In this document: piece by piece, positions 1 through 64,000 of the stretch | Position numbering within the stretch: the stretch's first letter is position 1 | How the letters are laid out: each line of letters begins with the position of its first letter | Assembly (NCBI GenBank): GCA_016285515.1 | Contig: JAEEQW010000002.1 | Coordinates: 62,001-126,000, forward strand | Direction of reading: 5' to 3' | DNA: 64,000 nt | From: Bacteroidales bacterium | GTDB taxonomy: Bacteria > Bacteroidota > Bacteroidia > Bacteroidales > BM520 | Notes under the pieces: generated by a model | The model's input: the letters and a program-made list of their open reading frames with translations, nothing else | Told to the model about the DNA's origin: nothing | Databases searched by the model: none | Position numbers and translations under genes: made by a program

Positions 1-2
1 TA

Positions 3-1820
3 GGCATTGATGCGGCAGCATGGCGGTATTTCAACACCACTCCCGACAACCTCACGTGGAGCGAAGCTGCAACTCTCGCGGTCCTGCCCAATACCCCGTC
101 ACTCATCAATCTCGACAAAAATCGTCAAAGACTCCTCGACAAACGCAACAAACTTCTTTCACAACTACCCGATTCCAAAAACAGACTTCCCCGCAAATAT
201 CGCAAAAACACCTCTTTCAACGATGAAGACTTGGAACTGTCGCTTATGGAAACCCTCCCCGACAGCCCCTACCAAATGCCCCAACTCGCATACCACTACC
301 TATCGGATATTGACCTGACCAAACACGGAGAATTAGTCCATTCCCATATTGACTGCAATCTTCAGAAATCGGTTATCGAAATACTCAACCGCCACTACAG
401 GCACAACAGCCCCAATGGAATAGAGAACAGCGCTGTATATATTTACAACTACAAGGACGAGCAGATAATAGCATACGTGGGGAATCTTATGCAGTCGAAA
501 GATGCAGCGATGGTTGACATGGTTAAGGCACAACGTTCCACTGGCAGCATTCTGAAGCCGTTTCTGTATGCAGCCATGCTTGATGACGGTGAACTGTTGC
601 CAGAAATGATACTTCCGGATATTCCAATGAACATCTCCGGATATGCTCCAAAAAACTACTCCGGCGAATTCTGCGGTGCAGTCAAGGCCAACTACGCACT
701 CGCCAAATCACTGAATGCACCGTTTGTGTATCTTCTGCGAAAATACGGAATCAACAAGTTTTATAACGTGCTCAAAGACTTGAAATTATCCGGTCTCGTA
801 TTTCCGGCCGACCACTATGGATTGTCGCTCATCCTAGGTGGAGCCGAAGCCTCACTCTATGATATTGTCAATGCCTATTCACACATGGCTCAAATCATGA
901 AATTCACCGATGGGGAGGGATCCACTACCGTCAAAAATCCAGTGTTCTCGCCTGCTGCCGTTTACCTCACCTTCCAAGCCATGAACGAACTGACACGGCC
1001 GAGCGAACAACAGGCTGGTTGGCACAATTTATCGTCATCACGGACAGTGGCATGGAAAACCGGCACCAGTTTCGGATTCAAAGACGCCTGGTCGGTAGGT
1101 ATTGTTGACGACTATGTAATAGGTGTGTGGGTCGGTAATTCCGATGGCGAAGGACGGACAGGGCTCACCGGCATCAATTCCGCAGCACCAATCCTCTTCG
1201 ACATCCTCAACGTAATGAATGCCAACCTGACTCTTCAAGACTACAACTGCGACTTCATCGAAGTGGAAGTCTGCGAAGAATCAGGACTCCCGAAATCCCA
1301 AGTATGCAATCACACCAAAACAATTCGCGTCCCCAACCACGAAACTATGACTGGCGTATGCAGGTATCACAAGAAAATATTCCTTGACGAAACAAGGCAA
1401 TTCCGCGTCCTGCCCGACTGCTACAATATTGACATTGACAATTACGACATATATTTTGTACTGCCGCCAACAATGGAATGGTTCTATAAAAAAAACAACC
1501 CTACCTACCGTCGGCTACCTCCTCTATATCACGGCTGCCGCAATGACAAAGATGACAGAATCATGTCGTTCATTTATCCGGAAGAATCCATGACGCTTAT
1601 CATTCCAACAGGAATTGAAGGGACGAAGCAGTCGATAGTTTTTGAAATAGCGCACCGTAACCCGGAAAAGACAATCTACTGGAACCTGAACGACAAATAT
1701 CTGGGTGCCACGACAAGTATTCACCAGATGCCAATCCAAGAGAAAAAAGGAAAATACCTGCTACGCTGCATCGACGAGGACGGTAATGAAATCACCCGTA
1801 GGTTTGAAATCGCAGAATGA
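3..1820 (+). CDS. pbpC: Penicillin-binding protein 1C (glycosyltransferase/transpeptidase), 5'-truncated by window edge
   Basis: Frame stays open from nt 3 (GIDAAAWRYFNTTPDNLTWSEAATLAVLPNTPSLINLDKNRQRLL, PBP1C-type GT51 end) into the listed ORF at 231. Transpeptidase motifs RSTGSILKPFLYAAML and KTGTSFGFKDAWSVG; C-terminal PBP1C-type domain. Confidence 0.9.
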   Translation, partial: GIDAAAWRYFNTTPDNLTWSEAATLAVLPNTPSLINLDKNRQRLLDKRNKLLSQLPDSKNRLPRKYRKNTSFNDEDLELSLMETLPDSPYQMPQLAYHYLSDIDLTKHGELVHSHIDCNLQKSVIEILNRHYRHNSPNGIENSAVYIYNYKDEQIIAYVGNLMQSKDAAMVDMVKAQRSTGSILKPFLYAAMLDDGELLPEMILPDIPMNISGYAPKNYSGEFCGAVKANYALAKSLNAPFVYLLRKYGINKFYNVLKDLKLSGLVFPADHYGLSLILGGAEASLYDIVNAYSHMAQIMKFTDGEGSTTVKNPVFSPAAVYLTFQAMNELTRPSEQQAGWHNLSSSRTVAWKTGTSFGFKDAWSVGIVDDYVIGVWVGNSDGEGRTGLTGINSAAPILFDILNVMNANLTLQDYNCDFIEVEVCEESGLPKSQVCNHTKTIRVPNHETMTGVCRYHKKIFLDETRQFRVLPDCYNIDIDNYDIYFVLPPTMEWFYKKNNPTYRRLPPLYHGCRNDKDDRIMSFIYPEESMTLIIPTGIEGTKQSIVFEIAHRNPEKTIYWNLNDKYLGATTSIHQMPIQEKKGKYLLRCIDEDGNEITRRFEIAE

Positions 1821-1923
1821 ATTGGCCGTGTAACCGGTAATTTCGCGTCGTCAATTTTTGGCAGACAAGAATCGACAAAGATGTATCATTACGTTGACTC
1901 GGAAGGGGCAACGGAGTGCATCC

Positions 1924-1951
1924 GTAGAGACGCACGGCCGTGCGTCTCTAC
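1924..1951. repeat. Perfect 28-nt palindrome GTAGAGACGCACGGCCGTGCGTCTCTAC
   Basis: Read directly; arms GTAGAGACGCAC/GTGCGTCTCTAC around GGCC, between two convergent genes. Confidence 0.9.
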
Positions 1952-1967
1952 ATGACAGAAACAAAGG

Positions 1968-3287
1968 TTAGTTCTGACGGACAGGTCGTACACTGTAGCC
2001 ACGGTTGCGGAAGTTGAAGTAGTACAAGTAGCAATTTTTGCCCACCTCGAAGTAGAGGTCCCACGCGTTGCCCGGATTGTCGGTGTAGAGCGAACTCGAC
2101 CAGTAGTAGCCGTTGGAACAATCATTGATGAGCTTACTATCCGAACGGTAGCCGGCAGCAGGCAGGAAAAGCATTTGGCCGTTCTTCGCCGTGAACAGCC
2201 TGCCCTGCACCCCATTCTGCGTTGTCCACTTGTTTGTAGTGTTCTGCAACAGCTCATCCCATTGCTCTTTAGTGGGCATACACCAGCCAAGGCCCCTGTT
2301 GGCTGTAGCCGCATCATCACTCGACTGGAGGACAGTCTGGTTATCGGTGAAACTGTAGGTAGTCTTGCTGTAGGTGGTCTTGGGTTGGGTCTCACCCCAA
2401 GCGAAATAGTCGCCATACTCCTCTGGAGAGTTTGCACCAACATTACACGTCGCCCACAAGGTACCGCTCGGCAGACCGAGGTCAACGTAGGCATGCTCCT
2501 CCAACTCGACCTTTTTTGCCTTCACCTCGGTGACATAGCGGCCTTGAGGATAGATTTTCAAATAACTGACGCAGCCAGAAATGGTAGTACATTGCTTGTA
2601 GGCAGCATCCTCCTTATCATTATCATTGAGTAACAGGACAGGACGCACTGAGAAGCCATTGTTTCGAATGGATCTGGCCATGTAGCAGCTGCCCGCCATG
2701 AAGTAGAGATACTGTGCGTAGGGCGGATCGTAGATGTCAAGCGATCGAGACCAGTAGTAGCCATGATATCCTGCATATTTCCTGCACATAGGGTCAGCGT
2801 TTGTAGCGGCAGGCAGGAAAAGAGCCAGACCATTCTTCGCCGTGAACAGCCAGCCATACACACCATTCTGTTTCGACCACTTGTTCGTAGTGTTCTGCAG
2901 TAGCTCTTCCCATTGCTCCTTTGTAGGCATGCACCAGCCGCTACCCCACGAAGTGGCGGGGTCATCATCCGCCTGCAACTCAGTCAGTTTGTCAGTAAAG
3001 CGGTTCTTGCCATAGTTGCGATCAATGCAGTACTTGGTCAACTGTCTATCATTACCATTTTCACAATACTTGTAGGTGTCCCAGTTGTAAATGGTCTTCG
3101 GTTGGGTCTCGCCCCAAGCATAATAGTTGCCATACTCCTCTGGAGAGTTTGCACCAACGTTACACGTAGCCCACAAGGTACCGCTCGGCAGGCCAAGGTC
3201 AACATATTCGTGGTTGTTTTGAGCAAAACTCCGAAATCCGGCCATCAACAATGCGGCCATTACAAACAGATTAATGATTTTCTTCAT
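1968..3287 (-). CDS. Secreted protein with two tandem Fib_succ_major (TIGR02145/PF09603-like) domains
   Basis: Two copies of (H/E)xYVDLGLPSGTLWATCNVGANSPEEYG.Y.AWGETQPK...GYYWS.SL...SVRPV. Signal peptide MKKIINLFVMAALLMAGFRSFAQ gives the preferred start at 3287 rather than 3329. Confidence 0.88.
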   Translation of the reverse strand: MKKIINLFVMAALLMAGFRSFAQNNHEYVDLGLPSGTLWATCNVGANSPEEYGNYYAWGETQPKTIYNWDTYKYCENGNDRQLTKYCIDRNYGKNRFTDKLTELQADDDPATSWGSGWCMPTKEQWEELLQNTTNKWSKQNGVYGWLFTAKNGLALFLPAATNADPMCRKYAGYHGYYWSRSLDIYDPPYAQYLYFMAGSCYMARSIRNNGFSVRPVLLLNDNDKEDAAYKQCTTISGCVSYLKIYPQGRYVTEVKAKKVELEEHAYVDLGLPSGTLWATCNVGANSPEEYGDYFAWGETQPKTTYSKTTYSFTDNQTVLQSSDDAATANRGLGWCMPTKEQWDELLQNTTNKWTTQNGVQGRLFTAKNGQMLFLPAAGYRSDSKLINDCSNGYYWSSSLYTDNPGNAWDLYFEVGKNCYLYYFNFRNRGYSVRPVRQN

Positions 3288-3362
3288 GATAAATTTACTT
3301 AATAATCTCAATCGGTGGATTCCCCACACCGTTTGTGCATATGTTTATACATAAATATGTTT

Positions 3363-3473
3363 GTCACCCACCTGATTCAAATGGACTTCGGGCGAGTGAC
3401 AGGGCAAAAGTAAGAAAAAAAACGTTATTGCTTCCAAAAGCGTCAGCTTTTTTTCAGGTTAAGACAAAATAAG
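3363..3473 (-). repeat. Shared upstream (promoter/leader) cassette, copy U-A
   Basis: Homologous by eye to 7932-8112 and 8798-8979 (CAAATGGACTT...GAGTGACAGGGCAAAAGTAAGAAAAAAAACGTTATTGCTTCCAAAA...TTTTTTCAGG). Confidence 0.7.
3405..3412 (-). promoter_or_regulatory. Bacteroidota -7 box (TACTTTTG on minus strand)
   Basis: CAAAAGTA on plus strand, matching TAnnTTTG, upstream of the gene at 3287. Confidence 0.5.
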
Positions 3474-3534
3474 TTAACCTAGAAAGTATCAGTGTTTTTT
3501 TCAAACAATAGTTGTAGGTATCGAAAATAATACC

Positions 3535-3542
3535 TATCTTTG
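3535..3542 (+). promoter_or_regulatory. Bacteroidota -7 box TATCTTTG upstream of DUF4160 gene
   Basis: TATCTTTG 26 nt before ATG at 3569. Confidence 0.55.
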
Positions 3543-3568
3543 CGGCAAGAAAAAATCAAAAAAATAAT

Positions 3569-3808
3569 ATGCCAGAATTATTTCGTTTTTCAGGTTTTTC
3601 GTTCTTCTTCTACAGCAGGGAACATGAACCATTACATATCCACGTTGAGGGCAATGGTGGCATGGCAAAGTTCATTTGGAACGGAACCGAGTTTGAACTG
3701 TTTGAGAAACAGGGTATCAAAGCCAATGATTACAAGAAAATAAAGAAAATCATTGACGAAAATGCCGATATTATCATTAACCGTTGGAAGGAATACTTTG
3801 AAAAATAA
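3569..3808 (+). CDS. DUF4160 domain-containing protein (putative toxin of a TA-like pair)
   Basis: 79 aa MPELFRFSGFSFFFYSREHEPLHIHVEGNGGMAKF...; H-x-H plus acidic pattern typical of DUF4160; adjacent to a DUF2442 gene. Confidence 0.8.
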   Translation: MPELFRFSGFSFFFYSREHEPLHIHVEGNGGMAKFIWNGTEFELFEKQGIKANDYKKIKKIIDENADIIINRWKEYFEK

Positions 3809-3821
3809 AGGAAGAAGCCCT

Positions 3822-4223
3822 ATGAAAATTACAGAAATTTGGTTTGATGCCGATTACATTTACGGCAAAGATGAGGCAGGGAAAGAATACAAACAATCGT
3901 TACTTTGGTATCCCAAACTACGTGAAGCAAGTGATGATGAACGTAGCCAATACACATTTGGCATGGGAGGAATTCATTGGCGCAGACTTGACGAAGACAT
4001 CAGTTTCGAAAGTTTTGGGTATGACGATGCCGAGCCAAGTGCCATGCAACGTTTCTTTCTGGTACATAAGGAAATCAATGTGGCAGAATTTGCACGACTG
4101 ATAGGATTGAACCCAACACTGCTCCGCAATTACATCAACGGTTTCAAGAAGCCCTCAAAAGAACGCGAGCAGGAAATCATAGACTTCATCCACAAGTTAG
4201 GCAAAGAAATGGCGGTATATTAA
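3822..4223 (+). CDS. DUF2442 domain-containing protein with C-terminal HTH (putative antitoxin)
   Basis: MKITEIWFDADYIYGKDEAGKEYKQSLLWYPKLREASDDERSQYTFGMGGIHWRRLDEDISFESF; C-terminal HTH-like AEFARLIGLNPTLLRNYINGFKKPSKEREQEI. Start at 3822 preferred over 3753. Confidence 0.8.
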   Translation: MKITEIWFDADYIYGKDEAGKEYKQSLLWYPKLREASDDERSQYTFGMGGIHWRRLDEDISFESFGYDDAEPSAMQRFFLVHKEINVAEFARLIGLNPTLLRNYINGFKKPSKEREQEIIDFIHKLGKEMAVY

Positions 4224-4259
4224 GCCCCATTAGTCAACCTGACTCAGCTCGTGTGGACG

Positions 4260-4321
4260 AAAAAGTTGTCGGACGGGGTTGAGTGGCGCACTCCCGTGCG
4301 CACCCCGCCCTACAACTTTTT
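4260..4321. terminator. Long nested bidirectional hairpin terminator between DUF2442 and convergent Fib_succ gene
   Basis: AAAAAGTTGT...CGGGGT...GCGCA-CTCCCG-TGCGC...ACCCCG...ACAACTTTTT. Confidence 0.75.
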
Positions 4322-4362
4322 AGCTCCTGCCCGTCCTGCCTGTAGGTGAACAGAACAAAAGG

Positions 4363-5058
4363 TTATTTCTGACTCGCTGAACGCACTGCCCGGACGGATA
4401 AACCGCTATCGCGATCGATGTAGTCCACGACGTAGTAGTCCGAACCGAAGCCGAAACCCCACGCGCTGAACGGGTAGTCCGTGTTGAGCGAACTCGACAA
4501 GTAGCCGCAATCCGAGCCAACGTATCTGATCTCGTCGCACCAACGGAAGCCCGCAGCGGGCAGGAAGAGACTGTTACCGTTGCTCGCGGTGAAGAGCCTG
4601 CCGTTCACACCATTTTGGGTAGTCCATACACTATTGGTATTGTCCCGCAATTCTTCCCATTGGTCAGCTGAGGGCATGCACCAGTCGCTGCCCCAGTTGG
4701 CTGTGGCCGCATCGTCACTCGGCACCAAGGTGGTCAGGTTGTCGGTGAAGCCGTTGTTGCCATAATCAGACTTGTTGCAATACTTCGTGAGCTTGGCATA
4801 ACCACCGTTGCAGTACTTGTAGGTAGTCCAGATGTAATCATCTTTCGGTGCAGTTTCACCCCATGCAAAATAGTCGCCATACTCCTCTGGAGAGTTGGCC
4901 CCAACGTTGCAGGTGGCCCACAGCGTGCCGCTCGGCAGACCGAGGTCAACGTAGTCGTGGTCATCGTTTTCCTCTGTGGGTTTGCATCCCGCGGCGAACA
5001 CCATTGCTGCTGTAATTAGCATGATGATTGATAACTTTTGAAACTTTTTCATATTCAT
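4363..5058 (-). CDS. Fib_succ_major domain lipoprotein (paralog B)
   Basis: Lipobox VFAAGC; DHDYVDLGLPSGTLWATCNVGANSPEEYGDYFAWGET...LFLPAAGF...LSVRAVR. Confidence 0.88.
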   Translation of the reverse strand: MNMKKFQKLSIIMLITAAMVFAAGCKPTEENDDHDYVDLGLPSGTLWATCNVGANSPEEYGDYFAWGETAPKDDYIWTTYKYCNGGYAKLTKYCNKSDYGNNGFTDNLTTLVPSDDAATANWGSDWCMPSADQWEELRDNTNSVWTTQNGVNGRLFTASNGNSLFLPAAGFRWCDEIRYVGSDCGYLSSSLNTDYPFSAWGFGFGSDYYVVDYIDRDSGLSVRAVRSASQK

Positions 5059-5127
5059 TTACTCTTTTCTCGCCAACACCCCAAATCTTGCGAAGTTCGT
5101 TAGACAAAACCTGTGATGTTGACAATG

Positions 5128-5135
5128 CAAAGTTA
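5128..5135 (-). promoter_or_regulatory. Bacteroidota -7 box (TAACTTTG)
   Basis: CAAAGTTA on plus strand, 70 nt upstream of the 5058 start. Confidence 0.45.
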
Positions 5136-5195
5136 CATTTTATTTTCTCATTTCCAACAGTTTAATGATATTTTTTTTGCGGTGTGAGTGGAAAT

Positions 5196-5218
5196 AATAT
5201 ATTGATATTCAATATATT
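5196..5218. repeat. AT-rich inverted repeat AATATATTGA-TAT-TCAATATATT
   Basis: 10-bp perfect arms, 3-nt spacer, read directly. Confidence 0.75.
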
Positions 5219-5335
5219 GTGATTAAAATTTATACCTAATCCGCTCCACATCACATGCAGGCATTAAGAAAAAACGTAATTGCAGATGCGGTTACTATCG
5301 GAAATGCCCAGGAAAGCTCCAAAGTTTGTTCCATA

Positions 5336-6700
5336 TCAAATCTTTCCCACAGCATATAGCGGCACAATGCGCACATGGCGGATTTCACTACGGTCTTGCA
5401 AGTCGGAATATTTGAATTCACCAAAGTTCTCCAACGAACAACGAACAGCTTCATGCAAATGCTTTTCCCTCATGAATGTCCAAAGGCTTTTCATCCCGCC
5501 TTGAGTGCTGGATTTTACTTCGACAGGCAGCACTGCCATATCCTTGATTTGCAGGTAATCCACCTCGGCCGTGCTGTTGCCTGTCTTTTCCCAATAGAAC
5601 AGTTTCTCCCTTTGGATAGGGTTTTTGTATCGAACTATCTCAAGTCCGGCAACCATTTCCGTAATCGCGCCTTTGTTGACAAGGTCGTGGGGCGAACCAA
5701 CCATGATGAGCTCTATTAGTTGACGTGATTCTGCAAGGTCGAGTTGCAGCACAGATAGTAGCAGTCCTGGGTCAAGGAAAAGGTACTTAGCCCGATGGGA
5801 TTTGGATTCGGCGTCCAAAGGAATGTCGTTGGCTGCGGTTGCAATCACGGGAGTGATAATGCCAGCATGTGTCAATTGTCGCAAGGCTTCCCTGATGTTT
5901 TGGCTTCTTACATCTCGGGCAATTCCCGTTAAAGAAATGGGGTTGCCGATTTGATGACAAACACCGCGCATAACGACACGAAGCAGGTCGGGATTGGCGT
6001 TCTTCTTGTATTTGTTGAAGTCGTCCTCGTATGTGAGAATGATGTCGTTTTGAACTTTTTGGCAGCGTAGGAAATCTTGGTTATTTACCCATGCAGCTAC
6101 GGATTCGGGCATTCCGCCTACCATGAGATAAATGCGGTACAGTTCAACAAGTTTATTATGAAATGGTAAGTCGAGCGGATGTTGGCTGTCGGCCATGTCA
6201 CGCATGGAGGCAATTCCTTGGTTACCCGTGGCATCAAGGAATTCGTCGAAGGTCATGGGGTACATAAACAATGAATGAATTCTACCCACGCCGAAAGCAG
6301 GTAGGTTTTCGAGGGTGAACTCAAGAAGCGAACCTGCGGCAATGACATGCAAATCAGGATAGTCTTCTTTGAAAAAACGTAATGCCATGATTGCCTCTGG
6401 ACAATCTTGAATTTCATCTAAAAACAACAAAGTTTTGCCCGCCTCAATAGGGACATTGATGTATTTTGAGATTTTGCCGGCAATCAGTTTCACGTCAAGG
6501 TCACCGGAAAAAAAAGTCTTAGCCTCTCTTTGACGCTCAAAGTTGATCTCTGCAAAATATTTGAATTGTTTTCCCAAATGTCTTGCAGCGGATGACTTTC
6601 CAACCTGACGCGCCCCTCGCAAAAGCAGAGGTTTGTGTGTGGAATCATCCTTCCATTCGATGAGGTATTTGTCTATAATTCTGCTGAAGTATTCTTTCAT
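5336..6700 (-). CDS. AAA family ATPase with DUF4143-type C-terminal domain
   Basis: Walker A LLLRGARQVGKSSAARHLG, Walker B-like TLLFLDEIQDCPEA, AAGSLLEF; C-terminal EVDYLQIKDMAVLPVEVKSSTQGGMKSL. Confidence 0.9.
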   Translation of the reverse strand: MKEYFSRIIDKYLIEWKDDSTHKPLLLRGARQVGKSSAARHLGKQFKYFAEINFERQREAKTFFSGDLDVKLIAGKISKYINVPIEAGKTLLFLDEIQDCPEAIMALRFFKEDYPDLHVIAAGSLLEFTLENLPAFGVGRIHSLFMYPMTFDEFLDATGNQGIASMRDMADSQHPLDLPFHNKLVELYRIYLMVGGMPESVAAWVNNQDFLRCQKVQNDIILTYEDDFNKYKKNANPDLLRVVMRGVCHQIGNPISLTGIARDVRSQNIREALRQLTHAGIITPVIATAANDIPLDAESKSHRAKYLFLDPGLLLSVLQLDLAESRQLIELIMVGSPHDLVNKGAITEMVAGLEIVRYKNPIQREKLFYWEKTGNSTAEVDYLQIKDMAVLPVEVKSSTQGGMKSLWTFMREKHLHEAVRCSLENFGEFKYSDLQDRSEIRHVRIVPLYAVGKI

Positions 6701-6725
6701 TGGCTAAAATATTGATTTTGTGCTG

Positions 6726-6733
6726 CAAAAATA
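6726..6733 (-). promoter_or_regulatory. Bacteroidota -7 box (TATTTTTG) for the ATPase gene
   Basis: CAAAAATA on plus strand 26 nt upstream of start; TTG at 6754-6752 lies at -33 spacing. Confidence 0.5.
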
Positions 6734-6745
6734 CAAAATTTTGCC

Positions 6746-6824
6746 GAAATCCAAGAAATATTTCTTCAGTTTTTTGTTGAAATCCAAGAAATAATTTACC
6801 GTTTTTTTGATGAAATCCAAGAAA
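6746..6824. repeat. Three direct copies of GAAATCCAAGAAA with exact 33-bp period
   Basis: Copies at 6746-6758, 6779-6791, 6812-6824. Confidence 0.9.
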
Positions 6825-6911
6825 AAAGCAGAGAAGTTGTACTGCTTTGTACTGCGTGTGTACTGCTTGCAAAAAGTAGACACAAAATTTTTTTTTCTAA
6901 CGTTACAAACG

Positions 6912-7931
6912 TCAGTTCTGACGCGCGGCGCGCACTGCCCGGACGGATCGACCGTCGCAGCGTTTGCTTCGGTACGTGTAGCAGTAGCTGCCCGAATCGA
7001 AGTAGAAGCTCCACGCATCGAACGGGTAGCTCGTGCAGAGTGAATTCCACCAATAGTAACCGTTTGAGTTATCGTTGTTGTAGAAATCGTCTTCCCGATA
7101 GTATCCAGCTGCAGGCAGGAACAGACTGTTACCGTTGCTCGCGGTGAAGAGTCTGCCGAACACACCATTACTGGTGATCGCCCATACAATATTGGTATTG
7201 TTCCACAATTCTATCCATTGGTCACCTGAGGGTATGCACCAGTCGTTGCCCCAGTTGGCTGTGGCCGCATCGTCATCCGACTCCAAGGTGGTCAGGTTGT
7301 CGGTGAAGTAGTTGTTGCCATAATCAGACTTGTTGCAATATTTCGTGAGCTTGACAGTATCACCGTTACAGTTACAGTACTTGTAGGTACTCCAATTGTA
7401 ATAGGACTTCGGTTGGGTCTCGCCCCAAGCGAAATAGTCGCCATAACCTTCGGGAGTGGTCGCACCAACGTTGCAGGTGGCCCACAAAGTGCCACTCGGC
7501 AGACCGAGGTCAACATATTCATGGTCGTCGCCGCCACCACCGTTCTCCTTGGTGGTGAAGCTCTTGTCCTCTCCATAGTAATACTCCGAGCCACACAGAG
7601 CGTATGCACGGACATGATAGGTCGTTGCGGGCGCAAGTCCCGTAATGACGCAAACGTATGACTCGCTCCAGTTCGAGATGGAAAGATGCGAGTCCTCCAC
7701 AGTAGGCTCGCTGTCCGTACCCCAACACACTCCAAGTTCAGTCAGCGACAGACCTTGGCTAACAATTACAGCGCCACCACATACTGCGGTCGTGCTTGTA
7801 ATGTACTGTGGCGTGTGGGTGGTCACCTTCACGTCCGAATCGTTGTCCTCTTTGGGAGTGCATCCCGCAGCGAACACCACCGCTGTCATTAGTATGATGA
7901 TTGATAACTTTTGAAACTTTTTCATATTCAA
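6912..7931 (-). CDS. Lipoprotein with FN3-like domain plus Fib_succ_major domain (paralog C)
   Basis: Lipobox VFAAGC; VKVTTHTPQYITSTTAVCGGAVIVSQGLSLTELGVCWGT...YHVRAYA FN3-like; DHEYVDLGLPSGTLWATCNVGATTPEGYG...SVRAVR. Confidence 0.88.
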   Translation of the reverse strand: MNMKKFQKLSIIILMTAVVFAAGCTPKEDNDSDVKVTTHTPQYITSTTAVCGGAVIVSQGLSLTELGVCWGTDSEPTVEDSHLSISNWSESYVCVITGLAPATTYHVRAYALCGSEYYYGEDKSFTTKENGGGGDDHEYVDLGLPSGTLWATCNVGATTPEGYGDYFAWGETQPKSYYNWSTYKYCNCNGDTVKLTKYCNKSDYGNNYFTDNLTTLESDDDAATANWGNDWCIPSGDQWIELWNNTNIVWAITSNGVFGRLFTASNGNSLFLPAAGYYREDDFYNNDNSNGYYWWNSLCTSYPFDAWSFYFDSGSYCYTYRSKRCDGRSVRAVRAARQN

Positions 7932-8112
7932 TTGGTATTAATGAATCGTATATAAAACGTCAGTTCAATATCTTTCTCAATATATTTGTCGCTCACTTGA
8001 CCCAAATGGACTTTATGCAAGTGACAGGACAAAATTAAGAAAAAAAACGTAATTGCTCCCAAATCTGTCAACAATTTTCAGGAAAAGTCACATCTAAATG
8101 TAAGCTGGGGTT
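7932..8112 (-). repeat. Shared upstream cassette, copy U-C
   Basis: Near-identical to 8798-8979, ending in the same ..CTGGGGTT directly against the next gene's stop codon. Confidence 0.88.
8030..8037 (-). promoter_or_regulatory. -7 box TAATTTTG in U-C
   Basis: CAAAATTA on plus strand; same position relative to start as in U-D (about 99 nt). Confidence 0.5.
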
Positions 8113-8797
8113 AGTTCTGACGCGCGGAGCGCACTGCGCGGACAGACCGACCGTCGCGGCGGATGTCGTTGTACACGATGTAGTAGTCCAAACCGAAGTA
8201 GAAGAGCCACGCCCCGTTTGGGGAGTCCGTGCCGAGCGAACTCGACCAGTAGTCGCCGTACGAGCCAACGTCGCCGAGCTCGTCGTCCCAACAGAAGCCC
8301 GCTGCGGGCAGGAAGAGACTGTGACCGTTGCTCGCGGTGAAGAGTCTGCCGTTCACACCATTTTGGGTCGTCCATGCAACATTGGTATTGTCCAGCAATT
8401 CTCTCCATTGGTCAGCTGATGGCAGGCACCAGTCGCTGCCCCAGTTGGCTGTGGCCGCATCATCACTCGGCTCCAAGGTGGTCAGGTTGTCGTTGAAGCC
8501 GTTGTTGCCATAATCAGACTCCTTGCAATATTTCGTGAGCTTGTCATAACCACCGTTGCAGTACTTGTAGGTACTCCAGCTGTAAACGGTCTTCGGTTGG
8601 GTCTCGCCCCAAGCGAAATAGTCGCCATAACCTTCGGGAGTTGACGCACCAACATTGCAGGTAGCCCACAAAGTGCCGCTCGGCAGACCGAGGTCAACGT
8701 AGTCATGGTCATTGGGACCGCCACCACATCCTGCAGCGAACACCATCGCTGTCATTAGCATGATGAATGCTAACTTTTGAAACTTTCTCATATTCAA
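8111..8797 (-). CDS. Fib_succ_major domain lipoprotein (paralog D)
   Basis: Lipobox VFAAGC; DHDYVDLGLPSGTLWATCNVGASTPEGYGDYFAWGETQPK...SVRAVRSARQN. Confidence 0.88.
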   Translation of the reverse strand: MNMRKFQKLAFIMLMTAMVFAAGCGGGPNDHDYVDLGLPSGTLWATCNVGASTPEGYGDYFAWGETQPKTVYSWSTYKYCNGGYDKLTKYCKESDYGNNGFNDNLTTLEPSDDAATANWGSDWCLPSADQWRELLDNTNVAWTTQNGVNGRLFTASNGHSLFLPAAGFCWDDELGDVGSYGDYWSSSLGTDSPNGAWLFYFGLDYYIVYNDIRRDGRSVRAVRSARQN

Positions 8798-8979
8798 TTG
8801 GCATTAATGCATCGTAGATAAAACGTCAGTTCAATGTCTTTCTCAATATATTTGTCGCTCACCTGACCCAAATGGGCTTTGAGTGAGTAACAGGGCAAAA
8901 TTAAGAAAAAAACGTGATTGCTCCCGAATCTGTCAGCAATTTTCAGGAAAAGTCACATCGAAAATGTGAGCTGGGGTTG
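8798..8979 (-). repeat. Shared upstream cassette, copy U-D
   Basis: Duplicate of 7932-8112. Confidence 0.88.
8896..8903 (-). promoter_or_regulatory. -7 box TAATTTTG in U-D
   Basis: CAAAATTA on plus strand. Confidence 0.5.
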
Positions 8980-9035
8980 CAAGAAAAAAGAAAATGCGTA
9001 TTTTTGCAGACATAACACAATGGCATATTGAACCG

Positions 9036-10025
9036 ATGAAACGCCTTATTCCTATATTACTCATTTTCGTGACACTGCTGACAGCCTGCAGACATAATGC
9101 CAACAACTACAAGATAAAACTGGCTCCACAGGACATTGTCACCATGCAGGTCAACCGTTATGACATCGACCTGGCAAGTATCGACACCAACGATTTTGTA
9201 AACGGACTGATTTCAATTTCCGACAAATATTCTGTCTTTCTTGGGGACGTAAAGAGTGACACCTCTGGAATCCACCACATAAGCGAATTCCTGTCGGACC
9301 CTTTCATCGCAAGGATTACAGAAGACAGCCGAAAAGTTTTTCCTCCAAAAAATTCCTTCAGGGAACTGAACGATGCACTCAACCACCTGAAGCACTACTA
9401 CCCTAATTTGCAAACTCCCACCATCTATACGTACATATCCGGCATAGACTACGAGTACCCGGTCATCTACAACGATGACATGCTTATCATTGCACTTGAC
9501 ATGTACCTTGGAAAAGACTATGAATTATATCGCGAAATAGGTATGCCGATGTATAAGACACGGCGTTACGACCGGGATTATTTAGCCAAGGACTGCATGA
9601 TGGAAATCGCTGACGCACTAAACATTGACGAATCACATTGTAATAAGCTCATAGACTGGATGATATATTACGGAAAAAATATCGAATTCACAAAAAGGAT
9701 GATTCCTGATATCGCCGACACAACTTTGCTGGGATACACTTCATCACAGATGGAATGGTGCAAACACAACGAAGCAGCAGTATGGAAATATCTTGTATCA
9801 GATGAGAAACTCTTTTCCACCGACATCGTCCTCATACGCAAGTTCATCGATGACGGGCCGTTCACTTCTCTTTTTTCACACGATTCGCCATCCTCGCTTG
9901 GAAGGTGGATTGGCTGGAAAATCGTCTCAAATTATTGTAAAAACGAAAACATTGACATTTCTCAGTTGATGCAGCTGTCTGACTCACAAGAGATATTAAA
10001 CGAATCACATTACAGGCCGAAATAA
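9036..10025 (+). CDS. gldB: Gliding motility lipoprotein GldB-like
   Basis: MKRLIPILLIFVTLLTACRH lipoprotein signal; YTYISGIDYEYPVIYNDDMLIIALDMYLGKDYELY.EIGMPMYKTRRYDRDYLAKDCM is GldB-like. Confidence 0.75.
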   Translation: MKRLIPILLIFVTLLTACRHNANNYKIKLAPQDIVTMQVNRYDIDLASIDTNDFVNGLISISDKYSVFLGDVKSDTSGIHHISEFLSDPFIARITEDSRKVFPPKNSFRELNDALNHLKHYYPNLQTPTIYTYISGIDYEYPVIYNDDMLIIALDMYLGKDYELYREIGMPMYKTRRYDRDYLAKDCMMEIADALNIDESHCNKLIDWMIYYGKNIEFTKRMIPDIADTTLLGYTSSQMEWCKHNEAAVWKYLVSDEKLFSTDIVLIRKFIDDGPFTSLFSHDSPSSLGRWIGWKIVSNYCKNENIDISQLMQLSDSQEILNESHYRPK

Positions 10026-10036
10026 TCAGGAACGCT

Positions 10037-11425
10037 ATGAAAACAGTATTGCTGACTGGTGCGACCGGGACCATGGGGGCTGCCGGACTCAAGGAGTTGC
10101 TTAAACAAAACAATTTCAAGATCAAGCTGTTAGTCCGTCCTTCAAAAAAAAACAAGAAGAAGCTTCAATACCTACATAATAATCCTTCAGTGGAAATCAT
10201 TTGGGGCGACCTCACGAATTACGATGACGTTCTGAAAAGCGTCACAGACTCTGACTATGTTCTGCACGTTGGGGGTATGGTCTCGCCCAACGCCGATTTC
10301 CATCCTGAAGAAACTTACAAAGTCAATGTGGGCGCTGCCAAGAATATTGTCGATGCCATATTGTCACAGCCAAATGCTGATGACATAAAATTGGTGTATA
10401 TAGGTTCTGTTTCTCAAACAGGATTTTACAACTGGCCTAATGTGTATGGGCAAATAGGTGACAGAATAAAAGCCGCTGATTTTGACCAATATGCAGCTTC
10501 CAAAGTCGAAGCCGAACGCATTATTGTCGAATCGGGAATTAAGCATTGGGTGAGTCTTCGACAAACCAGCATATTATATCCTGAAATTATCAAAAACGGA
10601 TACACTCCTACCATTTTTCATGTTCCATTACAGGGATGTCTCGAATGGGTTACAGTAGAGGATTCGGGACGTCTTCTTGCAAATATCTGCCAGGATTCAG
10701 TCCCGGACAGTTTTTGGAACAATTTCTACAACGTAAGCAGCGGCAAGGATTTCAGAATGACGAATTATGAATTTGAATGTCGTCTGCTCAAAGCCTTGAG
10801 ATGTCCGAAACCGGAAGCAATATTCAATGCCAACTGGTTTGCGCTGCAAAATTTCCACGGACAATGGTACAATGATTCCGATGTGCTTGAAGACATCCTT
10901 CATTTCAGGAGCAACGTTTCCAAAGATGATTACTTTGAATCAATTGGAAGAAGGGTTCCTTTCATCTTCTCATTGTCGAAAGTATTTCCACACATTGTCA
11001 AATTGGCAATGAAACATCTTGCGCATCACAAAATGTTAGGCACTATGACATGGATAATAAACAACGACAAAGAACATATCAAAGCCTATTTCGGAAGTTA
11101 CAAGGACTGGGAGGAAATACCTTCATGGAAGCAGCTTGATCGCACAAAGTATGTCTGGGCTTCCGGCAAAGCATATAAGACAGAAGATTTACAATATGGC
11201 AACACACAGAAATTCAACACCTTAAAGCCTGACGACGAATATGAACTCGCTGATATGCAAGCTATTGCAGAAGAAAGAGGTGGCAGATGTCTTTCCCCAA
11301 AAATGACAAAAGGAGACATGGTCACCAAACTGAAGTGGCAATGTGAAAGCGCTCATATCTTTGAGGCATCGCCCAAACTGATAGTAAAAGGCGGACACTG
11401 GTGCAAAGAATGCCTAAACCGATAA
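10037..11425 (+). CDS. NAD-dependent epimerase/dehydratase with C-terminal Cys/His (treble-clef-like) domain
   Basis: N-terminal Rossmann VLLTGATGTMGAAGLKELL; C-terminal GGRCLSPKMTKGDMVTKLKWQCESAHIFEASPKLIVKGGHWCKECL. Confidence 0.85.
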   Translation: MKTVLLTGATGTMGAAGLKELLKQNNFKIKLLVRPSKKNKKKLQYLHNNPSVEIIWGDLTNYDDVLKSVTDSDYVLHVGGMVSPNADFHPEETYKVNVGAAKNIVDAILSQPNADDIKLVYIGSVSQTGFYNWPNVYGQIGDRIKAADFDQYAASKVEAERIIVESGIKHWVSLRQTSILYPEIIKNGYTPTIFHVPLQGCLEWVTVEDSGRLLANICQDSVPDSFWNNFYNVSSGKDFRMTNYEFECRLLKALRCPKPEAIFNANWFALQNFHGQWYNDSDVLEDILHFRSNVSKDDYFESIGRRVPFIFSLSKVFPHIVKLAMKHLAHHKMLGTMTWIINNDKEHIKAYFGSYKDWEEIPSWKQLDRTKYVWASGKAYKTEDLQYGNTQKFNTLKPDDEYELADMQAIAEERGGRCLSPKMTKGDMVTKLKWQCESAHIFEASPKLIVKGGHWCKECLNR

Positions 11426-11492
11426 GGAATAAGGCCACATAAAAGGGCATATTGGTATGATTTTTGATAGGAATACAGAAATGCGCAAAATT

Positions 11493-11890
11493 GGGGCTGC
11501 TCGGTTTTGACAGCAATGATAATGGATTTGTAAGCATGCCGGGTGACGATGATGAATCCCGTAAACAACCTCATCAAAACAATAAACGGCGAATATAACT
11601 ACGCTCTTGCTGCGTAAGTTGAAGGTTTAGTAAACTTATGCTTAATCGCTGCACAAGGTGCGGCGACGAGACATTCCGCGGATGGAGATGCCTGATTCCG
11701 GTCCGGTTACGGGGTGCGCGAAATTTCGGGCTGGCAACAGTGGAGCCTTGACACTGTTGTAAGATTAAGAGGATAAGGAGGAGTTTGGATGTGAGTTTCC
11801 GGGCTTTTCCCGACAATCAACAACTTACTAAGCATGTAGAAAGCACTTTTGTTAGTTGTTTGGACGCGGGTTCGACTCCCGCCAGCTCCA
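11493..11890 (+). ncRNA. ssrA: tmRNA (ssrA); tag ORF 11588-11617 encodes GEYNYALAA
   Basis: 5' GGGGCTG pairs with 3' CAGCTCC; T-arm GGTTCGACTCCCGCC; tag GGC GAA TAT AAC TAC GCT CTT GCT GCG TAA ends in the -ALAA typical of tmRNA tags. Confidence 0.95.
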
Positions 11891-11924
11891 CTTGGAAAGG
11901 GGTAAAATTACCCCGAAATACAAA

Positions 11925-11973
11925 GAAAGACACCGACAATCTTTTTGATTATCAGTGTCTTTCTCTTTTTTTC
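11925..11973 (+). terminator. Rho-independent terminator after tmRNA
   Basis: GAAAGACACCGACAAT-CTTTTTG-ATTATCAGTGTCTTTC followed by T-rich tract. Confidence 0.8.
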
Positions 11974-12143
11974 ACCGTACTGCTTTCCGGGTTACCAGAG
12001 TGTCCAAATTAGGATGCGCTGGTTCTTTGCGGCTGCCAAGGTGTGCGGCTGCCGCAATGCGACAGCCGCCATCACGACAACCGCATAGACAATGAACTTA
12101 CCTTTCCTCATAAACCATCCTAATTATGGATGCAAAAATGCCC

Positions 12144-12653
12144 TCAATCGGTCTTTTGCTGGTTACTTTTGCCAAAGATACTATCCATACACCGATTTAC
12201 GGCATTTCTAACGGCAGCAGCATCATTGTCTCCCTCTCCCTCACCTTTGCAAACACAGATTACATCGTTCGTTTGGGCTGAAATAATCTGAATGATTATA
12301 CCTACTTTGCGGCCAAGATTAATATACCCACTTTCAGTTTCTCCATAATTTACAACTAATGTGCTGCTGGCGGTTTCGAGGTTAATTTCTGGTATTCTCG
12401 TATATCCTCTTTCAAGAAAATAACCTGAAATCAAATCTGCCGGGTTAGCACTGTATGATGTAGTAACACCATAAATACCATATCCGCCACTATATACACC
12501 AACAACAGATGATTTCTCTGATGTAGGCACTATATAAACATATTTATAGCCTTCAAGTGGTGAATGGAAAGTGACTATCGGAGGTGATAAAGTCATACAA
12601 CCACTAAAAAACAAAACCACTGATGCAAGGACTACCAAAAACAATCTTTTCAT
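12144..12653 (-). CDS. Uncharacterised lipoprotein
   Basis: MKRLFLVVLASVVLFFSGCMTLSPP lipobox FSGC; no family recognised. Start moved to 12653 by signal peptide. Confidence 0.75.
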   Translation of the reverse strand: MKRLFLVVLASVVLFFSGCMTLSPPIVTFHSPLEGYKYVYIVPTSEKSSVVGVYSGGYGIYGVTTSYSANPADLISGYFLERGYTRIPEINLETASSTLVVNYGETESGYINLGRKVGIIIQIISAQTNDVICVCKGEGEGDNDAAAVRNAVNRCMDSIFGKSNQQKTD

Positions 12654-13059
12654 AATTATCAAATAATAATTCATGGCAAAAATACACAAAAAAACAAATA
12701 ATCAATACTATGTTATTTCATAATATATCAATCACATTTAAATGGTTCTTCTCATACAAAAATTAAATCAATTTGAAATACCAAAATATAATTATACCGA
12801 TACATCATGGTTTTGAAATATCAACTTGCATCCACAGGGATATGATTGGTGCATCGGTGGTAACTATGGTTATATCCATAATGACGCATCTTCACATCCA
12901 AATCATACCCTTCTTTCATAGCCAACACCGCATCCGACAAGCCAATGGACAAAAATAAGGCCTACATCTGCCATTTCGAAAGTGAATGTGTGTTATTTCG
13001 GCAATTATTTTAATGAAAATTGAGTAATTTTGTATCCAAATTGAAAGAATAAGATTCTT

Positions 13060-13587
13060 ATGGAACAATTTGAGGAACAACTACACCAAGACTTGCACCA
13101 GTTTCTCCTGTCTATGAAAGAAGTTGATGAACGTCTGCCTGAGTGTCCCGATGTTGAAGAGAAATGGGAGCAGATAGCAAAAGCTTACATTCTCGACGGC
13201 ATCAGGGAGTTCAATGATTTCCCGTCTGCTTCCCTTGGCTGGATGATGTATATTGGTATGGCCATCGCTAAATTCTGGGATGCTGAATGGGAATTATACT
13301 CGAAGATAGAAGACCTCTATGCCTACTTGCGAGACAAAAAAGGATATGACAGCATGGACGAATATATCCGTGAAGATGTGCTGTTGTTGAGTGGCATTGA
13401 ATATACAATGCTGGAAAAACTGGTAGGCGAATGCGCCTCACGAGTCTATAATGCTCTGATGCACCAGCGCATCGAGCCTGGTACCAAAGAGGCTTTCAAT
13501 GCTTACGTTTCATGTCTGCATCAGCTCTACCTGATGGGAGCCTATATGCAGTTGAAAAGGATGGGCTATCACATGACCCAGATTTAA
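13060..13587 (+). CDS. Conserved hypothetical protein
   Basis: 175-aa uninterrupted ORF, soluble and acidic; compact spacing with next gene. Confidence 0.75.
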   Translation: MEQFEEQLHQDLHQFLLSMKEVDERLPECPDVEEKWEQIAKAYILDGIREFNDFPSASLGWMMYIGMAIAKFWDAEWELYSKIEDLYAYLRDKKGYDSMDEYIREDVLLLSGIEYTMLEKLVGECASRVYNALMHQRIEPGTKEAFNAYVSCLHQLYLMGAYMQLKRMGYHMTQI

Positions 13588-13596
13588 AAGTGCTGA

Positions 13597-14001
13597 ATGA
13601 ACGACCAGAACCACCTACATATTGCCATCATCTACCTCGCTGTCATCAACATGGTTGCTTTCTTCATGTACGGTATCGACAAGCGGAAAGCGAAGAAGTC
13701 CAAGTGGAGAATCTCAGAGGCAGCTTTATTGATGATGGCGGTTCTTGGCGGTAGCATCGGAGCATGGTTAGGAATGAAAGTCTGGCACCACAAGACCCTG
13801 CATAAGAAGTTCAGATACGGCATTCCTCTGATACTCATCGCGCAGATAGTGCTGGTGCTCCTCGTCTTGTGCAGACCAAGACATGCCACTGCGGCAACGC
13901 ATCACTACCAAACGAAAGACATACCAATACCGGCGCTGAAGGCCTTGACATTCTCCAGCCGGTTCACACTCAACAATGTGGCAACGGACATATTGAGATA
14001 A
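13597..14001 (+). CDS. DUF1294 domain-containing membrane protein
   Basis: YGIDKRKAKKSKWRISEAALLMMAVLGGSIGAWLGMKVWHHKTLHKKFRYGIPL is DUF1294. Confidence 0.88.
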   Translation: MNDQNHLHIAIIYLAVINMVAFFMYGIDKRKAKKSKWRISEAALLMMAVLGGSIGAWLGMKVWHHKTLHKKFRYGIPLILIAQIVLVLLVLCRPRHATAATHHYQTKDIPIPALKALTFSSRFTLNNVATDILR

Positions 14002-15194
14002 AAAGGTCCAAGGGAAAACCCCAAGGCTGTGCCCAAATTGAACATTTGCCTATAATAATATGTATTGGCTACGACTTCAAACCATCTTGTCGGATTGCAA
14101 ACATAGGCGACAGAAAAATAAGGATATTGTTGGGTTTCGATGAAGTCAAGCCTTGCAGATGCTGAAATACGGTGAATTTCATTAATATCATAATTGCCCT
14201 GAAGCAACACTTTGGAATTTGTATGTGTAGTGTATTTCGGAATTTCCTCAGTCTTGATATTCAAAATCTTGGCAAGCGAATCCAATTCTCCCTGTAAACT
14301 TAAATTTTGTTGCAATAAGTCCAGTTCAATGCCTTTGAATGCCACCTCCCCATCAGCCTTAAATTCATAATCGTTTGAATTCCACCAAATTACTCCTAAA
14401 TCAAGAATACTCGCTCCGATGCTGAATTGGTCATTTATCTTATAAGTGACTCCAAGGTCAAAGGCAAAGCCTCGATTGCCAAAGAATTTGCCGATACCGT
14501 TCTTGTTGATGTAATCATACAGGCAACTCGACTTCAACAAAATATCTTCCTTTACCCAAATTGAATCATATTCGGGGGAAGTATAGAATGTCGCATTCAA
14601 TTTCCTGGTCTCAACATTTGCCAAACCAAGCAAGAACTTAGGTCTGATGCCAACTATGAGTTTATCACTAAAAGTCTGCTGTACTCCTACACCAAATTCA
14701 ACATAGCTGTTTAAATTGACATACATGTTGTCAAAGACCAAAGTTTCATTTTTGTCGGCATAATAAGCATTCCCATTGACAATCAGACCAACCAGTTCCT
14801 TAGGAATCAACATATTGAAATCTGTCTTAAAACTGAGGCCTATATCGAAAAATGTATTATTGACTCTAAAACCGCCACCGATAATTTTATCGTTCACGCT
14901 TGCTGAAACCACATTATTCTTTTTCAGCACATTATACATATTTCGTGGAGTGACAGTCAATGAATTGTCATCATTCGTGCGGAACAGATTGTTATACGAG
15001 AACGGCATCCTGCCAGTTGCCGAAAAGTTGCCGAGCACAGGGATATTAATATAATAGTTGTGTGTAACCGGATTTGCCGGATTAAAAGCCAGATTTTCAG
15101 TATTGTTCTTCATAAGATAAATAGCAGTATTATCCTGTGAATAGGCAATCAGGAAAATCAAAAATAAGGCAGCAGATAATACTATTCGTTTCAT
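13905..15194 (-). CDS. DUF5723-like outer-membrane protein
   Basis: Signal peptide, NLAFNPANPVTHNYYINIPVLGNFSATGRMPFSYNNLF, beta-barrel-like repeats, terminal aromatic W. Confidence 0.75.
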   Translation of the reverse strand: MKRIVLSAALFLIFLIAYSQDNTAIYLMKNNTENLAFNPANPVTHNYYINIPVLGNFSATGRMPFSYNNLFRTNDDNSLTVTPRNMYNVLKKNNVVSASVNDKIIGGGFRVNNTFFDIGLSFKTDFNMLIPKELVGLIVNGNAYYADKNETLVFDNMYVNLNSYVEFGVGVQQTFSDKLIVGIRPKFLLGLANVETRKLNATFYTSPEYDSIWVKEDILLKSSCLYDYINKNGIGKFFGNRGFAFDLGVTYKINDQFSIGASILDLGVIWWNSNDYEFKADGEVAFKGIELDLLQQNLSLQGELDSLAKILNIKTEEIPKYTTHTNSKVLLQGNYDINEIHRISASARLDFIETQQYPYFSVAYVCNPTRWFEVVANTYYYRQMFNLGTALGFSLGPFYLNMSVATLLSVNRLENVKAFSAGIGMSFVW

Positions 15195-15206
15195 AGACCT
15201 GTCCTC

Positions 15207-16790
15207 CTAATTGTTTAATTCAATATCGTTGAATTTTATCCTGGATCTGAGAGATACGTCGAGAGCGCCATCATACCGTATCTTTACATACTCCTCACCT
15301 GCGGTAGTGTTAATCCTGCCGACCAAGTATATCATACGCGCGTCATTGATTTCCATGGTCTTTTCAGGAGTCAGGTTCCATGTCAAACTTGAAATCGTAG
15401 GTGAAATCACATCATGCGTATCCGAATCCACGACGGCAGATTTGATATTAACCATCTCTCCGAAAGCCGTATCTATCACATTGAGGGTACTGTCAAGAAA
15501 TACAAACATCATCGACAAATCCATAGGTATTGAATTTTCTATGTCAATAAAGATATCACAGTTATCAATCATATTCATCATCCTTGCTGTCGATTCTTCC
15601 AGTCCCAATCCATTAAAAGACAATGTATCAGTGACTTCTGTTTCACCAATTCTGAGTTGCATTGGAACTTCAACAGAAACGCCACTGTAAATCCGGGAGT
15701 TACTGGTCATATAGTCCTTGATGTTATCTTCCACCGTTTCGAGTTTAATCGCAAAATCCAGTCTGTTGGCTTCGAATGCAAACAAATCCGGAGGCACATC
15801 CAATGAAATCTCGTCAATCACGTATTCTTCGAATTGTGACGGGCATTTGAATTCAAACATCTCACCAGGTTCGATGAGGCTAAGTGTTGCCCCCGAAGCA
15901 TTCGACAGGTTGAGTTCATCGAAAGTGAGTTTGAAGGCTGAACCCACGTTCGTCACAAGATTAACCAGCAGTTTCGTCCCATAGAATGCCCAATCATCAA
16001 CTGGTATCTCAAAATCAAAATCCATACTGTTGGCGTATGTATAGCTCAATCCGCTGAAATCGCCAAACATTCTGTCGATGCCAAAACCGGAGAATGAGAC
16101 ATCCATACCGAAACTGACAGTATCAGCAGGACAAGGCCCCACAACAGTAAGCGTAAGGTCAGACACGAAGATCATTTCACTTCCATCGGTAGGAAAAAAA
16201 CCGAAATCCGCCATAGAGATATTAACTGAATTGGAGTCCTTGCCAAATTTACAGGAAAACCTGTTGCCGTTTATTTTCAGGTTGTCGGAGAACACAACAA
16301 TACTCCAGTTCCACTCTTCAGGAAGATCAAAATCCACCATACAGCCAAATGCCCCAGCGTTCAAGTAAAGTGAATCAAGTGTAACGTTCAATTCATCGGT
16401 AAAATCATTCAGGTTAATCAGCAACGTGTCACGATAATAAAAATTACACGCACCAGTACCCGGAATATCCGGGAAACTTTTCGACGCCGAGATATGAAGT
16501 GAGGTGTCAACATTAAGCAGTGAAGATTGTAAGTCATTGAGATCAATGGAACCTAAATTTCTGGAATAGACCAGTTTTACCAGATTAGTGGTGTCATCGC
16601 GTTCTAATAACGAAGAATCGATAAAACTATACAGCAGCCGTTCAGTGCTAATACGCGTATGTGCAAGAGGAACAGCCCAAATGCCGTCATATTCCACGTC
16701 CCTGATTTCCATTTTTTGGCAGGCAACGAGAGACAGTATTAATAATACGGACAGCAATACCTTATTATAATAACACAAAATACGCTTCAT
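15207..16790 (-). CDS. Uncharacterised lipoprotein co-transcribed with DUF5723-like gene
   Basis: LLILSLVACQK lipobox; 12-nt gap to next gene on the same strand. Confidence 0.75.
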   Translation of the reverse strand: MKRILCYYNKVLLSVLLILSLVACQKMEIRDVEYDGIWAVPLAHTRISTERLLYSFIDSSLLERDDTTNLVKLVYSRNLGSIDLNDLQSSLLNVDTSLHISASKSFPDIPGTGACNFYYRDTLLINLNDFTDELNVTLDSLYLNAGAFGCMVDFDLPEEWNWSIVVFSDNLKINGNRFSCKFGKDSNSVNISMADFGFFPTDGSEMIFVSDLTLTVVGPCPADTVSFGMDVSFSGFGIDRMFGDFSGLSYTYANSMDFDFEIPVDDWAFYGTKLLVNLVTNVGSAFKLTFDELNLSNASGATLSLIEPGEMFEFKCPSQFEEYVIDEISLDVPPDLFAFEANRLDFAIKLETVEDNIKDYMTSNSRIYSGVSVEVPMQLRIGETEVTDTLSFNGLGLEESTARMMNMIDNCDIFIDIENSIPMDLSMMFVFLDSTLNVIDTAFGEMVNIKSAVVDSDTHDVISPTISSLTWNLTPEKTMEINDARMIYLVGRINTTAGEEYVKIRYDGALDVSLRSRIKFNDIELNN

Positions 16791-16937
16791 ATCAATATAT
16801 TTAAAATGCAAAGGTAATCCATTTTCAAATACCCTGTGTAAAACTTTTGAAATAAAAAAACATTTTTTTGAAAAAAAATTACGACCTTTGCAAAAAATTC
16901 TTTTGTAAAGAATATTTCAATCTAAAACAAGAAAAAA

Positions 16938-17186
16938 ATGGAAAGAAAAGAAATAGAAGAAAAAGTAAAAGCAATGATTATTGACCAATTAGGTGCATCG
17001 AAAGATGATGTTACTCTTGAGGCAAGTTTTACTAATGATTTAGGTGCTGATTCATTGGATCAGGTTGACTTAATCATGAATTTTGAAAAGACATTCGGAT
17101 TGGAGATACCTGATGACATAGCTGGCGAAATCAACACAGTAGGTGATGCCATAAATTACATTGAAAAGCATTTGGCAGAAAAATAA
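16938..17186 (+). CDS. acpP: Acyl carrier protein
   Basis: [28 protein letters not shown] phosphopantetheine site DSL. Confidence 0.97.
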
Positions 17187-17217
17187 AATCAAACTTCATC
17201 ATCATACCTAAATTAAA

Positions 17218-18468
17218 ATGACTCAGAGAAGAGTTGTTGTAACGGGGTACGGCGCGCTCACTCCCTTAGGAAACACTGCCGATGAAACATGGGAAAATGT
17301 TACTAAGGGAGTTAGTGGCACCAACGAAATCACCCGTTTTGACACAACTAAATTCAAAACGCACATTGCCTGCGAACTTAAAGATTACAACCCCCTAAAT
17401 TATTTTGACAAGAAAGAAGTACGCAAGTACAATCTGTTTCAGCAGTATGCCCTGGTCGCATCTGACGAAGCCGTCAAAAGGTCAAAGATTGTAATCGACA
17501 AACTCGACCGCAGCAGATGCGGAGTCATTTGGGGGTCAACCATAGGCGGTCTGGAAACCCTTATGGTTGAAATCAGCGATTTCAACACGGGTGACGGCAC
17601 ACCGCGTTTCAGCCCTAACCTCTTCACAAAAATCATGTTTGATTCCGTGCCGGGAATGATTGCACAGAAATACAAATTTGAAGGCCCGTCCTACGTAACC
17701 GTTTCAGGATGCGCCTCAAGTTCTAATGCAATCATAAACGCATACAGGAAAATCGCCTATAATGTTGCCGACGTGTTTATAGTGGGAGGCTCAGAAGCAC
17801 CAATTTCCCCAATAGGAATAGGTGCCTTCAGCGCAATGAAAGCATTATCCACACGCAATGACGACTATGCAACGGCATCACGTCCATTTGATACCGACAG
17901 AGACGGTTTCGTAATCGGTGAAGGTGCAGGTGCTCTCGTAATTGAAAGCCTTGACCACGCTGTGGCTCGAAATGCCACCATTTATGCGGAAATAGTTGGC
18001 ACCGGCTACTCCAACGACAATGTCAACACGACAAATCCGGATCCAAAAGGTGAATCTCAATATAATGCCATGAAGTTGGCAATTGCAAGCGCAGGCATGG
18101 ACATTTCCGACATCAACCACATCAATGCGCACGCCAGCGGCACAAAAGATGGCGATCTCTCCGAAACACGAGCAATAAAGAACCTTTTCGGAGATGTTCT
18201 TTCCAAAATTTATGTCACTTCCACCAAGTCAATGACGGGATATCTTCTCGGGGCTTCAGGCGCAGTGGAATCCATAATTTCAATCTTATCACTCTGCAAC
18301 GCTATAGTTCCCCCTACCATTAACAACACTTCCGTTGACCCCGAAATAGGTGAAGGTTTTTATTTTATTCTCAATAAGGCAAAGAAACGCAAAATAAACT
18401 GCGTGATGAACAATTCTTTCGGACTTGGAGGACACAACGCAGCCATAATCTTCAAAAAATTCAAGTAG
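17218..18468 (+). CDS. fabF: 3-oxoacyl-ACP synthase II
   Basis: RRVVVTGYGALTPLGN; VSGCASSSNAIINAY; INAHASGTKDGD; NNSFGLGGHNAA. Confidence 0.97.
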   Translation: MTQRRVVVTGYGALTPLGNTADETWENVTKGVSGTNEITRFDTTKFKTHIACELKDYNPLNYFDKKEVRKYNLFQQYALVASDEAVKRSKIVIDKLDRSRCGVIWGSTIGGLETLMVEISDFNTGDGTPRFSPNLFTKIMFDSVPGMIAQKYKFEGPSYVTVSGCASSSNAIINAYRKIAYNVADVFIVGGSEAPISPIGIGAFSAMKALSTRNDDYATASRPFDTDRDGFVIGEGAGALVIESLDHAVARNATIYAEIVGTGYSNDNVNTTNPDPKGESQYNAMKLAIASAGMDISDINHINAHASGTKDGDLSETRAIKNLFGDVLSKIYVTSTKSMTGYLLGASGAVESIISILSLCNAIVPPTINNTSVDPEIGEGFYFILNKAKKRKINCVMNNSFGLGGHNAAIIFKKFK

Positions 18469-19229
18469 TGGGTATTTTAAGTCTGTTTCGTCAATTATCC
18501 CATTCCTGGACTTCCGACAAAGAATTATATATAGCAATTTACAGCATATTCGGATTCTACCCTTCTAATATTATGCCTTATAAAGTCGCTCTTCATCACA
18601 AATCGGCACCATTGGAAATATCAGCAAAACAGCACAATATGGTTTTAAACAACGAACGCCTCGAATTTCTTGGCGACGCCATCATCGGTGCTATAGTCGC
18701 TGACATCGTCTTTAAATCCTTCCCTTACAAAAACGAAGGATTTATGTCGGAAATGAGATCCAAGATTGTTAGCCGCTCACAACTGAACAAGCTGTCTATT
18801 CACTTGGGAATCGACAAACTCGTTCAGCATCAGCACGATATAAGGTCCAAATCAATCGAAGGCGATGCATTCGAAGCCTTATTTGGTGCAATATACATCG
18901 ACAAAGGTTTCGAATTCTCAAAAAAAGTCCTCAAACGCATAATAAACCTGAACTTTGACATGCATGAATTGGAAAGCCAAAACAACAACTTCAAAAGCCA
19001 GTTGCTCGAATGGTCACAAAAAAACAAGCATGAACTTGATTATAAGGTAATTGACACACAATACGACAAAAAAAGCAAGGTGTATGTGGTGAGAGTGTTT
19101 ATTGATGGCAAGCCGATGGAAATAGGAAGCGATTACAATATTAAAGGAGCCGAACAGATTGCCTCACAGAAAACGTTGGCAATAATCACAAAAGACGATG
19201 AAAACACAAATAACGGTCCCATAGTTTAA
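18468..19229 (+). CDS. rnc: Ribonuclease III (GTG start overlapping fabF stop)
   Basis: NNERLEFLGDAIIGAIVADIVF; EGDAFEALFGAIYIDKGF; dsRBD. Confidence 0.95.
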   Translation: MGILSLFRQLSHSWTSDKELYIAIYSIFGFYPSNIMPYKVALHHKSAPLEISAKQHNMVLNNERLEFLGDAIIGAIVADIVFKSFPYKNEGFMSEMRSKIVSRSQLNKLSIHLGIDKLVQHQHDIRSKSIEGDAFEALFGAIYIDKGFEFSKKVLKRIINLNFDMHELESQNNNFKSQLLEWSQKNKHELDYKVIDTQYDKKSKVYVVRVFIDGKPMEIGSDYNIKGAEQIASQKTLAIITKDDENTNNGPIV

Positions 19230-19286
19230 TGGATAAAATGCAAGATTCCGGTTCTTGAGATGGGAGTTCGATTCTTCTTGGGATCG
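19215..19286 (+). tRNA. tRNA-Arg(CCG), CCA not encoded
   Basis: Cloverleaf by hand: acceptor GGTCCCA/TGGGATC, D-arm GTTT/AAAT, anticodon arm CAAGA-TTCCGGT-TCTTG, T-arm GGGAG-TTCGATT-CTTCT. Confidence 0.88.
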
Positions 19287-19287
19287 C

Positions 19288-19314
19288 AAAAAGCCAGTGG
19301 AAACTGGCTTTTTT
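19288..19314 (+). terminator. Hairpin terminator after tRNA-Arg
   Basis: AAAAGCCAGT-GGAA-ACTGGCTTTTTT. Confidence 0.85.
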
Positions 19315-20239
19315 ATTGTGCAAAATAACGCCTGATATCCTCTCTGTCGATCTCAAGCTGTTTCTTTAAATTTTCCAACCCGTTGAATTTGACTTCGTCA
19401 CGCATTCTTTTGCAGAAAAACACACAGATGTTCTCACCATAAATCTCTTCATCGAAATCAAAAATATTGACTTCAATAGTAACTTCCTTGCCATTGACAG
19501 TCGGACGGAAACCAATGTTGCACATACCTATATACATATTGCCATGCCATTTTACACGACAGGCATACACACCATTGGCTGTGATGAGCTTCATGTCATT
19601 TTCGAGAAACAGATTTGCAGTAGGAAACCCCATGGTACGCCCTATCTGCTGACCATAGATAACCTGACCATAGATGTTGTACTCGTAACCGAGCATCTTG
19701 TTTGCAGTCTCCACATCACCGACATTCAGAGCCTTACGTATCAACGATGAGCTTACAATCTGTCCGTTGTACATGTAAGGAAGCACCTGAATCACTTTGT
19801 ATCCCCACTTTTTACTTTCAGCGGAAAGCAGCTCCATTGTTGAGAAATCGTCATGCCCGAAATGACAATCGTAACCAACTACAATATGCGACGGATGCAG
19901 ATGGCTTATGATGTACTCATTCAGAAAATCATACGATGACATCATTGACAGCTTAGGCGTGAAAGGGATGTCAATCAACACGTCAACACCTAAATTCGCC
20001 ATTATGTGAATCTTGCGTCCTTTGGAATTTATATAATTGAATCTCAACCCATTACCTTCTATTACCTCACGCGGATGAGGATTGAATGTGATAACGACAA
20101 TTTCACCGCCGCAAGATGCCTTAGTATCATTCATCCTGCTTAGAATAGCACGGTGTCCTAGATGAATGCCATCGAACACGCCTACAGTAACTATTGTGTC
20201 ACTTAGGTTGACATTGGTTATATCGCTAAAATATTTCAT
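19313..20239 (-). CDS. ribF: Bifunctional riboflavin kinase/FAD synthetase
   Basis: TVGVFDGIHLGHRAIL; VVGYDCHFGH; GRTMGFPTANL. Confidence 0.96.
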   Translation of the reverse strand: MKYFSDITNVNLSDTIVTVGVFDGIHLGHRAILSRMNDTKASCGGEIVVITFNPHPREVIEGNGLRFNYINSKGRKIHIMANLGVDVLIDIPFTPKLSMMSSYDFLNEYIISHLHPSHIVVGYDCHFGHDDFSTMELLSAESKKWGYKVIQVLPYMYNGQIVSSSLIRKALNVGDVETANKMLGYEYNIYGQVIYGQQIGRTMGFPTANLFLENDMKLITANGVYACRVKWHGNMYIGMCNIGFRPTVNGKEVTIEVNIFDFDEEIYGENICVFFCKRMRDEVKFNGLENLKKQLEIDREDIRRYFAQ

Positions 20240-21216
20240 AGCAAAGTCTGAAGAATCTGGACTGCATTAGTGGCAGCACCCTTTCGGAGATTATCAGATA
20301 CAACCCACATATTCAATGTTTTAGGTTGAAACAAATCTTTTCTGATTCTTCCAACGAAGACATCATTCTTACCTTTAGAAAACAGTGGCATAGGATACTT
20401 GTTGTCGGAAGGATTGTCAATCACTGTAACTCCAGGAGTATCGGCAAGCAAGTCGTAAACCAGCTGAATGTCAAAATCATTGTGAAATTCAACATTGACA
20501 GATTCCGAATGGCCTCCTGTGACGGGCACACGCGCGGCAGTGGCTGACACCTCTATTGAATAGTCATTTAAAATCTTTTTTGTCTCATTTACAAGTTTCA
20601 TTTCCTCATCGGTATATCCATTGTCAAGAAACTCGCCCGCATGAGGAATCACATTGCAGAATATCGGATAATGATAAGCCATTTCACGAAATTCGTTTCC
20701 ATTAATTTCATTCTGCAGCTGGTCAAGACCCTTTTTACCGGAACCTGAGACAGACTGGTATGTTGAAACCACTATTCGTTTTATTTTCAGTCTTTCATGA
20801 AGCTTTGACAAGGCAAGCACCATCTGGATAGTTGAACAGTTCGGGTTTGCAATTATGTGACTGTTTCCGATAGCGTAACTGTTGATTTCGGGCACCACAA
20901 GCGGAATATCCTTATCCATGCGCCATGCAGATGAATTGTCAATTACGATGGTTCCGACTTCTGCAAAAAGAGGTGCATATTTCTTTGACACAACCTTTCC
21001 TGCCGAAAATATTGCAAAATCCGGTTTCATAGCGACAGCGCTGTCGGGATCTGTAACCTGCAGCCTCCTTCCGAAGCATGTGACGTATTTGCCGACCGAC
21101 TTGGAGGAAGCAACTGGAATAATGGTCTCAAAGTCGAGGTTAAACTCCTCCAACACTTTCAGCACAACAGTGCCAACCACACCGGTAGCACCGACAATTG
21201 CAAGAGATTTTTTCAT
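20236..21216 (-). CDS. asd: Aspartate-semialdehyde dehydrogenase
   Basis: AIVGATGVVGTVVLKVLEE; IIANPNCSTIQMVLAL; VPVTGGHSESVNVEF. Confidence 0.96.
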   Translation of the reverse strand: MKKSLAIVGATGVVGTVVLKVLEEFNLDFETIIPVASSKSVGKYVTCFGRRLQVTDPDSAVAMKPDFAIFSAGKVVSKKYAPLFAEVGTIVIDNSSAWRMDKDIPLVVPEINSYAIGNSHIIANPNCSTIQMVLALSKLHERLKIKRIVVSTYQSVSGSGKKGLDQLQNEINGNEFREMAYHYPIFCNVIPHAGEFLDNGYTDEEMKLVNETKKILNDYSIEVSATAARVPVTGGHSESVNVEFHNDFDIQLVYDLLADTPGVTVIDNPSDNKYPMPLFSKGKNDVFVGRIRKDLFQPKTLNMWVVSDNLRKGAATNAVQILQTLL

Positions 21217-21218
21217 TT

Positions 21219-22094
21219 TTACAAGGAATTTGTCTCCACATCGCTTTTAATTCTCCTGACCATACCCTGCAAAGCAGTTCCAGGGCCAACTTCTGTAAAT
21301 GAGCTGGCTCCGGCAGCAAGCATATTCTGAATGGTCTGGGTCCATCGGACTGGAGAGGTGAGCTGTTTAACCAGATTTGATTTGATGATATCAGGATTTC
21401 TGACTGGCTGGCCGTTTACATTCTGATATATTGGGCAATTAGGCATATTGACATCTGTTGCCATGATTGCTTCGCTGAGTTCGTCATGGGCAGGCTGCAT
21501 AAGCGGTGAATGGAAAGCGCCACCGACTTTCAGCGGTAACACACGCCCATTGGCCTTTTTTATCAGCTCCGTAGCCTTTTCTATGCCGGTAATGGTACCT
21601 GAGATAACTATCTGTTCCGGAGTGTTATAATTGGCAGCGACAACAGTGTCATCAGTTATAGTCATGAGAATTCTTTCGAGCACGGATGCTTCCATTTTAA
21701 GGACTGCAGCCATTGTGGAAGGCTCGGCTTCGCAAGCTTTTTGCATGAGCATTGCACGCTTTGAAACGAGTTTCAGCCCGTCTTCAAAAGAAAGTCCGTC
21801 AATAGCTGCCAATGCTGAAAATTCGCCCAAGGAATGACCGGCAACCATATCAGGTTTGAACAAATCTTTTTTAACCTTGGCGAGGATAACAGAATGAATG
21901 TATATTGCCGGCTGCGTCACCTTAGTTTGGACAAGTTCCTCCTCAGTTCCTTCAAACATGATTTTTGCAATGTCAAAGTCCAGAACATCATTGGCAGTCT
22001 TAAACAACTTTTTGGCAACGGACGAAGACTCATAAAGGTCTTTACCCATTCCTGAATATTGTGCTCCCTGTCCGGGGAAAATATATGCTTTCAT
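21219..22094 (-). CDS. fabD: Malonyl-CoA:ACP transacylase
   Basis: AYIFPGQGAQYSGMGKDL; VAGHSLGEFSALAA; GGAFHSPLM. Confidence 0.97.
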   Translation of the reverse strand: MKAYIFPGQGAQYSGMGKDLYESSSVAKKLFKTANDVLDFDIAKIMFEGTEEELVQTKVTQPAIYIHSVILAKVKKDLFKPDMVAGHSLGEFSALAAIDGLSFEDGLKLVSKRAMLMQKACEAEPSTMAAVLKMEASVLERILMTITDDTVVAANYNTPEQIVISGTITGIEKATELIKKANGRVLPLKVGGAFHSPLMQPAHDELSEAIMATDVNMPNCPIYQNVNGQPVRNPDIIKSNLVKQLTSPVRWTQTIQNMLAAGASSFTEVGPGTALQGMVRRIKSDVETNSL

Positions 22095-22120
22095 TTAATC
22101 AAACAATTATAAAGTACGTA

Positions 22121-22783
22121 TCAATGTAATTCAGTTCCAATAAGATGCATAAATTCCTCACGGGTTTCCTTACGGAGGAAGGCTCCCATGAAATCTGAAG
22201 TCGTGGTCACGGAATTCTGTTTTTGGATGCCGCGCATAGACATGCAGGTATGCTGTGCTTCAATGACGACGCCAACTCCCAGCGGATCGAGTGTTTCAGC
22301 AATCACATTCTTTATCTCTGTGGTAAGTCGTTCCTGAACTTGCAGCCTTCTCGCATAAGCATCCACAACACGTGCGATTTTGCTCAGACCCACAATATGA
22401 TTTCTCGGAATATAGCCCACATGGGCTTTCCCGATAAACGGCAGCATGTGATGCTCACAGATGGAATATATTTCTATATCCTTGACTATAACCATCTGCT
22501 GATAATCTTCCTGAAACATTGCAGAAGCCAGGATCTGCTTAGGTTCGGTATGATATCCGTAAGTGCAGAAAAGCATGGCACGGCTGATTCTTTCAGGGGT
22601 TTTAAGAAGTCCTTCCCTTTCAGGATTCTCACCGAGCAGCTTCAGAATTTCCTTATAATGATATTTGAGTTTTTCGATGGTATCTTCATCATAAAGGTTC
22701 CTCAAACCTTCATAACCCTTATTTCTTTCTTCTCCCGAGAAATCTTCGGCAACTGTATTTATTGAATCTATATTTTTTATCAT
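22121..22783 (-). CDS. folE: GTP cyclohydrolase I
   Basis: [42 protein letters not shown]. Confidence 0.96.
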
Positions 22784-22787
22784 TTCA

Positions 22788-25457
22788 TTAAGGATTAGTG
22801 TCTTTGCCTGTCATCAACTTATCATTGAAGAAAATCAGGTAAGCCTCAATATTCTTGCTCTTGTAAAACACCGGATAGTTTTCCTGAGATATCACAAAGT
22901 GATAATAGTCATCTGGATTAAGTCCGGAATATATATAATTGTTAATCACCGCGTTGTCATAGAATTCCATAGCCTTGTTGCAATCAGGGAACGTTGACAC
23001 AGTAATCATATCATAATCATCATTGAGCAGTCGTGCGACAGAAGACAGTTGGTCAAGTTTGTGATAACGTATCAGATAGTCGGAGACACGGGTTGAAATA
23101 GCCTTCACATTGGCGGAGGACTTCACGAGGAGCACATAGAAGTAATTGGCCTTGCATACGTATTTATACAACGACACTTCTTTTTTGAGGGCTTCCTGCT
23201 GGGCTTTTTCCTCAGCAACCTGCGCCATTGTTACAGAATCAAGAACCGGTTCCTCTTCCGGAACGAGATATTTCAAAAGGTCAGCCGCAAGCGTTGACAC
23301 CTCTTCACCTGAAAAATCCTTGGTAATGGTCTTCAGCTGGCCAATTGCGAGAGTGTCAGTTTCACCATTCTGGATAAGTCGGGAAAGTGATGACAGATAC
23401 AAGAATCTGGCCATGTGCTTCTTATCTTCGAGTTCAGTGCTTTCCTCCGCGAAAAGATCCACCAAATCGTACATCTTATCATCGAATGCAGAATAAGTGT
23501 CACTATAAAGATTGTCCGCAGCCTCAAGTCTGTCAGTCATAACGACAAGATACGAAGGGTCGCGCAAAAGATGGGCAAAATCACTCTCAGGGTATTCGTT
23601 CTGAATTGCAGCGCCAAGCTGCGTCATACAGGCTTCATCAGAGGTTTCCCGACAATTCAGATACATCATGATGTAAGCCGTGAGTTTATGATCGGTTTCA
23701 GGATATCTTACAACCAACTGGTCGAAACACTCATTCGAAAGTTTGTAGTCGCTCAACTGGTCCATTGCAATAAATCCAGCCTGATACAACGCATCTTCAA
23801 TCTTCTTGTTCGAAGCCGCCATCTGCTCTTCGGTGAGAGGCAGGTTCTGCAGGTAAAACTGAGGATCCTTCGGGTCAGTGACTATCGAAGCCATAGCTGT
23901 AGTATCCACTGAAGTTGTATCGACATTGCCAAGGTCATCCCACGACAGTGCATGTTTATCCCGGAAAACCCACAAGTCCTCATATTTTCTGTCACCCCAT
24001 TTCTTCTTGAAATCGGAAATACCCGCACTAACAGTCTGAGAACCGTAGAAATACCATGACACGGAAGTTCCCAACCTGTTTTGTGTCTGTTGGTTCTCAT
24101 ACTGTGTCATAAGAGAATTTGAATAAGCCCTCTGACGCTGCATTTCGAGTTCCTTATTGATTCTCTCCTGTTCCTCGATTTCAGCAATTATAGAATCTAT
24201 CATTGCCCCTCTTTTTGTAGGATCCATTCTGGCAACAAACTGGAGACTGTCTTCAATCTGCACAATCTTCAAGTTTTCAACGAGTTTGTCCAACACAGCC
24301 GCCTTTTCCTTAAGTTCCACATAATTTGGATAATCCTGCGGAAGGAATTGGATAGTCGTATCGTAATAAGGCTGCGACTGGATGTATTTTTTTGACTGGA
24401 AATACAAATCGGCGAGCTGTTGCGATGACATCGCCTTCTGATAATCGTTTGAAACACTTGTCTGGACACTGAGTGCAAGATTTTCAATCAGTTTGGTAGT
24501 ATCGCCGTTTCTTCTTGCAATTTCAGCAAGAGCAAAGTAAATCTGGTCCTTGTATTCGGCATATTTGCCCTCCTTCAGCATTTTCTGCAATGAACGGAGC
24601 ACCTTTGCCGTATTGCCGATATCAGTACATTGTGCCATCCGTATCTTCGAATTGAAAGTGATACGGAAATCAGGTCCCTTCGTGGAATTTTTGTAATAAT
24701 CCGAAGCCTCAGTATAGTTCTCCAACTCCTGATTTATTTGTCCGAGTATGAAGTTTGCACGTTGTTTTGCCCTACGATTGTACTTGTTGAGAAGAACTGT
24801 CTCTTCAAGATAAGGTATGGCCTCACTGTTCTTTTCCTGAAGAATGTAATAATCGGCATAAGCTATGGGATACTGGCGGCGGGTTTCGGTGGATGTAAGC
24901 AAATCCTCAACCGGTTTCTGAAGTTCCTCCAAAACATTAGCCGCTTTTTCAAATTCCTTGTTTTGAGTATAAGTCATTGCAAGCCAAAGCTTTGCATCAT
25001 AAACAATATTGTTCTTTTCGTATGTGGTAATCACATACTGGAAAATACGGCGGGCATTGTTGAAATCCTTTTCATAGAAATAGCACTGACCTATAAGAAA
25101 ATAACAGTCATCAATCCATTTGACCTTTTCCTCACCGCCGAAAACCATTGAATGCCTGCGAATCATCACATACGCTTTCTCAATTGACTTGTCCATGCTC
25201 GATTTCAAACTCTGAGATTCCTTTTTATTACCGTAATAATTGACAGTAAGCGTAGTCAGATAATTATCCGAGCCTGATTTTATCATATTATCAACAGCTG
25301 TCTCGACATTTTCCCGGGCATTCCAATAGCCGTTGTAATGCGACGTCATATTGTGGAATCCGCGTCTGAGTGTCGTGTCCTTCTTGGTAGAACAAGATGT
25401 AACTATCAGCAGTACAACAAAATATATTATATATTTGAATAAAGTTTTCTTTTCCAC
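22788..25457 (-). CDS. porW: Type IX secretion/gliding TPR lipoprotein SprE/PorW-like
   Basis: Lipoprotein signal [37 protein letters not shown]; multiple TPRs. Confidence 0.85.
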
Positions 25458-25547
25458 TCTATATAAACTTTAAAAAAGCAAATTTATTTTATTTTTTCCA
25501 ATTTTTGTCGATATTTGCAGCGAAAATCTCAACAAGAAAATAACATT

Positions 25548-26303
25548 ATGTCTGAGAAAACCAAAAAAACACTTAAGATAACAGCCATTGCTGTGGCTGT
25601 ATTCATCATAAACTTCTTCCTGTCATTTCTGATAATCGGATTCACATCTATCCAGAAACTCCTGCCGGCATCACCATTGGATAAGGAAATCATTCAACTG
25701 AGGGAAGAAACCGACAGCCTCAACAAGGTAATAGACAACAACACAAAATATATAGAAAACATAAAAAAAATACTTTCCGGCAACGACAGCCCACAGAATT
25801 ACAGCATTTCACCGAAGTCAACCAAGAAAAAAGACATTACTGAATTCTACAACGACAGCCTTACAGAGATCGTATTCTCAAAGCCGCAAAAACCGTATCA
25901 TCAGATACTCTCCAAATCAGGCATAACACTTAGCGAAATCAATTTCTACCCTCCTGTTGAAGGTGTTGTTTCCTCATCCATGGACATTGCAAAAAAACAT
26001 TACGGAACCGACATCATACCATCTAAAAGTGCCGTTGTAAAGGCTACCCTTGACGGAGTTGTAATTTTTTCAGGCTGGACCGTCGAAACAGGCAATGTAA
26101 TAATTATCAGCCATTTAAATAATCTAATAAGCATCTATAAACACAATTCTTCAAATCTGAAAAATGTCAACGACTATGTTAGAGCCGGTGAACCTATTGC
26201 CATTGCAGGGAACTCTGGAGAGCTGACATCGGGGCAGCATCTTCATTTCGAACTGTGGTTTGAAAACCGTCCAATAAACGCAAGAGAATATATCGCCTTT
26301 TAA
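25548..26303 (+). CDS. M23 family metallopeptidase
   Basis: TM segment, coiled coil, GVVIFSGWTVETGNVIIISH...GQHLHFELWF. Confidence 0.9.
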   Translation: MSEKTKKTLKITAIAVAVFIINFFLSFLIIGFTSIQKLLPASPLDKEIIQLREETDSLNKVIDNNTKYIENIKKILSGNDSPQNYSISPKSTKKKDITEFYNDSLTEIVFSKPQKPYHQILSKSGITLSEINFYPPVEGVVSSSMDIAKKHYGTDIIPSKSAVVKATLDGVVIFSGWTVETGNVIIISHLNNLISIYKHNSSNLKNVNDYVRAGEPIAIAGNSGELTSGQHLHFELWFENRPINAREYIAF

Positions 26304-26327
26304 ACAATCTTTTATCAAATTATATTG

Positions 26328-26335
26328 TATCTTTG
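26328..26335 (+). promoter_or_regulatory. -7 box TATCTTTG upstream of decarboxylase
   Basis: TATCTTTG followed by CAATC, 26 nt before ATG at 26362. Confidence 0.5.
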
Positions 26336-26361
26336 CAATCTTAAAATGAAAAGACATTAAA

Positions 26362-27804
26362 ATGCAGAATTCATATTTCAACCTTATAGAGCAGACATAT
26401 TATTTTCCTCAGGAAGGCTTTGATCTGCGCGGTGAATACCTCACTTTCCACGGAATATCACTGCAATATCTCATCAACAAATACGGAACGCCGTTCAGGC
26501 TGGTTTATCTTCCAAAAATTGGTGATCAGATAAAAAAAGCCCGCAATCTGTTTAACAGAGCCATCAACTCATTTAACTATTCCGGCCAGTATCAGTTTTG
26601 TTACTGCACAAAATGCTGCCACTTCTACCATGTCGTCAGCGAAGCAGTTAAACATGATGTCAACCTTGAAACATCATCATCCTTCGATATTGACCTCATT
26701 CTCAAACTCTATGTTAAGGGCGAACTGAACAAAAACAGGATAATAGTCCATAACGGTTACAAGTCGGAAGAATACCTGTCAAAGATTTTGCGTCTGCAAA
26801 AACTCGGCTTCTCAAATTCAATCATAGTGCTTGACAGCGAAAGCGAATTGGACACACTGATAAAACATGATCGCAATCAGAAAGTTAAAATAGGCGTTAG
26901 AATGGCTGTTGATGAGGAGCCGCAGTCGGCTTACTATACTTCACGCCTTGGTCTCCCATACCGTGACATCATGCGAGTCTATAACGAAAAAATCAAGCCG
27001 AATCCTAACTTGGAGATGAAAATGCTTCATTTTTTCGTTGATTCAGGAATCAAGGACAGCATATACTACTGGGGGGTCTTCAACAAGGCTGTGTCATTGT
27101 ATGCCGAACTTAAGAAAAACAGCGACACCCTTGAGAATTTTGACATTGGAGGCGGCTTCCCGATACGCAACCATCTTGGTTTCGAATACGATTATGAATA
27201 CATGATTAAGGAAATCGTCAAAAACATCAAGGAAGTCTGCAACAACGAACATGTTGAGGAGCCGAACATCCTGACTGAATTCGGCAAATTCACTGTCGGT
27301 GAAAGTGGTGCCATTATCTTCAAAGTCGTGGAGGTAAAGCAGCAGAACGACAATGAGACATGGTATATCGTCAACAACAGCCTGATGAACACAATACCTG
27401 ATGCGTGGAGTCTCAACGAGAAGTTCATTCTTCTGCCAATCAACAAATGGTACAACAAGCACAAGAGAATCAACATCGGCGGAATCAGCTGTGACCACTC
27501 CGACTACTACAACACTGAAGACTTCAACCAGCAGCTGCTGCTTCCTGACTACAAACTCTCCGACCCTGAACCGTTGTACATTGGTTTCTTCCATACAGGC
27601 GCATATCAGGATTCACTGAGCGGTTACGGCGGAATAAAACACTGTCTGATTCCTTCTCCAAAACATGTCATCATCGATCGTGACGAAAAAGGTAATTTCT
27701 TCGATTACGAGTTCCGCCACGAGCAGACCGTTGATGAAATGCTCAGCATTCTCGGTTACGAAAGAGGTGAGGAAGAGGAAGTGGAGGAAGAAGGAGAAAT
27801 CTAA
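26362..27804 (+). CDS. PLP-dependent (fold III) decarboxylase, arginine decarboxylase-like
   Basis: CYCTKCCHFYHVV, FDIGGGFPIRN, HTGAYQDSLSGYGGIKHCLIP motifs of alanine-racemase-fold decarboxylases. Confidence 0.82.
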   Translation: MQNSYFNLIEQTYYFPQEGFDLRGEYLTFHGISLQYLINKYGTPFRLVYLPKIGDQIKKARNLFNRAINSFNYSGQYQFCYCTKCCHFYHVVSEAVKHDVNLETSSSFDIDLILKLYVKGELNKNRIIVHNGYKSEEYLSKILRLQKLGFSNSIIVLDSESELDTLIKHDRNQKVKIGVRMAVDEEPQSAYYTSRLGLPYRDIMRVYNEKIKPNPNLEMKMLHFFVDSGIKDSIYYWGVFNKAVSLYAELKKNSDTLENFDIGGGFPIRNHLGFEYDYEYMIKEIVKNIKEVCNNEHVEEPNILTEFGKFTVGESGAIIFKVVEVKQQNDNETWYIVNNSLMNTIPDAWSLNEKFILLPINKWYNKHKRINIGGISCDHSDYYNTEDFNQQLLLPDYKLSDPEPLYIGFFHTGAYQDSLSGYGGIKHCLIPSPKHVIIDRDEKGNFFDYEFRHEQTVDEMLSILGYERGEEEEVEEEGEI

Positions 27805-27820
27805 ACCAACAATCAGCAAA

Positions 27821-28492
27821 ATGAGAACTGAAAGACTTATTGCTCCATCGCTGCTGTCAGCTGACTTCGGTCATCTTGCCGATGCCATACAATCAGTGGA
27901 CAATGCCGACTGGCTGCACATTGATGTCATGGACGGCATGTTTGTCCCGAACATCTCATACGGTCAGCCTATTCTGAAATGCATACGCAAAACCACCGAC
28001 AAACCGCTTGACGTACATCTGATGATAATGCAGCCGGAGCGGTACATTGAATCTTTCAAGGAAGCCGGTGCTGACATCCTGACTGTTCATTATGAAGCAT
28101 GTACGCATCTCAACCGCACCATTCACGCCATCCGTGAAACAGGTATGAAATCCGGAGTCGCACTCAATCCAGCCACACCGATACATCTTCTTGAAGACAT
28201 CATCACTGATATTGACATGGTGCTGATAATGTCGGTGAATCCGGGATTCGGCGGTCAGAAGTTCATCGAGAACACATACCGCAAGATAAGTCAGCTCAAG
28301 GACATGATGATAAGGCGCAACGCAATGTGTCACATAGAAATTGACGGTGGCGTCAACACCGGAAACGCCTCTCGGCTCTTCGATGCTGGTGCCACCGTAT
28401 TAGTCGCTGGAAATGCAGTTTTCAAATCAGCTGTTCCCGCTTCAACAATTGATGAATTACGTTCAGAAAAGCCTGTCGAATTCATCGCATAA
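27821..28492 (+). CDS. rpe: Ribulose-phosphate 3-epimerase
   Basis: IAPSLLSADFGHL; WLHIDVMDGMFVPNIS; MSVNPGFGGQKFIE; EIDGGVNTGNA. Start at 27821, not 27665. Confidence 0.96.
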   Translation: MRTERLIAPSLLSADFGHLADAIQSVDNADWLHIDVMDGMFVPNISYGQPILKCIRKTTDKPLDVHLMIMQPERYIESFKEAGADILTVHYEACTHLNRTIHAIRETGMKSGVALNPATPIHLLEDIITDIDMVLIMSVNPGFGGQKFIENTYRKISQLKDMMIRRNAMCHIEIDGGVNTGNASRLFDAGATVLVAGNAVFKSAVPASTIDELRSEKPVEFIA

Positions 28493-28501
28493 TGCAACGT
28501 T

Positions 28502-29278
28502 TTACGCTGCATAAATAATCTTAAGGAACTTCTCCAAATCCAAGGCAGCTCCGCCAATCAAGCCGCCGTCAACGTCAGGGCAGGCGAACAGTTCAGCCGC
28601 ATTCTTGTCATTGCAGCTGCCACCATAAAGCAGATATGAATCTTCAGCAATGTCCTTGGAATATCTATCCTTTATCAGACCTCTGATGAATGCCAGCATT
28701 TCCTCTGCCTGCTCTGTTGTAGCAGTCTTACCGGTACCTATAGCCCAAACAGGTTCGTAAGCAATGATTACATTGCTGAACTCGGATTCTTTGAGTTTGA
28801 ATACAACTTCCTCGAGCTGCTTTCTGATGACATCGAAATGGATACCCTTCTCCCTTTCTTCAAGAGATTCACCACAACAGAATATCGGAACAAGCTCATT
28901 GTCAAGGGCAAGGTTGACTTTTGCAAACAGTTGTTCAGAACTTTCCTTGAAATATTTGCGTCTTTCGGAGTGACCGATGATAACATGGGTTGCACCTATG
29001 GATTCAATCATTCTGGCGCTGACTTCACCTGTATATGCGCCATCTTCAGTAGAGGCACAGTTCTGAGCACCCAGATAGAAATAGTATTCCTCACCATCTT
29101 CATCAGTGGCTGCATCATAAGCGAGGTCAAGGAACAGGAACGGAGGACATACAATGACATCAACACCGTCTCTTTGTGGTTTCTCAGTCAAACGGTCCTT
29201 AAGACCAAACAACAAATCTTCGGCCTCTGCGTAATCCTTATTCATCTTCCAGTTGCCGGCTACAATTTTCTTTCTCAT
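28502..29278 (-). CDS. tpiA: Triosephosphate isomerase
   Basis: KIVAGNWKMNKD; VIIGHSERRKYF; IAYEPVWAIGTGKTAT; YGGSCNDKN. Confidence 0.97.
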   Translation of the reverse strand: MRKKIVAGNWKMNKDYAEAEDLLFGLKDRLTEKPQRDGVDVIVCPPFLFLDLAYDAATDEDGEEYYFYLGAQNCASTEDGAYTGEVSARMIESIGATHVIIGHSERRKYFKESSEQLFAKVNLALDNELVPIFCCGESLEEREKGIHFDVIRKQLEEVVFKLKESEFSNVIIAYEPVWAIGTGKTATTEQAEEMLAFIRGLIKDRYSKDIAEDSYLLYGGSCNDKNAAELFACPDVDGGLIGGAALDLEKFLKIIYAA

Positions 29279-29310
29279 TTTGATTAATTTTTAAATTTAT
29301 AGATTTTTTT

Positions 29311-30393
29311 TTACTCGTATAATTTCACTTTTGGGTCAACCACGGCATATAATATGTCGGATAGTATGTTTAAAATCACCAATATCATGGAAATGAACAC
29401 GATACAGCCCATCAACACTGGCATATCGTATTTTTCGAGAGCGTCAACTATCAGCGTTCCCATCCCCTTCCAGTCGAAGACATATTCAACGAACACGGTG
29501 CCGGCAAGAAGTGATGCCAGCCATCCGGTTGAAGAGGTAATCACAGGGTTGAGGGAATTTTTCAGCGCATGACGGAAAATCACCCTGTTTCGGGTAAGTC
29601 CCTTCGCTTTTGCTGTAACTATGTAATCCATCGAAAGCACATCAAGCATTGAAGAGCGCGTAAGTTCTGTTATCACCGCTAACGGCCTTATACTTAACGT
29701 TATAACAGGAAGCACCATATTGGCAAGGACTAATTTCTCACCACCACCGTAATCGTCAATTTCAAACAGGCTGCCCGTCATATTGAGTCCTGTGATATCA
29801 CCGAGCAGAAATGCCAACAACCAAGAAATCAATATTGCGAAAAAAAAGGATGGAAGCGACATTCCCAACATCGAACCCACAAGAAGCCCTCTGTCAACGA
29901 CAGTATCCTTGAAAATAGCCGAAGATATGCCAAACAGTATTCCCAACATTACAGCAAAAAACATTGAAATTAAAGCTATTACAAGAGTTTTGGGAAACGC
30001 CTGCGAAATCATCTCCGTCACAGGACGTTGTGTCTGATAAGACCTTTTAAGATATGGTATCTTCAAAATTACCGAACGTGAATGAAACGGTATAAGTGTA
30101 AGATATGACGTGTATTTCGTGTCATCCAAATAGAAAAAATTGTCGGCATCAGTAGTGTTATAAATGGATATTGGTGACATATCGTTCACATAACCAAGCA
30201 GTTGAATCATCTTGGGCTGATTAAGTCCCAATTCCTTTCTGATAGTTTCAGTTGTACTTATATCGGTACGTTCACCCATAAGCATTTTCGTGGCATCGCC
30301 CGGAAGTATCTGAAACAGGGCAAACACCACAAGGCACACGCCAAGCATTACCAAAATACCATACCAAATTCTATTTAGAATGAAATTAATCAC
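29311..30393 (-). CDS. ABC transporter permease (dipeptide/oligopeptide DppB/OppB-like)
   Basis: N-terminal YGILVMLGVCLVVFALFQILPGDA; EAA loop DYIVTAKAKGLTRNRVIFRHALKNSLNPVIT. Confidence 0.9.
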   Translation of the reverse strand: MINFILNRIWYGILVMLGVCLVVFALFQILPGDATKMLMGERTDISTTETIRKELGLNQPKMIQLLGYVNDMSPISIYNTTDADNFFYLDDTKYTSYLTLIPFHSRSVILKIPYLKRSYQTQRPVTEMISQAFPKTLVIALISMFFAVMLGILFGISSAIFKDTVVDRGLLVGSMLGMSLPSFFFAILISWLLAFLLGDITGLNMTGSLFEIDDYGGGEKLVLANMVLPVITLSIRPLAVITELTRSSMLDVLSMDYIVTAKAKGLTRNRVIFRHALKNSLNPVITSSTGWLASLLAGTVFVEYVFDWKGMGTLIVDALEKYDMPVLMGCIVFISMILVILNILSDILYAVVDPKVKLYE

Positions 30394-30410
30394 AATTGTC
30401 TGTCTGTCAA

Positions 30411-31697
30411 CTAATTAAATAATTCATCCAACTCTTCTGAATCAGGCAGGTTATTGCGACTCCATTTCTTAAGCACATAGCCGTTTTTCATTGCCAAAAC
30501 GCCTGGATTGGAACGTATCATTGACTTCAGTTCAGTGTCGTCGGCATTATAGAACATAACGTCAAGATCATTTTCCTCTGCAAACTTTTCTATTTCCTCC
30601 CACTCGGAGGATGTTATGAATTCAACATCGTAATTGTGTGAATCACAGTATGATATTATATCCTTTATTTCATCGAAATGTTTCATCTTAATATCACTGA
30701 GAGCATAGGAAACTATGAAGATATGCGGGTTAGGGTTCGCCAGAATATTGGCAGTGACATTCGAGCCGCTTTCATCAAACAGCATTACATTGTGCGTATA
30801 TACATTCTTGTCAATAGTACGGGTGTTGACGTAATTCCAATGCGACATCCAAACGGAATCACCATAAGGAATATCTTTCGAAAGCATAGAAACAATTTCT
30901 CCGGTACTGTCGTTTGAATAATCCACCCAATATTCAATCGGCAGCGGGTCATCGAGAGTCATCTTCTTGCCGACTTTCCAGTCACGGAAATCCACGACAG
31001 GCAGATAAACAAGACAATAAATCTGGAACCCTATTATCAGCAACGACACAACAATAATCGAACCGATTTCAGTTCCGGAATAGACGAATGGTTTCATACG
31101 ACTGTAAGTGAACCACACAATCACAAGAGCCAAATCTATTGTAAGGTTTTTATAGAAGGTCTGCCAGTTGGACAATTTCACAGCTTCTCCGAAGCAGCCG
31201 CAGTCAGGCACCATGTTGTTTATGGCATCGTTAAGCGTCAACAAAGTAAAGCCCGCCATCATGATTGTAGCAATAGGAATTGCAATCTTATGCTTGATGT
31301 CGAAAAACAGCATAAAACCAGTCACAAATTCCAAAGCCGAAGCCAATATGACGAGTACAAGGGAGATCGGCTCAAGCCACATAAGATGGTATGCTTCGAG
31401 ATAGTCGATGAACTTGTATTGGAACCCTATCGGATCCACGGCCTTCACAAAGCCGGAAAACAGGAACAAAGCTCCCACAAGAGTTCTGAAGACTCCACCT
31501 AACTGACGCGGTATCTTTGTATTACATACTAATATCAAAATCAATATCAACGCATAAACTCCGAGAAAAATAAGGGAGAAATCCTTTATGAAAAATATTG
31601 CAACTGCTGTGCCCATCACAAGCAGAAACAAAATTACAGACATAAAAACCGGTAAATCCCTCTTACTCGCTGTCCTTGATGAATTATATCGTTCCAT
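30411..31697 (-). CDS. DoxX-like membrane protein with periplasmic thioredoxin-like tail (BT_3928-type)
   Basis: GALFLFSGFVKAVDPIGFQYKFIDYLEAYHL; NNMVPDCGCFGEAVKLSNWQTFYKNL. Confidence 0.85.
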   Translation of the reverse strand: MERYNSSRTASKRDLPVFMSVILFLLVMGTAVAIFFIKDFSLIFLGVYALILILILVCNTKIPRQLGGVFRTLVGALFLFSGFVKAVDPIGFQYKFIDYLEAYHLMWLEPISLVLVILASALEFVTGFMLFFDIKHKIAIPIATIMMAGFTLLTLNDAINNMVPDCGCFGEAVKLSNWQTFYKNLTIDLALVIVWFTYSRMKPFVYSGTEIGSIIVVSLLIIGFQIYCLVYLPVVDFRDWKVGKKMTLDDPLPIEYWVDYSNDSTGEIVSMLSKDIPYGDSVWMSHWNYVNTRTIDKNVYTHNVMLFDESGSNVTANILANPNPHIFIVSYALSDIKMKHFDEIKDIISYCDSHNYDVEFITSSEWEEIEKFAEENDLDVMFYNADDTELKSMIRSNPGVLAMKNGYVLKKWSRNNLPDSEELDELFN

Positions 31698-31704
31698 ATC
31701 AAAC

Positions 31705-32262
31705 TTATTTATTTAAACCCTTTTCAAATATCTGTATTAACGCGAAAACTGCGTAATTAATTATGTCATAATAGTTGGCTGCAAGGCCTTCCGACACGGA
31801 AGTTTTGCCCCCGTTATCCTCTATCTGCTTGACTCTCAGCAATTTCATGAGAATTATATCATCAATTGAGCTGATACGCATATTTCTCCATGCCTCACCA
31901 TAGTCATGATTTTTATTCATCATAAGGTCTTTCGACTGTCTGACATACTTGTCATATTCTGCCACGAGGTCGTCAAAATTATGGTCAATGGTTTCGGTAG
32001 TGCCTTTTTCCAATTGAATCAGAGCCATCACCGAATAATTCACAATTCCAATAAACTCATTTGTGATGCTGTCACTTATTTTTTGTTCGCCGACCATCTG
32101 TATATTCCTGATTCTATTGGCTTTGATATATATTTGGTCTGTGAGAGAAGATGTTCTCAAAATTCTCCATGCAGCGCCATAATCCTTCATTTTAGCACAA
32201 AACAGCGACTTGCATTGTTCAATTACAGCATCAAATTCTTTCGAAGTGTTGTTCATTTCCAT
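31705..32262 (-). CDS. DUF1599 domain-containing protein
   Basis: Internal duplication: KMKDYGAAWRILRTSSLTDQIYIKANRIR and KNHDYGEAWRNMRISSIDDIILMKLLRVK. Confidence 0.9.
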   Translation of the reverse strand: MEMNNTSKEFDAVIEQCKSLFCAKMKDYGAAWRILRTSSLTDQIYIKANRIRNIQMVGEQKISDSITNEFIGIVNYSVMALIQLEKGTTETIDHNFDDLVAEYDKYVRQSKDLMMNKNHDYGEAWRNMRISSIDDIILMKLLRVKQIEDNGGKTSVSEGLAANYYDIINYAVFALIQIFEKGLNK

Positions 32263-32530
32263 GCAGTTTTTGAAACAACAAAGATAGTCATTTTTTTGCT
32301 AATTACACCATTGTTGATTTACATTCTCGAAGGCTCCGAGCATATTAATGTCAGGGGCAAAAAGTCCGATATCGCTAATTCACTGATTGTTTTTGACATA
32401 CGAAACAATCATCTCCACAAAAAACTGCGGATTGGTTTCAATGATTATTCAATGCAGTAACAATATAATAACAGATATTGCGTTAGATAGATACAGTTTT
32501 CAATTAGTAAAAAAGTCGCAATAAAGATAT

Positions 32531-33337
32531 ATGATTATGGCAGATAACAACTACGTTAAAATAATGGGCATAATGAATGTGACTCCGGATTCATTCTATG
32601 CCGGGAGTCGGTTTCAGTCGGAATATGACATATTGCATCAGGCAGAGAAAATGCTTGAAGAAGGTGCTGACATCATTGACATAGGCGGAGTTTCAACACG
32701 CCCTGGCAGTGAGTATGTTTCAGAAAACGAAGAATATCAGAGAGTTATACCTGCAATAAAAATATTGAGACAGACTTTCGGTGATAATATAATCATGTCG
32801 CTCGACACTTTCCGGCCATGGATAGCAAAGGCAGGATGTGACGAGGGATGCGCCATAATAAACGACATATCGGGAGGATGCGAAGAGATGTATGAAGTGG
32901 CTGCAAAATACGATGTGAACTATATCCTGATGCATTTCATCGGAAAAGAAGGCAAGATGGAAGAGAATCACGTCTATCATGACATGATGCAAGAAATCAT
33001 GGATTATTTCAATGAAAGGATTTCATTGCTGAAAAGCTGTGGCGTGGAGAAAATAATAATCGATCCGGGCTTCGGTTTCAGCAAGACGGTGGAAGAGAAT
33101 CATCATCTTCTTGACAATCTTTCGGATTTGAAGGCATTAGGCTACCCCATTTTGGTCGGATTATCACGTAAATCAATGTTATACAAGCCTTTAGGCATTA
33201 CCCCTGAAGAAGCCTTGGAAGCCACAATCCAGGCCAATCTCACTGCCGTGCAAAACGGCGCCGACATACTGCGGGTGCATGATGTTGCCGAGCACCGAAA
33301 GGCTATTACTTTATTGAGCCAGGAAAAAACTCGTTAA
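32531..33337 (+). CDS. folP: Dihydropteroate synthase
   Basis: IMGIMNVTPDSFYAGSR; DIIDIGGVSTRPGSEYV; IIIDPGFGFSKTVEEN. Confidence 0.96.
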   Translation: MIMADNNYVKIMGIMNVTPDSFYAGSRFQSEYDILHQAEKMLEEGADIIDIGGVSTRPGSEYVSENEEYQRVIPAIKILRQTFGDNIIMSLDTFRPWIAKAGCDEGCAIINDISGGCEEMYEVAAKYDVNYILMHFIGKEGKMEENHVYHDMMQEIMDYFNERISLLKSCGVEKIIIDPGFGFSKTVEENHHLLDNLSDLKALGYPILVGLSRKSMLYKPLGITPEEALEATIQANLTAVQNGADILRVHDVAEHRKAITLLSQEKTR

Positions 33338-34091
33338 TCTTCCTGTCGAAGAATTCACGTGTCACATCATTGATCACCTGACCGTCATAGGCTATAGAAA
33401 CAGTACCACGCTGTTCTGACACGACTATTGCCACCGCATCGGTCTGTTCCGTCACACCAATTGCGGCCCTGTGTCGCAGTCCATATTCCACAGGAAGCTT
33501 CATATTGTCAGACACGGGCAGTATGCAACCTGCTGCAACTATTCGGTCATCTGTGATTATCACCGCACCATCGTGCAGAGGGGAATTCTTAAAGAACAGA
33601 TTCCCGAGAAGTCTCTCGGAAATCTCAGCATCGACATATTCTCCCGACTTCAGTATCTCCCCGAGGTTATTCTGCCGCGTCAGCAAAATGATGGCTCCTG
33701 TTCTGTCTTCGGCAAACTGGAAAACAGTATTCGCTATTGGCACATAAATGCCTTTGTCCTCATTTTTTGTATTTTTTTTGAAAATGAGTTTAAAAAACCT
33801 GTTATTATGCAACGACCTGCCCATAGTATTAAGAAATTTCCTTATCTCAGGCTGGAACAAGACAATCAGAGCGATAAAACCTACTGAGAACACGGCATCA
33901 AAAAGAGACGAAAGCATCTTCATATTCAGTTCTGAGACAACGATTCGCAGCAAAACAACTGCTATTATGCCTATCAGAAGGTTGATTGCCGTGGTTCCTT
34001 CCAGCATTTTGAACAGCCAGTACAGAAGAAAGGCTATCAAAACGATATCAATGATATCGTACAGGTTAATAACTATGAAGCCGAGCAACAT
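33306..34091 (-). CDS. cdaA: Diadenylate cyclase (CdaA/DisA_N)
   Basis: TM N-terminus; NSPLHDGAVIITDDRIVAAGCILPVS; GLRHRAAIGVTEQTDAVAIVVSEQRGTVS. Confidence 0.95.
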   Translation of the reverse strand: MLLGFIVINLYDIIDIVLIAFLLYWLFKMLEGTTAINLLIGIIAVVLLRIVVSELNMKMLSSLFDAVFSVGFIALIVLFQPEIRKFLNTMGRSLHNNRFFKLIFKKNTKNEDKGIYVPIANTVFQFAEDRTGAIILLTRQNNLGEILKSGEYVDAEISERLLGNLFFKNSPLHDGAVIITDDRIVAAGCILPVSDNMKLPVEYGLRHRAAIGVTEQTDAVAIVVSEQRGTVSIAYDGQVINDVTREFFDRKINEFFPGSIK

Positions 34092-34104
34092 AACTTAAAC
34101 TTGA

Positions 34105-34674
34105 CTATTTCCCCTTTCCAAAAATCATTTTGTAGGAATGCTCAACCTTTCCGGAGAGAATCTCGTTCAATTTTTTCTTGATGAGCAGCTTATTTATGCT
34201 GCTAAGACGGTCTGTGAAAACTTTGCCTTCAAGATGATCATATTCATGCTGTATGACGCGGGCACAGATACCATCGAACCACTCGTCATGCTCGTTAAAA
34301 TCAACATCCTGATATTTCAGATGGACACGTTTTTTTCTTGCCACATCCTCATGGATTCCGGGAACACTGAGGCAGCCTTCATTGAAGAACCAGCTCTCAC
34401 CGTCTTCTTCTATGATCTGAGGATTGACAAACGCTCTTTTGAAGCCTTCACCTTCAGGATACTTTTCCTTGAAATCATCGGCATCAACAACAAACACGCG
34501 TATCGACAGATTAATCTGCGGAGCAGCAAGCCCCACGCCCTCAGAATGATACATAGTCTCAAACATATCTTCGACAAGTTGTTTCAGTTCCGGATAATCC
34601 GGAGAAATTTCAGCGGCCTTTTTCTTCAAAATCGGATGACCGTAGGCAACAATTGGATATATCATTTTGGTCAA
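34105..34674 (-). CDS. def: Peptide deformylase
   Basis: EGVGLAAPQINLS; NEGCLSVPGIHEDV; VIQHEYDHLEGKVF. Confidence 0.97.
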   Translation of the reverse strand: MTKMIYPIVAYGHPILKKKAAEISPDYPELKQLVEDMFETMYHSEGVGLAAPQINLSIRVFVVDADDFKEKYPEGEGFKRAFVNPQIIEEDGESWFFNEGCLSVPGIHEDVARKKRVHLKYQDVDFNEHDEWFDGICARVIQHEYDHLEGKVFTDRLSSINKLLIKKKLNEILSGKVEHSYKMIFGKGK

Positions 34675-34678
34675 TTAT

Positions 34679-35110
34679 TTAACTCCTGTCCTTGTAAAAT
34701 TGAGGATTTTCCATGAAAGACTGCAAAATGATGGTTGCACTGACTCTGTCAACGAGAGCCTTGTCCTGACGTTTTGTCTTTTTTGCTCCCGACATCAGGA
34801 TTGCATCATGTGCCAGAACAGAGGTAAATCTCTCATCCACCCTATAGACAGGAATATTAGGATACAATTTCTTTAATTTTTTCACAAACGGTTCGATATA
34901 CTGCGATGATTCGGACGGTCTTCCAGCCATATCCACAGGAAGTCCTACAACAAAACACTCAACCTCATTTTCGGCAAGATAGCCATTAATGAAGTCGAAT
35001 ATCTGGTGGGCAGGAACGGTTGTAAGTGCATTGGCAATAATCTGTGTTTCATCCGACACCGCAATGCCTATACGCTTACGCCCATAATCAATAGCAAACA
35101 ATCTTCCCAT
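34679..35110 (-). CDS. ruvX: Putative pre-16S rRNA nuclease YqgF/RuvX
   Basis: AIDYGRKRIGIAVSDE; VGLPVDMAGRPSE; RVDERFTSVLA. Confidence 0.95.
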   Translation of the reverse strand: MGRLFAIDYGRKRIGIAVSDETQIIANALTTVPAHQIFDFINGYLAENEVECFVVGLPVDMAGRPSESSQYIEPFVKKLKKLYPNIPVYRVDERFTSVLAHDAILMSGAKKTKRQDKALVDRVSATIILQSFMENPQFYKDRS

Positions 35111-35140
35111 ATTTTTTGCAAAGTTAAAAAAAAATTTCCG

Positions 35141-35148
35141 TATTTTTG
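35141..35148 (+). promoter_or_regulatory. -7 box TATTTTTG upstream of dapD
   Basis: 14 nt before ATG at 35162. Confidence 0.45.
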
Positions 35149-35161
35149 TAAAAAAATTCAG

Positions 35162-35974
35162 ATGAACAAATTAAAGGAAGGCATTGAGTCTGCATGGGAG
35201 AACCGTGAACTACTTAAATCGCTGGAATACAGAGAGATAATAACAAAATGCATCAACTGTCTCAACGATGGTGTCATGCGTGTTGCGGAACCTGACTCAG
35301 AAGGGAAATGGAAAGTGAACGATTGGTTGAAAAAAGCCATATTGTTGTTTTTTGTCATCTCCGAAAACAAAATGATAAACGCGGGTGACATTTCGTACTA
35401 TGACAAGATTGAGATAAGGCAAGATTTCGAGAAAGCAAACGTCAGGGCAGTGCCGCCTGCATCAGTTCGGCACGGGGCTTATATCGCGCCGAATGTGGTG
35501 CTGATGCCAAGTTTCGTAAACATAGGTGCTTACGTTGATTCAGGCACAATGGTTGACACGTGGGCAACGGTAGGCTCATGCGCACAGATAGGGAAAAATG
35601 TCCATCTCAGCGGAGGCGTTGGCATAGGGGGAGTCCTTGAGCCGATTCAGGCACAGCCTGTCATCGTTGAAGACCACTGCTTTATAGGCTCCAGATGCAT
35701 CATCGTCGAAGGCGTTCACATTCAGCACGATGCCGTACTCGGCGCCAACACTGTCATCACCGCATCAACTCATATCATTGATGTAACCGGAAGCGAGCCA
35801 AAGACTTATAAGGGGGTTGTACCAGCTGGTTCAATAGTGATACCCGGAACTCGCGAAAGGAACTTCCCATCAGGCAAATATATGTTGCCTTGCGCCCTCA
35901 TAATAGGCCACCGCTCCGATACGACAGACAAAAAAATAAGCCTCAACGAAGCATTACGAATAATTGAGAATTAA
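35162..35974 (+). CDS. dapD: 2,3,4,5-tetrahydropyridine-2,6-dicarboxylate N-succinyltransferase
   Basis: Hexapeptide repeats; GTMVDTWATVGSCAQIGKNVHLSGGVGIGGVLEPIQAQPVIVEDHCFIGSR. Start 35162, not 35006. Confidence 0.96.
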   Translation: MNKLKEGIESAWENRELLKSLEYREIITKCINCLNDGVMRVAEPDSEGKWKVNDWLKKAILLFFVISENKMINAGDISYYDKIEIRQDFEKANVRAVPPASVRHGAYIAPNVVLMPSFVNIGAYVDSGTMVDTWATVGSCAQIGKNVHLSGGVGIGGVLEPIQAQPVIVEDHCFIGSRCIIVEGVHIQHDAVLGANTVITASTHIIDVTGSEPKTYKGVVPAGSIVIPGTRERNFPSGKYMLPCALIIGHRSDTTDKKISLNEALRIIEN

Positions 35975-35990
35975 GACTCGGTCGATATAT

Positions 35991-36578
35991 ATGATGAATA
36001 AATACAAGGAAATTTTTGACGAACAAGTTGCAAAAACAGTGGATTTCCTGAAAAACGGAAAGACTATTCTCTACCCAACCGACACTATCTGGGGATTAGG
36101 ATGCGATGCAACAGATGCCAATGCCGTAAATCAGATTTATAAGATCAAGATGAGACCGCCACAAAAAAGCATGATAATCCTTATAGACGTAGTTGACAGA
36201 CTTTTCGACTACGTGACCAACGTCCCACCAATGGCTGTTGACCTTGTGAATATCGTCAGAAAACCGCTATCGGTCATCTATCCCAATGCCAAAAACCTGC
36301 CGAAAAACGTTATTGCCGCTGATGGCTCGATAGCCATCAGAATGGTGAAAACCGATTTCTGCAAGGAAGTCATCAGAATCTTCGGAAAACCTATCGTCTC
36401 AACCTCCGCCAACATAACTGGCAACCCGACCCCGATGCACTTCAGCGAAATAAGCCAGACCATCATCAAAAGCGTGGACTTCGTGGTTGACAAAGCAATG
36501 GAAACAAGCATCGAACCTAAAGCATCAACTATCGCCCGCTTCAAGGAAGACGGCGAATTTGAAATCATAAGAGCATAA
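35991..36578 (+). CDS. tsaC: L-threonylcarbamoyladenylate synthase (TsaC/YrdC family)
   Basis: GKTILYPTDTIWGLGCDATDANAVNQIYKIKMRPPQKSMIILI; KPIVSTSANITGNPTP. Confidence 0.94.
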   Translation: MMNKYKEIFDEQVAKTVDFLKNGKTILYPTDTIWGLGCDATDANAVNQIYKIKMRPPQKSMIILIDVVDRLFDYVTNVPPMAVDLVNIVRKPLSVIYPNAKNLPKNVIAADGSIAIRMVKTDFCKEVIRIFGKPIVSTSANITGNPTPMHFSEISQTIIKSVDFVVDKAMETSIEPKASTIARFKEDGEFEIIRA

Positions 36579-36582
36579 CATT

Positions 36583-37935
36583 ATGGAACTTGTATCACTA
36601 ACAGCCGTATCACCCATCGATGGGAGATACGCTTCAAAAACAGAATCCTTCAGGGACTATTTTTCTGAATATGCCCTGATAAAATATCGAATAAAAACCG
36701 AAGTCGAATATTTCATAGCCCTGTGCGAATACCCTCTGCCACAACTGACTTCATTCGACCACTCTTTATTTCCAACACTCCAAAGCATCTACAAGAATCT
36801 TTCCTTGGATGACGCTCTGAAAATCAAAGAGATAGAAAAAACGACAAATCACGATGTGAAGGCGGTGGAATATTTCCTGAGAGAAAAAGTCGCTGAACTC
36901 GGCATTAACACATACAACGAGTTCATCCATTTCGGACTGACTTCGCAGGACATCAACAACACTGCATTTCCGATGATGCTGCACGACGCCTTCAACAACG
37001 TTGTCTTCCCTAAACTATTGGAGATAAGCAACAAACTACTGTCACTTGCCGAAGAATGGAAAGACATACCGATGCTGGCCCATACACACGGTCAGCCGGC
37101 ATCTCCGACACGTCTCGGAAAAGAATTCTACGTTTTTTATGAACGTATCAAAAATCAGATTGATATGCTGGCAAACTTGCCATTTGAAGGCAAATTCGGC
37201 GGTGCAACGGGCAACTTCAATGCACATCACGCTGCATATCCCAACATCGACTGGACATCTTTCGGAAACAGATTTCTGAAAGAAAAACTCAACCTCTCGC
37301 GACAGCAGACCACAACTCAGATTGAGCACTACGACATGGTCGCAGCCTTCTGCCAGAACATGACACGCATTAATACCATACTCATCGACCTCGACAGAGA
37401 TGTGTGGACATATATTTCAATGGAATATTTCAAACAGACGATTAAGAAAAATGAAGTCGGTTCATCTGCCATGCCACACAAAGTCAACCCGATAGATTTT
37501 GAAAACTCGGAAGGCAACCTCGGTCTTGCCAACGCAATCTTCAACCATTTGGCCATTAAACTCCCGATATCTCGTATGCAACGCGACCTTACAGACTCCA
37601 CTGTTATACGCAACATCGGCGTTCCGCTGTCGTATTCTATGATTGCGTATTCATCGCTGCTCAAGGGTTTGGACAAAATATACGTCAACGAGGACAAATT
37701 GAGGCTCGACCTTGACAACAACTGGGCGGTGATAGCCGAAGCAATACAAACTATACTCCGTCGCGAATCGTACCCTAATCCTTACGAAGCCCTGAAACAA
37801 CTGACGAGGAAAAGCACACATGTAACCCGCGAAACGCTTATGGATTTTATCGACAACCTTGATGTCAGGGAATCCGTCAAAGACGAACTGCGTTCACTGT
37901 CACCGACCAATTATCTTGGAATCAACACATTTTAA
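36583..37935 (+). CDS. purB: Adenylosuccinate lyase
   Basis: AVSPIDGRYASKTESFRDYFSEYAL; HFGLTSQDINNTA; GSSAMPHKVNPIDFENSEGNLG. Confidence 0.97.
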   Translation: MELVSLTAVSPIDGRYASKTESFRDYFSEYALIKYRIKTEVEYFIALCEYPLPQLTSFDHSLFPTLQSIYKNLSLDDALKIKEIEKTTNHDVKAVEYFLREKVAELGINTYNEFIHFGLTSQDINNTAFPMMLHDAFNNVVFPKLLEISNKLLSLAEEWKDIPMLAHTHGQPASPTRLGKEFYVFYERIKNQIDMLANLPFEGKFGGATGNFNAHHAAYPNIDWTSFGNRFLKEKLNLSRQQTTTQIEHYDMVAAFCQNMTRINTILIDLDRDVWTYISMEYFKQTIKKNEVGSSAMPHKVNPIDFENSEGNLGLANAIFNHLAIKLPISRMQRDLTDSTVIRNIGVPLSYSMIAYSSLLKGLDKIYVNEDKLRLDLDNNWAVIAEAIQTILRRESYPNPYEALKQLTRKSTHVTRETLMDFIDNLDVRESVKDELRSLSPTNYLGINTF

Positions 37936-37975
37936 ATTAATCCAAGCAGCATAACCAACCTCACGATTAATTATT

Positions 37976-37983
37976 TATATTTG
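37976..37983 (+). promoter_or_regulatory. -7 box TATATTTG upstream of Nif3-like gene
   Basis: 8 nt before ATG at 37992; short or leaderless-type spacing. Confidence 0.4.
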
Positions 37984-37991
37984 CACATATC

Positions 37992-38774
37992 ATGCCAACA
38001 ATAAAAGAAATAGCTGATGCCATAGAGCAGTCAGCACCGAAAGAATATGCCGAATCATGGGACAATCCTGGCTTTCAGGTAGGATTTCCAGAGAAGGATG
38101 TCACGAAGATACTTTTGTCGCTTGACTTCAGCGAAGCCGTTTTGGACGAGGCAATCGCAAAAAAAGCCAACATGATAGTCAACCACCACCCCTACCTCTT
38201 CCATCCAATAAAGAAAATAGTCTCAACGGAATACAACACAAACCTGATTATCAAGGCTATAAAGAACGATATCACTATATATGCCGCACACACAAACCTC
38301 GACAATGTTAGAGACGGCCTCAATTTTGCAGTAGCGGGGGAACTTGGCCTCAACGGCATAGAATTTCTCGAACAAACCACTGAAAATAGCGGCAGCGGTG
38401 TGACAGGAACATTTGCGACACCGATGGATGAAACGGATTTCCTTCATTTCGTGAAGGACAAGCTGCAGATTGGTGCCATGCGCTATTCACATCCCACCGG
38501 CAAGAAGATACAGCGCGTGTCGATATGTACTGGTGCCGGGGCATTTTTATGCAATAAAGCGTTGGAAATCGGCAGTAATGCCTTCATCACCGGTGATGTC
38601 AGACACCACGAATTCTACATTCCCGACAACAAGATGCTTTTGATTGATGCCGGTCATTACGAGACGGAACAATTTTCGCGCCGATGGTTCATGGAAGTCA
38701 TTAGGAAACGTTTTCCGAATGTTACTGTGGAATACGCGGAATGCGGTGTGAATCCAATTGGTTTCCTGCATTGA
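37992..38774 (+). CDS. Nif3-like dinuclear metal centre hexameric protein
   Basis: AESWDNPGFQVG; MIVNHHPYLFHPIKKI; YAAHTNLDNVRDGLN; ITGDVRHHEF; LIDAGHYETEQF. Confidence 0.95.
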   Translation: MPTIKEIADAIEQSAPKEYAESWDNPGFQVGFPEKDVTKILLSLDFSEAVLDEAIAKKANMIVNHHPYLFHPIKKIVSTEYNTNLIIKAIKNDITIYAAHTNLDNVRDGLNFAVAGELGLNGIEFLEQTTENSGSGVTGTFATPMDETDFLHFVKDKLQIGAMRYSHPTGKKIQRVSICTGAGAFLCNKALEIGSNAFITGDVRHHEFYIPDNKMLLIDAGHYETEQFSRRWFMEVIRKRFPNVTVEYAECGVNPIGFLH

Positions 38775-38862
38775 CATGATTCCGTAATGATTTTGTCTTT
38801 TGCTATCTGACGCACATTAATCAATTTATGTATCCTGTATTCCATATTCCGAATTAAATCAC

Positions 38863-38870
38863 TATCTTTG
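38863..38870 (+). promoter_or_regulatory. -7 box TATCTTTG upstream of ileS
   Basis: TATCTTTG, 22 nt before ATG at 38893. Confidence 0.55.
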
Positions 38871-38892
38871 CATTTTCAAAAATTTTAGTTCG

Positions 38893-41800
38893 ATGAACAA
38901 ATATACTGAATATAAAAAACTTAATCTTACTGATATAGCAGAAAAAATCAGCAATCAGTGGCAATACGACAACACCTTCGAGAAGTCGATGAAGATGAAT
39001 GAAGGGCACAAACCTTACATCTTCTTCGAAGGACCTCCTTCAGCCAACGGTCAGCCAGGCATCCACCATGTGATGGCACGCACAATTAAAGACATCTTCT
39101 GCAGATTCCATTCACAGAAGGGCGAATATGTCAGGAGAAAAGCCGGTTGGGATACCCACGGCCTCCCTGTCGAAATCGGCGTGGAGAAAAAACTCGGAAT
39201 AACCAAGGAAGACATCGGCAAGAAGATTTCCGTCATCGACTACAACAGGGAATGTCGCGCAGAAGTGATGAAATATAAGGATATGTGGGATGACCTGACC
39301 AAGAAGATGGGATATTGGGTTGATCTCAAACATCCGTATATAACCTTTGAAAACAAATACATTGAAACCCTGTGGTATCTCCTCGGACAACTTTACGACA
39401 ACGGCTACCTGTATAAGGGCTACACCATTCAGCCATATTCGCCAGCAGCAGGTACAGGTCTCAGCTCGCATGAACTGAACCAGCCAGGCTGCTACAGAGA
39501 TGTCAAGGATACGACTGCCACGGTACAGTTTGAAGTCATCCGGAATGAAAAATCCGAATTCCTCTTCAAAAACACTGCAATGCCGCTATACTTCCTCGCA
39601 TGGACGACAACTCCGTGGACACTCCCGTCAAATACCGCACTCGCAGTCGGTGCAAATATCACATACTGCGAAGTGGAAACCATAAACCCATACTCGCTGA
39701 AGAAAGTCTGCATCATAATGGGCAAACCGCTTATTCCACTCTATTTCAAGCCGGAAGGTGAAAACGGGGATTTCGACAATGTGAAACCGGACGACAAAAT
39801 AATGCCGTACAGAATCATTGCCGAATACAAAGGCTCAGAACTTAAAGATATAAACTACAAACAGCTGATCCCATGGGTGAAACCGGACGGTGACGCATTC
39901 AGAGTCATCCTCGGTGACTTCGTCACGACTGAAGACGGTACCGGCATCGTCCATATCGCTCCGACATTCGGTGCCGATGATGACCGTGCAGGAAAACAGT
40001 CAAATATTGCTCCTTTGCTGATGCTCGACAAAGACGGCAACCACCGCCCTATGGTAGATATGACGGGCAAATTTTATCTTGTGGAAGACCTTGATCCTGA
40101 ATACGTTAAAAAATTTGTCAACGTTGACCTCTACAAGGAATATGCCGGACGTTTCGTAAAGAACGCCTACGACCCGAAACTCACTGAAAAGGACATCACC
40201 CTTGACATCGACATCTGCATCATGTTGAAGAACCAGGGCATGGCCTTCAGAATAGAAAAACATGTACACAGCTATCCGCACTGCTGGAGAACCGATAAGC
40301 CGGTGCTCTACTACCCTCTTGACTCATGGTTCATCAAAGTCACAAAGTCGAAGGACAGAATGATAGCCCTCAACAACACCATCAACTGGAAACCTGCATC
40401 AACAGGTTCCGGACGTTTCGGCAACTGGCTTGAAAACATTCAGGATTGGAATCTCAGCCGCTCACGTTTCTGGGGCACTCCACTCCCTATCTGGGCTACT
40501 GAAGACGGCAAGGAAAGAAAGTGCATCCACTCCGTTGCAGAACTTTATGCCGAAATCGAAACGTCAGTCGCCAAAGGCTATATGAAGGATAACCCTTACA
40601 AGGACTTCAAAGTCGGCGATTTATCTGATGAAAACTATCATAAAATTGACCTGCACCGTCCGTTCGTTGACCAAATCATCCTCGTGTCGGATTCAGGCAA
40701 GCCAATGAAGCGTGAAAGCGACCTGATTGACGTATGGTTCGATTCGGGAGCAATGCCTTACGCACAGTATCACTATCCGTTTGAGCCGATTCCAGGCGGC
40801 ACCGAGGATAATCCTCTCAAAGAAGTGTTCCCTGCAGATTTCATTGCTGAAGGCGTTGACCAGACACGCGGATGGTTCTACACACTGCATGCAATTGCCA
40901 CAATGTGCTTTGACTCAGTGGCTTACAGAACATGTGTCTCCAATGGCCTCGTCCTCGACAAAAACGGCAACAAGATGTCGAAACGCTACGGCAACGCAAT
41001 TGACCCATTTGAGACAATTGCAAAATACGGTCCCGATGCAACACGCTGGTACATGATAACCAACGCACAGCCATGGGACAACATAAAATTCGACGTTGCA
41101 GGAGTCGAAGAGGTTCAAAGAAAGTTCTTCGGAACGCTCTACAACACTTATGCATTCTTCGCCCTGTATGCCAACATCGACAAATTCACATACCAAGAAG
41201 CCGACATAAAGTTTGAAGATCGTCCTGAAATCGACAGATGGATACTTTCCGAACTGAACTCTCTCGTGAAATCTGTTGAGGACAGCTATAATTCATACGA
41301 ACCGACCAAGGCTGGCCGAGACATTCAGGATTTCGTGTGCGACATGCTGTCAAACTGGTATGTCCGTCTCTGCAGAAGAAGATTTTGGAAAGGTGAATAC
41401 AGCAAAGATAAAATTTCCGCTTACCAGACTCTTTACACCTGTCTTGAAACGATAGCAAGAATCGCATGCCCTATCGCTCCGTTCTTCATGGACAATATGT
41501 TCTGCGACCTCAACAACGTCACCCGCAAACAAAACGTGACAAGCGTCCATCTGACCTCATTCCCCACTTACAATGAATCATACATTGACCTGAAACTGGA
41601 AGAGAGAATGGAACTTGCACAGAACATTTCGTCAATGGTTCTCGCTTTGAGAAAAAGAACCAACAACAGAGTACGCCAGCCATTGGCAAAGCTCATAATT
41701 CCAGCTCCGTCAGACGAATTCATCGAACAGGTAAGCAAAGTCAAACATCTTATTCTCAGTGAAGTCAACGTCAAGGAAATCGATTTCGTAAAGGACAGCA

Positions 41801-42336
41801 ACCTTCTCAAAAAGAAAATAAAAGCCAACTTCAAGGTTCTCGGCCCTAAGTGTGGAAAGATGATGAAACAGGTCGCTGCAATAATTGCAGAGCTTGACCA
41901 AACCTCAATCAATACACTTGACAACGAGAAGCCGATAACTATCAACATTGACGGCAATGATTTCGAAATCACCAAAAATGATGTGGAAATCACAACCGAA
42001 GACATTCCTGGATGGGCTGTTCTGAGCGAAGGCGCCCTAACAGTCGCACTTGACATAGAAATCACCGACGAACTCCTCATCGAAGGCTACGCACGTGAAC
42101 TCGTCAACAAAATCCAAAACATCAGGAAGGAAAACAATTACGAAGTGACAGACAAAATATCACTTACCATTGAAAAATCCGACACTATCTGCAAAGTAAT
42201 TGACAAATTCGCCAATTACATTTGCGCCGAAACACTTATTGAACATCTTACAATAGTAGATGCCATCGAAGGGGAAAAGACCTCCCTGGATCTTTCCAAC
42301 GACCTGATTATCAGCGTTAAGATAGAAAAAATTTAA
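38893..42336 (+). CDS. ileS: Isoleucyl-tRNA synthetase
   Basis: FFEGPPSANGQPGIHHVMART (HIGH-like), KMSKRYGNAIDP (KMSKR), DVWFDSGAMPYAQYHYP. Confidence 0.97.
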   Translation: MNKYTEYKKLNLTDIAEKISNQWQYDNTFEKSMKMNEGHKPYIFFEGPPSANGQPGIHHVMARTIKDIFCRFHSQKGEYVRRKAGWDTHGLPVEIGVEKKLGITKEDIGKKISVIDYNRECRAEVMKYKDMWDDLTKKMGYWVDLKHPYITFENKYIETLWYLLGQLYDNGYLYKGYTIQPYSPAAGTGLSSHELNQPGCYRDVKDTTATVQFEVIRNEKSEFLFKNTAMPLYFLAWTTTPWTLPSNTALAVGANITYCEVETINPYSLKKVCIIMGKPLIPLYFKPEGENGDFDNVKPDDKIMPYRIIAEYKGSELKDINYKQLIPWVKPDGDAFRVILGDFVTTEDGTGIVHIAPTFGADDDRAGKQSNIAPLLMLDKDGNHRPMVDMTGKFYLVEDLDPEYVKKFVNVDLYKEYAGRFVKNAYDPKLTEKDITLDIDICIMLKNQGMAFRIEKHVHSYPHCWRTDKPVLYYPLDSWFIKVTKSKDRMIALNNTINWKPASTGSGRFGNWLENIQDWNLSRSRFWGTPLPIWATEDGKERKCIHSVAELYAEIETSVAKGYMKDNPYKDFKVGDLSDENYHKIDLHRPFVDQIILVSDSGKPMKRESDLIDVWFDSGAMPYAQYHYPFEPIPGGTEDNPLKEVFPADFIAEGVDQTRGWFYTLHAIATMCFDSVAYRTCVSNGLVLDKNGNKMSKRYGNAIDPFETIAKYGPDATRWYMITNAQPWDNIKFDVAGVEEVQRKFFGTLYNTYAFFALYANIDKFTYQEADIKFEDRPEIDRWILSELNSLVKSVEDSYNSYEPTKAGRDIQDFVCDMLSNWYVRLCRRRFWKGEYSKDKISAYQTLYTCLETIARIACPIAPFFMDNMFCDLNNVTRKQNVTSVHLTSFPTYNESYIDLKLEERMELAQNISSMVLALRKRTNNRVRQPLAKLIIPAPSDEFIEQVSKVKHLILSEVNVKEIDFVKDSNLLKKKIKANFKVLGPKCGKMMKQVAAIIAELDQTSINTLDNEKPITINIDGNDFEITKNDVEITTEDIPGWAVLSEGALTVALDIEITDELLIEGYARELVNKIQNIRKENNYEVTDKISLTIEKSDTICKVIDKFANYICAETLIEHLTIVDAIEGEKTSLDLSNDLIISVKIEKI

Positions 42337-42346
42337 TTATCTCATT

Positions 42347-42892
42347 ATGAAAAAGACTGCAACCAAAAAAGATTCCCAAGAAGAATCTGTAAAAGAAACC
42401 AAGAAAACGACAAAGAAAACCATAAAAAAGGCATCGCCTGTAGCTGCTGAAGAACCGGCTCAGGCTGCCGAAGCCAGTCCTGAGGAAGGAAAGGTAGAAA
42501 TAGTGCAGCGCTATTCAAAAGAAGAACTTGAAGAATTCCGCCAAATCATTGAAAGGAAACTTGCCGATGCAAGGAAAGACCTTGAACTTCTGCAGGAAAA
42601 CTTCAAAGGCTTCAGCGAAAGCGACACTTCCGACACGTCACCTACCTTCAAAATTCTTGAAGAAGGACAGTCGGCATTATCAAAGGAAGAGAACGGCAGA
42701 CTTGCGATGCGTCAGGAAAAGTTCATACAATCACTTGAGAATGCGCTAATTAGAATCAACAATGGCACGTATGGAGTATGCCGCGTAACCGGCAAGCTGA
42801 TTCCTAAAGAAAGACTGAGAGTGGTTCCTCACGCAACATTAAGCGTTGAAGGCAAACTGATGCTACAAGAACGCGAAAAACGCAACAGATAG
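42347..42892 (+). CDS. TraR/DksA family regulator, Lys/Glu-rich N-terminus
   Basis: ARKDLELLQENF...ENALIRINNGTYGVCRVTGKLIPKERLRVVPHATLSVEGK. Confidence 0.92.
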   Translation: MKKTATKKDSQEESVKETKKTTKKTIKKASPVAAEEPAQAAEASPEEGKVEIVQRYSKEELEEFRQIIERKLADARKDLELLQENFKGFSESDTSDTSPTFKILEEGQSALSKEENGRLAMRQEKFIQSLENALIRINNGTYGVCRVTGKLIPKERLRVVPHATLSVEGKLMLQEREKRNR

Positions 42893-42905
42893 GTTTACGG
42901 CAATT

Positions 42906-43610
42906 GTGAAGAAACCATTCATAATAATATCATTGATTGTTATAGCTGACCAGATTCTGAAAATCTGGGTAAAGCTAAATATGTGCCTCGGCCAGACCAT
43001 TCATTTAATCGGTGAAGGCATAAATCTGTATTTCATCGAAAACAACGGAATGGCTTTCGGGTTTCAATTTGCGGGCGATGCAGGCAAACTGATACTCACT
43101 TTTTTCCGTATATTGGCTGTTATTGTCGTTTTATGGCTCATGTTCAAAATTGCAAAGAAGCCAGACTACAATAAAGGCTTGATGTGGTGTCTGTCGCTGA
43201 TTGTGGCAGGTGCCTTGGGAAATATCGTTGACAGCGTATTCTACGGTGTGCTCTTCAGTGAAAGCACCCATGTCAATCCGGCAGTCTTCCTGCCCGAAGG
43301 TGGCGGTTATGCTCCGCTGTTTCACGGCAAGGTCGTTGACATGTTTTACTGTCCAATCATAAGGACACACTGGCCCACCTGGGTACCAGGTATAGGAGGA
43401 GAACGTCTCGAATTTTTCCGTCCCATTTTCAACATAGCTGATTCAGCTATCACAATTGGCGTTTTCTGGCTCATATTCGGTTATAAACGTTTTTTCCACA
43501 CAGAAGAAGGCTCAAATGATGTTAAACCTGACCATAATGACATTGACTCTGACCAGGAGCACATCGACTCCGATTACAACAAAAAACAAAATATCACAAT
43601 AAATTATTAA
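42906..43610 (+). CDS. lspA: Lipoprotein signal peptidase (GTG start)
   Basis: IVIADQILKIWVK; FIENNGMAFGFQF; GALGNIVDSVFYG; FNIADSAITIGV. Confidence 0.95.
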   Translation: MKKPFIIISLIVIADQILKIWVKLNMCLGQTIHLIGEGINLYFIENNGMAFGFQFAGDAGKLILTFFRILAVIVVLWLMFKIAKKPDYNKGLMWCLSLIVAGALGNIVDSVFYGVLFSESTHVNPAVFLPEGGGYAPLFHGKVVDMFYCPIIRTHWPTWVPGIGGERLEFFRPIFNIADSAITIGVFWLIFGYKRFFHTEEGSNDVKPDHNDIDSDQEHIDSDYNKKQNITINY

Positions 43611-43613
43611 AAA

Positions 43614-44288
43614 ATGAAGAAATACTTTTGTTCAGCATTGATGATGCTGATATTGGTCTTATCTGCAAATGCGCAGAGCAACAAATTTATAATCCATGCA
43701 GGCGGGACACTTCCCATAGCAAAATTCAGTGGAAATTCAATCGATGACTGGGTTCTCTTGAATACGGCATCAACTCCGGAAAAAGGATGCGCATCTGCCG
43801 GATTAAGCGGTGGACTACAATTCAACATCGGAATTTCCAGAGGCCTTGACTTTACAATCAGCCTTGATGCATATTATAATAGTCTTAACAAAAAAACTCT
43901 TGATGATGCATTGATCACCAGCGTATCAAAGACCCCTAAATACTTCAATATCCCTTTGATGGCAGGAATAAACTATGAATTCTACATAAACAGGAATCTG
44001 GAGTTTTACATAGAAGGTGCAGCAGGCGGTGATTTACGTTACACTACTCCTCTCGAGCTTACAATACTCGGTATTACAACCAAATACACTTACCCAGCGA
44101 CATTAGCATTTGCATGGCGGGCCGGATTTGGGATAGTCGTTGCAGATTTCCTGACATTAGGACTGGACTACAATTCACTCGGAGCCCACAAGGCCACCAT
44201 GAAATATGGCAACGACACATACACCTCCAGCAACAAACTAAAAATCAGTCTTTTATCGCTAAACGTTGGAATTAGGTTCGGCCACTAA
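43614..44288 (+). CDS. Outer-membrane beta-barrel-like protein
   Basis: Signal peptide MKKYFCSALMMLILVLSANAQ; alternating amphipathic strands. Confidence 0.7.
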   Translation: MKKYFCSALMMLILVLSANAQSNKFIIHAGGTLPIAKFSGNSIDDWVLLNTASTPEKGCASAGLSGGLQFNIGISRGLDFTISLDAYYNSLNKKTLDDALITSVSKTPKYFNIPLMAGINYEFYINRNLEFYIEGAAGGDLRYTTPLELTILGITTKYTYPATLAFAWRAGFGIVVADFLTLGLDYNSLGAHKATMKYGNDTYTSSNKLKISLLSLNVGIRFGH

Positions 44289-44337
44289 AAACGAGATAAA
44301 CCATTCTTATCTAATTCAGTTAGAACGTAAAATAAAT

Positions 44338-44373
44338 AAGGCGTCAGTCGGGAAATCCAACTGACGCCTTTTG
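44338..44373. terminator. Bidirectional hairpin terminator
   Basis: AAGGCGTCAGT...ACTGACGCCTTTTG between convergent genes. Confidence 0.85.
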
Positions 44374-44393
44374 TTTCTGATTACTTCTTCTTC

Positions 44394-45749
44394 CTAATAC
44401 AGGAAACTCAAAAGAATACCAGCTGCAACTGCTGAACCTATGACACCAGCTACGTTTGGAGCCATAGCATGCATGAGAAGATGATTGGAAGGATCATATT
44501 TCAGACCTTGAACTTCAGATACACGTGCACTGTCAGGTACTGCAGAAACACCGGCATTGCCTATAAGAGGATTTATCTTGTTGTCGCCTCTGAGGAAGAG
44601 GTTCATTATCTTTGCGAACAGAACGCCGCAGGCAGTGGCAACCATGAATGACAAAGCTCCAAGAATGAAAATCTCAATGGATTCAGGTTTCAGGAACTGT
44701 GTTGCCTGTGTGGATGCACCAACGGTCATACCTAAGATGATAGTCACTATGTCAATCAGAGCATTGCTTGCAGTGTTGGCAAGACGTTTCGTCACTCCAC
44801 TCTCTTTCAACAGGTTACCGAAGAAAAGCATACCGAGCAACGGTAATGCCGATGGAGCGATGAAGCATGTAAGGAGAAGACCGATGATAGGGAATAAAAT
44901 CTTTTCCACCTTTGTGACAGCCCGAGGCGGTTTCATGCGTATGACTCTTTCCTTCTTGGTTGTCAGCAATTTCATAATTGGAGGCTGGATGATAGGGACA
45001 AGAGCCATGTAGGAATATGCCGCTATGGCAATGGCTCCCATAAGTTCAGGAGCAAGCTTTGACGACATGAAGATGGCGGTAGGGCCATCAGCACCACCGA
45101 TGATACCTATTGCACCAGACTGTGTTGGAGTGAATCCAAGTGAAAGTGCCACCCAGAAAGTGATGAAGATACCAATCTGTGCAGCTGCACCGAGGAGCAT
45201 CAGCTTTGGATTGGATATCAACGACGAAAAGTCAGTCATTGCACCGATTCCGAGGAAAATCAAAGGCGGATAAACACCTTTTTGGACACCAAAATACAAG
45301 TAGTTGAGCACACTTCCCTTCTCATAGATACCTATCTGCAATCCGGCTCCCTCAGCAAAAGGAATATTTCCGATGATGATGCCAACACCGATAGGGATGA
45401 GAAGCATTGGTTCGAATTCAAAACGTATTGCCAGAAAGATGAAAACAAATGCAACGAGAATCATAATCAAGTGACCTCTCTGACAGTTATAGAAACCGGT
45501 ATATTGCCAAAATTGCTTGATGCCATCAAAGCCCTTGGGTATTGGTTTTACAGGACGCACAGAAGCGACGTCGCTTGCTGAGGTAACAGGCTGACTGTTA
45601 CTGACCATCACCTCCGAAGTCTGCTGAACATCGGTAGCAGGTGTCGGAGAATTATTGACAAAAGCAGACCCGAGCAGGACGATGGCCAATACGGCCATTA
45701 CTGTCAGGAAATGCCTCATCCTTGAATCGACTGATAACTTACTCTTCAT
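44394..45749 (-). CDS. mmdB: Na+-translocating decarboxylase beta subunit (MmdB/OadB-like)
   Basis: PPLIFLGIGAMTDFSSLISNP; IGIIGGADGPTAIFMSSKLAPEL; GAVAGVIG-type C-terminus. Confidence 0.93.
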   Translation of the reverse strand: MKSKLSVDSRMRHFLTVMAVLAIVLLGSAFVNNSPTPATDVQQTSEVMVSNSQPVTSASDVASVRPVKPIPKGFDGIKQFWQYTGFYNCQRGHLIMILVAFVFIFLAIRFEFEPMLLIPIGVGIIIGNIPFAEGAGLQIGIYEKGSVLNYLYFGVQKGVYPPLIFLGIGAMTDFSSLISNPKLMLLGAAAQIGIFITFWVALSLGFTPTQSGAIGIIGGADGPTAIFMSSKLAPELMGAIAIAAYSYMALVPIIQPPIMKLLTTKKERVIRMKPPRAVTKVEKILFPIIGLLLTCFIAPSALPLLGMLFFGNLLKESGVTKRLANTASNALIDIVTIILGMTVGASTQATQFLKPESIEIFILGALSFMVATACGVLFAKIMNLFLRGDNKINPLIGNAGVSAVPDSARVSEVQGLKYDPSNHLLMHAMAPNVAGVIGSAVAAGILLSFLY

Positions 45750-45752
45750 GGC

Positions 45753-46178
45753 TTATTTGATTTCGACTAAGTTAGCACCCTGGATTATGGTGTCACCAAC
45801 ATTGACAAAGATTTTAGTAACAGTGCCGTTTGATTCGGCAAGGATATCATTTTCCATTTTCATTGCCTCGTATGTAAGCAGTTTCTGACCTTTCTGAACA
45901 GTATCACCCTGATGTACCAAAATTGAAAGTATGTTTCCTGGCAGAGGCGACTTGATGATGGAAACACTTCCGGAAGGTGACGTTCCCTCCTTAGCAGGAG
46001 CCGGAGCAGCGGCACGTACAAGGACAGGAGTCTTTGTAGTAATCCTCTTCGTGGCACCTTTCTCTACTGTAACTTCGTATGGTGTACCATTAACCTCCAA
46101 CGATATTTTGTTGTCGTCCTGACTTAACAGGTCAACGTTATAGGTGCGTCCTTGAATCTTGAATGTATAATTTTTCAT
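45753..46178 (-). CDS. mmdC: Biotin carboxyl carrier subunit (MmdC-like)
   Basis: SPLPGNILSILVHQGDTVQKGQKLLTYEAMKMENDI. Confidence 0.94.
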   Translation of the reverse strand: MKNYTFKIQGRTYNVDLLSQDDNKISLEVNGTPYEVTVEKGATKRITTKTPVLVRAAAPAPAKEGTSPSGSVSIIKSPLPGNILSILVHQGDTVQKGQKLLTYEAMKMENDILAESNGTVTKIFVNVGDTIIQGANLVEIK

Positions 46179-46191
46179 TTGCTATTCTTTT

Positions 46192-46569
46192 TTAATTGTT
46201 AACCCTATATTGATAATGTACCTGTTGTTTGTCGGCCCATGGAGACTGACGTTTAACCTCTCTGTTGATGGTAAGATTGGTGTTCTCAAAGTCATGCATG
46301 TCATTGAAGTAAAGATGCAGGGCTGCACCTATTGCAGCATTGACTTCACCCGAAACATCAGTGATTTCACCTTTTTCAGGCTTCCTGCCGTTTTCCTTCT
46401 TAAACAAATTCCTAACCCGCATGTTCAAGATTTTAGGTATATTTGTATAAATAATAGCCAATATCAGCAGTGCAAGAAAGACAACACTGACACCGATAGC
46501 GGCTAACATCACATGTTCATTGTGAATTCTTCCAAAATCCAATGAAATTCCTAACAACAATGTATTCAT
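46192..46569 (-). CDS. mmdD: OadG/MmdD-like delta subunit
   Basis: Single N-terminal TM helix; position in operon; EVNAAIGAALHLYFNDMHD. Confidence 0.8.
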   Translation of the reverse strand: MNTLLLGISLDFGRIHNEHVMLAAIGVSVVFLALLILAIIYTNIPKILNMRVRNLFKKENGRKPEKGEITDVSGEVNAAIGAALHLYFNDMHDFENTNLTINREVKRQSPWADKQQVHYQYRVNN

Positions 46570-46580
46570 AACAGATTGGT

Positions 46581-48140
46581 TTACAATGGTATATTAGAAT
46601 GTTTCTTACGAGGCATCGAATCCCTCTTTGTTGATAGGGTTGATAAAGCTCTGATGATTCTGAAACGAGTATTACGAGGTTCAATAACATCGTCAATATA
46701 GCCGTATTTTGCTGCCTGGTAAGGATTTGCGAACAGTTCTTTATATTCTAACTCTTTTTCTTTGATGAATTTCATCTTTTGATCAGGGTCGGTAATTTCG
46801 CTTATAGCCTTGCCTTCAAGGACTTCAATTGCACCCTTGGCACCCATGACAGCGATTTCAGCGGTTGGCCAAGCATAATTTGCATCGGCTCTAAGCTGCT
46901 TGCATCCCATCACATCATGTGCACCACCATACGACTTACGCAATGTAACAGTTATCTTTGGCACTGTTGCCTCACCGTAAGCAAAGAGAAGCTTTGCACC
47001 ATTGGTAATTATGCCGCCGTATTCCTGCACTGATCCTGGAAGGAAGCCAGGAACATCAACGAAAGTAACAATAGGAATATTGAATGCATCACAGAAACGG
47101 ACGAAACGTGCACCCTTACGTGATGATTCAATGTCAAGGACACCGGCATAGAACTTAGGCTGGTTGGCAACAATACCTACAGGCATACCGTTGAACTTTG
47201 CAAAACCTACAACAATGTTGCAAGCATAGTGGCTGTGAACTTCAAGGAACTCACCATTATCGACCACTGCATAAATGACATCAAGCACATCATACGGTTT
47301 GTTAGGATCTTCTGGGATGATTTCATTGAGAGAATCCTCAAGACGGTCGATAGGATCGGTACATGGAGTGACTATCGGGTCTTCCATGTTGTTGTTTGGC
47401 AAGTATTCGAGAAGTTTTCTGATAAGCAGAAGACCTTCCTCTTCAGTCGTGACCTTGAAGTGAGCCACACCAGACTTGGAAGTGTGAACGTTGGCACCGC
47501 CGAGGTCTTCAGTAGTGATTTCCTCTCCCGTAACAGTCTTTGTTACCTTAGGACCGGTAACAAACATATAGGAGTTCTTTTCACTCATGATAATGAAGTC
47601 TGTAAGAGCCGGTGAATAGACAGCACCGCCGGCACAAGGTCCGAAGATGACTGAAATCTGAGGAATCACACCGGATGCCATAATGTTTCTTTCGAAGATT
47701 TCGGCATATCCTGCAAGGCTGTTGACACCTTCCTGAATACGCGCACCACCACTATCGTTGATGCCAATAAGTGGAGCACCTACGAGCATCGCCTGATCCA
47801 TAATCTTGCAAATCTTCTTTGCAAAAGACTCGGAAAGACTGCCGCCCATAACAGTGAAGTCCTGGGAGAACACATAAACTATTCTGCCATCAATGGTACC
47901 GCGACCTGTGACGACACCATCGCCGAGGAATACTTGTTTCTCAAGTCCGAAGTTTGTACATCTGTGTGTTACAAACATGTCATACTCTTCGAAACTGCCT
48001 TCGTCAAGAAGTAACTGAATTCTTTCTCTTGCCGTCAACTTGCCCTTGCTATGCTGAGAGTCAATACGTTTCTGGCCACCACCGAGAGATGCTTCTGCGC
48101 GCTTCTCGATAAGCTGTTTTACTTTTTCTTGATTGTTCAT
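46581..48140 (-). CDS. mmdA: Methylmalonyl-CoA decarboxylase alpha / acyl-CoA carboxylase carboxyltransferase
   Basis: [67 protein letters not shown]. Confidence 0.93.
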
Positions 48141-48158
48141 TATTAATTTGTTTGATTA

Positions 48159-48590
48159 TTATTCTTTGTCAGAACTGTCACACTGCTTTGGAACCATGCA
48201 TAATTCAGTGAGTACGCTGCATGATGACTTCGGATGCAGGAAAGCGATATTCAGGCCCTCTGCACCTTTGCGCGGAGCCTGGTCAATCAGTCTCACTCCC
48301 TTTTCCTTGGCTTCGTCAAGACAAGCCTGCACATCGTCAACAAGATAAGCTATATGATGAATGCCTTCACCCTTCTTTTCTATGAATTTCGCAACGGAAC
48401 TTTCAGGGGATGTTGGTTCAAGCAGTTCAATTTTTGTCTGTCCAATCATTAAAAAAGCCGTTCTCACCTTCTGGTCTTCGACTTCTTCGACGTTGTAACA
48501 TTTAAGGCCTAATACGCCTTCATAAAAAGGCAGACAGTCTGCTATACTTTTGACTGCTATGCCAATGTGGTCAATGTGATCTAAATTCAT
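48159..48590 (-). CDS. mce: Methylmalonyl-CoA epimerase
   Basis: DHIGIAVKSIADCLPFYEGVLGL; GEGIHHIAYLVDDVQACLDEAKEKGVRLID. Confidence 0.94.
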   Translation of the reverse strand: MNLDHIDHIGIAVKSIADCLPFYEGVLGLKCYNVEEVEDQKVRTAFLMIGQTKIELLEPTSPESSVAKFIEKKGEGIHHIAYLVDDVQACLDEAKEKGVRLIDQAPRKGAEGLNIAFLHPKSSCSVLTELCMVPKQCDSSDKE

Positions 48591-48607
48591 AAGAAATATT
48601 TTTTTTG

Positions 48608-48615
48608 CAAAGTTA
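48608..48615 (-). promoter_or_regulatory. -7 box TAACTTTG for mce-mmd operon
   Basis: CAAAGTTA on plus strand, 18 nt upstream of mce start. Confidence 0.5.
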
Positions 48616-48675
48616 ACAAATTATAAGACTTACAGCCCCAAACACACAAAAGAATTTTATTACCGATTATTTTTG

Positions 48676-48683
48676 TAACTTTG
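48676..48683 (+). promoter_or_regulatory. -7 box TAACTTTG for U32 peptidase gene
   Basis: TAACTTTG 21 nt before ATG at 48705; divergent with mce promoter. Confidence 0.5.
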
Positions 48684-48704
48684 CAGGGTCAATAAATTAA
48701 GAAA

Positions 48705-49973
48705 ATGCAAGTGAACAGACACATAGAACTAATGTCTCCGATAGGCTCTTTTGAAGCCCTGGCTGCAGCAATCCAGGCAGGCGCACAGTCGGTATATTTC
48801 GGCATCGACAAACTTAACATGCGTGCCAGAGCCTCATCTCAGAACTTCTCAATTGACGACCTGAAGACGATTTCAGCAATATGCAAAGAACACAACATCA
48901 AGACCTATCTCGCCCTCAACATCGTGCTTTACGATGAGGAATTTGAGGAGATGAAACACATCATAGATGCTGCAAAAGAAAACGGCATCACTGCAATCAT
49001 AGCCACCGACATGGCAGTGATTCTGTACGCTCGCTCAATTGGAATGGAAGTCCATATCTCCACCCAATGCAACGTCTGCAACTTCGAAGCAGTCAAGTTC
49101 TTCTCACAATACGCTGATGTCATTGTCCTCGCCCGTGAACTGAACCTCAAACAGATAGAGGAAATCTGCTACAATATTAAAAAACACAACATCACGGGAC
49201 CTTCAGGAGAACTTGTCAGAATAGAGATTTTTGTCCATGGCGCTCTCTGCATGTCAATTTCGGGAAAATGCTATCTCAGCCTCGACACATACGGAGCCTC
49301 TGCATCCGCAAACAGAGGAAGCTGCTATCAGTTGTGCAGGCGTCAATACACGGTTTACGACAAAGACCGTGAAGTTGCCCTCGACATTGATGGCCAGTAT
49401 ATCATGTCGCCAAAAGACCTCAAGACCATCGACTTTCTCGACCAGATTCTCAATGCAGGCGTTTCAGTTCTGAAGATAGAGGGCAGAGGCCGTGGCGCCG
49501 ATTATGTCAAAACTGTTACAGAGTGTTACCACGAGGCTATAATTGCATACCAGAACAATGATTTCACACAGGAGAAAATCGACAGATGTAACAACCGCCT
49601 GAAGGAGGTCTTCAACCGTGATTTCTGCAACGGCTACTATCTCGGAAGAAATTTCATCGAATGGACCGACCTGTATGGCAACAGAGCCAGCAAAGTGAAA
49701 CAATATATCGGAACTGTCACCAATTATTTTTCAAAAGTTCAAGTGGCTGAGATAACACTTGATGCCGAACAACTTGAAATCGGTGACGAAATCATGGTAA
49801 TAGGTCCAACCACCGGAGTTGAACAGACAATTGCCAACGAAATCTATTTTGAGGAAAAGCCCGTCAGCATTGCACCTAAGGGATGTGTATGTTCAATAAA
49901 ATTTCCTGTTTATCTACGAAAAAACGACAAGGTCTATAAACTTGTCCGACCTAATGAATCAGACGGCAAATAA
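48705..49973 (+). CDS. Peptidase U32 family protein (TrhP/YegQ-like)
   Basis: QAGAQSVYFGIDKLNMRARA; EVHISTQCNVCN; FVHGALCMSISGKCYLS; NRGSCYQLCRRQYTV; LKIEGRGRGADYV. Confidence 0.94.
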   Translation: MQVNRHIELMSPIGSFEALAAAIQAGAQSVYFGIDKLNMRARASSQNFSIDDLKTISAICKEHNIKTYLALNIVLYDEEFEEMKHIIDAAKENGITAIIATDMAVILYARSIGMEVHISTQCNVCNFEAVKFFSQYADVIVLARELNLKQIEEICYNIKKHNITGPSGELVRIEIFVHGALCMSISGKCYLSLDTYGASASANRGSCYQLCRRQYTVYDKDREVALDIDGQYIMSPKDLKTIDFLDQILNAGVSVLKIEGRGRGADYVKTVTECYHEAIIAYQNNDFTQEKIDRCNNRLKEVFNRDFCNGYYLGRNFIEWTDLYGNRASKVKQYIGTVTNYFSKVQVAEITLDAEQLEIGDEIMVIGPTTGVEQTIANEIYFEEKPVSIAPKGCVCSIKFPVYLRKNDKVYKLVRPNESDGK

Positions 49974-50082
49974 TAACGTTAGTAAAATATTATGTTTTAT
50001 TTGTTAATTAAAAACTAATTCCATCAAATTTGGTATGAATTTTGAATTGACACATTTTTAGAAACAATAAAAGAATAATAAT

Positions 50083-50781
50083 ATGAAAAAGTTAACTGTA
50101 GTTGCAGCATTAATATTTGCATGCGCTATTTCTTTCGGACAAAAACAGAATCCGACCATCGTCTTTGATGAAAAAACCTACGATTTTGGTGAAATTCTTG
50201 CCGGTTCAGGACCTGCAGAACACGTATTCACCTTTACCAACGTCGGCGATGAGCCTTTAATCATTTCCAACTGCAAGGCCTCCTGCGGATGTACAGTTCC
50301 AAAGTGGACAAAAGACCCTGTTATGCCGGGACAGAAAGGTTCCATTAATGTGACCTTCACCTCCACAAAAGTTGCATCCCCTAAGGCTTTCTCAAAAAGC
50401 ATTACTGTTACTTCAAACGGTAATCCCAACACCATGTTGCTGACCATCAAAGGTCATGTTGTAAGCGTATTGACTCCAGCCAGCAAAGCAGTCATAAGCA
50501 ATTCGTCCATCGACCTTGGAGAATACAACAAAAAGAATGTGAGCACTTCATTTGAAATTTCAAACGAAGGTACTGCCGACCTTGTCATAAAGAATATAGA
50601 AGCTCCTGATTTCATCAAGGTGACTCCTAAATGCAGCACCATAGTTGCTGGAAGCAAAACCGAAGTTAACGTGGTGGTTCACACCAAAGGTCTCGATAAA
50701 ATCAACGAAAACATCGTAATCACTACAGATTCAGAAAAAACCCCGACACTGACAGTCAATGTCCTGGGCAATAGAAAGTAA
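50083..50781 (+). CDS. DUF1573 domain-containing protein
   Basis: YDFGEILAGSGPAEHVFTFTNVGDEPLIISNCKASCGCTVPKWTKDPVMPGQKGSINVTF. Confidence 0.94.
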   Translation: MKKLTVVAALIFACAISFGQKQNPTIVFDEKTYDFGEILAGSGPAEHVFTFTNVGDEPLIISNCKASCGCTVPKWTKDPVMPGQKGSINVTFTSTKVASPKAFSKSITVTSNGNPNTMLLTIKGHVVSVLTPASKAVISNSSIDLGEYNKKNVSTSFEISNEGTADLVIKNIEAPDFIKVTPKCSTIVAGSKTEVNVVVHTKGLDKINENIVITTDSEKTPTLTVNVLGNRK

Positions 50782-50807
50782 AACATTTAATTTAAAACAT
50801 TGATACA

Positions 50808-52181
50808 ATGGATTTTATAAAGAAATATATTAACGACAACAAGCAACGCTTCCTTGATGAGTTGTTCGGACTCATACGCATTCCTTCAATAAGCTCCGAA
50901 GCTGCTCACAAGCCTGATATGTACAAAGCTGCTGAGTATTGGAAGAAATCCATGCTGGATGCAGGCGCCGACAAGGCTGAAGTCTTTGAAACTGAAGGCA
51001 ACCCTATAGTTTACGGTGAAAAGATTATCGACAAGAAGCTGCCAACTGTATTGGTTTACGGTCACATGGACGTAATGCCGGTTGACCCGATAGAATTATG
51101 GAACAATCCTCCTTTTGAGCCAGTAGTAAAAGACGGTCTGATTCTTGCCCGCGGTGCTGATGATGACAAAGGACAGAGTTTCATGCATGCCAAGGCTTTC
51201 GAGTTATTGGTAAAAACGGGCAAACTGCCGTGCAACGTCAAGTTCCTCATAGAAGGTGAAGAGGAAATCGGGTCCACACACCTTTATCAGTTCTGCAAAG
51301 ACCATAAAGATATGTTGAAAGCCGATGTATTCATCGTTTCAGACACCGAGATGATTGAAGAGGACATTCCGGCAATAACAGCAGGTCTGAGAGGTCTTGC
51401 ATATTGGGAAATTGAAGTAACCGGTCCTAACAAGGACCTGCATTCAGGGATCTATGGCGGCGCCGTCGCAAATCCTATCAACGTCCTCTGCAAGATGATT
51501 GCTGACGTTCAGGATGAAAACGGACATATCACCATCCCCGGATTCTATGATGACGTGGTAATTGCCTCAGCACGTGAACGGAAACTCATGCGTAAGGCTC
51601 CATACGACGAGAAGACCTATAAAGAAGCCATTGACGTAAAGGCACTTAAAGGCGAAAAAGGATATACCACCAATGAACGTACATGGATAAGACCATCATT
51701 CGATGTGTGCGGCATTTATGGCGGCTACACAGGCGAAGGGTCCAAGACAGTCCTGCCGTCAAAGGCAACGGCAAAGATTTCATGCCGACTGGTTCCAAAC
51801 CAGGACAATCACAAGATTTCAAAACTTGTAAAGAAATACTTTGAAAAAATTGCTCCAAGATACGTCAAGGTGAAAGTCACCGAAATGCACGGAGGCATGG
51901 CTTATCTCTGTCCTATCGACCTTCCTGCATACAAGGCTGCAGAAAGAGCTTTCAACAAAGTTTATGGCAAAGAGCCTATACCTGTACGCAGCGGCGGCTC
52001 AATTCCAATCATCGCAGGTTTCGAAAGCATCCTCGGCGTAAAGAGTATTCTTATGGGATTTGGTCTCGGAAGCGACAACATACATTCGCCAAATGAGAAC
52101 TACCCTGTAAATAACTTTTATAAAGGAATTGAAACGATAGCAAATTTCTATCTGGAATATGCCAAAGACTCCAAAAAGTAA
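50808..52181 (+). CDS. M20 family dipeptidase
   Basis: VLVYGHMDVMPVDPIELW; ARGADDDKGQSFMHAKA; FLIEGEEEIGSTHL; GSIPIIAGFE. Confidence 0.94.
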   Translation: MDFIKKYINDNKQRFLDELFGLIRIPSISSEAAHKPDMYKAAEYWKKSMLDAGADKAEVFETEGNPIVYGEKIIDKKLPTVLVYGHMDVMPVDPIELWNNPPFEPVVKDGLILARGADDDKGQSFMHAKAFELLVKTGKLPCNVKFLIEGEEEIGSTHLYQFCKDHKDMLKADVFIVSDTEMIEEDIPAITAGLRGLAYWEIEVTGPNKDLHSGIYGGAVANPINVLCKMIADVQDENGHITIPGFYDDVVIASARERKLMRKAPYDEKTYKEAIDVKALKGEKGYTTNERTWIRPSFDVCGIYGGYTGEGSKTVLPSKATAKISCRLVPNQDNHKISKLVKKYFEKIAPRYVKVKVTEMHGGMAYLCPIDLPAYKAAERAFNKVYGKEPIPVRSGGSIPIIAGFESILGVKSILMGFGLGSDNIHSPNENYPVNNFYKGIETIANFYLEYAKDSKK

Positions 52182-52223
52182 ATTTGGTAACACCAGTATA
52201 AAAAACCTATAAAACCTTAATCG

Positions 52224-52258
52224 AAAAAAAAGTCACCCGTTGAGGTGACTTTTTTTTG
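52224..52258. terminator. Bidirectional hairpin terminator
   Basis: AAAAAAAAGTCACC-CGTTGA-GGTGACTTTTTTTT between convergent genes. Confidence 0.9.
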
Positions 52259-52263
52259 CCATA

Positions 52264-54192
52264 TTATCTTTTGCGCTTTGCGTTCTCTCTTGCCTGTTCG
52301 CGCTGCATCTTTTGCAACTCCTCAAGTTTCTTTTCCCAGCGCGACTTGCCGCCGTTTGACCTTCCACCTTTCTTGGTGTTTTGGGCAGCATTCAGCAACA
52401 TCTCGGCACGCAACTTTTCAGTCGGTTTAATTTTGCCTATTATATATGTCTGTAAAAATGATAATAAATTGAATAACAGGTAGTAATAACTCAAGCCAGC
52501 CGAATAGCTATTGAACAAACCTAAAAACATTATAGGCATCAGATATGTTATCATTTTCATGCCAGGCTGACCTTCCTGTCCCATACTCCTGTTGGTAATC
52601 ACAGTGTACAGGATAGTTGATGCAGTCATCAGCAAAGTAAAAAGACTGACATGGTCGCCATACAAAGGAATATTGAAAGGCAAATCTAAAATGGAATCAT
52701 AGGTTGACAGGTCATGGGCCCATAAGAACGATTTCTGACGAAGCTCAAATGCGACAGGGAAAAACCTGAACATTGACACCAATATCGGGAACTGTATCAG
52801 CATAGGCAGACAGCCCGACATAGGACTGACCCCGAACTTTTTGTAAAGTTCCATGGTAGCCTGCTGTTTCTTCATGGCATCTTCAGGATTAGGATATTTT
52901 GCATTTAACTCGTCAGTTTCAGGCTTTATGGCACGTATCTTGGCTGTACTCAGATATGACTTGTATGTCACAGGCGACAAAATCAACTTGATGAATATCG
53001 TCAACAAAAGAATTATCAAGCCATAATTACCGATAAATTTTTCAAAAAAATGGAAGATAGCCATAATACCTCGGTTTATCCACCTGTTAAGGAAGAAATT
53101 ACCAATGTTAATCTGGTCATCAAGTCCCAAATCATACTGTTTGAGCAAAGTGAACTTGGCAGGTCCAAAATACATTGACATGCCGAATGATTCGTTTGGT
53201 TCACCGTTATAAGGTACAGCAAGAACGGATGACATTGTACGCACATAACGGCTGTCAGATTGTGCTTTCCTGGCATCTTTCTTACTGGAAACGGAACCTG
53301 AAAGGAAGCATTCATCGTCCTTTGCAATCAATGTGGATGCAAAGAAACGTTGTTTATATGAAACCCACCGGGTCTTTACCGAGAGATTTTTTTCACTGTC
53401 TCTGTTTTGTGCAAGTTTATCACATTTGTCGCCATCGTACTGATAGAACAGGGTTGTTCCGTTCAGACGGTCCTCCTCTTCTTTTTCCTGCTGAAGGATA
53501 TCCATTGTCCAGTTCAGGTCAATAAAAGAATTACGCGAATAGACATATTTTTCCATGCCGACCAGATTGCAGGACACATCAATCATATAATCATCATAAG
53601 GAATATGATATGCAAACTCAATGTAGCTATTATCGGCATTAGAATCACCATTTGAAGGATACAGCCTCATTGAAAAGTCATAACCATCAGGATTAGTGAG
53701 ATTTACATTTGAAGAAACCGATGGGACAAAATATAAGTCATCGGTATTGATAAGCCGGTTATTTGAGAAGAAACTTAATCCGAAGACATTGTCAGGACCT
53801 TCGAATAAGGTCAGCGGGAGAGAATCGAATGTGTGGAATTCCGGCAATGTCACTGACGACATTCTACCACCAAGAGTGGTGAAAGTCACCTCCAGTTTAG
53901 GGGTAGAAACAGTTACGAAGGTTTCGCTGCCGTTTACAGACGATGCAAAGACACCAAACTGATTATTAATCTTCGCATTACTGATGCTATCATTTATTGA
54001 ATCATCAAACTGATTTTCATCGATATAAGTTTGAGCAGCCTGAATTGAGTCATTATGCATCCTTACAAGGTTAAGGGAATCGTTATAACGACGAGTCTGC
54101 TCAATTTGTTCCCTGGAAGGTCTCTGCCACCAGAAAAACAATGACAATACGAGGAATATAAGGACTAATCCTATTATGGAATTTTTATCCAT
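52264..54192 (-). CDS. yidC: Membrane protein insertase YidC
   Basis: IIGLVLIFLVLSLFFWW; KLILSPVTYKSYLSTAKIRAIKPE; MSGCLPMLIQFPILVSMFRFFP. Confidence 0.96.
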   Translation of the reverse strand: MDKNSIIGLVLIFLVLSLFFWWQRPSREQIEQTRRYNDSLNLVRMHNDSIQAAQTYIDENQFDDSINDSISNAKINNQFGVFASSVNGSETFVTVSTPKLEVTFTTLGGRMSSVTLPEFHTFDSLPLTLFEGPDNVFGLSFFSNNRLINTDDLYFVPSVSSNVNLTNPDGYDFSMRLYPSNGDSNADNSYIEFAYHIPYDDYMIDVSCNLVGMEKYVYSRNSFIDLNWTMDILQQEKEEEDRLNGTTLFYQYDGDKCDKLAQNRDSEKNLSVKTRWVSYKQRFFASTLIAKDDECFLSGSVSSKKDARKAQSDSRYVRTMSSVLAVPYNGEPNESFGMSMYFGPAKFTLLKQYDLGLDDQINIGNFFLNRWINRGIMAIFHFFEKFIGNYGLIILLLTIFIKLILSPVTYKSYLSTAKIRAIKPETDELNAKYPNPEDAMKKQQATMELYKKFGVSPMSGCLPMLIQFPILVSMFRFFPVAFELRQKSFLWAHDLSTYDSILDLPFNIPLYGDHVSLFTLLMTASTILYTVITNRSMGQEGQPGMKMITYLMPIMFLGLFNSYSAGLSYYYLLFNLLSFLQTYIIGKIKPTEKLRAEMLLNAAQNTKKGGRSNGGKSRWEKKLEELQKMQREQARENAKRKR

Positions 54193-54216
54193 GATATTTC
54201 TTGTTAACTATTTATG

Positions 54217-55830
54217 TTATTTTTTACTTTCTTTATTTTTCATTGCAGCTGCAATAAAATTAACGAAGAGAGGATGAGGATGGAGCACCGTGCTTCTATA
54301 TTCAGGATGGAACTGAACACCTACGAACCAAGGATGGGAAGGCAGTTCTATTATTTCCATAAGATTTTCGTTTTTGTTTACACCGGTGAATTTAACGCCA
54401 TTAGCCTCATACAGACTAAGATACTTGTTATTGAACTCATATCTGTGACGATGGCGTTCCTGGATTTCATCAGTTCCATAGATATCATATACTCGGGATC
54501 CTTTCACCAAAGAGCACTTGTAGTTGCCGAGACGCATGGTTCCGCCCATACCCGAAATTTTCTTCTGGTCTTCCATCAAGTCGATGACAGGATTATCGCA
54601 GCCAGGCTCAACTTCAGAGGAATTTGCATCTTTTAGTTTCAATACGTCACGAGCAATTTCAATTACTGCGCACTGCATACCGAGACAAATTCCAAGGAAA
54701 GGAATATTGTTTTCACGCGCATAGCGTATCGCCTGTATCTTGCCGTCGATGCCTCTTGAGCCGAAGCCCGGGGCAACAAGGATGGCGTTCATTTCTGAAA
54801 GATAATCAGCAACATTGTTCTCATTCAAATCTTCCGAGCTGATACTATGGACTTTGACGGCACAATCGTTGGAAGCCCCACCATGTGATATAGACTCATA
54901 TATAGACTTATAGGCATCCTTGAGAGCCGTATATTTGCCCACGAGAGCTATGTCAACATTATGTTTCGGATGTTCAAGCTTATAGAGAAAATCCTTCCAC
55001 CGGGTAAGATCCGGTTCTTTGCATTCTGTTATGCCTGTTGCCTTAAGCACTTGCACATCAAGGCCTTCTTCATGAAGATTGAGAGGAACCTCATAAATTG
55101 ATTTTGCATCAACACATTGAATGACAGAGTTATATGAAACATTGCAGAACAGTGCTATCTTTTTTCGGATATTCTCACTCAGTTCGTATTCCGTACGACA
55201 CACGATGATATCCGGCTGGAGTCCCTGCTCAAGCAAATTCTTCACGGAATGCTGCGTAGGTTTTGTTTTCAGTTCACCTGCGGCACGGAGATAAGGCACA
55301 AGGGTAAGATGGATGGAAACACACTGGTCACCCAATTCCCATTTCATCTGACGAACGGCCTCAATGTAAGGCAGTGATTCTATATCGCCTACTGTGCCGC
55401 CGATTTCGGTTATCACAAAATCATAACTTCCCGACTGGGCGAGTTGTTTAATCCAATGCTGGATCTCATCGGTGATATGAGGGACCACCTGAACAGTTTT
55501 TCCCAAGAAATCACCCCTTCTTTCCTTATTGATGACAGCCTGATAGATTTTGCCAGTCGTAACATTATTGGCATGAGAAGTGTGAATATCAAGAAATCTC
55601 TCATAATGTCCGAGGTCAAGGTCGGTTTCGGCACCATCGCCCGTAACATAACATTCGCCATGTTCATAAGGATTAAGTGTTCCCGGGTCAATGTTGATAT
55701 AAGGGTCCAGTTTTTGGATAGTCACCTTAAAGCCGCGGGCTTTAAGCAAGTTGCCAAGGGAGGCTGCCACAATTCCTTTACCCAAGGAAGAGGCAACACC
55801 TCCGGTAACAAATACATAACGTGTATTCAT
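54217..55830 (-). CDS. pyrG: CTP synthase
   Basis: [53 protein letters not shown]. Confidence 0.97.
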
Positions 55831-55833
55831 GAT

Positions 55834-56697
55834 TTATCCAAGGAAAGGTTTAAGATTATTACATCTGAAACTTGATCTTAGTCTTCTCAAAGCCTTTTCC
55901 TTTATCTGGCGGACTCTTTCACGGGTAAGACCGTACTTCGTGCCGATTTCTTCAAGAGTAAGACTATAACCTATGCCTATGCCGAAATGGAGTTTGAGAA
56001 TTTCTCTTTCCTTTTCAGTAAGCAAAGACAAAGAACGTTCAATTTCCTGTGACAATGACTCGTCCATCAGTTGTGAGTCAGGTTCAGGATTGGAGTTGCT
56101 GCTCAAGACATCAAGCAGGCAGTTGCCTTCTTCGTTAGGAAGAGGAGCATCCACCGACACAGTCTTAAGATTCATTCTGAAAGCGGAATCTATCTTATTG
56201 TCAGGAATATCAAGACTATCAGCTATCTCAGCTGCCGAAGGGACTCTTTGCAAGTTCTGTTCAAGACGAGAATATTCCTTCTTTATCTTGTTGATGGTGC
56301 CAACCTGGTTAAGAGGCAGTCTCACTATTCTGGACTGTTCTGCAAGAGCCTGAAGAATTGACTGACGGATCCACCAAACAGCGTAAGATATAAACTTGAA
56401 ACCACGAGTTTCATCAAATTTCTTAGCAGCTTTAATCAGACCGACATTGCCTTCATTGATAAGATCAGGAAGACTAAGTCCCTGATTCTGATACTGCTTG
56501 GCAACTGAAATCACAAAACGAAGATTTGCCTTTACTAATCTTTCAAGAGCCTTATCATCACCAGCCTTAATCTTTTGGGCAAGTTCCACCTCTTCTTCTG
56601 GGGTAATTAACTGTTCCTTGCTAATATCTGACAGATATTTGTCAAGGGCTGCAACCTCTCTATTGGTTATAGACTTAGAAATTTTTAATTGTCGCAT
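55834..56697 (-). CDS. rpoD: Primary sigma factor RpoD (short Bacteroidota type)
   Basis: [64 protein letters not shown]; region 4.2 [27 protein letters not shown]. Confidence 0.97.
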
Positions 56698-56766
56698 TGT
56701 TAAATACTTTGTAAAATTTTATCACCTGTTTTTATCTTTACCTTTTAATATACACAAACAAAAGTC

Positions 56767-56800
56767 ACAGTCTGCCAGTCAGCTGACTGACAGACTGTTA
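56767..56800 (-). terminator. Hairpin between degP and rpoD
   Basis: ACAGTCTG-CCAGTCAGCTGACTGA-CAGACTGT with inner CAGTCAGCTGACTG palindrome. Confidence 0.6.
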
Positions 56801-56820
56801 TTATAAATTATAAATTATTC

Positions 56821-58185
56821 CTACAAACCAAAGCCGTAATAAGCCTTCATTCCATTTTCATATTTCCCTTCCATCAGGACACCGCCCGATTTACTGTTCA
56901 ACAATTCGGTCAACTGTTCAACACTCCTTATTGTTACACGGTCAACCTTTGTTATCATAAAACCCTTCTTGATTCCGGCCTCCTTAAGTACGCCATTGCC
57001 CACATTCTCTACCAAAACACCGTTCGAAACGTTGTATTTCGACAGTTCCTGGGCAGTCGGATTTGACAAAGAGGCACCTAAAAGGCTATTAAAATTGCTG
57101 CCTTTTGCAGCAAAATTTGTACCATTGACATCATCTTTACTTGTCAACGTAACATAGAATGTTTTTGTAACACCCGAACGATTAACCGACACCGCGACCT
57201 TATCGCCAGGATGATGCTGACTAATCTTTTCAATAAGCTCGGATGTTGATGTTATGTTCTTGTCATCAACCTTGGTGATGACATCACCAACCTCAATGCC
57301 TGACTTTGCGGCATTGCTATTCTGTGACAATCCTGCAACATACGCACCTTTAAGCACTGAAAGGTTGTTCTGTTTTGCAAAATCAGCATTTATTTCCTTC
57401 AATGAAACGCCAAGAACCGCACGCTGAACTTCACCGTAATCACGCAAATCAGCAATGACTTTCTTCACGATATTCACAGGAATTGCAAAAGAATAGCCCG
57501 AGTAATATCCCGTTCCGCTTTCAATTGCGGCATTGATGCCTATAAGCTCGCCAGCCGCATTGACAAGTGCGCCACCACTGTTACCCATGTTTACAGCAGC
57601 ATCGGTCTGAATGAAAGATTCAACTGCATAACCGTCACGTGTACCTTCTATAATATTGATATTACGGGCTTTAGCTGAAATAATCCCGGCTGTCACCGTC
57701 GAATTGAGGTTCAGAGGATTTCCGACGGCAAGCACCCATTCGCCCACCTTTGCCTTGTCAGAATCGCCATAAACCAAATACGGTAATCCGCTCTCGTTAA
57801 TCTTAAGCAACGCAAGGTCGGAAGAAGGATCGGTACCTATGACAGTGGCTTTGTATGAACGCTTGTCATTCAATGTAACTTCAACACTGATAGCATTTTC
57901 CACCACATGGTTGTTAGTGACAATATAGCCATTGCCTGAAATTATGACGCCGGAACCTGTTGCAATCACAGGGGCAGAGCCACGGCCACCATAACCAAAC
58001 AGCCATGGGAAATAATAATCAAAAGAATTGCCCACCTGCTCAAATTCAGTCTTAATATGGACTACAGCGGGAACACTTTTCTCAGCGGCAGAAACGAGGT
58101 CAACGTAACCAGTCTGCGCAGCAACATTTGCCGAAACAACTGCAAATATTGATAAAAACACAAATTCCAATACTCTCTTTTTCAT
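56821..58185 (-). CDS. degP: Do-family periplasmic serine protease DegP/HtrA
   Basis: GSGVIISGNGYIVTNNHVVENA; DPSSDLALLKI; TDAAVNMGNSGGALVNAAGELIGIN; two PDZ domains. Confidence 0.96.
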   Translation of the reverse strand: MKKRVLEFVFLSIFAVVSANVAAQTGYVDLVSAAEKSVPAVVHIKTEFEQVGNSFDYYFPWLFGYGGRGSAPVIATGSGVIISGNGYIVTNNHVVENAISVEVTLNDKRSYKATVIGTDPSSDLALLKINESGLPYLVYGDSDKAKVGEWVLAVGNPLNLNSTVTAGIISAKARNINIIEGTRDGYAVESFIQTDAAVNMGNSGGALVNAAGELIGINAAIESGTGYYSGYSFAIPVNIVKKVIADLRDYGEVQRAVLGVSLKEINADFAKQNNLSVLKGAYVAGLSQNSNAAKSGIEVGDVITKVDDKNITSTSELIEKISQHHPGDKVAVSVNRSGVTKTFYVTLTSKDDVNGTNFAAKGSNFNSLLGASLSNPTAQELSKYNVSNGVLVENVGNGVLKEAGIKKGFMITKVDRVTIRSVEQLTELLNSKSGGVLMEGKYENGMKAYYGFGL

Positions 58186-58322
58186 ACTTTTATTTATTCA
58201 ATTCCTACGCTGCCTCGACTCGAAACGAAACAGCAAATATAATACTTTTTTCAATACTTCTCCAAAACGTAAAAAAAAATATTTTGTTATGGCAAACCCG
58301 TTAAATGATGTTAAGGAATTGC

Positions 58323-58330
58323 TATATTTG
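58323..58330 (+). promoter_or_regulatory. -7 box TATATTTG for dapF operon
   Basis: 25 nt before ATG at 58356. Confidence 0.45.
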
Positions 58331-58355
58331 CACAACAAAAACCGTGTTTTTTTTT

Positions 58356-59174
58356 ATGATTTACACTTTTTTTAAATACCAATGCTGCGGGAATGACTTC
58401 GTAATTCTCCATTCATCGGCAACAATTTCAACAGAAAATATAGTCAGACTATGTGACAGGAAGTTCGGAATAGGGGCCGATGGACTGATAACAGTTAGCA
58501 AGGACAAGGAAGGCGGTTTGGATATAAAATTTTATAATTCAGACGGTTCCACCGATACACTCTGCGGCAACGGAAGTCTCTGCTCCATTGATTTCGCATA
58601 TAAAAATCTCAATCTTACAAATTTCACCTTAAACGCTTCTGACGGAAAACACAGTTTCATAATAGATCTCAATTCAAATCATTCAGTCCAGTTTCATGAC
58701 TGCCTGCCGCCAGTCATTCATAACATTGAAATAAAGCAAGATATAAATCTGGAAAACAAAAAATCAGTCAATGGATATTTTGTCAACACAGGCAGTCCGC
58801 ATTTTGTCATATTTATGGACAATATTGACAAAATTGACATTATGTCAGCCGGAAGATATTTCCGAAACAATCTGAAAATAAATCCAGAAGGATGCAATGT
58901 GGATTTCGTGAAGATTATCAGTCCGGATGAACTGTCACTGCGCACATTCGAACGAGGAGTGGAAGGCGAAACACTCGGATGCGGCACAGGTTCGGTCGCC
59001 ACGGCAATTGCCTACACCAAATATATTGACGACAGTGCCGAAAGAAAAAGCATAACTCTGCACAATAGAGGTGGCGAACATTGCGTTTCTTTTATTAACA
59101 AGGGAACCTCATACACCGATGTCTATCTGAAAGGGCATCCCGAAATGGTTTTCAGCGGGACAATCAAACTATGA
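58356..59174 (+). CDS. dapF: Diaminopimelate epimerase
   Basis: FFKYQCCGNDFVILH; YNSDGSTDTLCGNGSLCSIDFA; RGVEGETLGCGTGSVATAIA. Start 58356. Confidence 0.96.
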   Translation: MIYTFFKYQCCGNDFVILHSSATISTENIVRLCDRKFGIGADGLITVSKDKEGGLDIKFYNSDGSTDTLCGNGSLCSIDFAYKNLNLTNFTLNASDGKHSFIIDLNSNHSVQFHDCLPPVIHNIEIKQDINLENKKSVNGYFVNTGSPHFVIFMDNIDKIDIMSAGRYFRNNLKINPEGCNVDFVKIISPDELSLRTFERGVEGETLGCGTGSVATAIAYTKYIDDSAERKSITLHNRGGEHCVSFINKGTSYTDVYLKGHPEMVFSGTIKL

Positions 59175-59701
59175 TAAGCGGTAACAATATATTTATCAGA
59201 GCATTGGAAACCAATGACGTGGATTTCATATACAATCTGGAAAACGATGTGGAAATATGGAAATATGGAACCACGATAGCGCCTCTATCCAAAGACAACA
59301 TCAAAGGCTTCATACATAATTCAAACACATACGATATTTACACGCTCAAACAACTGCGTCTGATTATCTGCCGCAAAACCGACCATCAAGCCATAGGCTG
59401 CATTGACATCACCGACTTCAACCCGAAAAACAGAAGAGCGACCATAGGTATCGTCATAATGAAGGATGAACGACATAAAGGCTATGCCGATGAGGCATTG
59501 AGAGCCATCTGCGACTACACATTCAACATCCTTAACCTCAACCAGCTATACTGTGAAATTGCTGACAACAACTACAACAGCATTAAGTTGTTCACACACA
59601 ACGGCTTCAAATTGTGCGGTACCAAAAGAAACTGGATTATAACCGACAACGGATGGCAGGACGTTTCATTCTATCAGAAATTAAACACAATCATACCATG
59701 A
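59171..59701 (+). CDS. GNAT family N-acetyltransferase
   Basis: RATIGIVIMKDERHKGYADEALRAICDYTFNILNLNQLYCEIADNNYNSIKLFTHNGF; ATGA overlap with dapF. Confidence 0.92.
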   Translation: MISGNNIFIRALETNDVDFIYNLENDVEIWKYGTTIAPLSKDNIKGFIHNSNTYDIYTLKQLRLIICRKTDHQAIGCIDITDFNPKNRRATIGIVIMKDERHKGYADEALRAICDYTFNILNLNQLYCEIADNNYNSIKLFTHNGFKLCGTKRNWIITDNGWQDVSFYQKLNTIIP

Positions 59702-60735
59702 CCTCAAAGACAAAAAAGATTATCAAATACGTCGCCATCACATTGCTCGCACTTGTAACTGCATTAGGAGTGTTCGTTTTCATCATGTATAACACTCTGA
59801 TAAAACCCAACACCAATTTAAAGGAGCGAGTCACTTATTCACTATACATTCATACCGATGCCACCTTCGATGATGTTGTTAAGACGCTTGAAAAGGACTC
59901 CGTGCTGCTCAACATCAATTCATTTGTCAATGTGTCGAAGCGTGAGGAGTATGACAACAATGTCAAGCCAGGCAGATTCCTAATCAACGAAGGAATGAAT
60001 AACCGCCAGATAGTGAGAGTTCTTTCTGGAGGTTTGCAGTCACCAGTAAATGTAACATTTTCGTATTCCCGCTATCTTGAAAAAATTGCCTCGAAGGTTT
60101 CTAAGCAAATAGAAGCCGATTCGGCATCAATAATGGACAAATACAACGACGACTCCTTCATAAAATCATTGGACATCAAAGGGCGCAGCAAATACACCTT
60201 AGTCGTTCCTAACACATACGAATTCTATTGGAACACTTCAGCAGAAGGTTTCTGGAAGAGAATGAAACTCGAGAGCGACAGATTCTGGAATGAAAGCCGT
60301 CTCAAAAAAGCTGAAATGACAGGGCTTACCGTTGATGAGGTTGTTACTCTGGCTTCAATAGTGGAGATGGAAACGAGCAAAAATGATGAAAAGGCCCGTA
60401 TTGCAGGTGTATATATGAACCGTCTGAAGAAAGGTATCCCATTACAAGCCGACCCTACCCTTGCCTATCTCATCGACTGGAATGCAAAGAGGATTCTAAA
60501 CCAGCACAAGCAGATTGACTCACCGTACAACACCTACATGTACAAAGGTCTGCCGCCTGGACCAATCTGTTTCCCTGCAACAGCGACAATCGATGCGGTA
60601 TTGAATTATGAAGTTCACAACTATCTTTATTTCTGTGCCAAATCAGATTTTTCAGGCTATCACAGTTTTTCCACCACCTACACACAACATCTGCTCAATG
60701 CAAAAAGCTACCACGATGCTTTAAATGGAAGATAA
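59698..60735 (+). CDS. mltG: Endolytic transglycosylase MltG
   Basis: VDEVVTLASIVEMETSKNDEKARIAGVYMNRLKKGIPLQADPTLAYLI; NTYMYKGLPPGPICFPATATIDAVLN. Start 59698. Confidence 0.95.
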   Translation: MTSKTKKIIKYVAITLLALVTALGVFVFIMYNTLIKPNTNLKERVTYSLYIHTDATFDDVVKTLEKDSVLLNINSFVNVSKREEYDNNVKPGRFLINEGMNNRQIVRVLSGGLQSPVNVTFSYSRYLEKIASKVSKQIEADSASIMDKYNDDSFIKSLDIKGRSKYTLVVPNTYEFYWNTSAEGFWKRMKLESDRFWNESRLKKAEMTGLTVDEVVTLASIVEMETSKNDEKARIAGVYMNRLKKGIPLQADPTLAYLIDWNAKRILNQHKQIDSPYNTYMYKGLPPGPICFPATATIDAVLNYEVHNYLYFCAKSDFSGYHSFSTTYTQHLLNAKSYHDALNGR

Positions 60736-60774
60736 GTAGCTAAAAACTACTGGCAAACAAACTATTGATAAAAA

Positions 60775-60815
60775 GAAAATCCCAACTTAATCCTTAGATC
60801 AAGTTGGGATTTCTA
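60775..60815. terminator. Bidirectional hairpin terminator
   Basis: AATCCCAACTT-AATCCTTAGATC-AAGTTGGGATT between convergent genes. Confidence 0.85.
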
Positions 60816-60833
60816 AAAGCTGAATTCTAAATA

Positions 60834-62960
60834 CTAATAGTATAAGTATCTGTTATCATCGATTTTGGAGTCATCCTGAAGAGTTTTGACAACCATATTT
60901 TTGAATCTGTTTGCCATGATTGATTCCTGTCTCTCACGGTCTGCAGTGAAATCTGTCTTTGCATCAGGATTGCTCTTCAAAGTCTTTACAAACATATATG
61001 ATGCCTGGTCTCCGGCAACCGGTCCCACAATCTGATTATCAGCTGCTGCAACCATTGAGCCTATTACCTTTGGCTCTGAGCCGTACTTGGCCAGGTTGGA
61101 GATATTCAAACTCACGACAGCACTGTCGATAGTGGTGTTGAGTTTGCTTGCAAGCTGTTCTATCGATGAGCAACCTTGCATCATGTCCTTCAATTCTGCA
61201 TTAGCCTTGTCGGCCTTTTTGTTTCTGATAACCAACGGAGTGATACGGCTTTTGACATCGTCCATAGAAAGGTAACCTTCCGGATGAATATCGGTTACTG
61301 AAGCAACAAGAAGTTTGTCAGTAAGGTCATAAACTTTGGATATCTGATTTGCCTTAGTGTTGTCTTCGAAAGCCCAACGTACAATTTCACGTGTGCCTGG
61401 AATGCTGGAGATACCTTCTGCCATTCTCTGTGCATTGTCGAAATATTTGATATTGTAACCTTTGTCAGAAGCTGCGAGCATGAGTTCATCGAAGTCCTTG
61501 CAATTTGCAGCAAATGCGCTGAAATCCATATACTCACGCTGATAAGTTTCATTACTTGGAACTATATTACGCTGGAAAATTGCAACCTGTGCCTTTGGAA
61601 TAGCAGCAGTCTTGTCGTCAACTTTAATCACATGATAACCGAATATTGTTTCAACGACACCAATAGAACCTACTTTATTATCAACCACATATTCGTTGAA
61701 AGGATAAACCATGGCACCATCAGTGAACCAGTCGAGGTCACCCTTGTTTTCCTTTGCTGACGGGTCATCTGACATCTGAGATGCGAGGTCGGCGAAGTTT
61801 GAAGAATTCTTCCTCAAAACATTGGCGAGACTGTCAGCTGTGGCTTTTGCCTGTTCCTTAGTTCTTGTTGCAGATGAATTGTAAGCGCCATTGTAAGCTA
61901 TAAGGATGTGTGAAGCTCTAAGTGAATCAGGACGATTAGCCTGTGCAAGAACCTTACCGAAATACAATGCATCACCTTCAGTGAAAGGAGCAATCATCGG
62001 GTAATTAGGATTTGCATCGAAAGTTCTTGAGGCAATGCCTGAAATAAGGTCCTCACGTTTCTTCCATGTTGTGTCGAAAGTTAATTCTGACTCTGCTGCG
62101 AGGAACTGTCCGATATTTTCTTCATTGACAAATTCCTTGTAAAGGTCGTTCACATTGGAAACCAACTTGGCTCTGTCTTCCTGTGTCGGTACTATATCCC
62201 TTACGATATAAGCAATGTTTCTTGTTTCATCTGTCTTATATTCTTCCTTATGAGAATTGTAATATTTTGACAATTCAGCATTGGAAACTGCAAACAGAGA
62301 ATCAGGATAATCCTTGAACCTGCGAGCAACCATTGCCACATCGTAGTTGGTGTTTTTCTCCTTATATTCTTTTTCAGCGAAAGCGTTAGGAATATAATAT
62401 CCTTTGGAGATCATATTATCGTATTTGGATTCTTCTGTTTCCTTTTTGATAGCTGATTCAAGGTAAAGATAATAATCCCTTGTCGTAGCAGGAACCATGC
62501 TTGAATTGTTGAGGTTCTGAATGATATAATCAAGCTGAGCGCGGTTAAGTTCGCCTGTGTTAGGATCAGTGAAATTGGAAACGATGTACTGGTGAGGCTC
62601 AGGACCTCTGATGAGGTCGTTCATTTCCTCGTCGGTAACTTTAATACCAAGCTTTTTGTATTCATCATTAAGCAAACTTTGTCTAACCATGTCGTTCCAC
62701 ACAGATTCTCTGATTTGATACGACATTTCGGATAATGTCTTAGGATCGGTATTGAAAGATCTGATGTTGGTGATATTTTCAACCTCCTTATTGAAGTCGG
62801 AGGAAGAAATCTTCTCACCATTGACCGAGCCAACATTATAATACTTACTGTCTCTTCTTGAACCACGTCCCAAGTCACTGAGTATGAACGCTAAAAGAGC
62901 GCCGCCAATGACTATCATCAAAAGCACCGAATGCTTTCTTAATTTGCTAATTGCTGCCAT
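60834..62960 (-). CDS. Peptidylprolyl isomerase (PpiD/SurA-like, parvulin domain)
   Basis: N-terminal TM anchor LLMIVIGGALLAFILSDL; SHILIAYNG...FADLASQMSDDPSAKENKGDLDWFTDGAMVYPF...GYHVIKV. Confidence 0.94.
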   Translation of the reverse strand: MAAISKLRKHSVLLMIVIGGALLAFILSDLGRGSRRDSKYYNVGSVNGEKISSSDFNKEVENITNIRSFNTDPKTLSEMSYQIRESVWNDMVRQSLLNDEYKKLGIKVTDEEMNDLIRGPEPHQYIVSNFTDPNTGELNRAQLDYIIQNLNNSSMVPATTRDYYLYLESAIKKETEESKYDNMISKGYYIPNAFAEKEYKEKNTNYDVAMVARRFKDYPDSLFAVSNAELSKYYNSHKEEYKTDETRNIAYIVRDIVPTQEDRAKLVSNVNDLYKEFVNEENIGQFLAAESELTFDTTWKKREDLISGIASRTFDANPNYPMIAPFTEGDALYFGKVLAQANRPDSLRASHILIAYNGAYNSSATRTKEQAKATADSLANVLRKNSSNFADLASQMSDDPSAKENKGDLDWFTDGAMVYPFNEYVVDNKVGSIGVVETIFGYHVIKVDDKTAAIPKAQVAIFQRNIVPSNETYQREYMDFSAFAANCKDFDELMLAASDKGYNIKYFDNAQRMAEGISSIPGTREIVRWAFEDNTKANQISKVYDLTDKLLVASVTDIHPEGYLSMDDVKSRITPLVIRNKKADKANAELKDMMQGCSSIEQLASKLNTTIDSAVVSLNISNLAKYGSEPKVIGSMVAAADNQIVGPVAGDQASYMFVKTLKSNPDAKTDFTADRERQESIMANRFKNMVVKTLQDDSKIDDNRYLYY

Positions 62961-63018
62961 TTCTTTATATATTTTTCTATTTTAATCGTTTATTAAGAAG
63001 TTCAAAATTTTTAGCCTG

Positions 63019-63026
63019 CAAAAGTA
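63019..63026 (-). promoter_or_regulatory. -7 box TACTTTTG for ppiD-like gene
   Basis: CAAAAGTA on plus strand. Confidence 0.45.
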
Positions 63027-63097
63027 CTTCATAATTTTCGAATGAACAAACTTTTTAGAAATTTTTTTAAATCATCTCTCTGTTGAACATATTTCTA

Positions 63098-63105
63098 TAT
63101 CTTTG
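63098..63105 (+). promoter_or_regulatory. -7 box TATCTTTG for nqr operon
   Basis: 28 nt before ATG at 63134. Confidence 0.5.
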
Positions 63106-63133
63106 CACCTAATTAATCACCTCAAGAAAGTTA

Positions 63134-64000
63134 ATGCAGAAAACATTATATAAGGTAAACAAAGGGCTCGACATTAAAATCGATGGGACAGCCTTATTTC
63201 AGACAGACGAATATCACACTGATATCTATGCCATCCGTCCCGATGACTTTCATTGGATAACACCAAAACTGTCGGTTGAAGAAGGCGACCAGGTAATAGT
63301 CGGAACCACTGTTTTCTGCTCCAAAGATGACGAAAGAATCCGTTTCGTTTCGCCGGTCAGCGGACAAATCGAAAGAATTGTCAGAGGCGAAAAACGCCAT
63401 ATCAACCATATAATCATAAAATCTGACGGCAAACTCAATTCCGAAACAGTCAATCTGCCCGAAATCATCAGCAAAGAAACAATTATCGACACTTTACTGA
63501 AATACGGTCTTTGGACCTTCGTCAGACAAAGACCATTCGGTTGCATTGCCGACTACCACAACAGTCCAAAAGCCATTTTTATCTCATGTTTCGACAGTGC
63601 ACCGCTTGCACCGGATTACCAGTTCATTCTCAACGGCTATGAAAATGAATTTCAGGAAGGCATCAACATATTGTCGAAACTAACTGGCGGAAAGACTTAT
63701 CTTTGTCTTGACAGCAAAAGAGACAATTCCTTCTTTGAGAGAACAAAGAATGTTGATTTACAATATTTTAGCGGTCCTCATCCTGCCGGTAACGTTGGTA
63801 CACAAATCAACAGAATATCACCTATTAATAAAGGTGAATATATATGGTATATTGAGCCACAATACGTCGCCACCATTGGCAGACTGTTTCTCAACCGACA
63901 GCTTGATTTCACAAAAACAATTGCCGTCACTGGACCGGTAGTCGGTAACCCGCGATACGTCAAAATCATCAACGGAGCATCTCTCAAAGACGCATTTACT
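63134..64000 (+). CDS. nqrA: Na+-translocating NADH:quinone reductase subunit A, 3'-truncated by window edge
   Basis: Translated by hand from ATG at 63134: MQKTLYKVNKGLDIKIDGTALFQTDEYHTDIYAIRPDDFHWITPKLSVEEGDQV...GTQINRISPINKGEYIWYIEPQYVATIGRLFLNRQLDFTKTIAVTGPVVGNPRYVK. Absent from the ORF track because it has no stop in the window. Confidence 0.94.
   Translation, partial: MQKTLYKVNKGLDIKIDGTALFQTDEYHTDIYAIRPDDFHWITPKLSVEEGDQVIVGTTVFCSKDDERIRFVSPVSGQIERIVRGEKRHINHIIIKSDGKLNSETVNLPEIISKETIIDTLLKYGLWTFVRQRPFGCIADYHNSPKAIFISCFDSAPLAPDYQFILNGYENEFQEGINILSKLTGGKTYLCLDSKRDNSFFERTKNVDLQYFSGPHPAGNVGTQINRISPINKGEYIWYIEPQYVATIGRLFLNRQLDFTKTIAVTGPVVGNPRYVKIINGASLKDAFT

Follow-up and report, generated by a model that had tools for sequence, protein, structure and literature searches.

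The window, i.e. the whole stretch of 64,000 nucleotides that we analysed (positions 62001-126000 of contig C40, in the 2.58 Mb draft genome of a rumen-type bacterium, with 54 contigs and 98.4% completeness), carries several related genes on its minus strand. Paralogs B (4363-5058) and D (8111-8797) encode lipoproteins that are 77% identical to each other and possess a C-terminal domain of the FISUMP/Lcl_C type, resembling that of the targets of diversity-generating retroelements (DGRs), natural systems which overwrite a particular segment of a gene. Paralog C (6912-7931) belongs to the same family and has an extra N-terminal part, while the gene at 1968-3329 encodes a protein with two tandem FISUMP-type domains. 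The Lcl_C model recognizes only the two-domain protein above its cut-off (36.7 bits); D falls below the curated cut-offs of both models (Lcl_C 22.6 bits, FISUMP 17.7 bits), the B protein matched neither of them, and the C protein had no match in Pfam. The predicted model of D based on 42 sequences has a pLDDT of 94 (39 with five sequences), and its best PDB match according to Foldseek, a weak one (E 0.13), is the C-terminal domain of Legionella Lcl; a profile search against PDB sequences gave no meaningful match. Both DUF1566, the former name of Lcl_C, and Fib_succ_major often serve as target domains of DGRs (PMC4159848, PMC6642488).

The sequence-only reading had drawn attention to a hypervariable block of 147 nt, 4399-4545 in B against 8147-8293 in D, both on the minus strand and alignable without indels. 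The coordinates, the strand and the alignment are exact and the block is variable, but its limits were drawn too narrowly. According to a codon-for-codon alignment with the template repeat (TR) and variable region (VR) of an intact DGR from another genome (L119, see below), with limits taken from the LFLP codons, the VR extends from the codons for LFLPAAG roughly to the stop codon, i.e. over about 4366-4569 in B and 8114-8317 in D. The target genes are C-type-lectin-like (Lcl_C/FISUMP) and carry the VR at their 3' end. The VR of C lies at about 6921-7124, and the two-domain protein has old VR-like C-terminal ends at about 1968-2171 and 2619-2822, all on the minus strand. Further copies of the family are found on contigs C1, C20, C25, C38 and C41 and are named here after their contigs.

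A hairpin (4260-4321, minus strand) lies 41 nt downstream of the stop codon of B, with the tip GCGCAC-GGGA-GTGCGC at 4286-4301; the 110 nt downstream of B fold with -53.8 kcal/mol. The same arrangement follows the VRs of C1, C41 and L119, shorter hairpins follow C20, C25 and the 1968-3329 gene, and a hairpin of the B type is absent after the VRs of D and C. Loops of the GRNA type occur in the hairpins after B, C1 and C20. The DGR of Bordetella phage BPP-1, which diversifies a 3' VR in an adenine-specific manner, requires a hairpin with a 4-nt GRNA loop downstream of its VR (PMC3240598); that element is complete and its target is a phage tail fibre, unlike here. The hairpins after the VRs of B, C1, C41 and L119 resemble those of BPP-1 and may have a role in homing. 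A perfect palindrome of 28 nt, GTAGAGACGCACGGCCGTGCGTCTCTAC (1924-1951, minus strand), starts 16 nt downstream of the stop codon of the two-domain gene. The GTAGAGACGC palindrome is rare, with five exact sites in the genome, two of which follow VR genes (the 1968-3329 gene and the C20 gene), a weak hint of a link to such genes.

AAA-type ATPase genes recur near VR genes or VR fragments of this genome (5336-6700 in the window, L034:5592-7175, L035 from 6472, and L033:3946-5442). The window also contains, about 2.7 kb away from D, a tmRNA gene (11493-11891) whose tag reads GEYNYALAA.

Differences between B and D at template adenines

Our recount of the 147-nt block gave 42 differences, distributed 20/14/8 over codon positions 1/2/3; of its 49 codons, 24 carry non-synonymous changes and one a silent change (CCG/CCA), and 17 of the 24 altered codons retain their third base, mostly C. 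These numbers agree with the earlier estimates by eye (about 24 amino-acid changes and about one silent, about 34 differences at positions 1-2 against about 8 at position 3, many codon pairs keeping the third base). The dN/dS ratio, which had been proposed as a check, rises from 0.27 in the core (dS 0.32, dN 0.086) to 0.82 in the VR (dS 0.34, dN 0.28). Because the VR has the same dS as the core, the B-D pair by itself does not fully separate DGR action from diversifying selection and is suggestive rather than decisive; the separation comes from the other paralogs and from an external template.

A hypothetical AAC-rich template was deduced by hand from the paralogs with the AAC model in mind, and the formal tests use the TR of L119 instead. 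A search of Bacteroidales with the deduced template revealed A-rich repeats beside reverse transcriptases (RTs) in several genomes, some with an Avd-like gene. The closest is the complete DGR L119 (JAFUVT010000007.1, rumen Bacteroidales MAG RGIG4870), which comprises a target VR (5158-5353), an accessory gene (5499-6035), the TR (6191-6386) and the RT (from about 6383). Over 143 nt, its TR and the deduced template share 86% identity. Of the 196 positions compared between TR and VR of L119, 21 differ, and in 20 of these the TR has an adenine; the corresponding fractions for two further DGRs, L197 and L198, are 24/25 and 28/28. All three resemble our case in having a homologous target domain, AAC codons at the same VR/TR places and an accessory gene (and, in L119, the hairpin), but they possess a TR and an RT, while the genome studied here has only VRs and one accessory stub. 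To judge from its sequence, the L119 target (L119:3247-5352) is an apparent Ser/Thr protein kinase fused to a FISUMP domain, so that the variable domain may provide the input to a signalling protein. Another TR-VR pair, L138:6424-7069, has 27 of its 28 differences at TR adenines; its 12.6 kb locus contains no RT, the RT of that genome being located on another contig.

When the block is compared with the L119 TR, differences between B and D are found in 26 of the 45 columns with a TR adenine and in 16 of the 102 others (odds ratio 7.4, p=5e-7), and restriction to codon positions 1 and 2 leaves 26/45 against 8/53 (p 1e-5). When the TR is shifted in frame, no more than 21 differences fall on A columns in any of the 48 registers, and chance is rejected as the cause of the pattern.

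Framework and adenine columns in the other paralogs

In C1, C20 and C25 the variable codons are nearly all NNC, and the framework codons between them are mostly identical at the nucleotide level. The clearest pair is C1-C20, in which dS drops from 1.34 in the core to 0.07 in the VR, and differences occupy 30 of 48 TR-A columns against 7 of 144 others (odds ratio 33); this points to recent overwriting of the framework from one template, with the adenine columns randomised. Over the whole VR, the other pairs with the strongest signal are B-C1, which differ at 35/48 TR-A and 14/144 other columns, and D-C1, with 29/48 and 13/144; for D-C20 the counts are 29/50 and 15/145. Five pairs (C1-C20, D-C20, B-C20, C1-C25 and D-C25) combine a VR dS of 0.07-0.27 with a core dS of 1.3-2.3; such homogenisation is not seen in B-D, nor in C compared with B and D. 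Control pairs of FISUMP genes from other genomes mostly show odds ratios of 1.3-4 (with exceptions of 6-8) and a VR dS nearer to that of the core. Hence, the enrichment at A columns partly reflects variable loop positions, and homogenisation is the DGR-specific part of the signal. These paralogs and the external TR give strong support to the proposed adenine-directed mutagenesis of AAC codons as the origin of the variable block, which the B-D pair on its own did not; we read B and D as DGR targets.

Deviation from the framework consensus is graded: 1.5% in C1, 4.3% in C20, 5.7% in D, 7.8% in C25, 7.9% in B, 12.4% in C41 and 18.4% in C, the most decayed VR among those scored. The homing of C1 is recent, as its framework is close to pristine. 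Given this gradation, ordinary decay since their last homing is the best reading of the third-position changes in B and D, and the suggestion that DGR action on them was not very recent is supported.

Orphan VR 3' ends of about 40-110 nt that lack a target ORF are found on contigs C25, C44 and C50 of the same genome. Intergenic pieces of this kind lie at L030:4045-4165, L031:2473-2553, L032:3450-3502 and L033:2780-2818.

Missing machinery and the origin of the variable regions

The RT and template repeat that the sequence-only reading had suggested seeking in the same genome are both missing from the assembly. Searches with PF00078 (RVT_1) and two DGR RT queries gave no match in the 98.4%-complete draft, and none of four congeners, of which three have a completeness of 95% or more, yielded a DGR RT. 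The RTs of one congener (G001) were rejected as DGR RTs: they match these weakly or not at all and apparently represent other kinds. DNA queries with VRs and the deduced TR recovered only VRs and VR fragments from the genome, and a TR leader was not found there. The accessory gene (termed here "msl-like", the one used in the search) is represented by a mere 44-codon stub directly after the C1 target, at the place where L119 and its relatives have the full gene, between VR and TR. The full gene resembles domain I of MutS, though below the threshold. Stubs after VR genes are present in this C1 copy (L034:4685-4817) and in six other genomes (loci L208-L213). In the seven genomes they are cut near codon 42 or 60; three share a junction and the others look independent.

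We consider it likely that the VRs of B, D and their relatives are orphans of a DGR that was once present in this lineage and has since been lost. The former element would have transcribed a TR rich in AAC codons, its RT would have misread the template adenines, and the cDNA would have replaced the 3' ends of dispersed lipoprotein genes (B, D, C and the copies on C1, C20, C25 and C41). Each round would have made the framework outside the adenines uniform again while randomising the adenine positions, which would explain why the codons read NNC. The remainder of the accessory gene, the TR and the RT would then have been lost, and the VRs would have decayed by ordinary mutation, which would account for the third-position changes. 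The VRs presumably had a role in variable ligand binding.

The main rival to loss is machinery that escaped binning: RT and TR could reside on a plasmid, prophage or integrative element outside the bin and still serve the VRs in trans. A draft in 54 contigs with 98.4% completeness leaves room for an RT on such an element, the almost intact framework of C1 fits continuing service, and the C1 stub may mark the border of a cassette that was duplicated, rather than a DGR locus in decay. There are also precedents, since the L138 pair has its RT on another contig and trans activity was reported in Thiohalocapsa PB-PSB1, where degenerate or remote DGR loci likewise comprise dispersed targets without local machinery; that genome, unlike ours, contains complete DGRs (PMC10907252). 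In IMG/VR, 23 contigs (L225-L247) carry related DGR RTs, nearly all together with a TR-like stretch and the accessory gene of the msl-like type. Their TR-like stretches, however, share no more than about 60-80% identity with the deduced template, the VR 3'-end pattern had no match in viral and genome contigs, nor the AAC template pattern in viral contigs, and a plasmid search returned only RTs below 60% identity. We infer loss rather than incomplete sampling, because of the stub, the decay of the VRs (6-18% in B, C, D and C41), the hairpins missing after D and C and the congeners without DGR RT; the lack of TR and leader also speaks against continued service, which we regard as unlikely. Still less probable in our view is that DGR target cassettes (the target 3' end, the hairpin and sometimes an accessory stub) form a self-standing dispersing unit in many rumen Bacteroidales, present in genomes without RT and diversified only upon arrival of a trans-acting RT/TR on a mobile element.

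Strong diversifying selection on surface-exposed loop codons of duplicated lectin-like lipoproteins, with no DGR involved, could produce the rise of omega at equal dS in B-D, and FISUMP pairs elsewhere also vary preferentially at TR-A columns (odds ratio about 2-4). It fails to explain the low VR dS of the five pairs with strongly diverged cores or the agreement with an actual TR that lies next to an RT, and the C1-C20 and D-C20 comparisons speak against selection alone for the paralog set, making this reading very improbable. A shuffling of cassettes by gene conversion, with silent 3' copies as donors in the manner of antigenic variation, is hardly credible: the dispersed copies and ORF-less orphan ends would suit it, but these ends are short, conversion would homogenise the adenine columns as well as the framework, whereas in C1-C20 the framework alone is homogenised and 30/48 A columns differ, and the pairwise counts revealed no donor tract matching a recipient at the A columns.

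Probable orphan targets of a retroelement

Remnant DGR targets without RT or TR, most of them lipoproteins, have already been described in Treponema denticola (PMC4891356); what is new here is a further, clean case. Treponema belongs to another phylum and has a different DGR, and its TR is documented in other isolates of T. denticola, while ours comes only from another Bacteroidales genome. DUF1566 (Lcl_C)/Fib_succ_major targets from the human microbiome have the same kind of domain, and one is a predicted lipoprotein, but they are accompanied by TRs (PMC4159848). Targets such as those in our window are missed by surveys that start from the RT. Of 35 other genomes with relatives of these proteins, only four gave a match to a DGR-type RT, of which three were close and one was distant, so that targets which are retired or served in trans may be frequent in rumen Bacteroidales. 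The history of a DGR can be read in genomes that lack a reverse transcriptase, as the template can be deduced from dispersed VRs and checked against a real one elsewhere, and the VR copies can be ranked in age by the decay of their framework. Such graded ages within one lineage allow one to ask whether diversified receptors stay useful after their mutator is gone.
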